Assembly: GCA_016926265.1 (NCBI GenBank)
Contig: JAFGOW010000064.1
Coordinates: forward strand, 1 to 40,913
DNA from: Deltaproteobacteria bacterium
Lineage (GTDB): Bacteria > Desulfobacterota > Desulfuromonadia > Desulfuromonadales > JAAYDE01
Reading direction: 5' to 3'
Length of the DNA: 40,913 nucleotides
Of this stretch, positions 1 through 40,913 are shown in pieces. A model generated the notes under the pieces. The model did no database searches. It was not told where the DNA came from and saw only the letters and a list, made by a program, of their open reading frames with translations. Positions within the stretch are counted from its first letter, which is position 1. Each line of letters opens with the position of its first letter. The position numbers were made by a program, and so were the translations under genes.

Positions 1-123
1 AGCGCAGCTTCCGGCGCCGCCGCCTTCGGGGGCCGGGAAATCCGGAACACGGCCCCGGCCGTGACCAATTACATGGGGGATCTCCTCGACGTGGAGGTCA
101 TCCGGTTCGAAAGCAGTTTCTGA
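1..123 (+). CDS. C-terminal fragment of unknown protein (5' truncated by window)
   Basis: Frame 1 open from base 1 to TGA at 121-123 (...TAPAVTNYMGDLLDVEVIRFESSF*). Confidence 0.5.
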   Translation, partial: SAASGAAAFGGREIRNTAPAVTNYMGDLLDVEVIRFESSF

Positions 124-154
124 TTTATTTACCTTGGTTTCGGGGAGGCTTGAC

Positions 155-1930
155 GTGATTGGAGGCAGGAAGGGCGCATTTCTCTTGGCGTTGTTGCTGT
201 ACACCCTGGGGATGCCGTGGCTCGGGCTCTCCGAGGCCGGGGCCTGGTGGGACAACAACTGGCAATACCGTCAGAAGATCCGCTGCGACACCGCGGCCGC
301 CGGGGTCGACGAGACCCTCAACGAGGTGCCGGTGCTGGTGCGGCTGCACATGGGGAACTTCGATTTCGCCAAGGCCAAGGCCGACGGCTCGGACCTGCGC
401 TTCGTCGATCTCGACGACCAGACGCCGCTCAAATTCCATATCGAAAAGTACGTTCCGGCCGACGCCATCGCCCTGGTCTGGGTCAAGGTGCCGCGCCTGA
501 CCGGAAAATCGACGGTCAACGCCTTCTGGCTCTATTCCGGCAACCAGGTGGCGGCGGCGGCCCAGGATTCCGGAGGCAGCTTCGACATCAACCAGCTCGT
601 CGCCCTCCATCTCAACGAGACCGAGGGCTTCCCCCGCGACGCCACGGCCTACGCCAACCACGTCGGTGATTTTTCCGGCGGCATGGGGCTCCCCTCGATC
701 ATCGGCAACGGCCTGACCCTGCGGGGAATGGGGGACCGACTGGTCATCCCCAAAAAGCCGTCCCTCGATTTCAAGAACGGCCTGACCTTCTCGGCCTGGG
801 TGCGCATCGCCCAGGAGCAGGTCCAGGCCCGGCTGCTGTCGTGGTCCGACGAGCGCAGCGGCATCATCTTCGGCATCGAAGGGACGACCCCCTTCGCCCG
901 GATCTTCAACGGCAACCTGGAGTCGAGTCTGGTGGGGCTGTCGGGACTGACGCCCGGGGTCTGGCATCACCTCGCCTTGACCGCGGCGCCCAACGGCAAG
1001 CTGAAGATCTTTATCGACGGCCAGGAAAACAACTCCACCGACATGGCGCTGGCCGTCCCGACCCCGCCCGGGGACGCCATTCTGGGCGCCGGGCCGGAGG
1101 GGACCTTCGAATTCGTCGGGGATCTCGACGAGGTGCGCCTGGCGGGGATCGCGCGATCCGCCGCCTGGCTGCGCGCCGAGGTCCAGTCCCAGGGGCCGGA
1201 CGGGCGGCTGCTCAGTCACGATCCGGTAGAGGAAGGGGGCGGCGGGGCCTCTTCCTTCTATTTGCTGACCGTGGCCAGCAACATCACCGTAGACGGCTGG
1301 GTCATCATCGGCCTGCTGTTGCTGCTGGGAGGCGTGAGCTGGATGATCTTCCTGGTCAAGGCCTATTTCTTCCGCCTCATGATCCGGGAAAATCGGGTTT
1401 TCATGACCTCCTTCAAGGGGTTGACCGATCTGACAGGCCTCGACGAGCGGGAGGAGGAATTCGAAAACTCCCCCCTGTTCCGTATCTACCGGGAGGGGTG
1501 TTATGACCTGCGCCACTGGCTCGAAAAGCATCGGCACCTGGAAAACCCGAAGATTTCCCCCAAGGCCCTCAACATCTTCAGGACCACGGTGGAGAAGGGG
1601 TTCATGGAGGAAAACCGCCGCATCAACAGCGGCCTGGTGGTGCTGACCATGGCCATCAGCGGCGGCCCCTTCCTCGGCCTGCTCGGCACCGTGTGGGGGG
1701 TCATGAACACCTTTGCGGCCCTGGCCGTGGCCGGCGAGGCCAACATCATGGCCATCGCCCCCGGGGTCGCCTCGGCCCTGGCGACCACCGTCTTCGGCCT
1801 GATCGTGGCGATCCCGGCCCTGTTCGGCTACAACTACCTGGCCGGAAGGGTCAAGATCCTGGCCGCGGACATGGGGATCTTCGTCGATAACTTCGTCAAC
1901 GTCACCGACCAGGTCTACGGAGGGGATTGA
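155..1930 (+). CDS. DUF2341/LamG-like ectodomain fused to MotA/TolQ/ExbB proton channel
   Basis: N-terminal signal, WWDNNWQYRQKI (DUF2341-like), LamG-like LTFSAWVRI...WHHLALT, C-terminal ExbB/TolQ segment (GPFLGLLGTVWGVMNTF...IAPGVASALATTVFGLIVAIPALFGYNYL). ORF track begins at 134; GTG 155 is a likely start. Confidence 0.85.
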   Translation: MIGGRKGAFLLALLLYTLGMPWLGLSEAGAWWDNNWQYRQKIRCDTAAAGVDETLNEVPVLVRLHMGNFDFAKAKADGSDLRFVDLDDQTPLKFHIEKYVPADAIALVWVKVPRLTGKSTVNAFWLYSGNQVAAAAQDSGGSFDINQLVALHLNETEGFPRDATAYANHVGDFSGGMGLPSIIGNGLTLRGMGDRLVIPKKPSLDFKNGLTFSAWVRIAQEQVQARLLSWSDERSGIIFGIEGTTPFARIFNGNLESSLVGLSGLTPGVWHHLALTAAPNGKLKIFIDGQENNSTDMALAVPTPPGDAILGAGPEGTFEFVGDLDEVRLAGIARSAAWLRAEVQSQGPDGRLLSHDPVEEGGGGASSFYLLTVASNITVDGWVIIGLLLLLGGVSWMIFLVKAYFFRLMIRENRVFMTSFKGLTDLTGLDEREEEFENSPLFRIYREGCYDLRHWLEKHRHLENPKISPKALNIFRTTVEKGFMEENRRINSGLVVLTMAISGGPFLGLLGTVWGVMNTFAALAVAGEANIMAIAPGVASALATTVFGLIVAIPALFGYNYLAGRVKILAADMGIFVDNFVNVTDQVYGGD

Positions 1931-2337
1931 TGCGGCGCGAACTCTACGAACAGAAGGTACTGGACGAGATCAACGTCACCCCGCTTCTCGACCTTGCCTG
2001 GACCCTGCTGGTGGTCTTCATCATCGCCGTGACCGCCGCGGTGCAGGGGATCAAGATCAACCTCCCTAAAGCGAGCAATGCCGTGAGCGAGGTCAAGCCG
2101 AGCACCAAGGCGATCACCATCGCTTCCGACGGCACCGTCTATCTCGACAGCTACCCGGTCACCATCCCCGAGTTGGAGACCCGGCTGCGCGCCTTCAAGG
2201 CCGTGGATCCCAACCTGCCGGTGGTGGTGCGGGGGGACGAGATGGTGCACTACAAAAGCATCATCGAGATCCTCGACCTGCTCGCCAAACTGGAAATCAC
2301 CCAATTGGGCCTGGTGACCCAGAAACTGGTGCGGTAG
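1930..2337 (+). CDS. exbD: ExbD/TolR-family biopolymer transporter
   Basis: INVTPLLDLAWTLLVVFIIA motif with the membrane Asp; overlaps the upstream stop (TGATG). Confidence 0.9.
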   Translation: MRRELYEQKVLDEINVTPLLDLAWTLLVVFIIAVTAAVQGIKINLPKASNAVSEVKPSTKAITIASDGTVYLDSYPVTIPELETRLRAFKAVDPNLPVVVRGDEMVHYKSIIEILDLLAKLEITQLGLVTQKLVR

Positions 2338-2343
2338 CGGCGT

Positions 2344-3015
2344 ATGGCCAAGGCGGCGAAAAAGAACTTCCCCTGGATCTACGTGGCCGCGCCTCTGGCC
2401 GCTGTCCTGCTGGTGGCCATCGTGGGCTGGTTCATCCTCAGCCTGGTCAATTTCGACAAGCGCAAGGTCCCGCCCCGGATGCAGATGGTCACCCTGGTCA
2501 AGCCGCCGCCCCCTCCCAAGATCGAGGAGAAGCCGCCCGAGGAGATCAAGGAAAAGGAGATCATCGAGGAGATCCCCCCGGAGCAGACCCCGCGGAAGAC
2601 GGACTCCGCCGAGGATTTCCCCAAGGATCTGGGGGTGGACGCGGAAGGGACGGCCGGCGGCGACAATTTCGGCCTTCTGGCCAAAAAGGGGCAGGCCCTG
2701 ATCGGCGGGGAAGGGGATGCCTCGCTGCTGAGGATCTACGCCTGGTATACCGCGATCCTCAAGAACGAGATCCGCGACAAGGTCAAAAGCCGGCTCCAGG
2801 AGGAGGGGGGTATGCCGGACGGCAAGCACCGGCTGCTAATCAAGGTGCTGCTCGACAGCCAGGGGAACGTGGTCGATTTCAAGATCGTCAACCCCTCGGG
2901 CAACTCCCGCATCGATACGGCCCTGAAGAAGATCCTGGCCCTGTTCAGGGTCAGCGAGCCGCCGCCGGCGGGGATGCCGATGACGATGGTGCTGAAGATT
3001 ACCGCTCAGGGTTGA
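2344..3015 (+). CDS. TonB-like energy transducer
   Basis: Single N-terminal TM, Pro/Glu/Lys-rich linker (KPPPPPKIEEKPPEE), TonB/TolA-type C-terminus. Confidence 0.85.
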   Translation: MAKAAKKNFPWIYVAAPLAAVLLVAIVGWFILSLVNFDKRKVPPRMQMVTLVKPPPPPKIEEKPPEEIKEKEIIEEIPPEQTPRKTDSAEDFPKDLGVDAEGTAGGDNFGLLAKKGQALIGGEGDASLLRIYAWYTAILKNEIRDKVKSRLQEEGGMPDGKHRLLIKVLLDSQGNVVDFKIVNPSGNSRIDTALKKILALFRVSEPPPAGMPMTMVLKITAQG

Positions 3016-3044
3016 ACCATTTTTTTCATTCAGGAGGGGGATTT

Positions 3045-4535
3045 ATGTGGAGATGTTGCGCGCTGCTGCTGAGCGCGGTGCTGATTCTGGTCTCGGGGCT
3101 CGGCGGCTCGGGGTTTGCCGCCGAGGAAAAAAGGCTCGACGATGCCACGGTCATGGAGGCGATGATCCGACTGCTCAAGGAAAAGGGGGTTCTGACCGAG
3201 GCTGAGGCCGAGGAGATGGCCGCCCGCCTCAACCGTGACAAGGCGGAGGCCTCGAACGCCGTGGAAGAGCGGCTCGACCGTTTGCAGACTCAAAGCGACG
3301 AGGAGATTGCCGGCTGGATCAAGGCCCTGACCGCCAGGGCCGCCAAGGCCGAGGCGAGCGCTATCCTTCCCGAGTGGGTCAAGCGGATCAGGTTCAGCGG
3401 GGATGTCCGGTTGCGTTATCAGGGGGACTTCTACGCCGAGGGGAACGCCGAAGATGTCATCGATCCCAACGACTACGATGGGGTTCTCAACACCACCGAG
3501 GACCGGCAGCGGTTTCGCTACCGGGCGCGGCTCGGCCTGGAATACAAAGCTTCCGATCCGATCTCACTGGGGTTCCGAATCGCCACCGGCAACGACGACG
3601 ATCCCGTTTCCACCAACGACACCCTGGGGGATTACTTCAACAAGGACGGCATCGTTCTCGACCAGGCCTATCTCAAGGTCCGCCCCTGGAAGGATCTGAC
3701 GCTGTGGGGGGGGAGGATCCCCAACCCTTTCTTCTCCACCGACCTGGTGTGGGACAAGGATCTCAACTTCGAGGGGGTGGCGCTGAACCTCAGCCGCCAG
3801 TGGCTGGGAAACTTCGGCACCTTTCTCAATCTGGGCGCCTTTCCGCTCCAGGAGGTGGCGCTTTCCCAGCACGACAAGTGGCTGTTCGGTTCCCAGGCGG
3901 GTCTCCAGTTCGAGCCGGTGGCTGGGCTTAGCGCCAGGCTCGGGGTGGCCTATTACCATTTCCAGAACATCGAGGGGGAACCCTACGAAAGCGGCGATGT
4001 CGCGGGATCGAAGGACTGGAGCGCCCCCCTCTATATGCAGAAGGGGAATCTCGTCTACGACGATCCGACCTTCTCGGATGAGTATTTCCTTGCCGCCGAA
4101 TACAGGGAATTCAATGTCACCGCCATGATCGACATCGGTTTCTGGCATCCGATGCATGTGGTCCTGATCGGGGATTTCGTTTACAACCTCGGTTTCGACC
4201 AGGATGGCATCGAAGAACGGTTCGGCGTTGATGTCAAGAAGGAGGTCTATGGTTACCTGCTGGGGGTGGCGGTCGGGCATCCTCAGGTCCGGGATCGCTG
4301 GGAGTGGCGCGGGCACCTTTTCTACAAATACCTTGGCGCCGACGCCGTGGTGGATGCCTTCACCGACTCCGATTTCCACCTCGGCGGCACTAATTGTCAG
4401 GGCTGGATTCTGGGAGGAGAGTTGGGGCTCCACAAGAATCTGTGGCTCAGCGCGCGTTGGACCAGCTCCGATGAGATCGAAGGGGTGCAGTTCGGGGTCG
4501 ACACCTTCCAACTCGACCTGAATGCCCGTTTCTGA
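3045..4535 (+). CDS. Putative outer-membrane porin
   Basis: Signal peptide, helical N-terminal region, then alternating aromatic beta-strand pattern ending ...FQLDLNARF; RBS aggaggggg upstream of ATG 3045. Confidence 0.75.
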   Translation: MWRCCALLLSAVLILVSGLGGSGFAAEEKRLDDATVMEAMIRLLKEKGVLTEAEAEEMAARLNRDKAEASNAVEERLDRLQTQSDEEIAGWIKALTARAAKAEASAILPEWVKRIRFSGDVRLRYQGDFYAEGNAEDVIDPNDYDGVLNTTEDRQRFRYRARLGLEYKASDPISLGFRIATGNDDDPVSTNDTLGDYFNKDGIVLDQAYLKVRPWKDLTLWGGRIPNPFFSTDLVWDKDLNFEGVALNLSRQWLGNFGTFLNLGAFPLQEVALSQHDKWLFGSQAGLQFEPVAGLSARLGVAYYHFQNIEGEPYESGDVAGSKDWSAPLYMQKGNLVYDDPTFSDEYFLAAEYREFNVTAMIDIGFWHPMHVVLIGDFVYNLGFDQDGIEERFGVDVKKEVYGYLLGVAVGHPQVRDRWEWRGHLFYKYLGADAVVDAFTDSDFHLGGTNCQGWILGGELGLHKNLWLSARWTSSDEIEGVQFGVDTFQLDLNARF

Positions 4536-4546
4536 GAAGAGGTGGT

Positions 4547-5254
4547 ATGTCGCAAGAGCTGAACAAAAGCGGGCGGATCCGGAAAATCCTTTATGGCTTC
4601 TTGCTGGCCGCGGCGGGGTTGAGCCTGGGGTTGGGGATCAATTACTACCGGCTCCACAAGGAGCGCGGCATCCATCGGGCCGAGATGGCCAGAGCCGAAG
4701 GCCAGATCGGCCTGCTGCAAAGGAAGTTTCAGGAGGCCCAGAGCCGCTCCGATTCCCTGCTGCGGGCCCGGTACCTTCTGGAGGGGGAGACCAAGAAGCT
4801 GCGCCAGGAACTGGAGCAGGTCAAGGGGGAGCTGGCCGAACTGGAAAAGACCGGCACGGGGCGGATCAAGACCCTGGAGGCCGAGGTGGCGGGTTTGATG
4901 AAAAAGCTGGCCGTCTCCGAGGAGCGCGGCGAAGCGCTGCGGGCCAAGCTGCGGGAAACGGATGCGGCTTTGCAGACTGCCACCGCCGAGCTGACCCAAA
5001 CGACGCGGGAAAGGGATCAACTGCGGGCCGAGCTCGCTCTCACCAGCCGCAACCTGAAGCGCTGCGGCGAATACAACGGGGAACTGCACCGCACCGCCAT
5101 GGAGATCCTCGACCGCTACCAGGACCAGAATTTCCTGGCCGATCTGATCAAAAAGGAGCAATTCACCGGACTGATGCGGATCGAGCTGGAACACCAGGCC
5201 CAGGAATACGCGGAGTGGATAGAAAAGAACCGGTTCGCCGCTCCCGGCTTCTGA
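4547..5254 (+). CDS. Membrane-anchored coiled-coil protein
   Basis: One N-terminal TM helix then long Lys/Glu/Leu heptad region; tightly spaced with neighbours. Confidence 0.6.
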   Translation: MSQELNKSGRIRKILYGFLLAAAGLSLGLGINYYRLHKERGIHRAEMARAEGQIGLLQRKFQEAQSRSDSLLRARYLLEGETKKLRQELEQVKGELAELEKTGTGRIKTLEAEVAGLMKKLAVSEERGEALRAKLRETDAALQTATAELTQTTRERDQLRAELALTSRNLKRCGEYNGELHRTAMEILDRYQDQNFLADLIKKEQFTGLMRIELEHQAQEYAEWIEKNRFAAPGF

Positions 5255-5285
5255 CGGCCTTCATCGATCGGAAGGGGGTTTCATC

Positions 5286-6236
5286 ATGAAGTTCAGCAGC
5301 ATGGCGTGGCGGCGCAACCGGTGGGTCAATCTCGCCCTGGCCGGGGCCGGAATCCTGGTTATCCTCTCCTACATTTTCTGCCGCGATTCCTGCCGGTTCG
5401 TGTCCGGGTCGTTGATGGGCGTGGATCTCAAATACACCGGCTTGGTGTACCTGGCCGGGTTCATTTTCCTGGTGCTGCTGGCTGCCAGAGAGCCGGTTTT
5501 TTTCTACCTCGCCGCCGGCGTCGGGGGGGAAGCCTTCCTGCTCGGCTATCAGCTGATCTATAACCGTTATTGCCCGTTTTGCCTCAGCCTGGCGGTGGTG
5601 GTCCTGGCCCTGTTTCTAATCAATTTTGAGGGAAAGTTCTGGAAACCGGGGTTGGGCCTGATGGCCGGGGGCTTCCTGCTGTTCAGCCTTGCCTTCGCTT
5701 CACATCCGACGCCGGCTTACGGTTCGCAAACGGAGCCGGGATTCGTCGCGCCGATTTTTGGGAAAGGCGCCATGGAAGTACGGCTCTACACCGATTATTT
5801 CTGTATTCCCTGCCAGGAGACCGAGGAGGCCATTGAGCCGGTGTTGACCGAACTGGTGGCGCGGGAAGCGATCCGGCTGATCCTGATCGACACCCCCCTG
5901 CACCAGGAGACCGCTCTGTATGCCCGGTTTTTTGTCGGCACCCTGGCGGAGGACCGACCCTTTGAGGAGGTACTCCGGCTTCGGCGCGATCTGTTTCTGG
6001 CCGCCCGCCAGAAGATCACCGATCCGGAGGAACTGCGGGCCTTTATCCGGGAGAGAAAGGTGCCTTTCAACGATCCCGACTTCGATCAGACCGCGGCGTT
6101 CTTTAACGTCCATCTGACCGAGGATGAGATCGACTCCACCCCGACCCTGGTGGTGATACGGAAGAACGGCGACAAGGAGGTCTTTAAAGGGAAGCGGGAA
6201 ATTGTGGAGGCTTTGCGGAAGGTCGCGATGAGCTGA
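5286..6236 (+). CDS. VKOR-like membrane domain fused to thioredoxin/DsbA-like domain
   Basis: Multi-TM N-terminus with CRDSC and CPFCLS motifs (VKOR-like), then DYFCIPCQE CxxC and STPTLVV cis-Pro region. Confidence 0.8.
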   Translation: MKFSSMAWRRNRWVNLALAGAGILVILSYIFCRDSCRFVSGSLMGVDLKYTGLVYLAGFIFLVLLAAREPVFFYLAAGVGGEAFLLGYQLIYNRYCPFCLSLAVVVLALFLINFEGKFWKPGLGLMAGGFLLFSLAFASHPTPAYGSQTEPGFVAPIFGKGAMEVRLYTDYFCIPCQETEEAIEPVLTELVAREAIRLILIDTPLHQETALYARFFVGTLAEDRPFEEVLRLRRDLFLAARQKITDPEELRAFIRERKVPFNDPDFDQTAAFFNVHLTEDEIDSTPTLVVIRKNGDKEVFKGKREIVEALRKVAMS

Positions 6237-6321
6237 AAATCTATAATATCAGGGATTCTCCAACCCGTTTCGAGTCGGCAACCTTCGAGAGGGGGCGGTG
6301 GAATCCCGCAAGGAGGAACCA

Positions 6322-6977
6322 GTGAAAAAGTTTGTGGCGGCTGCCATCGGGGTGGTTTTGGGAACGCTTCCGCTGAACGGGGCTCAGGCCTGCCTGATTC
6401 TGACGGAAACCTTTTTAGGGACGGCCTGTGACGGGCAGTATTTTTTTCTCGACGAGGATTACACGACCGCTTATGGGTTCAATCTGACGGCGGGTGGGGG
6501 GGGGCAGCTTTATACACTGATTACGGCGGGCTGAATCAGAAGCTGCAAGGGGGGCCTTTCTCCCCCACGTGCGATGTGAGTTCCTACAATCCGAACACTC
6601 AGTCGATTGCAGCCGGGAAACTGGTTTTCAGTTTTTCCGACAGCGATGGGAATCGGGAAGAGGCCGAGATCAGAACCAGTGTTTACGATGGAGATCAGGT
6701 TCTGTTCGATCAGATTTTTCATCTCACGAAAAGGGACTCCCAATATACCTTGCTCCTGGACCTTGACGGCGTGGCTTTGGAAAACCTGCAGGACGGGCAA
6801 TTTCTGACCTTGGTTCTGGCTCCCGCGGGCCAATACGGCTGGGTGAATGATTTTAAGGTCGACCAGGTCAGCCTGCGGGCCGTGGTCGTCCCTCTGCCGG
6901 GGGCCTTTCTGCTGCTTGGCTCCTGGTTGCTCGGGATCTTTGGTCTCAGGGTTTCCGGCGTTTTTCAGGGTCGCTGA
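6322..6977 (+). pseudogene. VPLPG-CTERM (exosortase-sorted) secreted protein, frameshifted at a 9-G tract
   Basis: Frame 1 from GTG 6322 (RBS aaggagg) stops at 6534; frame 3 after the G-run reads GALYTDYGGLNQKLQGGPFSPTCDVSSYNPNTQS... through VPLPGAFLLLGSWLLGIFGLRVSGVFQGR*. One added G rejoins the frames. Confidence 0.8.
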
Positions 6978-8143
6978 AGGGATTCGTCCCGTTCCTGCGC
7001 TTTCGCCAGAGCCGGGCCGTCAGGGCGGCTGGCGGGGATCTGGTCCTCTCCCATCAGGTCGGGCCAGTTGAAGAACTGGAAGGTCCGATCGTTGGACATG
7101 GCCACGAACAGGCCGTGGGGAAATTTGCCGTTCAATCCCTGGGGAATGACCTCGCAGCCGTCGGTCCGACGGGCCGTGGTGTAGACGGTTTTCAGCAACT
7201 GGTGGCGGTGGGGTTGGTTTTGCTCCCCTTCGCGGCGGTAGATGTGAAAACGGTTCCCCTGCTGGTCCGAAATCACCAGGTATCCTCGTTTCGCGTCAAG
7301 GGGATAGATGGCGATTCCTTCCCGTTCGCTAACAAACTCTCTCTCTCCGAACCGGGCCAGTTCCCCGGCCCCCTTGAAGGGATCCGCATGATATTTGCGG
7401 ATGCAGTTCCTTTCATCGGAATAGTAGACAAAACCGAGGGCATCGTCGACGGCGACGGCCTCGATCCCCTTGCCGCCGCTGAAGGCGCCGAATTTTCTTG
7501 CCAGGACGCCCCGGACTCCGCCGTGGCCGTCCTCCTCCAGCCGGTATTGCCACAGGTAGCCCTCGGCAGGCCCCTTTTTCCGGCTGACGATGGCGAAAAC
7601 CGCTCCATCCTCCGGACGTCTGTAGAGGGCGATCCCCATCGGGGAGCGGAAATCATGGGAAGGCTCCCCCCGGAAAACCCGGATCCCGCCGTTGTCGATG
7701 GCAGTCATCTCCGGCAATCGGTAGATCCGCAGTTTTTCCGTTATGACCTCGGTGACGACGGCGATGTCGATTTTTTCGCCGCCCAGGGAGAAGCCGTATT
7801 CGACATCAACGTTGTTCGGCTTCCGGAGGTGGCGCACGACCTTTTCCTCAATGATTTTTCCCTCCAGATCGTAGACGTAGAGTGCGCCGTTGCGGTGTTT
7901 GTCTGTTCCCAGGATCAGACTTTTTTCCGGGTGTTCGGCATTGAACCAGATGGCGGGGTCGTCGGTGTCGTAGCGGCTTCTTTCGGAGACCAGGACCGGG
8001 GCCACGACTGGATTCGGCGGCATGGCTGGGAGATCGATTCCGGCGCCGGATGCCGTCGTTCCTCCCAGCAGCAGGAGCAGGCCGGTCCGAAGCCAGGGGA
8101 CGCTGCCAGGGACCGCGATTCTAAAAAGGGATTTTTCGGCCAT
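6965..8143 (-). CDS. Beta-propeller 3-phytase
   Basis: DTDDPAIWFN, ILGTDKHRNGALYVYDLEGK, NNVDVEYGF, GCEVIPQG, FPHGLFVAMSND; RBS aggaggag before the ATG on the minus strand. Confidence 0.88.
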   Translation of the reverse strand: MAEKSLFRIAVPGSVPWLRTGLLLLLGGTTASGAGIDLPAMPPNPVVAPVLVSERSRYDTDDPAIWFNAEHPEKSLILGTDKHRNGALYVYDLEGKIIEEKVVRHLRKPNNVDVEYGFSLGGEKIDIAVVTEVITEKLRIYRLPEMTAIDNGGIRVFRGEPSHDFRSPMGIALYRRPEDGAVFAIVSRKKGPAEGYLWQYRLEEDGHGGVRGVLARKFGAFSGGKGIEAVAVDDALGFVYYSDERNCIRKYHADPFKGAGELARFGEREFVSEREGIAIYPLDAKRGYLVISDQQGNRFHIYRREGEQNQPHRHQLLKTVYTTARRTDGCEVIPQGLNGKFPHGLFVAMSNDRTFQFFNWPDLMGEDQIPASRPDGPALAKAQERDESLQRP

Positions 8144-8361
8144 ATCTCCTCCTGTACTCTTGAAATGGCCATTTCGGGAAAAATGGCTTCCTCGGATTGT
8201 GAATAGATTTCAAGGATTAAGAAGGAGGCCTGTTAACCCGGTATTCATAAAAGATTAGGATTCGGATAAAAGGCTGTGGGGCGGTCCAGATAAGGCATCA
8301 AGGCGGAAATTCCGGAAGGGGAAGGGAAACCGGCGAGCGGGAAAACCGATTTCGGTTCTGT

Positions 8362-8399
8362 TGCGGGTGGTGTTTTTTACATCACCCACATTTTTTTTT
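8362..8399 (+). terminator. Rho-independent terminator-like hairpin just upstream of the YdcF-like gene
   Basis: tgcgggtggtgt-ttttt-acatcacccaca (12-bp stem, one mismatch and one wobble) followed by T9. Confidence 0.75.
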
Positions 8400-8436
8400 A
8401 ACCTCAACGAAACAAATGAGGTTTAGACAAGAGGCG

Positions 8437-9024
8437 ATGAAGGTCTGGATGAGGCAAACGGTTCTGGCGGCGATCTTGTCCGGCGTTTTTCTTATGGCCC
8501 TGGGGCCGGCGTTGATTCGCCGGGATCCGATTAAGTCCGTGGATGCCGTCGTTCTTCTGCTGGGGAACGAGTCGACCAGGGTTCCGGAGGCTATGGCTTT
8601 GTTGCGGGAAGGGTGGGCGAAGACCCTTATCATTCCCGCCGAAGGGAAGGTGTTCTCCTTTTCCGGAAAGAACGGTCTCGTACCGGAGAATCGTTATTCG
8701 ATCGACGATCTTTTGCGGTCCTTGGAATCGCAAGGGGGCTACGAGTGGTACTGGGAAAATACCCATGTCGAACTCATGCTGGCCAGGGAAATCATGGGCC
8801 GGGAGAACGTGTTTTCGATTGCCGTAGTGACCTCTCCCTATCACACCAGAAGAGTCGGATTCATCCTAGATAAAGTGTTCAGGGACGGGAGAGACCCCGT
8901 CGTAATTTCGTCAAGCTTCGAGAATACATCAGGATTGTTATGGCTTTTTGAAAAACAAGAACGAAGGAATGTTTTTTTGGAATCAATTAAAAATATGTGG
9001 TTTTTTCTGTATTCAATTAGGTAA
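8437..9024 (+). CDS. YdcF/ElyC-like DUF218 envelope protein
   Basis: DAVVLLLGNESTRVPEAMALLREGWAKTLIIP and VVTSPYHTRR. ATG 8437 has an SD (aagagg); the alternative in-frame ATG is 8416. Confidence 0.75.
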   Translation: MKVWMRQTVLAAILSGVFLMALGPALIRRDPIKSVDAVVLLLGNESTRVPEAMALLREGWAKTLIIPAEGKVFSFSGKNGLVPENRYSIDDLLRSLESQGGYEWYWENTHVELMLAREIMGRENVFSIAVVTSPYHTRRVGFILDKVFRDGRDPVVISSSFENTSGLLWLFEKQERRNVFLESIKNMWFFLYSIR

Positions 9025-9053
9025 AAAACATAAATTTTAAAAATCAATATATC

Positions 9054-10682
9054 ATGAGAATGAGTAACATGTTTATTTTTCAATCGATGTTTTTCTTCAC
9101 TATTGTATTTTTTATTATAAAAAATGTCAGTGGAGAAGAATTGAAGATCGTTAAATCTGCTCCTGAGACAATCAGAAGTGAATCAATATTTTATAGCAAT
9201 GACATTCATGGTTACCATCTTCCTTTAGCCGCGCACTGGAACACCGGTTTTTGGGGAGAACATGGATTCAATCCTGATTATCAGTTGCGGATGATTGAGC
9301 AAGGGCACTATTTGATCCCTTCCTTCTATCTTCCAGATCCGACCCGCTCCAACATGAATTTTCATTATTACGAAGCCGCCATCAGGAAAGCGGCAACGTT
9401 GAATTTACCCATATCCTTCATTTCAACTCAGTGGGAAAGATATCTATCCGACTCCCCCAATTTTTTTTCACTGCCCAGCGAGCGCAACCCCAATGTGATC
9501 GATATCAGCGGAAAGGTTGTCAACAAGGTCTCCCCCTTCGGCCCGGTGGCGGTGTGGAGAGAAATGGGGAGAAAGTGGGCTACGACACCGGTTCTGAAAA
9601 AGCTGCAGCAGTGGTATCCGGCCCCCCCTCTGGTTTTGTTCGTTTCCAACAATGAACATCGGCGGCTCGACTGGCACGAAGTGGAAAGCTCGCGGCGTTA
9701 TCTTGCGGAACACGGGAAGGGGAGGGATGGCGATTTCAAAAGGAGAGTGGTCGGGAACGGCTGGATTGAACGCTATCGGGCCCTTCAGGCCGGGCTGCGC
9801 GCCGGCCTTGATTCCGAAGTATGGCGGGAAAAAGCGTTGTTCGTCGGATTCAATGCTTTCGGAACGGGGGCCTTCGGCAGATGGCCCGGCTGGAAAAAAT
9901 ACTCCTTATATACGCCGCAGCGGATCGAGCCTTGGCCTTTGGCTTGGGATGGGGCTTCCTTGCCCTATTACGTGAACAACTGGAATGCAAGTACGGACTA
10001 TGCCGTTATGAGCCCTCAGATTGAGGCCATGAACTGGGTTTTCATGCGAGGTGAAGCCCAACGATTAAACCCTGGCTTCTGGCTTGAGCTGTCGACTTGG
10101 GATGGGCATGCGCCGACCAAGGGCAACGACAAGCGAAAGTTTTATGAACGGATGGGGCAGGTTTTCGACCCGGATCGATACGAGGGCTTCGTCCAGTTTG
10201 GGATGTGGTTGTTGCGGCCCAGAGTTGTCCGGGAGTTTCGTGACGAACGTTCATCTGTCGCCAAGGATGGTCCTTATTTCGGGGCGGTCATCTCAGCCGT
10301 AGATCGAGTTCATAACAATTCGACGTTAAGTAGATTTTGGAAGAAAGGACGTTTGGTCGCCAACCATCGGCCGGGGCATCCTTACCAAGAAAATATTCCG
10401 ATTGAATACAAGGATGCGGAGCGCTGGTTTCTTGTGGATGCGGAGTTGAATCCAAAACGTCCCTGGTCTCTTGACACAAAAATCCCCATCTATTCACTGG
10501 CATTAGTTGTCGGGGAAAAACCGAACCGGGAATGGCTCATTTATGCTCATTCACCATTGGAGGCTCGGGCCATGGTAAAAATTAGTGTCATTGATAGTTT
10601 TTCAACAACTATAGATGTCCCAACATCTGGCATTTTTTATATTTATTCAGAAAAAAATGATTCAGTATATAAAGTCACTTGA
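9054..10682 (+). CDS. Secreted glycoside-hydrolase-like protein of exopolysaccharide locus
   Basis: Signal peptide; Trp/Tyr-rich protein with LFVSNNEHRRLDWHEVE and WLELSTWDGH segments resembling TIM-barrel glycosidases. Confidence 0.5.
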   Translation: MRMSNMFIFQSMFFFTIVFFIIKNVSGEELKIVKSAPETIRSESIFYSNDIHGYHLPLAAHWNTGFWGEHGFNPDYQLRMIEQGHYLIPSFYLPDPTRSNMNFHYYEAAIRKAATLNLPISFISTQWERYLSDSPNFFSLPSERNPNVIDISGKVVNKVSPFGPVAVWREMGRKWATTPVLKKLQQWYPAPPLVLFVSNNEHRRLDWHEVESSRRYLAEHGKGRDGDFKRRVVGNGWIERYRALQAGLRAGLDSEVWREKALFVGFNAFGTGAFGRWPGWKKYSLYTPQRIEPWPLAWDGASLPYYVNNWNASTDYAVMSPQIEAMNWVFMRGEAQRLNPGFWLELSTWDGHAPTKGNDKRKFYERMGQVFDPDRYEGFVQFGMWLLRPRVVREFRDERSSVAKDGPYFGAVISAVDRVHNNSTLSRFWKKGRLVANHRPGHPYQENIPIEYKDAERWFLVDAELNPKRPWSLDTKIPIYSLALVVGEKPNREWLIYAHSPLEARAMVKISVIDSFSTTIDVPTSGIFYIYSEKNDSVYKVT

Positions 10683-10719
10683 TGACAAAAGTGAAATGAC
10701 CGCTTTGAAAATTTGAGCC

Positions 10720-12084
10720 ATGTTCGACAAAATAGAATTATCAAATTCAGATAATACAATGGTTGGATGGGTGTTTTCGCGCTTGCCAGAAAATCCTTTA
10801 AAAAGGCTTCATAAATCAGAAACGGTTGTCCGTATCATGAATGGGGCTTTTTGGTCCGTGATCGGAACTCTGTCCGCTCGCGGTTTGAATATGGTCTCAA
10901 TTATAATTGTGGCTCGCATAATTGGAAGTGATAGTTTTGGAAAATTAGGAATAATTCAAAGTACAATTTTATTGTTTCAAAGTATTGCTTTGTGCGGACT
11001 TGGATTGGCAGCTACAAAATATGTGTCAGAATTCAGAAAAACAGATTTAGAAAAAACTGGCAGAATAATTTCATTTATTGAAAAGGTGTCTGTTGCGACT
11101 GGCGGAGCAATGGCTTTATTGTTTTTTCTCTGTTCACCATTTATCGCAAAAAACTTTTTAGCGGCACCTGAAATAACAGGACTATTGCAGATAAGCAGTT
11201 CGATGCTTTTTCTTGTTACATTTGAAGGAACACAAAACGGAATATTGGCAGGTTTTGAGGAATTCAGAATAATCGCCAATTTAAATTTTGTCAGTGGCCT
11301 GATCAATATTCCGTTGTTGGTTTTCTGTACTTGGTTTTATGGTTTGTCGGGAGTGGTTTTGGGAATGTTGATTTCAACTCTGATCAATTGCCTCCTTTTT
11401 TTCTGGGCTTCCAGAAGAAGAATTAGATTATCCAACATTCGGATATCTCGGAAGGATTCCGGATCTGAAAAGAAGATTTTTTGGATGTTTTGTCTGCCAT
11501 CCGTTATAGGTGGGACGGTTTTTAATTTGGGAGGCTGGTTCGGCAATGTTTTTCTGGTAAACAGCCCTGGCGGATATGGAGAAATGGGGTTTTTTAATGC
11601 GGCAAATCAATGGTTTGTGGCGCTGCTTTTTTTGCCGCGGGTTTTGATGAATGTTGCTTTACCAATTATCTCTGAACAGCTTGGTAATAACGAAGGTAAA
11701 AAATCATACAAAATTATGACAGGGTCCATAAAAATTTATTTACTTTTTGTTGTGCCGGTTGTTTTTATTCTTTCTATCGCAAGCCCCTGGATAATGGGTT
11801 TATTTGGAAACAATTTTAAACAGGCTTGGGGAACACTGGTTATGACATTGATAGCCTCAGGAATTGTTGCGGTTCAAACTCCAGCGGCACAGGTAATTAC
11901 GGCATCTGGAAAAATGTGGAAAATGATGGTTATGAATTGCAGCTGGGCAATTGTTTTTATTGCAACGTCTTTTTTTCTAATTAAATGGGGAAGCTTAGGA
12001 TTGGCGACGGGAAGGTGCCTTGCCTATCTTTTTTATGCAGGATGGTCATTCAAGTTTGCTTTTTCTATTATAAGAACTTCATAA
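10720..12084 (+). CDS. Wzx-type oligosaccharide flippase
   Basis: Polytopic protein; MNGAFWSVIGTLSARGLNMVSIIIVARIIGSDSFGKLGIIQST is typical of the polysaccharide transporter family. Confidence 0.85.
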   Translation: MFDKIELSNSDNTMVGWVFSRLPENPLKRLHKSETVVRIMNGAFWSVIGTLSARGLNMVSIIIVARIIGSDSFGKLGIIQSTILLFQSIALCGLGLAATKYVSEFRKTDLEKTGRIISFIEKVSVATGGAMALLFFLCSPFIAKNFLAAPEITGLLQISSSMLFLVTFEGTQNGILAGFEEFRIIANLNFVSGLINIPLLVFCTWFYGLSGVVLGMLISTLINCLLFFWASRRRIRLSNIRISRKDSGSEKKIFWMFCLPSVIGGTVFNLGGWFGNVFLVNSPGGYGEMGFFNAANQWFVALLFLPRVLMNVALPIISEQLGNNEGKKSYKIMTGSIKIYLLFVVPVVFILSIASPWIMGLFGNNFKQAWGTLVMTLIASGIVAVQTPAAQVITASGKMWKMMVMNCSWAIVFIATSFFLIKWGSLGLATGRCLAYLFYAGWSFKFAFSIIRTS

Positions 12085-12103
12085 AAAAACAATATAGCAA
12101 ATT

Positions 12104-13462
12104 ATGTCTGAAATAATAAACAATATAATTGTCGGGTTGATCGCAATATTTTTTTTTGGATCCATTTTTATTCATGAACAATTGGCTGTTATTGCTTATT
12201 TACTGATATTTCTGCTTATCTTTTTTGGAGCTAAACAAGCGATTCAAGCTTTGTCGCTTCATTTTATTATACTTTTTTTAAATCCAGCTATATGGAGCCA
12301 ACCATCATGGCTTAACGTTATGCGATGGATTGTACTATTTTTGGCCGGAATAAGAATAATTCCTCTTCTTACAATCAAAAGCTTTGTTAGATATGTGTTT
12401 CCGCTTTTGGTATTTATGACAATGGTTATTTTTTTAAGTTATTTTGCCAGTCCATATTTTAATATTTCTGTTTTAAAGGTAGTAAATTTCGCTTTTTATG
12501 CATCTGTTGTATTGATAGCATATAACTCTCTAAAAATTGAAGAGCTTGAGCAATTGAAAAAATGGTTTATTTGTATTGGTGTTGTCATTATATTTATATC
12601 CATTCCAACGCTGGCGGTGCCTAAGATTGGATATTTTAGGAATGGAACTGGATTCCAGGGAATTTTTAATCAACCGCAATTATTCGGGACTTTTTTGACG
12701 CCAATAATTGGCTTTCTATTTTCCGATATTTTGTTAAAAGAAAACAAAACAAGAATTTTAAAAAGTATAATTTTTTTTCTTGGACTTTTATTAATATATT
12801 TTTCAAGATCCCGTACTGCATTGATGGCATTTTTGTTGTGCATGGGAATTACGGTTCTAATATCGATTTCACTTCAATCAATTGGTTTAAAAAAAATTAT
12901 TGATTCATTAAGTTCATTCAAAATTATTTTTAGGGTTGGTATTCTCCTCGTTTTTTTAGTAGCGATTTCTTTTCACCCCAGTTTTTCCGAAAAAATAGAC
13001 CAATTTTGGTTGAAAACAAGCGAGCGTGGGTCGGTCTCTGCGGCGTTTCATGAATCACGGGGGCAGGGGGTGGTCTTTTGCTGGAATCGTTTTTTGAAGA
13101 GGCCTTGGACCGGAAACGGATTTGGTATCGATGTAGCGCATAAGAATCAGCGGAACATCAAGACGTTTATGGGGATCCCCATTTCGGCCGCTGCTGAGAA
13201 AGGCTTTCTCCCGGTGGCCTTTCTGGAAGAAGTCGGGATTTTGGGCCTCCTCTTTTTCCTCCCCTTTTTGGCCTCTTTTATCTGGTCGGCCCTCTCCACC
13301 AAGGATGTCAGGCTCATGGCCGTTTTTTCCGCCTGTCTTTTCGTCAATATCGGTGAAGCGGTCTTTTTTTCCTCCGGGTCATTGGGGGGCTATCTTTGGC
13401 TATTGATGGGATTGAGCACTGCCGGAGGCTGGTCCAGGCAACAACAATCCGCTTTGTTTTAG
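12104..13462 (+). CDS. O-antigen ligase/Wzy-like polymerase
   Basis: Polytopic; LLLIYFSRSRTALMAFLLC and GNGFGIDVAHK are Wzy/WaaL-like motifs. Confidence 0.8.
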   Translation: MSEIINNIIVGLIAIFFFGSIFIHEQLAVIAYLLIFLLIFFGAKQAIQALSLHFIILFLNPAIWSQPSWLNVMRWIVLFLAGIRIIPLLTIKSFVRYVFPLLVFMTMVIFLSYFASPYFNISVLKVVNFAFYASVVLIAYNSLKIEELEQLKKWFICIGVVIIFISIPTLAVPKIGYFRNGTGFQGIFNQPQLFGTFLTPIIGFLFSDILLKENKTRILKSIIFFLGLLLIYFSRSRTALMAFLLCMGITVLISISLQSIGLKKIIDSLSSFKIIFRVGILLVFLVAISFHPSFSEKIDQFWLKTSERGSVSAAFHESRGQGVVFCWNRFLKRPWTGNGFGIDVAHKNQRNIKTFMGIPISAAAEKGFLPVAFLEEVGILGLLFFLPFLASFIWSALSTKDVRLMAVFSACLFVNIGEAVFFSSGSLGGYLWLLMGLSTAGGWSRQQQSALF

Positions 13463-13502
13463 TTTTGACATTTAGAAACGGGTTTTTCCCCGGTCTGAAA
13501 TC

Positions 13503-14654
13503 ATGAAAAAAATCGGCGGCATAGGAGTGAAGTTTTTCAATTACGGCACTGTGTTGCAGCTATTCGCCGTCCAAGAGGCGGTAAGGAGTTTAGGCTATAA
13601 ATACGAAGTAATTGATTATGCTCCATCTCATCCGGCCCATGAGAATCTGGTCCAAAGAGTTATCCGACGTGTTCCCGAGTTTATTAGAAACCCATCCGAT
13701 GCCGCTCAAGCCCTTTTTTTAAAGGGAGTCATGCGGCATCCGGGACGATCCAAAAAATTTAGAAACTTCTTACAGAATCATCTTCAGATCGGTGGAAAAA
13801 TTTTCCGGTCCTGTGGTGACCTCCGATCGGATTTGCCATCGTACGATGCATTCCTCTGCGGTAGCGACCAGATCTGGAACCCGCGCTGTTATGGGAATGA
13901 CCCCACCTTTTTTTTGGCGTTTGCCCCCCCGTGCCAAAGAGTTTCCTACGCTCCCAGCATCGGTTTATCGAGCATTCCGGATCATCATAAGAAAGCAATG
14001 AAAGATCTTCTCGATGGGGTGGCGCATCTGTCCGTCAGGGAAAAGAGGGGTGCTCAGATAATCAAAGAATTGACCGGAAGAGAGGCAAAGGTAGTTCTCG
14101 ACCCGACGTTGCTGCTGACACCAGAAAAATGGTCTGAAATTGCATCACCATGGAATCGCAATGGTTCTTACATTTTTTGTTATTTTTTAGAATCTGATTT
14201 TTATTCAAGAAAAATTGTATCTCAACTAGCTCGACAAATGAATTATGATGTTGTTTTTCTATTATTAAATTATCGTGATCTATTCAATAATTCAATTATT
14301 AAAAAAATTGATGTCGGTCCAGAAGAATTTCTTGGTTTAATAAAAAATGCATCTCTTGTATGCACTGACTCTTTTCATGCAACTGTTTTTTCAATTTTAT
14401 TTAAAAAGCCATTTTATGCTTTTCGGCGGTACCTTGGAAATGCTCCAGGGCAGACTTTTTCCAGGATAGAAAATCTTCTTGATACCGTCAACTTGTCTTC
14501 ACAGATAATTGGAAAAGATATGAAAATTCCGAATGATCCACTTATAATCGATTTTTGTAATGCCAATAGAAGTCTGAATGCAGAAATAAAAACTTCCATG
14601 GAATATTTAAAAAACGCACTCAGGTCGGCAACTGGCGAAAAAGGCGATGAATAA
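13503..14654 (+). CDS. Polysaccharide pyruvyl transferase family protein
   Basis: GVKFFNYGTVLQLFAVQEAV...YDAFLCGSDQIWNP...SYAPSIGLSS...VLDPTLLL...CTDSFHATVFSILFKKPF. Confidence 0.9.
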   Translation: MKKIGGIGVKFFNYGTVLQLFAVQEAVRSLGYKYEVIDYAPSHPAHENLVQRVIRRVPEFIRNPSDAAQALFLKGVMRHPGRSKKFRNFLQNHLQIGGKIFRSCGDLRSDLPSYDAFLCGSDQIWNPRCYGNDPTFFLAFAPPCQRVSYAPSIGLSSIPDHHKKAMKDLLDGVAHLSVREKRGAQIIKELTGREAKVVLDPTLLLTPEKWSEIASPWNRNGSYIFCYFLESDFYSRKIVSQLARQMNYDVVFLLLNYRDLFNNSIIKKIDVGPEEFLGLIKNASLVCTDSFHATVFSILFKKPFYAFRRYLGNAPGQTFSRIENLLDTVNLSSQIIGKDMKIPNDPLIIDFCNANRSLNAEIKTSMEYLKNALRSATGEKGDE

Positions 14655-15828
14655 ACTTGATTTTATTAAATGCACCGGATGTGCCGCCTGTATGAATGTT
14701 TGCCCTCATGGCGCAATTGTTATGAGGGAAGACCTCGAAGGTTTTGAATACCCTTTTATCCAGGAAAACAAATGCCAGGAGTGCGGACTCTGCAAAAGAA
14801 TTTGCCCCGTTTTGTCCCATGATCGCTTACCGTATTTTCGCAACATACCTGATGTTTTTGCTGCCTGGAATCGCGATCCGGAAATCCGCCTCCAGAGCTC
14901 TTCCGGGGGAGCGTTTTCGGCTTTCGCATCCTATTTTTTAAATCAGGGCGGAATAGTCTTCGGCGCTGCTTTCGACAAAGATTTTTTCCTTTACCATAAA
15001 TCGATTGACTCTGAAAGTCATTTGGATGAATTGAGGAGATCAAAATATCTTCAAAGCCGCATTGGCTATAGCTTCAAAAAAATTAAAAAAATTATTGAAC
15101 AAGGTAAAAAAGTATTGTTTGTGGGAACTCCGTGCCAAACTGCTGGACTACATTCGTATTTTGGGAAAGATCATGAAAATCTTGTTTCCTGCGCCTTAGT
15201 GTGTCTTGGGGTTCCTTCCCAAAAAGTTTTTCAAAAATATCTTGATTATCTCCAAAAAAATTATTTTGATTCAATTTTTTCATATTCTTTTAGAGATAAA
15301 CGAAGTGGATGGGCCTGCAATGAAGCAATCAGGATGGCTAATGGCCAAGAGATTGTAAGAGAAGAAAAAAATCAAATTTTACCTTCGTTTTATCATGCCT
15401 TTTCTCAAAAAGTTCTTTTGTCCAGGCCTTGCTGCTATTCGTGCCCATTTAAGGGACTACCCGGTTATGCCGATATTATCCTCGGAGATTTTTGGAGCAT
15501 TCGGTGGCAGGAACCCGACTGGGATGATGGCAAGGGCACTTCCATGGTTTTGGTGAATTCCGATAGAGGAGAAAAGCTGTTAAATGATTCGGAGCAATAT
15601 CTTTTGAAAAAACCCTGTCCTTTTCGATACGTTCAATTTAACGGAAACTTGATGCGCCCAGCGCGCCTTCCTAAAGACAGAGCCAGGTTTTTCGCCGATC
15701 TCGATCAAGTTCCCTTCGATGAATTGATGGATCAGTACATGAGGCCCCCGCGCGGTTTCCGTGCATTTTTGAAAAATGCCGAGAAGGCCTTGAAAATTGG
15801 CCTTAAAAAAGCGCTCGGCAGACTGTAA
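14647..15828 (+). CDS. Coenzyme F420 hydrogenase/dehydrogenase beta-subunit (FrhB)-like protein with 2x[4Fe-4S] ferredoxin domain
   Basis: CTGCAACMNVCPHG and CQECGLCKRICP clusters; LFVGTPCQTAGL; CCYSCPFKGLPGYADIILGDFW. Confidence 0.9.
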   Translation: MNKLDFIKCTGCAACMNVCPHGAIVMREDLEGFEYPFIQENKCQECGLCKRICPVLSHDRLPYFRNIPDVFAAWNRDPEIRLQSSSGGAFSAFASYFLNQGGIVFGAAFDKDFFLYHKSIDSESHLDELRRSKYLQSRIGYSFKKIKKIIEQGKKVLFVGTPCQTAGLHSYFGKDHENLVSCALVCLGVPSQKVFQKYLDYLQKNYFDSIFSYSFRDKRSGWACNEAIRMANGQEIVREEKNQILPSFYHAFSQKVLLSRPCCYSCPFKGLPGYADIILGDFWSIRWQEPDWDDGKGTSMVLVNSDRGEKLLNDSEQYLLKKPCPFRYVQFNGNLMRPARLPKDRARFFADLDQVPFDELMDQYMRPPRGFRAFLKNAEKALKIGLKKALGRL

Positions 15829-15855
15829 CCGGCAGAGAGCGACGAGCCCGTTCAC

Positions 15856-17061
15856 ATGGCAGGAAAAATCACCATCCTCCTTCCCGTTGAATACTACCAG
15901 CCCGCTTTCAGGGCGGGTGGCCCGGTGAGAACCTTGGCCGGGATCGTGGAACATCTCGGGAAGGAATTCGATTTCAAAATCATCACCCGCAACTGGGATC
16001 TGGGCGAAACCCAACCTTTTGCGGCCACTCAGCCCGATCGCTGGAACTTGGTTGGAAATGCTCTGGTCTTCTATCTATCCCCGCCCAACTGCAATGGCAA
16101 GAGGTTGCGGGCCTTGGTTAATGAAACTCCGCATCATCTCATGTACCTCAACAGCTTCTGGTCCGGATTGTTTTCCGTCAGCCTTCTTTGGGCGCGGCGA
16201 TTCCAACGGATCGAGCAAAAGCCGGTGCTGATGGCGCCCCGGGGGGAACTGGCCCCCGAGGCGCTCAGCCACAAAAAAATTAAAAAGACTCTTTATTTAC
16301 ATGCTTCCAGATGTTTGCGTCTGTGCCAGGGAATTTCCTGGCAGGGGTCGAATGCCCAGGAAACATCCCAGATTCGGGCTTTCATCGAAAAATGGATCGA
16401 TTCCGCACCGCAGTCGGCGATTCATACCGCCATCGATCTCCGTCCCGCTCCGGATTGCGTGATTCGGGCAAAAACGGGAAAACATCCCGGATTTCTGCGC
16501 CTGGTCTTCCTGGCGCGGATTCACCCCATCAAACAGCTGGATCTGGCCCTGAAGATCCTCGGCCAGGTGAAAGGCGACGTTTATTTTGGGATCTATGGCC
16601 CCATCGAGCCTGGCAGCGAGGCCTACTGGGAAAAGTGCCGAGGGTTGATCCGGTCTTTGCCGGCCAATGTCACGGCGGAATACAAAGGAACCTTGGCGGC
16701 GGCCCAAGTGGTGGAGGAGCTGCACGGTTATCACGCGTTTCTGATGCCCAGCAAAACCGAAAATTATGGGCATTCGATTGCCGAGGCCCTTGAAGCCGGA
16801 TGTCCGGTGGTCATCAGCGACCAAACCCCATGGCGCCACTTGGCCGAAAAGGGAGTGGGGTGGGACCTTCCCCTCCATCAACCGGATCTGTTCGTAGAAG
16901 CCCTTCAGAAACTGGTGGACATGGAAGATCGGAAATATCAGGAGAGATCCGTGGCCTGCCGGGAATATGCCGGAACGGCAACCAATTCTCCCGAAGTGAT
17001 CGCGGTTTACCGGCAGATGTTTCTGCAAGCGGCAGGGGCATCCGGTTCGAGGAGTCATTGA
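15856..17061 (+). CDS. Glycosyltransferase (GT4-like)
   Basis: YQPAFRAGGPVRTLAGIVEHL N-terminus, LVFLARIHPIKQLDLAL, and MPSKTENYGHSIAEALEAGCPVVISD. Confidence 0.88.
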   Translation: MAGKITILLPVEYYQPAFRAGGPVRTLAGIVEHLGKEFDFKIITRNWDLGETQPFAATQPDRWNLVGNALVFYLSPPNCNGKRLRALVNETPHHLMYLNSFWSGLFSVSLLWARRFQRIEQKPVLMAPRGELAPEALSHKKIKKTLYLHASRCLRLCQGISWQGSNAQETSQIRAFIEKWIDSAPQSAIHTAIDLRPAPDCVIRAKTGKHPGFLRLVFLARIHPIKQLDLALKILGQVKGDVYFGIYGPIEPGSEAYWEKCRGLIRSLPANVTAEYKGTLAAAQVVEELHGYHAFLMPSKTENYGHSIAEALEAGCPVVISDQTPWRHLAEKGVGWDLPLHQPDLFVEALQKLVDMEDRKYQERSVACREYAGTATNSPEVIAVYRQMFLQAAGASGSRSH

Positions 17062-18296
17062 CGTTGCGCATTGTCATTGTGACCAATCATTTTTGGCCCG
17101 AGGAATTCCGGATCAACGATGTGGCCCGCGGCCTCGTGGCCCGGGGGCATCGGGTTTCGGTCCTGACCGGGATCCCCAATTATCCAGGCGGTAAGTTTTT
17201 CAGCGGCTACGGGATTTTCAAAAAACGCCGGGAGACCCACCAGGGGATTGAGATCCGGCGCTCGCCGCTGATCCCCCGAGGAAGCGGCAGCGGCTGGCGA
17301 CTGATCCTCAACTATCTCTCCCATCTTCTGTTCTCCTGCCTGCTCGCCCCCTGGTGCTTCAGGGGGGAATACGATGTGATTTTCGTCTTTGAAACCTCTC
17401 CGGTGACGGTCGGTTTTCCGGCTCTGGTGCTGAGAGCCATGAAGCGGCTTCCGATCGTTTTCTGGGTGCAGGATCTGTGGCCCGACACCCTTTCGGCCAC
17501 GGGGGTTATCCGGTCGCAGAAGGTTCTTCGGGGGATCGGGGCCATGGTCCGCTTTATCTATGGGCACTGCGACCGGGTCCTGGTCCAGTCCCGGGCTTTT
17601 TCCAAAAGCGTCGAGGCGCTCTTTCCGAAGCCCGAGAGGATCGTCTATCTTCCCAACAGCGCCGAGGAGTTCTATCGCCCCTTCCCGCCTGAAGAGGCTG
17701 TCGCCGAGGGGGCCCTGATGGCGGCGGGGTTTCGGGTGGTTTTCGCCGGCAATATCGGGGTGGCTCAGGATTTCGGGACCATTCTGGACGCCGCGGAGGC
17801 CTTGAAACATGTCTCGGACATCCAGTGGATCATCATCGGGGACGGCCGGCGGCGCGCCTGGGTGGAAGAGCAGCGGAGCAAGCGCGGTCTGGAGCAGACC
17901 TTCCATCTGCTGGGGAGGCATCCTGCCGAGGCCATGCCTCGATTTTTCGCCCTGGCGGACGCTTTGCTGGTGACCCTGAAAAAAGAGCCGATTTTCGCCT
18001 TCACCATTCCTTCCAAGATTCAGTCGTACCTGGCCTGCGGCAGGCCGATCGTGGCGGCCCTGGAAGGGGAGGGGAAACGGGTCATCGAACAGGCCGGGGC
18101 CGGCTTCACCTCCCCGCCCGAGGAGCCTCAGGCGCTGGCGGCGGCGGTGCTGAAGATGTACCGGTTGCCGGCCCGGGAAAGGGAAGCGATGGGGCGGGCC
18201 GGCAGGACCTATTTCGAACGGGAGTTCGAACCCGATCTGTTGCTGGATCGGTTGGAGGGGGTGTTGAAAGAAGTAAGCGGGGAGGGAAGGCGATGA
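17058..18296 (+). CDS. wbuB: Glycosyltransferase, WbuB-like (putative L-FucNAc/L-QuiNAc transferase)
   Basis: LRIVIVTNHFWPEEFRINDVARGLVARGHRVSVLTGIPNYPGGKFF matches the WbuB-type N-terminus; TTG start overlaps the upstream TGA. Confidence 0.82.
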   Translation: MTLRIVIVTNHFWPEEFRINDVARGLVARGHRVSVLTGIPNYPGGKFFSGYGIFKKRRETHQGIEIRRSPLIPRGSGSGWRLILNYLSHLLFSCLLAPWCFRGEYDVIFVFETSPVTVGFPALVLRAMKRLPIVFWVQDLWPDTLSATGVIRSQKVLRGIGAMVRFIYGHCDRVLVQSRAFSKSVEALFPKPERIVYLPNSAEEFYRPFPPEEAVAEGALMAAGFRVVFAGNIGVAQDFGTILDAAEALKHVSDIQWIIIGDGRRRAWVEEQRSKRGLEQTFHLLGRHPAEAMPRFFALADALLVTLKKEPIFAFTIPSKIQSYLACGRPIVAALEGEGKRVIEQAGAGFTSPPEEPQALAAAVLKMYRLPAREREAMGRAGRTYFEREFEPDLLLDRLEGVLKEVSGEGRR

Positions 18297-19168
18297 GAAT
18301 TCTGATATTGGGCGGCGACGGGATGCTGGGGCATCAGCTGTTGCGGTATCTGGTCGGCCGCCATGAGGTCCGGGTGACGCTGCGCCAGGGAATGGAGGTC
18401 TACCGTTGCCACCGTCTGTTTCATGTGGGGAATTCCTTTCCGGGGGTGGATGTGCGCTCCTTCGAGCGCTTGACGGAGGTCGTGGCCGAATTCCGCCCCG
18501 ATGCGGTGGTCAACGGGGTCGGCATCGTCAAACAGCGGCTGCTGGCCAAGGAAAGCCTGCCCACCCTGGAGATCAACGCCCTGCTGCCGCACCGGCTGGC
18601 GATGCTCTGCAAGGCCGCGGGAGCGCGCCTCATCCATCTGAGCACCGATTGCGTCTTCAGCGGCAAAAAGGGCAACTATCGGGAAAACGACCTCTCCGAT
18701 GCCGAAGACCTGTACGGGAAGAGCAAATTTCTCGGCGAGGTTCATGAAAGCCATTGCCTGACCCTGCGTACCTCCATCATCGGGCGGGAACTCTTCCGGA
18801 AGAAGAGCCTGCTGGAGTGGTTTCTGGCTCAGCAGGGAGCGGTGAGAGGTTTCAAAAATGCCATCTTCACCGGGTTCTCCACCCTGGAGATGAGCCGCAT
18901 CATCGAAATGTTGCTGGTGGCGTATCCCCTGGCTTCGGGTCTGTACCAGGTCTCCAGCGATCCGCTCAGCAAGTTCGAGCTGCTGTCGCTCATCAATCGT
19001 GAACTGAGAAGGGACATTGAGATCGTGCCGGACGAAACGTTCCACTGCGACCGCAGTCTCGACTCTTTCCGTTTTCGCCGGGAATTCGGCTATGAGCCGC
19101 CGCCGTGGCCGCACATGGTGGCGGAGATGGTCAAGGATTTCTCTTCGGCCGGTTGTTATTCGGATTAG
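18293..19168 (+). CDS. RmlD-like SDR, NDP-sugar 4-reductase
   Basis: MRILILGGDGMLGHQLLRYL Rossmann motif; LIHLSTDCVFSGKKGNYRENDLSDAEDLYGKSKFLGE; 291 aa, no extra C-terminal epimerase domain evident. Confidence 0.85.
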   Translation: MRILILGGDGMLGHQLLRYLVGRHEVRVTLRQGMEVYRCHRLFHVGNSFPGVDVRSFERLTEVVAEFRPDAVVNGVGIVKQRLLAKESLPTLEINALLPHRLAMLCKAAGARLIHLSTDCVFSGKKGNYRENDLSDAEDLYGKSKFLGEVHESHCLTLRTSIIGRELFRKKSLLEWFLAQQGAVRGFKNAIFTGFSTLEMSRIIEMLLVAYPLASGLYQVSSDPLSKFELLSLINRELRRDIEIVPDETFHCDRSLDSFRFRREFGYEPPPWPHMVAEMVKDFSSAGCYSD

Positions 19169-19187
19169 CTCTCGAACGGAGATCAAC

Positions 19188-20210
19188 ATGTTCAAGGACA
19201 GGATTCTGCTGATTACAGGAGGGACCGGCACCTTCGGCAACGCCGTCTTGCGGAAATTTCTGGACACCGATATCCGGGAAATCCGGATTTTTTCTCGGGA
19301 CGAAAAGAAGCAGGACGACATGCGCAAACAATATAATCATCCCAAAATCCGGTTTTACATCGGGGATGTCCGCAACGAAAGCAGCCTGGTGGACGCCATG
19401 AAGGGGGTCGATTTCGTTTTTCAGGCGGCGGCCCTGAAACAGGTGCCGTCCTGTGAATTCTTTCCCTATGAGGCGTTGCGCACCAATGCCGTCGGCACCT
19501 TCAATGTTCTGAACGCGGCGGAAAGGTCCGGCGTCAAGCGGGTGATCGTGCTGAGCACCGACAAGGCAGTCTACCCCATCAACGCCATGGGCATTTCCAA
19601 GGCGATGATGGAGAAACTGGCGGTCGCCAAGTCGCGGGTCGCTGGAACGGGGACCGTGATCTGCTGTACCCGTTACGGCAATGTGATGGCCAGCCGCGGA
19701 TCGGTTATCCCCCTTTTCGTCAAGCAGCTTCAGGAAAACTCCTCCCTGACTATCACCGACCCCGACATGACCCGGTTCATGATGACCATCGAGGACGCGG
19801 TGGATCTGGTAATTTACGCTTTTCAACATGGGCATCCGGGGGATATCTTCGTCCAGAAGGCCCCCGCCTGCGCCATCGGGGTGCTGGCCGAGGCGCTCAA
19901 GAAGCTGCTCGGCGCCCAGGCGCCGATTCGAGTGATCGGCACCCGGCACGGCGAGAAACTGTTCGAAACCCTGCTGACCCGGGAGGAGATGTCGGTCGCG
20001 GAGGATCTGGGGGGATATTACCGGGTCCCTTCCGACAACCGGGACCTGAATTATGAGGTCTATTTCAGCGAGGGGCGAAAAGAGGTCTCGCTCAAGGCCG
20101 ATTACAATTCCCACAACACCCGTCGCCTCGGCGTGGATGAAATGCGCGAGCTGTTGCTGAAGCTGGAATGTGTCCACCAGGCCCTTCGGGGGGAAAAGAT
20201 CGAACTCTAA
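19188..20210 (+). CDS. fnlA: UDP-GlcNAc 4,6-dehydratase/5-epimerase (FnlA/WbjB/CapE family)
   Basis: LLITGGTGTFGNAVLRKFLDTDIREIRIFSRDEKKQDDMR; STDKAVYPINAMGISKAMMEKL; VMASRGSVIPLF. Confidence 0.88.
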   Translation: MFKDRILLITGGTGTFGNAVLRKFLDTDIREIRIFSRDEKKQDDMRKQYNHPKIRFYIGDVRNESSLVDAMKGVDFVFQAAALKQVPSCEFFPYEALRTNAVGTFNVLNAAERSGVKRVIVLSTDKAVYPINAMGISKAMMEKLAVAKSRVAGTGTVICCTRYGNVMASRGSVIPLFVKQLQENSSLTITDPDMTRFMMTIEDAVDLVIYAFQHGHPGDIFVQKAPACAIGVLAEALKKLLGAQAPIRVIGTRHGEKLFETLLTREEMSVAEDLGGYYRVPSDNRDLNYEVYFSEGRKEVSLKADYNSHNTRRLGVDEMRELLLKLECVHQALRGEKIEL

Positions 20211-20228
20211 TTTTTTGGGGGAGGGGCT

Positions 20229-21362
20229 GTGAAGAAGATCAAGGTGATGACCGTTGTCGGCACTCGGCCGGAGATCATCCGGCTGTCCCGGGTGATCGCG
20301 GCTCTCGACCGCTATGCCGACCATGTGCTGGTCCATACCGGGCAGAATTATGACTATGAACTGAACGAGATCTTTTTCCTGGAGCTCGGCATCCGGGAGC
20401 CGGATTTCTTTCTCGAGGCGGCGGGCGCCAATGCCGCGGAGACCATCGGCAACATCATCATCCGCCTCGATCCCCTTCTGGAGCAGGTCCGCCCCGAGGC
20501 GTTGCTGCTTCTGGGGGACACCAACAGCTGCCTGGCGGCGATCCCCGCCAAGCGGCGCCGGATTCCGATCTTTCACATGGAGGCCGGCAACCGCTGTTTC
20601 GACCAGCGGGTGCCGGAAGAGATCAACCGCCGGATCGTCGACCACATCAGCGACATCAATCTACCCTACAGCGATATCGCCCGCGACTACCTGCTGCGGG
20701 AGGGTTTTCCGCCGCAACGGGTGATCAAGACCGGCAGCCCGATGGCCGAGGTGCTCGCCTACTACCGGCCCAAGATCGAGGCTTCGGAAATCCTCCAGCG
20801 TCTTTCCCTGGAACCGGGCGGATACTACGTGGTCAGCGCCCACCGCGAGGAGAACATCGATTCCGACCAGAATTTCCGGAAGCTGGTGGCCGTTCTTGAT
20901 GCCCTGGCCGACAGCGGCGGCAAACGGGTGATTGTCTCGACCCATCCCCGCACCCGGAAGCGGATGGAGAAACAGGGGATCTCCTTCCGCAGCCAGATCG
21001 ACCTGCTGAAGCCCCTCGGTTTTTGCGACTACGTCCATCTGCAGATGAACGCCTGCGCCGTGCTTTCGGACAGCGGCACCATCACCGAGGAATCCTCGAT
21101 CCTCAATTTTCCGGCGCTGAATATCCGGGAGGCCCACGAGCGTCCGGAAGGGATGGAGGAGGCTTCCGTCATGATGGTGGGTCTGGAGGTGGAGCGGGTC
21201 CTGCAGGGGCTGGAGGTTCTGAAGGACCAGCCTCGCGGCGGGGAGCGTCTGCTCCGTTCGGTAGGAGATTACGGGATGGCGAATGTGTCCGAGAAGGTGG
21301 TGAGGATCCTCTTGAGCTATACCGATTACGTCCGGCGCACCGTTTGGAAAGAACCGTTATGA
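20229..21362 (+). CDS. fnlC: UDP-GlcNAc 2-epimerase (non-hydrolysing, WecB/FnlC/WbjD family)
   Basis: [71 protein letters not shown]. Confidence 0.9.
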
Positions 21363-21408
21363 CGTTCCGCCGCCCCGCCATCTTTTCTGACTCTTTGGAA
21401 GAAGACCC

Positions 21409-21885
21409 ATGCTGCTTTTAAACCAGTCGCTGTTTCGCCAGCTGGCCGCGCAGGCCGCTGCCCATCCCCGTCTCCGCCAGCACCTCAACCTCCACCGGAG
21501 CTACGAAGATCCCTGCCAGCGGCTGCTCATCGCCATGCAGCCCGATTCCTACATCCGCCCCCATCGCCACCGGACCGACCCCAAGCCGGAGTGCTTTATC
21601 GCGCTTCGGGGGAGGTTCGCCCTGCTGATCTTCGATAACCATGGGGAGATCGTGGACCGGTTCTTTCTCGGTTCGGGGGAGGACGCCGCCGGCGCGGATC
21701 TCCCGGTCGGGATCTGGCACTCCGTCGTCTGCCTGGAGCCGGATTCAGTCTTTTTCGAAACCAAACCCGGCCCGTTCCATCCCGATCAAAAAAAGGATCC
21801 GGCCCCCTGGGCCCCGGAAGAAGGGAGCCCCGAGGCCGCCGCCTATCTCCAGACCCTCCTTTCCCAGGTCCTAAAACAAATCTAA
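21409..21885 (+). CDS. wbuC: WbuC-family cupin-fold protein
   Basis: RQHLNLHRSYEDPCQRLLIAMQPDSYIRPHRHRTDPKPECFIALRGRFALLIFDNHG cupin motif; follows fnlC as in fnl-wbu loci. Confidence 0.85.
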   Translation: MLLLNQSLFRQLAAQAAAHPRLRQHLNLHRSYEDPCQRLLIAMQPDSYIRPHRHRTDPKPECFIALRGRFALLIFDNHGEIVDRFFLGSGEDAAGADLPVGIWHSVVCLEPDSVFFETKPGPFHPDQKKDPAPWAPEEGSPEAAAYLQTLLSQVLKQI

Positions 21886-22007
21886 CCGATCGGTAAAGAT
21901 TCCCTAACCCGGACTGTCTAACCTCCCTCTCCGAATTCCCCTGAATCCCCCTTCCCCGCCCCCCGTTCGTCAGGGCGCGCTGCCACTATCAGGAAAAAGA
22001 GTTGTTC

Positions 22008-23570
22008 ATGACACCGCCGATTTCCATTGACCGGGGAAAGCTCCCTTTGACCGTCTGGGCGCCGGCCCTGTTCCTCGCAGTCCTCTTTGCCGGGCTCTTC
22101 TGGCCGACCTTGTCCCACATGGCGGCCCGCTGGCCCGAGGACGACTTCAGCTACTGCTACCTGATCCCGCCGCTGATTGTCTACCTGGTCTGGGAACAGC
22201 GGCAGCCCTTGGCCCGGATCCGGCCGCAACCTTCCTTAACCGGCCTGATCCCGTTCTCCCTGGGGCTCCTGCTGTTCTGGCTGGGGGAGTTGGGGGGGGA
22301 ATTTTTCACCCTTTACCTTTCCGCGTGGCTGGTTCTCGTCGGCCTCTGCTGGACCCTGCTGGGCCGGACCTTCATCCGCCTGCTGTGGTTTCCGCTGGCA
22401 ATGATCCCGGCCATGTTCCCGGTGCCGAATGTCATCGCCGCCAATCTTTCCCTGCGTCTCAAGCTGATCTCCTCGGACCTGGGCGTCCGGCTGATGCATC
22501 TGGCGGGGATGAGCGCCTACCGGGAAGGGAATATCATCGACATCGGGTTCACCCAGCTTCAGGTGGTCGATGCCTGCGGCGGGCTGCGCTATTTTTTCCC
22601 CATCGTGCTGCTGGCGATGCTGCTCGGCTATCTCTACCGGTTGAACTGGTGGCGCTGGGGGGCGGTGATCGCTTCCGCGCCGCCGATCGTGGTCCTGGCC
22701 AATGGCCTGCGGATCGCCGGAACCGGCTATCTCTTTCCCTTTTTCGGACCCCGGGTGGCGGAGGGCTTTTTCCACGACTTCGCCGGCTGGTTTTCCTTCA
22801 TGGCGGCCCTGGCAATGCTGGTGCCCGAGATTCTGCTGCTGAGGATGATCCCCTCGCGAATTCCCCCGATTGCGGCTAAGCCCACGGAAGAACCGGAGCA
22901 GATCCCGGTGGTTTCCGCTTCCGCCAAAGGGCTGTTTCTGGTCGTGGCCATGATTCTGGGGGTGAATCTCGGGCTCGCCTCGGGGGTCGATTTTCGGGAA
23001 CGGGTTCCGGCCAAACAGCCTCTGGCCGGATTTCCGGTCAAGCTGGCCGGCTGGCAGGGGGAAAACGGGACCCTCGACCGGAAGATTCTGGACGAACTCG
23101 ACCTCAGCGACTACCTGATGCGGGACTACCGGGACGGTTCGGGCCGGCCGGTCAATGTCTATGTCGCCTATTACGAAAGCCAGCGCAAAGGGGAATCGAT
23201 CCATTCCCCCTCCTCCTGTCTGCCGGGAGGTGGCTGGCGATTTCAGGAGTCCGGCGCCCGGATCATCGCGGGGGAAGGCCTTCCGGAGGGTTTCCGGGTG
23301 CAGCGGGCCCTGATCTCCAAGGGGGGGCAAACCCAGCTGTCTTTCTACTGGTTCATGATGCGCGGCCGGGTTTTGACCGATCTGTATCAGGTCAAGGCGG
23401 CCAATTTCTGGGATGCCCTGACCAAACAGCGCAGCGACGGGGCCCTGGTGCGTTTGATCACCCCGGTCTTTCCCGGCGAGAAGGTGGCTGACGCCGAGGC
23501 GCGGCTGCTGAATCTGACCTTTTTGCTGATGCCGGTACTGGAGGAGTTCATTCCGGGGAAAGAAATGTGA
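22008..23570 (+). CDS. xrtD: Exosortase (XrtD-type, VPLPA-CTERM-specific family) fused to EpsI domain
   Basis: Polytopic; VVDACGGLRYF (Cys), VVLANGLRIAGTGYL (Arg), FFHDFAGWFSF (His) exosortase motifs; C-terminal EpsI-like YYESQRKGESIHSPSSCLPGGGW. Confidence 0.88.
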   Translation: MTPPISIDRGKLPLTVWAPALFLAVLFAGLFWPTLSHMAARWPEDDFSYCYLIPPLIVYLVWEQRQPLARIRPQPSLTGLIPFSLGLLLFWLGELGGEFFTLYLSAWLVLVGLCWTLLGRTFIRLLWFPLAMIPAMFPVPNVIAANLSLRLKLISSDLGVRLMHLAGMSAYREGNIIDIGFTQLQVVDACGGLRYFFPIVLLAMLLGYLYRLNWWRWGAVIASAPPIVVLANGLRIAGTGYLFPFFGPRVAEGFFHDFAGWFSFMAALAMLVPEILLLRMIPSRIPPIAAKPTEEPEQIPVVSASAKGLFLVVAMILGVNLGLASGVDFRERVPAKQPLAGFPVKLAGWQGENGTLDRKILDELDLSDYLMRDYRDGSGRPVNVYVAYYESQRKGESIHSPSSCLPGGGWRFQESGARIIAGEGLPEGFRVQRALISKGGQTQLSFYWFMMRGRVLTDLYQVKAANFWDALTKQRSDGALVRLITPVFPGEKVADAEARLLNLTFLLMPVLEEFIPGKEM

Positions 23571-23576
23571 CAACCC

Positions 23577-25217
23577 ATGGAATATTTCGCCACCCTGCTG
23601 CTGTCGCTGTTCGTGACCCTGTCGCTGATCCCGCTGTTCGGCAGACTGGCGCTCCGCTTCCAGGCCCTCGATTTTCCCAACGAACGTAAGGTCCACGGCC
23701 GGCCGATCCCCAAAACCGGGGGATTGGCCATGGCTGTCGGAGCCCTGGTCCCCCTGTTGTTCTGGATCCCCTCTTCCCCCCTCTCCCGGTTTTTGCTGGC
23801 AGGTGCGGCCCTGATCGTGGTGTTCGGCTTTTGGGACGATCTGAAGGATCTGAGTTTCCGGATCAAGTTCGGCGCGCAGTTTTGCGCCGCCCTGCTGGTG
23901 GTCGTGGCGGGCGGGGTGCGGATTCACTCCCTCGGTGCCCTGGCTTCGGAGGGGTTTGTCCTGCCGGAGGCCATCGCCATTCCCCTGACTGTTTTCGTCA
24001 TCATCGGCGTGACCAACGCCATCAACCTTTCCGATGGGCTGGACGGCCTGGCCGGCGGCATCTCGCTGCTGAGTTTCATCTGCCTGGCGGTGCTGGCGCA
24101 TCTGGCGGACCAGGGCGGGGTGACCCTGATCACCTGCGCCATGTGCGGCGCCATCTTTGGTTTCCTGCGCTTCAACACCCATCCGGCCACCATCTTCATG
24201 GGGGATACTGGGAGCCAATTGCTCGGATTCGTGGGGGTGACCCTGGCCATTCACGTGACCCAGAAGACCCTCTACAGCCCGCTGGTGTCGCTGCTGCTGG
24301 TCGGTTTTCCGGTGCTGGATACCCTTCGCGTCATGCTGGAACGGAGATCGAAGGGGAAACCCCTGTTCGTGGCCGACCGGAACCATTTTCATCACAAACT
24401 GCTGGGGCTCGGTTTCCTCCATTCCGAGTCGGTCCTCATCATCTATTTCATCCAGGCCCTGTTCTGTGTCGGCGCTCTGGTGCTGCGGTTTTATTCCGAC
24501 TGGGTGCTGCTGGGCGGCTACATGATCTTTTCCGCCCTGGTTCTGGGGTTTCTGCGGATCAGCGCCGGCAGCGATTGGCTTCGGGGGCGGCAGAAACCGT
24601 GGGGGGAGCGCTTCACCCGGGGATTTCTGGCGCCGCTGCGGGATCGGGACCGAATTATCCGCGCCTCCTTCCCGGGTTTACAGGGGCTGATGGCCTTGAT
24701 TCTGGTACTGACGGTGCTGGTCCCCGCCGGGATCCCGTCTTGGATCGGATGGCTGGCGCTCGGATTGGCCGCGGCCCTGATTGCGGCCAAAGGCTTTTTC
24801 CCTTCACTGCGGGGCTGGGCGGTGCGCCTCGCGGTTTTCCCCATCGCGCCCCTGGTCATCTATCTCAGCGCCCTGGAATGTTTTCGCCGGGGTCTGTGCG
24901 GCTGGACCTGGTTCCTTATCGCCCTTTACGCCCTGCTGGTGACCGCCACCGTGGTGGTGCTCCGGTTTACCCGGCGCCGCGGCTATCAGGGCACGCCGCT
25001 CGATTTCCTGGTTCTGATGATCGCCCTGGCGCTCCCGGTTTTCCCCGCCGATGACGGATTTCCTTTCCAGCTCCGTCTTATCGTGGCCGCCGAGACCGTC
25101 GCCCTCTTCTTCGGGCTCGAGGTGCTGCTGGTGGAATTGAGGGAGAAATACCGGCGGGTGGAATGGCTGGTGACGATGGTGCTGCTGGCGGCGGGCGTCC
25201 GAACCCTGCTCCAATGA
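23577..25217 (+). CDS. MraY/WecA-family undecaprenyl-phosphate glycosyl-1-phosphate transferase with extra C-terminal membrane domain
   Basis: NERKVHGRPIPKTGGLAM, NAINLSDGLDGLAGG, FMGDTGSQLLGF, RNHFHHKLL motifs. Confidence 0.9.
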   Translation: MEYFATLLLSLFVTLSLIPLFGRLALRFQALDFPNERKVHGRPIPKTGGLAMAVGALVPLLFWIPSSPLSRFLLAGAALIVVFGFWDDLKDLSFRIKFGAQFCAALLVVVAGGVRIHSLGALASEGFVLPEAIAIPLTVFVIIGVTNAINLSDGLDGLAGGISLLSFICLAVLAHLADQGGVTLITCAMCGAIFGFLRFNTHPATIFMGDTGSQLLGFVGVTLAIHVTQKTLYSPLVSLLLVGFPVLDTLRVMLERRSKGKPLFVADRNHFHHKLLGLGFLHSESVLIIYFIQALFCVGALVLRFYSDWVLLGGYMIFSALVLGFLRISAGSDWLRGRQKPWGERFTRGFLAPLRDRDRIIRASFPGLQGLMALILVLTVLVPAGIPSWIGWLALGLAAALIAAKGFFPSLRGWAVRLAVFPIAPLVIYLSALECFRRGLCGWTWFLIALYALLVTATVVVLRFTRRRGYQGTPLDFLVLMIALALPVFPADDGFPFQLRLIVAAETVALFFGLEVLLVELREKYRRVEWLVTMVLLAAGVRTLLQ

Positions 25218-25309
25218 TAACCTAAATCGGATTTAACATTTTTCTGACAAATCTCCTATCTACTCCGCAGCCGGGGGAAAAAAGTTTCACTCGCACCTGG
25301 AGGTCCGCC

Positions 25310-27706
25310 ATGAAATATCAGCGTTTCCTTGTCGCCCTGTTCATCCCCGTGACGCTCTTTTTCGGATGCAGCGGCCCCGACGAGAAGAAGGCCAAATTCT
25401 TCGAGAAGGGGCAGACCCTGTTTGCCCAGAAGGATTACGTCAAGGCCGCTCTCGAATTCAAGAACGCCATTCAGATCGATCCCAAATACGCCGAGGCCTA
25501 TCTCATGCTCGGCAAGGTGGGTCTGGCGGAAAAGGATCCGGTCAACGCCTACAAATACTACCTGCAGGCGGTGGAGCTGGCTCCGGACTGCTGGGAAGCG
25601 CACCTGGGGATCGCCCGGATCATGCTCGGCGCCCGTCAGCCGGATCAGGCCATGGAAAAAGCTGATCTGGTCCTGGCCCAACAGCCTGAAAACAGGGAAG
25701 CCTTGTTGCTGAAAGGGGCGGTCTGGGTTGCAAAGAAGGAATTCGGCCAGGCCGTTTCCCAGCTCGAAGCTCTCATGAAGAAGGGCGGGACGAGCCCCGA
25801 TGCGGTTTTGCTTCTGGCCACCGCTTACCTCAACCAGGGGGAGCTCTCTGCGGCCGAGGAAACCCTCGGGAAGGGGGCCGTGGCCAACCCCGAATCGGTC
25901 GCCATCCGGGTGGCGCTGGCGGAACGGGCCAGGCTCCGGAACCGGATCGGATCTTCCCTGGAATGGATCAATGAGGCCCGGCGTATCGAGCCGGGGAATG
26001 AACAACTGATTTTTCTCCTGGCCCGGGTCAATTGGGAGGACGGGCGGCTCGATGAGGCGGGAAAAATCCTGGACAATTTCACCGCCGATCCCAAAGGGGA
26101 AGGGGACGCCAGGTATCTTGGGACCGCCCAGTTCTGCCTGGCGATGAAAGACGCCGATCGGGCCGAAAAGTACCTCCGAAAGGGTCTGGAGCGCCACCCC
26201 GACAGTCTGAAACTCCGCCTGGCCCTCGCGGACCTGGCGGCCAATTCCGGAAACCGTCGCGAAGAAGCGGTCGCGCTGCTGCGGGAATGCGTGGCCCTCG
26301 GCGAGAAGCGGGGAGCGCCGGAGGCGGTTCAGGCCCACAACGGCCTGGCGCGGATCTTTCTGGGACGCAACGATCCGGCCGGAGCCGAGGAGCAGGTGTC
26401 CGCGGTGCTCAAGGACAATCCCGCCAACGTGGACGCCCATTTCATCAAGGGGCGGATTCTGCTGGGGCGCCGCCAGGGGAGCGAGGCGGTGGCCGAATTC
26501 CGGGCCGTGATCCAGGAGGACCCCAAATCGGTTCCGGCCCGCCTCGGGCTCTCGGAGGCCCATCTCCTCAACGGCGAGGTCAACCTGGCCCGGGATGTTC
26601 TGGAGAAAGGGGTCAAGGATCTGCCGGAGGCCGAGGAACTGAAGCTGGCTCTGGCCCGTTTTTATGCCCGCTCCGGAAACCGTTCCGGCGCCGAGGGGCT
26701 TTACCGGGCCCTGCTCGAAAAGAAACCCGAGGCCGACGGCGTGAGGGCCGAGCTGGGCGATCTGCTCGCCGCCGGAGGGGAAGATGCCCGGGCCGAAGAA
26801 ATCTATCGGGGGCTGATCGAAGAACTGCCGCGATCCCCCTTGGGCTACATGAAGCTGGCCGTCTTCTATCAGGAACGGGGAAAGCTTCCCCAGAGCGTGG
26901 CGGTGCTGGAGCAGGGGACCGCCTCCGTTCCGGACTCGGATCTGCTGGCCGGTTCCCTGCTGCGCTCCTATCTGCAGCAGAAAAAAACCGGCAAGGCGGA
27001 ACAATGGGCCCGGGAGCGGCTGCGGCTGAACCCGGCCGGCGCCTTCAACCACAACCTGCTCGGCGAGGCGCTGCTGGCCAAAAAGGACCGCGGCTGCGCC
27101 GAAGCCTCCTTCCGCCAGGCCATTGAAGCGGCTCCCAAATGGCCCCTGCCGTGGCGCAATCTGGTGGGTTCCCGGCTCGCCGCCAAGGATATCGACGGCG
27201 CTATTGCCGGTCTCAGGGGAGCTCTCGCCGCCAATCCGGACAACATCGAGTTCAGCCGCCTGCTGGGCCAGATCCTGGTGCGCGAAAACCGCCACGGCGA
27301 GGCGGTCCGGGTTTATCGCGAGGTTCTCGACCGTCACCCCGATTCCGGCGAGGTGGCCAATGACCTGGCCTATCTGCTGGTGATGCAGGCGGCCAGGAAC
27401 GAGGAGTTCGCGGAAGCGCAAATCTGGGCGGAAAAGGCCAACAATCTGCGCCCCGGCGATCCGGCGGTGATGGATACTCTCGGCTGGCTCCATTTCCGCA
27501 AGGGAGAATTCCAGCGGGCCGCGGATCTGCTCCAGAAGGCCCAGGAAAAGGCCGGGCAGGTGGCGGTCATCAATTTCCATCTCGGCATGGCTCTGCACCG
27601 GCTGGGGCAAAACGACCGGGCCAGGGTCTTCCTGGAAAAATCCTTGACGGCCGCCGATGGCTTCGAGGGGCGGAAAGAGGCTGAAGAGGTTTTGGGCCGC
27701 ATGTAG
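25310..27706 (+). CDS. PrsT-like TPR-repeat lipoprotein of exosortase/EPS systems
   Basis: Lipobox-like VTLFFGC; TPR repeats throughout (798 aa). Confidence 0.8.
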   Translation: MKYQRFLVALFIPVTLFFGCSGPDEKKAKFFEKGQTLFAQKDYVKAALEFKNAIQIDPKYAEAYLMLGKVGLAEKDPVNAYKYYLQAVELAPDCWEAHLGIARIMLGARQPDQAMEKADLVLAQQPENREALLLKGAVWVAKKEFGQAVSQLEALMKKGGTSPDAVLLLATAYLNQGELSAAEETLGKGAVANPESVAIRVALAERARLRNRIGSSLEWINEARRIEPGNEQLIFLLARVNWEDGRLDEAGKILDNFTADPKGEGDARYLGTAQFCLAMKDADRAEKYLRKGLERHPDSLKLRLALADLAANSGNRREEAVALLRECVALGEKRGAPEAVQAHNGLARIFLGRNDPAGAEEQVSAVLKDNPANVDAHFIKGRILLGRRQGSEAVAEFRAVIQEDPKSVPARLGLSEAHLLNGEVNLARDVLEKGVKDLPEAEELKLALARFYARSGNRSGAEGLYRALLEKKPEADGVRAELGDLLAAGGEDARAEEIYRGLIEELPRSPLGYMKLAVFYQERGKLPQSVAVLEQGTASVPDSDLLAGSLLRSYLQQKKTGKAEQWARERLRLNPAGAFNHNLLGEALLAKKDRGCAEASFRQAIEAAPKWPLPWRNLVGSRLAAKDIDGAIAGLRGALAANPDNIEFSRLLGQILVRENRHGEAVRVYREVLDRHPDSGEVANDLAYLLVMQAARNEEFAEAQIWAEKANNLRPGDPAVMDTLGWLHFRKGEFQRAADLLQKAQEKAGQVAVINFHLGMALHRLGQNDRARVFLEKSLTAADGFEGRKEAEEVLGRM

Positions 27707-27743
27707 CTTTTCGGATTCGGGAACGGCATTTTTGAAATTAAAG

Positions 27744-28973
27744 ATGAATTCATCGATGAGACCTTTTTTTTCGCTGTGGTGCGCCGCGTTATTGGTGCTG
27801 GGTGGCTATTCCTGGAGTTTCGGGGAGGCTGTCTCCGCCCCCAAATGGGATCTGCTCAACGATCCCAACGGGGATATCGTCGATTACCGGGAATCCCTGG
27901 CTCCGGAGCAGGCCCGCAAAAGGGAGGAAGAGAAGAAGGCCGAGGACCAGGCTGCCCGCCGCAAGCTTGAGCGGCGCCGGGAGCTTGAACGGCGGATCGA
28001 GGCCCAGGGCGATGAGGAGGCGAGCCGCCTGGCCCGGCTTCGGGAGTTGGCGGCCAGGGAAAAGGACGAAGCGGCGCGGCTCGGGCTGGAGGTGACGGCG
28101 CTGCGGACCGAGCTGGAGCGTCTGCAAAAGGAACGCCGTGAACTGGAGGAGGTGCTGGAGCGGAACCGGGAAGCGTGCCGCCTCGCCGAGGGGGAGGCGA
28201 TCCGGCTCTCCAGCCGGATCTTGACCGTGGGCCCCGAGGTGGAGCAACTCGAAGCCGAACGCCGCAAGAAGTGGCTGGAATTCCAGGAGAGCGAGGCGGA
28301 GCTGATCCGTCTGTCGGGCCGGATTCTGGATCGGCAGGCCGACCTGGCGAAGCTGGAAAGGGGGCTCCAGCCCTCCGGAGGGAACGCGGAGGAGGGCGCC
28401 CTGGTTTCGACGACGGCCGACCCCGATCCGGATCCGAGGCGGGACAACCCCGCTCCGCAAGCCGCCGTGATTGGCGAAAATCCCGCGGCCGACTACGTCA
28501 TCGGGCCGGGGGATGTGATCGACATCGCGGTGTGGCGGGACGAGGCCCTGACCCGGAGCGTGATCGTCTCCCCGGACGGGCGCTTTTCCTTTCCTCTGAT
28601 CGGGGAGGTGGCGGCCCAAGGGAAGACGGTTTCCGAGCTGAAAGCGGAGCTGGAAAAGAGCATCGGCCGCTTCGTCCCCGATCCGGTCCTCTCCCTGGAG
28701 CTCAAACAGGCCAACAGCATGCAGATCTACGTCATCGGCAAGGTCAACAACCCCGGCCGCTTCGTCATCCAGTCCCATGTCAATGTTCTGCAGGCCCTGG
28801 CCATGGCCGGAGGATTGAATCCCTTCGCCAGGGAGAGCCGGATCCGGATCCTGAGGCAGGACACTATTGGGGGAACGGCCTCCTTCCCCTTTGACTACGA
28901 CCGCGTGACCCGGGGGAAAGATCTGGAGCAGAACATCCGGCTGAAGCGGGGGGACGTGGTCATTGTCCCCTGA
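27744..28973 (+). CDS. Wza-like polysaccharide export protein with long N-terminal coiled-coil
   Basis: YVIGPGDVIDIAVWRDEALTRSVIVSPDGRFSFPLIGEV; VYVIGKVNNPG-type SLBB; preceded by ~190 aa charged helical region. Confidence 0.85.
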   Translation: MNSSMRPFFSLWCAALLVLGGYSWSFGEAVSAPKWDLLNDPNGDIVDYRESLAPEQARKREEEKKAEDQAARRKLERRRELERRIEAQGDEEASRLARLRELAAREKDEAARLGLEVTALRTELERLQKERRELEEVLERNREACRLAEGEAIRLSSRILTVGPEVEQLEAERRKKWLEFQESEAELIRLSGRILDRQADLAKLERGLQPSGGNAEEGALVSTTADPDPDPRRDNPAPQAAVIGENPAADYVIGPGDVIDIAVWRDEALTRSVIVSPDGRFSFPLIGEVAAQGKTVSELKAELEKSIGRFVPDPVLSLELKQANSMQIYVIGKVNNPGRFVIQSHVNVLQALAMAGGLNPFARESRIRILRQDTIGGTASFPFDYDRVTRGKDLEQNIRLKRGDVVIVP

Positions 28974-30246
28974 CCGGAAACGATGCCCGAACTCGGTCCT
29001 CGGATGCGTGTATCGGATCCGGGGATGGATGCCGCTGCTGCTCGGGGTGTTCTGTCTTTTGCCGGCCCTGGAGCAGGCGGCCTGGGGCGGCACCCTCTTC
29101 TTCAGCCCGGAGGCGGCTCTCCGCGAGGAATGCGATGACAACCTGTTCTACGACCAGGATAAAAGCGCCGACGATTTCCTGACCACCCTCTCTTTGGGGC
29201 TGGCCGGGGAATGCCGCGCCGAGCGTCTCAAAGGATCCCTGTTCGCGGGCCTCGATGTCCTGCGCTATGCCGATCACCGGGAGCTGGACGACGAGGATCA
29301 GAAATACCGGGCCGATCTTTCCTGGCAGTGGACCGAACGCCTCAATCTCTCCGGCGGCGGCGGATTCCAGCGCGATTCCCGGCCGGACCGCGATCTGGAG
29401 GAAACTGGCCTGGTCCTGGAACCCGAACGGCGCGATCGCTGGTGGGTTCAGGGCGGTGCCGGGTACGCGCTGACGGAACGGCTGACCGGGCAGTTCAGTT
29501 TCAACTATTCGGAAAGCGATTTCGAGGGTTTCGAATCGCTGGACAGCGAAATCTTCGGTTGGGACCTGGCCCTGGTCCGGGCCCACGATCCGACCCTGAA
29601 AAGCCGTCTGGTGTTTCAGGGCGGCCGTTACGAGTCCTTCAACGAGTACCAGCGATCGGAAGTCGATTACTACTCGCTGCAGTTGGGGGTCAGCAAGGCC
29701 CTGGGGGAACGCTGGAGTTTCGATGTCGCCGGCGGGGCGCGCTACAGCGAGAGTGAATTCGAAACCACGACCCCGCTCTATTATTTTCTTTATCCCGAAT
29801 GGCATCTTTTCGCCTATCGGGTCGACCAGAGCGACAGCGACGACTGGGGCTGGACCGGCGCCCTTTCGGTCTCTTACCGGGATCGGTACTCCGAACTGAA
29901 GTTCCATTTCTCTCACGACCTGGAACCCGCTTCGGGGCAGACCGGCGCCACCATCAGGACCTCGTTCGGAGCGGTGCTGAGCCATCGCTTCACCGAAGAG
30001 CTCACCCTTTTTCTGAGCGCTTCCTATCACATCAACGAAAGCGAAGAGGGGGAATACGCCGGCAGCGCCATCGACGAGCGGATCTGGTGGGTCCAGCCCC
30101 GGCTGAGCTACCGCATCACCGACGATTTTTCTGTCGAGGCCGGCTATCTCCACAGCCATCGGGAGGACCGGGACGACGACTACACCTCGGAGCGGAATCT
30201 GGTTTTCTGCCGTCTGCTGTGGCGGCATCGCTACCCATTGAACTGA
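28963..30246 (+). CDS. Outer-membrane beta-barrel protein of EPS/exosortase locus
   Basis: Signal peptide-like MPLLLGVFCLLPALEQAAWG, then beta-strand-rich sequence. TTG 28963 or an internal ATG near 29029 could be the start. Confidence 0.65.
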   Translation: MSPDRKRCPNSVLGCVYRIRGWMPLLLGVFCLLPALEQAAWGGTLFFSPEAALREECDDNLFYDQDKSADDFLTTLSLGLAGECRAERLKGSLFAGLDVLRYADHRELDDEDQKYRADLSWQWTERLNLSGGGGFQRDSRPDRDLEETGLVLEPERRDRWWVQGGAGYALTERLTGQFSFNYSESDFEGFESLDSEIFGWDLALVRAHDPTLKSRLVFQGGRYESFNEYQRSEVDYYSLQLGVSKALGERWSFDVAGGARYSESEFETTTPLYYFLYPEWHLFAYRVDQSDSDDWGWTGALSVSYRDRYSELKFHFSHDLEPASGQTGATIRTSFGAVLSHRFTEELTLFLSASYHINESEEGEYAGSAIDERIWWVQPRLSYRITDDFSVEAGYLHSHREDRDDDYTSERNLVFCRLLWRHRYPLN

Positions 30247-30269
30247 TTTTTTTGATTGAGGGCGTTTAA

Positions 30270-31829
30270 ATGCACGAAGAGATCAAAACCCCAATGGATC
30301 TGATCCATATCCTCAAAAGAAGGCGATGGTCGCTGATCGTGCCGGCCGCGGCCCTCTTTTTCTGCCTGGCCGTCATCGCCCTGGCGCTGCCACCGGTGTA
30401 CCGGGCGAGTTCCACCATCCTGATCGAATCCCAGGAGATCCCGCGCGATTACGTGGTCAGCACCGTCACCGGCTACGCGGAGCAGCGGCTCCACACCATC
30501 ACCCAGCGGATCATGAGCGCCACCCGGCTGCTGGAGATCATCAAGCAGTACGATCTGTACCCCGAAGAACGCCGGAAACTGACCAGCGAAGAGGTGGTCA
30601 AGGAGATGCGGGACGATATCGTTCTCGACACCATCAAGGGGGAGGTCATCGATCCCCGCACCGGCAGGCCCTCCGAGGCGACCATTGCCTTCAACCTCTC
30701 CTACCAGGGCGAAAACCCGGAGGTGGTGCAGCGGATCTCCAACGTGCTGGCTTCCCTCTACCTGGAGGAAAACCTTCGCGAGCGCGAGGCCAAATCCCTG
30801 GGCGCCACCCGCTTCCTCGAAGCCGAGGTGGAGGCGGTGCGGGCCAAACTGGCCGAGATCGACGGCCGCATCGCGCTGTTCAAGGAGGGCCGTCTGGACG
30901 CCCTGCCCGAGCTTTCCCAGTTCAATCTCCAGGTGTTGGACCGCACCGAGCGGGATATAGATCAACTGCTGGGGCAGATGCGTTCGCTGCGGGAGCGCGA
31001 GGAGTATCTCCAGGCCCAGCTCGGCGGGCTGCCTCCCCTGGAGGACAACCAGGACCGGCTCCGCCTCGACCAGTTGCGGCTGCAGCTCATCGAGCTTCAG
31101 ATCCGGGTCAGCGACGAATACCCCGACGTGCGCAGGATCAAGGGGGAGATCGCCCGCCTGGAACAGACCCTGGGCGACGGAAAAGGGAAAAAACCGGAAA
31201 AGGCCGCCAATCCCGCCTATGTCAACCTCGCGGCCCAGCTGGCCGGGGTCCAGTCGGAGATTGCCTCCCTCAAGGAACAGCTCAAGGGGTTCTACGCCAA
31301 GCGGGAGGAGTACCGCCGCCGGATCGAGAACGCGCCCAAGGTGGAAGAGGAATACAAGGCGCTGGTGTCGGAACGGAACAACTTCCAGCTCAAATTCGAC
31401 GATCTGACCAAAAAATCCATGGAGGCCAAGGTGGCGCAGGGGCTGGAGAAGGACCGCATGGGGGAACGCTTCACCCTGATCGAGGCGGCCCGGCTCCCCG
31501 AGAAGCCGGTGCGCCCCAACCGTCCGCTCATCCTTCTGCTCGGGCTGATTCTCGGGCTGGGGGCCGGCTCCGGCCTCGTGGCGCTGCGGGAATTCAGCGA
31601 CCACTCCATTCGCAGCGCCGAGGTGCTGGCCCGGATGACGCGGCTGCCGGTGCTGGCCAGCATCCCCCTGATCGTCACCGCCGCCGACCGGTTGCGGCAC
31701 CGCCGCCGGACGCTTTTCATCCGGGGAGCCTTGGTCCTGACGGCGCTGGTGGCGGTGCTGGCCTTTCACCTCTTCGTCATGGACCTGGATATCGTCTGGG
31801 CCAAGGTGATGCGCCGGTTGGGGATCTGA
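30270..31829 (+). CDS. Polysaccharide chain-length determinant (Wzz/Wzc-type)
   Basis: Two TM helices flanking coiled-coil; PPVYRASSTILIESQEIP; AARLPEKPVRPNRPLILLLGLILGLGAG. Confidence 0.88.
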   Translation: MHEEIKTPMDLIHILKRRRWSLIVPAAALFFCLAVIALALPPVYRASSTILIESQEIPRDYVVSTVTGYAEQRLHTITQRIMSATRLLEIIKQYDLYPEERRKLTSEEVVKEMRDDIVLDTIKGEVIDPRTGRPSEATIAFNLSYQGENPEVVQRISNVLASLYLEENLREREAKSLGATRFLEAEVEAVRAKLAEIDGRIALFKEGRLDALPELSQFNLQVLDRTERDIDQLLGQMRSLREREEYLQAQLGGLPPLEDNQDRLRLDQLRLQLIELQIRVSDEYPDVRRIKGEIARLEQTLGDGKGKKPEKAANPAYVNLAAQLAGVQSEIASLKEQLKGFYAKREEYRRRIENAPKVEEEYKALVSERNNFQLKFDDLTKKSMEAKVAQGLEKDRMGERFTLIEAARLPEKPVRPNRPLILLLGLILGLGAGSGLVALREFSDHSIRSAEVLARMTRLPVLASIPLIVTAADRLRHRRRTLFIRGALVLTALVAVLAFHLFVMDLDIVWAKVMRRLGI

Positions 31830-31885
31830 TCCGGGCCCGGCCGCGGCGTTCGAAAAAGAGCCTCGATTCCTGGAGGGAAAAGAAG

Positions 31886-32677
31886 ATGGCAATGAGCGAG
31901 TGGTTCGGGACCAGAAAACGCGCCGCCGAGGAGAGCCCGGTCGGTTTTGCCGCCGTCGTTCCCCGGAGTCGGGAAGAACAGGAGAAGGCCGGCTGGGTAT
32001 CCCCCCGCTACAGCCAGTGCCGGGAGATCAGCCTCGACCCCGAGGGCCTCGCCGCGCGGCGCGTCGTGGCCCTGCAGGCCGAAAACGATGAACTGGAGCA
32101 TTACCGGGTGCTGCGTACCCAGATCCTGCAGCGCACCAAAGAACAAGGGGGCAATGCCATCATGGTGACCAGCGCCGTGCCCGGCGAGGGGAAAACCCTG
32201 ACCGCCATCAATCTGGCCCTGAGCTTCGCCAAGGAATTCCGGGAGACCGCGCTGCTGGTGGACTGCGACCTGAAGCGCCAGGCGGTACGGAAAACCCTCG
32301 GCTTCAGCCATGACAAGGGGCTGGTGGATTACCTGCTGTTCGAAAGCCCGGTTTCGGAGCTGATGGTGTGGCCCGGCCTGGAGAAATTCACCGTCATCTC
32401 CGGCGGCCGGACCATCCACGACAGCAGCGAACTGCTCGGTTCCAAGCGGATGCGGGAGCTGGTGGCGGAGCTCAAGGGCCGCTACCCGGACCGCTATGTC
32501 TTTTTCGATGCCCCGCCGCTCCTCTCCGGGGCCGACGCCCTGGCCATGATCCCCCTGGTCGATCATGTGCTGGTGGTGGTGCGGGCCGCCGCCACCTCCC
32601 TGAAAGACGTCAGCAAGGCGTTGGAATTGTTGCCGAAAGAAAAGATTTTCGGGCTGGTGCTGAACGCCGGGGATTAA
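31886..32677 (+). CDS. BY-kinase-like (CpsD/CapB) ATPase of EPS locus
   Basis: Walker A TSAVPGEGKTLTAINLA, Walker A' LLVDCDLKRQAVRKTLG, Walker B YVFFDAPPLL. Confidence 0.85.
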   Translation: MAMSEWFGTRKRAAEESPVGFAAVVPRSREEQEKAGWVSPRYSQCREISLDPEGLAARRVVALQAENDELEHYRVLRTQILQRTKEQGGNAIMVTSAVPGEGKTLTAINLALSFAKEFRETALLVDCDLKRQAVRKTLGFSHDKGLVDYLLFESPVSELMVWPGLEKFTVISGGRTIHDSSELLGSKRMRELVAELKGRYPDRYVFFDAPPLLSGADALAMIPLVDHVLVVVRAAATSLKDVSKALELLPKEKIFGLVLNAGD

Positions 32678-32699
32678 AATAGGGCCGGCCGGAAACCAC

Positions 32700-33026
32700 A
32701 TGGAAAATTATCGAAAACTTAATGCAACCCAAACAATGAATAACGATACTGATTCCCGTGACAAGGGAAAAGCAGGCGGGACAGGGGCCTCCTCCAAAGG
32801 GCCGGGAAAAACCGGAGTCAGGCGGTCCGGATCGGGAGAAGCCTGGGGGGAGCATTCCGGCATGGATATCAGCGCCATTCTCCAGGAGGTTGAACGGAAG
32901 CTGCTCGATGCCGCCCGCAGCCGGTTCACCGGCGAGATCCGTTTTACCTTCAACGTCAGCCAGGGGGGGTTCAGCACCTGCTACGTCGAAAAGGAGCGGG
33001 AGAACCTGATCAACAAAAAAGGCTGA
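32700..33026 (+). CDS. Small hypothetical protein
   Basis: 108-aa ORF in the intergenic gap, upstream of the terminator; low-complexity Gly/Lys N-terminus. Confidence 0.4.
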   Translation: MENYRKLNATQTMNNDTDSRDKGKAGGTGASSKGPGKTGVRRSGSGEAWGEHSGMDISAILQEVERKLLDAARSRFTGEIRFTFNVSQGGFSTCYVEKERENLINKKG

Positions 33027-33107
33027 CCCACCCGGGGCCCCGGCCCCGGCACAACTGAACGGCAACACATCGGTTACCGAGAAAACCCGCCCAAGCGGGA
33101 TCTTTCC

Positions 33108-33157
33108 AGGCCCGGTCGAAGACATCCATGTCATGTCTTTCGCCGGGCCTTTTTTTT
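33108..33157 (+). terminator. Rho-independent terminator at end of EPS operon
   Basis: aggcccggtcgaagacat ... atgtctttcgccgggcct inverted repeat followed by T8. Confidence 0.8.
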
Positions 33158-33380
33158 GGGCCCCAAAAAAGGCGCCGACCTCATAAACGGTGCGCCACAT
33201 AAACAAAAAGCGGTCCGAAGACCCGGCGAATATCCACTGACGGAAAGGAGGGAGCAAGGGAAAAGGGAAAAAAGGGAGGCAACAGAGTCTTGAAGGAATC
33301 TGGGGCGAGGAGGGCGGCTGGGCCCCGGCCGGAACAGGATGCGTCATTCATTAACCAACGGTATTCACTAGGAGGAGAAA

Positions 33381-34139
33381 ATGATGAAAAAGAAATTGTC
33401 CCTGATCCTGGCGGCGGTTGCCTGCGTCTTCAGCTTCGCCGGCCAGGCCGCGGCGGCTTTCCAGGAGGAATCGACCCTGGTCCGCGTTGTCTATAGCAGG
33501 GTAGAAGAGGTTAATCACGCCACCGATCTCGGCGTTCTGGCCAATACCCTGACCCCGGCCACGGCGACCATCGCCCTGACCGCCAACCCCTTTGACCTCT
33601 CCATGTTCCCCAACTCGACCCTGGCCGACCTCCAGGTGGCCTACTTCGCCCTGGACAACTCCGTCAGCAACAACAAGAAGATCTGGGTCTCCGGGCCGGA
33701 GAGCGGCATGACCTACACCGGCGGCGCCACCATGCAGAATGTCGCCACCTCCATCCAGAACAACCTGCTCAACAGCTACGAGACGCTGAGCTACGGCGCG
33801 AGCTACCTCCTGAGTATCGGCTACAATGGAATGAGCGTAAACTACGAACAGTATGCTCTCGATTCTTTCTTCAGCACCATCCCGGGCATTGACACCACAG
33901 AAGCCAACCTGGCGGATCTGGCCACCGTCGGCTACGTCGAGCAGACCCTCTACTACATGGATCCGGCCAGCGAATTCACCAGAATGAGCGGCGTCGTGGC
34001 GAGCACCGGCGTCGTGATCCGCACCCTGGTTGACGGCACCACCGTGATCAACCCCTCCGCAGTCCCTCTTCCAGGCGCCTTCTGGCTGCTCGGCTCCGGC
34101 CTCGTGGGCCTGATCGGCATCCGCCGCAAAAACGGTTAA
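33381..34139 (+). CDS. VPLPG-CTERM exosortase-sorted secreted protein
   Basis: Signal peptide; C-terminal VPLPGAFWLLGSGLVGLIGIRRKNG (motif + TM + basic tail); RBS aggaggag. Confidence 0.85.
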   Translation: MMKKKLSLILAAVACVFSFAGQAAAAFQEESTLVRVVYSRVEEVNHATDLGVLANTLTPATATIALTANPFDLSMFPNSTLADLQVAYFALDNSVSNNKKIWVSGPESGMTYTGGATMQNVATSIQNNLLNSYETLSYGASYLLSIGYNGMSVNYEQYALDSFFSTIPGIDTTEANLADLATVGYVEQTLYYMDPASEFTRMSGVVASTGVVIRTLVDGTTVINPSAVPLPGAFWLLGSGLVGLIGIRRKNG

Positions 34140-34175
34140 TTCAAACAACCTTTCATATTCTGAGGAGAAAAGACC

Positions 34176-35603
34176 ATGTTAAAGAAAGCACTCGGCACCG
34201 CGGCCATGGGCGTTTTGGCCCTGACCGGCACCGCCCTGGCCGACATCGACATCAACATCTACGGCGCCTCGGCCCAACACCTGTTCTGGAATGACGCCGC
34301 CGACAACTTCCTGACCCAGCAGGGCTGCACCGGCGTGGCCCAGAGCAGCGTCGACAGCAAGAACGGCATCACCCGTGCCGACTGCACCGCCACCTACGGC
34401 GACTACGTCAACATCCGCTACACCTCCAAGGCCTCCTGGGACGGCATTTACGCGGCCCACAACTTCAGCGCCGCAGCCGTGACCCCGAACCCGGCCCCGG
34501 CTTTTGGCAACTGCGCGCCCGGCACCAACGGCGTGCCCGCCGACCGCTACGACTACCGGGCCATGGCCGACTCTCTCAACGCCACCACCACCTCCTGCCA
34601 GAAGGTCCACCTCGGGGCCTCGGACATGAAAGCCCCCTTTTTCACCCAGAAATCCTACGGCCAGAAGTACGGCCACCTGAAAGGGGGCTGGATCGAGCAG
34701 GAATTCTTCGGCATCCAGAACACCACCGCCCCCTATGAACCGCTGGCGGTCCCCTTCGGCTTCTTCGCCAACAACAACCTCGGCATCTACCGCTGCACCA
34801 ACGCCGGCGTCATGGAAGGCGCCATGTGCAGCCAGAACAGCGAGTGCGACACCTACAGCGACGTCGCCGGGGTCAAGACCTCCAACAACGACGGCGTCTG
34901 CGGCGCCAAGACGGCCCTCGACAGCATCAGTCGCCAGATGGCGGTCGCCCTCTTCTCCGGCGACATCTACTACTGGGACGACCTCGGCGCCGGCTTCGAC
35001 GTTGACGGCAACCCCGCCACCTCGGACGCGGTCACTGTCTGCTTCCGCCACGCTGGTTCCGGCACCCACGCCACCCTCGACTGGGCCGTGATGCAGGGCA
35101 ACGCCAGTCGGAAAATTCCTTGGGGGAAAACCCTTGCTACCGAAGAGATGAGCGCCCAGACCATGGGGATCCAGGATGAGTGGTACGGCGCCACCGCCGA
35201 ATTTCCCCGCTTCTTCTTCAACGACGGCTCCTCCGACATGATGAAATGCATCCGGGACAACAACGGCGCCATCGGCTACGCCGACGCCGACCAGCTCGAG
35301 GCTTCGCCCGCGTACGCGACCTCGGTCTATGCCCTCAACTACAACGGCGAAAAGCCGGACCGCTACAACATCCGCAACGGCGTCTACACCTTCTGGTCCC
35401 TCAACCGCCTCTACAAGAACGCCGACATCACCGCGACCCAGGATACCATCATCACCGACCTGATCGCCTTCGCCGAGAACCCGGCCAACATCCCTTCCAG
35501 CAAGATGGCTTTCTGGGCCACCTCCGGCGAGATGAAACGGGCCAAGGCCGAGCCCAACGTCTATCCCGAAGTGACGGGTCAGGCCTATCCCCAGCGCCCC
35601 TGA
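34176..35603 (+). CDS. PstS-like secreted substrate-binding (phosphate-binding-type) protein
   Basis: Signal peptide; DIDINIYGASAQ; HAGSGTHATLDW; NDGSSDMMKCIRDNNGAIGYADADQL typical of PstS-like type 2 periplasmic-binding fold. Confidence 0.65.
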   Translation: MLKKALGTAAMGVLALTGTALADIDINIYGASAQHLFWNDAADNFLTQQGCTGVAQSSVDSKNGITRADCTATYGDYVNIRYTSKASWDGIYAAHNFSAAAVTPNPAPAFGNCAPGTNGVPADRYDYRAMADSLNATTTSCQKVHLGASDMKAPFFTQKSYGQKYGHLKGGWIEQEFFGIQNTTAPYEPLAVPFGFFANNNLGIYRCTNAGVMEGAMCSQNSECDTYSDVAGVKTSNNDGVCGAKTALDSISRQMAVALFSGDIYYWDDLGAGFDVDGNPATSDAVTVCFRHAGSGTHATLDWAVMQGNASRKIPWGKTLATEEMSAQTMGIQDEWYGATAEFPRFFFNDGSSDMMKCIRDNNGAIGYADADQLEASPAYATSVYALNYNGEKPDRYNIRNGVYTFWSLNRLYKNADITATQDTIITDLIAFAENPANIPSSKMAFWATSGEMKRAKAEPNVYPEVTGQAYPQRP

Positions 35604-35631
35604 CGTTTTTCGGGTGACATGAAGAGCAGCG

Positions 35632-35660
35632 GGAGGGTCCTCTGGGACCCTCCTTTTTTT
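35632..35660 (+). terminator. Rho-independent terminator after PstS-like gene
   Basis: ggagggtcc-tctg-ggaccctcc perfect 9-bp stem followed by T7. Confidence 0.9.
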
Positions 35661-35676
35661 GGGGGAGGGCGGGGAC

Positions 35677-35692
35677 CTAACCGGAAGCTAAC
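35677..35692 (+). promoter_or_regulatory. Direct repeat CTAAC-N6-CTAAC (11-bp period), Pho-box-like
   Basis: ctaac cggaag ctaac between the terminator and the VPLPG-CTERM ORF. Confidence 0.45.
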
Positions 35693-35717
35693 CTGGTGTT
35701 CTTATCTTATCGGAGAA

Positions 35718-36374
35718 ATGAATGGCGGTTTTCCCGGCACGGAGCCCATGAAACTGAAACGGCAATGGATCATAGCCTCCGCGGTGGCGGCCTCGGTCTT
35801 CCTGGCGGCGACGGCGGGGTATGTGGCGCCGCTGCTCTCTCCCGGCCGCCTTGCGGGGCGGGGAGCGCTTCCGGTGGGGGCGGGGGAAGGGTCCGGCCTC
35901 GCCGGGCCCCCCTACTACCGGCTCGCCGCCTCTTTCCTGAAGGAGGAGACGCTCCCCCTGGGCGCTTTCCTGACGGCGAAGGGACCCGTTTTTTCCCACG
36001 GTTTGCCTCCCGAGCGGCCGGGGAGGGTGGCGGCTTCCGGTCCCGGCTGCTGGTCCGGTCCCGGAGAGCGCCGGCAACGCCACCCGGCGTCTTGGCCCCA
36101 AGGCCCTTCGACCCTATCCGATGGCGGAGGAGGGCATTGGGACCGCGATTTTCCACCGGTTGCGTCCCCCGGCGAACCGCCTTCTTCCGGAGGCGGGGGG
36201 AAAGCGCCGGGCTGGATTTACGTCTACTTCCCCGCGCCGACCGACCCCGGCGGGCCCGGAACCTGGCCCCCCGTTCATCCCGGCCCGGTGCCGCTCCCCG
36301 GCGCCTGGCTGCTTCTGGCCAGCGGCCTGGCAGGGCTTGGGCTCGGGAAAAAGCTTTTGCGCAAGAGAGGCTGA
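35718..36374 (+). CDS. Gly/Pro-rich VPLPG-CTERM exosortase-sorted protein
   Basis: N-terminal TM/signal IIASAVAASVFLAATAGYVAP; low-complexity middle; C-terminal VPLPGAWLLLASGLAGLGLGKKLLRKRG fixes the reading frame. Confidence 0.7.
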   Translation: MNGGFPGTEPMKLKRQWIIASAVAASVFLAATAGYVAPLLSPGRLAGRGALPVGAGEGSGLAGPPYYRLAASFLKEETLPLGAFLTAKGPVFSHGLPPERPGRVAASGPGCWSGPGERRQRHPASWPQGPSTLSDGGGGHWDRDFPPVASPGEPPSSGGGGKAPGWIYVYFPAPTDPGGPGTWPPVHPGPVPLPGAWLLLASGLAGLGLGKKLLRKRG

Positions 36375-36470
36375 TCCCGCCCCGGCCTGCCTTCTTTCCT
36401 CCGAAATTTTTCAACCACTGCCCGTTTCGTGTCCGACTCGGCCCGTACCGATTCCCCTTCTCATCGAAAT

Positions 36471-36518
36471 CTAGCAAAAACCTATTTTTCTTCTAGCCCG
36501 AGTCCGTTTTGCTCTAGC
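36471..36518 (+). promoter_or_regulatory. Phased direct repeats CTAGC-N6-CTATT-N6-CTAGC...CTAGC upstream of alkaline phosphatase
   Basis: Repeat starts at 36471, 36482, 36493 and 36514 (spacing 11, 11, 21). Confidence 0.5.
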
Positions 36519-36688
36519 AGGCAGATCGAGGAGCTTCCCATGGGGGGAGGGTTCTGGAGTTATGGAAACTGGAGCGTAGCGGGAAAGGAGGTTGGGGGGG
36601 GCGGAAAAAATGTCCAGAAACGCGTGCCATGGAATGCCCAATGGTGAAGACAACCATGAAATTCGAAAACAGACGGGAGGAAAGCATA

Positions 36689-38235
36689 ATGAGATGGAAT
36701 GAACGAATCACCCTGATAGCGGCTGCCGCCTTTGTCCTGGCAGCCACGACGGCCTTCGCCGGCCAGCCGAAATATGTGTTCTTCTTCCTCGGGGACGGCA
36801 TGGCCAACGCCCAGATTCAGGCCACCGAGGCCTATCTGACCACCGTCAACGGCGGCTCGGCCACCCTGGCCGAAGATCTGCTGAAGCCCGAAAACCGGCT
36901 CAACATGACCCAGTTGCCGGTCCAGGGAATGCAGACCACCTACGACGCCTTTGCCCTGATGACCGATTCCGCCTCCTCGGCGACGGCCTTCGCTTCCGGC
37001 ACCAAGACCAAAAGCGGCGTCATCAATATGGACCCCACCGGAACCACCGCCTACAAGAGCGTCGCCGAACTCGCCCACGAGCGCGGCATGAAGGTCGGCG
37101 TCATCTCCAGCGTCTCCCTGGATCACGCCACCCCGGCGGCCTACTACGCCAGCGTCCCCAACCGCGGCCAGATGAACAGCATCGCCACCCAGCTCGCCAA
37201 CTCGGACTACGAATTCTTCGGCGGCGGCGGCCTGGTGCGGCCGACGGGAGCCTCGGCCCCCGATACCAACAACAACGTCTGGGACCTGCTGACCGCGAAC
37301 GGCTACGAAGTTCGCAACGACCGGGAATCGATCCTGGCGCTCAAGGAAGAACCCCGTGACAAGGTGGTCTGCATCAATCCGTGGCTGCAGGACTCCTCGG
37401 CCATGCCCTATGACATCGACCGTCCTGCTACCAACCTGTCGCTGGCCGAAATGACCGATGTCGCCATCTCGGTTCTCCAGAAACAGGAGCGGGGCAAGCG
37501 CTGCAGGAGAAATTGCAAGAATGAGGGCTTTTTCCTGATGGTTGAAGGGGGCAAGATCGACTGGGCCTGTCACGCCAACGACGCCAAGGCAACGATCGGC
37601 GACATGCTCGATTTCGACAATGCCATCGGCGTCGCCCTCGATTTCTACAAAAAGCACCCGCATGAAACCCTGATCGTGGTCACTGGCGACCACGAAACCG
37701 GCGGTATGACCATCGGGCATGCCACCACCGGCTACACCGCCTACTACGATCGCCTTCTCGACCAGACCAACAGCTTCACCTATTTCGGCCAGAATCAGTG
37801 GCGGGACCACAAAGCCGCCACCGCCGCCGGCGTTTGCGGCAGCCATATCGGAACCGCGAACCTGCCCGCCGATGGGGCGATGCAGAATCTGATGGAGAAT
37901 GTTTTCGGCCTCTCCTGGAGCGAGCTCAACGCCTACCAGCAGGAAAAGCTCGAAGACGCCTACGACAAATCGATGTGCGGCTCCAACGGCAACAGCAGCG
38001 CGGAAAACAGCTATCTCTACGGCGGCTATGAACCGATCGTGGTGACCATCACCCATATCCTCAACGAGCGGGCCAGCATCGGCTGGACCTCCTATGCCAC
38101 ACCGGGGTGCCGGTTCCCCTTTATGCCGTCGGTTCGAAAGCCGAACTTTTCAGCGGCTTCTACGACAACACCGACATCGCCAAGAAGATCGCCCGGGCCA
38201 TGGGCGTCCGCCAGGATCTGCCGGTTACCAAGTAA
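36689..38235 (+). pseudogene. Alkaline phosphatase (PhoA family), frameshifted near C-terminus
   Basis: FFLGDGMA, LMTDSASSATAFASGTKT, GDHETGG; frame 2 is lost near 38097 and the expected tail HTGVPVPLYAVGSKAELFSGFYDNTDIAKKIARAMG continues in frame 1 to TAA 38233-38235; one missing base. Confidence 0.88.
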
Positions 38236-38269
38236 CGAATGCGGCTCCGGGTCGGGATTTAAACAGCGG

Positions 38270-38311
38270 AACGGCGCCTCTCTCCCAGGGGGCGCCGTTT
38301 CCCATTTTTTT
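38270..38311 (+). terminator. Rho-independent terminator after alkaline phosphatase
   Basis: aacggcgcc ... ggcgccgtt stem then cccaTTTTTTT. Confidence 0.8.
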
Positions 38312-38331
38312 ACAGGACAAGGGGAGTGGCC

Positions 38332-39537
38332 ATGTTCCCACAAAAGCGCGAGTGGCTGTTTATGCTGATGATCGCCGTCGTTTCCCTGGGCCTGGGGTTC
38401 GTCGATCTGGCGCAGATCCCCCAGGCCCCGAACGGTTTGCACAGCCGCGGCCTGGTCACCTCGGTGGATAACAGCCAGGTGCGCGTCAATCTGATCGTCA
38501 AGACCGAGGAGCAGTTTTTGACCGTTGAGCTTCTGGACGGGCCTCACCAGGGGGAATCCCTGGCCCTGATCAACACGCTTACCGGCAAGATGGAATTCGA
38601 CGAATTCTATGAAACCGGTGAAGTGGTGCTGGTGGAATACGGCCTCGGCCAGGACGGGCGACCCAAAAACGGCGTCGCCCGGGGCCACTACCGGCTGGGG
38701 CTCCAGATGGCACTGATCGCCCTGTTCGGGGGGCTGCTGCTGGTGGTAGCGGGAACCACCGGGCTCAAGGCCATGCTCTCCTTCGTCTTCGTGGCCATGG
38801 TGCTGTGGAAGCTCTATTTCCCCCTGGTGCTGATGGGTTATCCGCCGCTGGCCACCGGCCTGGCCGTGGTGGCGCTGCTGACCGCGGTGATCACCTTTTC
38901 CGTCGGCGGCATGAACCGGCGCGGCCTGGCCACCTTCGCCGGTTCCATGATGGGGGTGCTGCTGACCTGCGGCCTCGCGGTCTGGTTCGCCCACGCGTTC
39001 CGGCTTCACGGCGCGGTGCGCCCCTTCGCCGAGTCGCTGCTCTATTCCGGGCATTACGACATCCGGCTGACGGATATCTTCATCGCCAGCATCTTCATCG
39101 CCTCTTCCGGCGCCGTCATGGATCTGGCCATGGATATCGCGGCGAGCATGGACGAGATCAAGGCCAAGCATCCGGGAATAGATCTCATCGAACATGTCCG
39201 CTCCGGCCTGCGGGTCGGGCGCGCCGTGATCGGGACCATGACCACAACCCTGCTTTTGGCCTATTCGAGCAGCCACATCACCATGTTTCTGCTGTTCATC
39301 GCCAAGGGGCTCCCCGCCGCCAATATCCTGAACGCCCCCTTCGTGGCCGCCGAGGTGCTGAATATCCTGGTCGGCAGTTTCGGGCTGGTCACCGTGGCCC
39401 CCTTCACCGCCCTGGTGGCCGGGATGCTTTACCGGTTCGAGCCGGGAGCGAGCCGGGCGAAATCCCAAACCGGGTCGGAAATCGCGGCCGCGAGTTTGAA
39501 GTTTTTCAGCGCCGGCTTTCTCCGCCGCCTTTCCTAG
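38332..39537 (+). CDS. YibE/F-like integral membrane protein
   Basis: Polytopic; YGLGQDGRPKNGVARGHYRL and IASIFIASSGAVMDLAMDIAASMDEI pattern; RBS ggggag before ATG 38332. Confidence 0.8.
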   Translation: MFPQKREWLFMLMIAVVSLGLGFVDLAQIPQAPNGLHSRGLVTSVDNSQVRVNLIVKTEEQFLTVELLDGPHQGESLALINTLTGKMEFDEFYETGEVVLVEYGLGQDGRPKNGVARGHYRLGLQMALIALFGGLLLVVAGTTGLKAMLSFVFVAMVLWKLYFPLVLMGYPPLATGLAVVALLTAVITFSVGGMNRRGLATFAGSMMGVLLTCGLAVWFAHAFRLHGAVRPFAESLLYSGHYDIRLTDIFIASIFIASSGAVMDLAMDIAASMDEIKAKHPGIDLIEHVRSGLRVGRAVIGTMTTTLLLAYSSSHITMFLLFIAKGLPAANILNAPFVAAEVLNILVGSFGLVTVAPFTALVAGMLYRFEPGASRAKSQTGSEIAAASLKFFSAGFLRRLS

Positions 39538-39580
39538 CCGATGGGCCGGGGACCGGCTAATGCCGACTGCCGGCCAGCCC

Positions 39581-39607
39581 CTAACGGAAATCTAGCCGAT
39601 TCCTAAC
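39581..39607 (+). promoter_or_regulatory. Three phased direct repeats CTAAC-N6-CTAGC-N6-CTAAC (11-bp period) upstream of gspC
   Basis: ctaac ggaaat ctagc cgattc ctaac; a TTATAG -10-like element follows at 39631-39636. Confidence 0.55.
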
Positions 39608-39642
39608 ATCGCTCTTGCCCCGATTTTTTCTTATAGGCGCGG

Positions 39643-40572
39643 ATGCCATGGGGAAAAATGATAGTCAAAGCCGGGAATGCCCATCTGCGATTGTTCAACC
39701 TGGGGTTGGCGGCGGTCTCCCTTTTGGCCCTGACCTATCTCGGTTCGTCGGCGGCCGGGTATTTCCGGGACGAAAACCCGGCACGCGGCAACCCCGTCTT
39801 CTCCGCCCCACCGGCGGTTTCGCGCCGGGCGGAGCTCCGGGACTATCAGGTCATCATCCGCGGTAATCCCTTCGATCCCGAGAGCCGCAACGACGGAAAA
39901 GAGGATAGCCGCCCCCCGGTTCCGGATGCCGAGACGGCCGCGCCATTGCAACGGGCCGACGTGATTCTGCTCGGCACCGTGGTCGTCGACGGCGGGCCTT
40001 TCGCCATGATCCGGACCGGCGGCAAATCGGAAATCTTCCGGCTCGATGAGAACGTCCCCGGCGTCGGCCGGGTGAAAAGGATCGAGCGCAAGCAGGTCAC
40101 CCTGAGCGGAGAAGGGGGGCGGCCATGGCTGCTGGAGCTGGCCGAATCTTCCGGCCCAGGCTCCACCCCAATGGAACCCCTCTCCGACGGTCCGGGGATC
40201 CTCCTCCCCAAGCCGGAAGCCCCCAATCCGGAAATCACCCCTCTGGGCGCCAACCGCTTTCGCGTCTCCCGGCAGGCGAGCGAAAAGGCCGCGGCCGAGT
40301 TCGGGCAGCTTGTCAAGGAGGCGGTCGGCGGCGGGCGGCCCATTAAAGCCTGGGGTCCCAAGGGCTTCATCCTGCGGCGGCTGCGCCCTTCATCGGTTTT
40401 GCGCCAGCTCGGCTTGCGCCCCGGGGATCTCCTGAAGGAGATCAACGGCATGGCCGTCGACGGCCCGGAGCAGTGGGAGCCGGCCTCCCGGCAGTTGGCC
40501 GGGGCGAGGAAGGTGGCCTTCGGCCTGCTTCGGAGGGGGACGCGGCTGACCATCGAATACGAGGTGGAATAA
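39643..40572 (+). CDS. gspC: Type II secretion system protein C (GspC) with PDZ domain
   Basis: N-terminal TM, DYQVIIRGNPFDP, HR-domain VILLGTVVVDGGPFAMI, C-terminal PDZ LGLRPGDLLKEINGMAVDGPEQ. Confidence 0.88.
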   Translation: MPWGKMIVKAGNAHLRLFNLGLAAVSLLALTYLGSSAAGYFRDENPARGNPVFSAPPAVSRRAELRDYQVIIRGNPFDPESRNDGKEDSRPPVPDAETAAPLQRADVILLGTVVVDGGPFAMIRTGGKSEIFRLDENVPGVGRVKRIERKQVTLSGEGGRPWLLELAESSGPGSTPMEPLSDGPGILLPKPEAPNPEITPLGANRFRVSRQASEKAAAEFGQLVKEAVGGGRPIKAWGPKGFILRRLRPSSVLRQLGLRPGDLLKEINGMAVDGPEQWEPASRQLAGARKVAFGLLRRGTRLTIEYEVE

Positions 40573-40577
40573 AGAAA

Positions 40578-40913
40578 GTGGCTGTGGCGATGGTTCGAAA
40601 CCTTCTGGCCGTACCGTTTTTTGGGATCCTTCTCCTGCTTTCCGTCGCGACCCCGGTCCGTTCGGCGCCGCAGGCCCAATCTCCCCCTCCGGCTTCGCCC
40701 TCCAGGAAAGTCACCCTCGATTTCAAGGACGCGCAGCTCGAGGAAGTGGTCAAGACCATCAGCGAGCTGACCGGCAAAAACTTCGTCTATGACAAGGGCC
40801 TCAAGGGGGACATCACCATCGTCTCACCCCAGAGCGTGACCGTGGAGGAGGCCTACGAACTCTTCCTCACCATCTTGAGCGTCAAGGGCTACACCGTGAT
40901 CCCCTCGGGCAAG
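40578..40913 (+). CDS. gspD: Type II secretion system secretin GspD, N-terminal part (truncated by window end)
   Basis: Signal peptide then VTLDFKDAQLEEVVKTISELTGKNFVYDKGLKGDITIVSPQSVTVEEAYELFLTILSVKGYTVIPSGK (N0 domain). GTG 40578 or ATG 40590 could be the start. Confidence 0.88.
   Translation, partial: MAVAMVRNLLAVPFFGILLLLSVATPVRSAPQAQSPPPASPSRKVTLDFKDAQLEEVVKTISELTGKNFVYDKGLKGDITIVSPQSVTVEEAYELFLTILSVKGYTVIPSGK

Follow-up and report, generated by a model that had tools for sequence, protein, structure and literature searches.

The contig studied here raises the question of whether one phosphate-responsive regulator governs an exosortase system, a type II secretion system (T2SS) and phosphate-releasing enzymes encoded side by side. 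The window, that is the whole stretch of 40,913 nucleotides analysed, is contig JAFGOW010000064.1 of a Desulfuromonadales bacterium whose assembly (GCA_016926265.1; 2.77 Mb in 258 contigs) is an incomplete draft, 85% complete. According to the original prediction, CTAAC/CTAGC direct repeats with an 11-bp period, starting at 35677, 36471 and 39581, are PhoB/PhoP-type boxes preceding an exosortase substrate, an alkaline phosphatase and a T2SS operon. The genes concerned are the following:

6965 to 8143, minus strand: phytase (PF02333, clear match)
22002 to 23570, plus strand: XrtD exosortase fused to EpsI (TIGR04152, 533.8 bits, cut-off 400)
25310 to 27706, plus strand: PrsT, TPR protein of PEP-CTERM/EPS systems (TIGR02917, 336.6 bits, cut-off 312)
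35748 to 36374, plus strand: small Pro/Gly-rich protein with a C-terminal VPLPGAWLLLASGLAGLG...KKLLRKRG tail
36689 to 38235, plus strand: PhoA-type alkaline phosphatase (PF00245, clear match)
39643 to 40572, plus strand: gspC of a type II secretion system (Pfam model passed narrowly)

The identity first given to the alkaline phosphatase is borne out by its Pfam match; its frame is broken near 38100, with the C-terminal part in another frame from 38094 onward, which may be a sequencing error or a real frameshift. Both this enzyme and the phytase carry apparent signal peptides, as judged by eye. The gene prsT is the first ahead of the polysaccharide export genes, and gspC is followed by gspD, within which the contig ends, so that the T2SS operon is truncated. 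The C-terminus of the small Pro/Gly-rich protein, VPLPGAWLLLASGLAGLGLGKKLLRKRG, is shaped by eye like a VPLPA-CTERM signal, and an alternative start codon at 35718 is possible for its gene. The position and shape of this signal agree with the exosortase substrate announced by the original prediction, but the score against the PEP-CTERM model (18.0 bits, E 0.003) is below the cut-off of 20.7; substrate status is therefore only probable. Elsewhere in the window (134-1930), DUF2341 and laminin-G-like domains are joined to a MotA/TolQ/ExbB proton-channel domain.

The three repeat clusters of the original prediction are all intergenic and oriented like the gene that follows. In the second one (36471-36518) the repeats are present, but the additional CTAGC at 36514 is out of phase, being 21 bp rather than 22 away from the copy before it. 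A matrix from whose training all sites of the window had been kept out was scanned over the window and selected stretches, the rest of the genome being searched by patterns, and the score of a three-unit CTAACA array was compared at periods 7 to 15. The top scores clustered at period 11 only, in six gaps and always in the sense of the gene downstream: at 39581 before gspC, at 25222 before prsT, at 35677 before the small VPLP-type protein gene, at 21882 before xrtD, at 8258 (minus strand) before the phytase gene and at 36471 before the alkaline phosphatase gene. Three of these arrays, before xrtD, before prsT and, more weakly, before the phytase gene, come in addition to those first reported:

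8232 to 8280, minus strand: CTAAT-TGAAT-TTAAC, weak Pho-box-like array before the phytase gene
21871 to 21908, plus strand: CTAAA-CTAAC-GTAAA-CTAAC array before xrtD
25222 to 25248, plus strand: CTAAA-TTAAC-CTGAC array before prsT, recurring in one relative
35677 to 35692, plus strand: CTAAC-N6-CTAAC, predicted Pho box upstream of the small VPLP-type protein gene
36460 to 36497, plus strand: CTCAT-CTAGC-CTATT-CTAGC in 11-bp steps, degenerate array before the alkaline phosphatase gene
39581 to 39618, plus strand: CTAAC-CTAGC-CTAAC-(CTTGC), before gspC, strongest array of the window

The repeats thus stand upstream of genes, with an 11-bp period and in coding orientation, as expected of Pho boxes. 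The core of the gspC array, CTAAC-N6-CTAGC-N6-CTAAC, spans 39581-39607, and the -10 of this promoter fits only relative to the degenerate fourth repeat. The box at 35677 is located after the terminator of the PstS-like gene and is followed by a -10-like TATCTT (35703-35708) at the spacing expected for Pho promoters. Upstream of the alkaline phosphatase gene, the CTAGC-N6-CTATT-N6-CTAGC core (36471-36497) is the weakest of the three sites first reported, and no good -10 was found at the canonical spacing. The array of xrtD includes a fifth CTAAC at 21918, out of phase, with a poorly fitting -10, while that of prsT is followed at roughly fitting spacing by a -10-like TCTACT (25259-25264). The phytase and alkaline phosphatase arrays are the weakest of the six.

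Short gaps are richer in A+T than genes and the alkaline phosphatase array is degenerate, so that chance or compositional repeats had to be considered. We give this explanation hardly any credence and reject it, given that both shuffles and genome-wide counts contradict it. The window contains three exact CTARC-N6-CTARC matches when dinucleotide shuffles predict 0.04, none of 100 shuffled windows reached three, and five triple arrays were found for 0.12 expected by chance, with preference for period 11 only. Eleven of the 14 plus-strand CTAAC/CTAGC of the window fall within four short clusters at gene starts (21882-21922, 35677-35692, 36471-36518 and 39581-39607). A shuffled window gave about 0.2 array matches at a score of at least 13, and the 787 kb of 53 XrtD loci from other organisms, collected with an alignment-based search, gave 0.52 array matches per 41 kb at a score of at least 14, against 6 in the window.

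The genome-wide distribution of the motif also speaks against a background repeat, one of the ways in which the original prediction could have failed. The exact pattern occurs only seven times. Four of these occurrences are outside the window and immediately precede pstS and phoB, which share one phoB-phoR-pst-phoU cluster on contig C1, and ppk on contig C87, where two matches overlap. Allowing one mismatch raised the number of places to 19. Triple arrays with at most two mismatches were limited to five, upstream of ppk, of a glycosyltransferase gene followed by ppk2, of pstS, of gspC and of xrtD; with a third mismatch, arrays also turned up at the phoB promoter, at prsT, at an acyltransferase gene of C87 in divergent orientation and at three unrelated places.

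Several further sites were observed along the way. On contig C87 (L009, 8861-13391), divergent Pho-box arrays lie between the glycosyltransferase gene and the acyltransferase/GNAT gene, and these could possibly be lipid remodelling genes of phosphate starvation. On contig C156 (L094, 441-3015), TTAAC-N6-CTAAC is found 230 bp upstream of another VPLPA-CTERM-like protein gene, divergent from a calcineurin-like phosphoesterase, which might be a further Pho target, single-mismatch sites including chance matches. On contig C1 (L008, 6235-8782), a TTAAT-CCAAC-CTAAA array (score 15.4) precedes by about 90 bp an 819-codon gene adjoining phoU, whose product had no Pfam match.

An exact-pattern search of 19 other genomes of the order showed the same association. 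The pattern is rare in these relatives (0-4 per genome, against 19-85 for the reversed-pattern control), and 31 of its 43 matches immediately precede pstS, phoB, ppk, pit-type permease or Na/Pi cotransporter genes, the downstream proteins being read by eye. The matches away from pho genes number about 12 for roughly 60 Mb, a rate that predicts 0.01 per 41-kb window. In the aligned sites, CTAACA occupies positions 0 and 11 and is preceded by a weak unit around -11; the TATAnT-like -10 begins 10-11 bp after the second repeat. Head-to-tail repeats with a -10 at such spacing are the geometry of PhoB-activated promoters. As the motif marks pho genes in the genome and in the order, with a -10 placed 10-11 bp downstream, the reading of the 11-bp repeats as PhoB/PhoP boxes is supported, and the CTAACA repeat is the predicted Pho box of this order. 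A small helix-hairpin-helix-like protein gene has an exact box upstream in two relatives (L028 and L039), and stands divergent to ppk in the genome studied here (L009, 5384-5902).

A PhoB/PhoR pair is encoded within the boxed phoB cluster, and the boxes of the window have phosphatase and phytase genes in their neighbourhood, both observations speaking for PhoB. Similarly spaced direct repeats are targets of many OmpR-family regulators, another of which could recognize the repeats instead; PhoB is assigned by association and, although the PhoB model is the best-scoring one for the protein, its 240 bits are under the cut-off of 296. We consider such a substitute very unlikely, since outside the window the motif marks phoB itself along with pstS and ppk, and relatives also have it at pit and Na/Pi transporter genes. 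The repeats are thus best read, with a probability of about 0.85, as PhoB boxes predicted from sequence to switch on xrtD, prsT/EPS export, the VPLP-type protein, the alkaline phosphatase, gspC-gspD and probably the phytase. PhoB binding and phosphate-dependent transcription of these units would be expected. Under low phosphate, PhoR would phosphorylate PhoB, and PhoB~P would bind the head-to-tail CTAAC half-sites 11 bp apart, filling the tandem sites. Bound PhoB would stand in for the -35 element and recruit sigma-70 RNA polymerase to the -10 located 10-11 bp downstream. In addition to phoB, pstS and ppk, it would activate xrtD, the prsT/EPS-export operon and the VPLP-type surface protein gene, as well as the alkaline phosphatase gene, gspC-gspD and probably the phytase gene. 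The outcome would be the secretion of phosphate-releasing enzymes and the remodelling of the cell surface by exosortase/EPS parts.

Conservation of the individual boxes is contrasted. None of the 29 gspC orthologues inspected has a paired repeat, and none of the exact matches listed in the order-wide scan is near gspC; a Pho control of the T2SS shared across the order is thus rejected. Similarly, no Pho box was found at xrtD in the 53 other XrtD loci, and Pho control as a general feature of xrtD is also rejected. Conversely, the prsT promoter of Desulfuromonadaceae bacterium GWC2_58_13 (L264), the only genome in which this array recurs, displays CCAAC-CTAAA-CTAAC-TTTAC in the same wecA-prsT gap (score 18.4, against at most 8.7 at other periods), and the alkaline phosphatase homologue of another relative (G102, L100) has a strong box (score 24.7). 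The comparison of orthologous promoters, expected by the original prediction to share the boxes, is mostly negative, with none at gspC and xrtD; the exceptions are prsT in L264 and the alkaline phosphatase homologue of G102. Boxes on the alkaline phosphatase and prsT genes recur, and those of xrtD and gspC are lineage-specific as far as sampled, the wiring of the T2SS and exosortase being considered as such because gspC orthologues and other xrtD genes are without box. A genus-mate (G001) gave no gspC match and only an exosortase fragment of 30% identity. In the GspC tree, the protein of the window forms a very long branch, which makes the tree uninformative on inheritance versus transfer.

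These results leave room for a restricted alternative, in which only the gspC and small VPLP sites, and perhaps that of the alkaline phosphatase, are true Pho boxes, the xrtD, prsT and phytase arrays being non-functional and the exosortase enzyme outside the regulon. The 2 to 5 mismatches of these three arrays to the CTAAC triple agree with it, as do the other xrtD promoters devoid of array. We nevertheless regard it as rather unlikely: triple arrays with at most three mismatches occur at only about a dozen independent places of the genome, most of the others being pho genes, and the prsT array is kept in L264. PhoB control of all six units, the preferred reading, can be extended to a single PhoB-controlled phosphate-scavenging island comprising XrtD, PrsT/EPS export, at least one substrate, the T2SS, the alkaline phosphatase and the phytase, a proposal to which we give slightly better than even odds. 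The unconserved gspC and xrtD boxes, the poor -10s at the alkaline phosphatase, gspC and xrtD promoters, the weak phosphatase and phytase arrays and the lack of a box at the operon of the PstS-like protein weigh against PhoB control of the six units.

The PstS-like neighbour invoked in favour of phosphate starvation is present (34176-35603), but only distantly PstS-like, and its operon has no box. The VPLPA-CTERM-like and PstS-like genes (33381-35603) form a rare conserved pair, retrieved in a few scattered unrelated genomes of the phylum. A c-di-GMP-I riboswitch precedes this pair in L166 and L170, with L167 and L169 similar by eye. Upstream of the pair of the window, neither a Pho box nor a c-di-GMP riboswitch was found, and control by either element is rejected there.

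The predicted regulon resembles known Pho regulons in its 11-bp head-to-tail repeats, its -10 about 10 bp downstream and its phoB, pstS, ppk and alkaline phosphatase targets, to which exosortase, EPS export and T2SS genes would be added. The Hxc system of P. aeruginosa is a T2SS with the LapA phosphatase, tied to phosphate starvation. The half-site CTAAC(A) differs from the CTGTCAT of E. coli (CTGTCAT-N4 repeats) and from the (c/t)GT(n)AC of the D. vulgaris PhoB box (PMC3333781). In Caulobacter, phosphate starvation has been linked to a T2SS with ElpS (PMC2996285). As in these two secretion systems, a phosphatase or phosphate-starvation protein adjoins the T2SS genes, the phosphate link being here predicted; by likeness to them, the alkaline phosphatase and phytase may be T2SS cargo. 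The likeness to Hxc, a dedicated T2SS standing beside a housekeeping one, is no more than an analogy. No exosortase link is known for either system, and the box here belongs to the one gspC retrieved from the genome, a count drawn from an 85% complete draft in which the operon of the window is cut at the contig end. The genome's other secretins comprise one of MSHA type and two that stay under every NCBIfam cut-off, and no array with a score of at least 13 was found in the stretches carrying their clusters.

The succession of wecA, prsT, export, OMP and tyrosine-kinase genes after xrtD is shared with other XrtD loci. Over the stretches covered, none of the 53 examined has a Pho box at xrtD, or an alkaline phosphatase, gspC or PstS-like gene, whereas the present one has all of these, the box being predicted. 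Pho boxes jointly on exosortase, polysaccharide export and secretion genes were found in no relative or paper examined. In D. vulgaris, PEP-CTERM genes were assigned to the regulator DVUA0057 (PMC3333781), and exosortase and phosphate starvation occur together in three papers, being unrelated in PMC2907700. The literature searched, with most subscription papers outside its reach, contained no paper on exosortase together with PhoB, none on PEP-CTERM together with phosphate limitation and no published Pho-box consensus for this order; the novelty claimed for an exosortase substrate in a Pho regulon stands within that literature.

For the order, CTAACA-N5-CTAACA-N9-TATAnT, with a loosely conserved -10 part, represents a usable Pho-box consensus. 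If the proposed control is true, phosphate starvation would simultaneously remodel the extracellular matrix and trigger the secretion of phosphatases. The inducers of exosortase systems are poorly known, and a Pho-controlled exosortase would make low phosphate a simple inducing condition for studying the function of their surface proteins.
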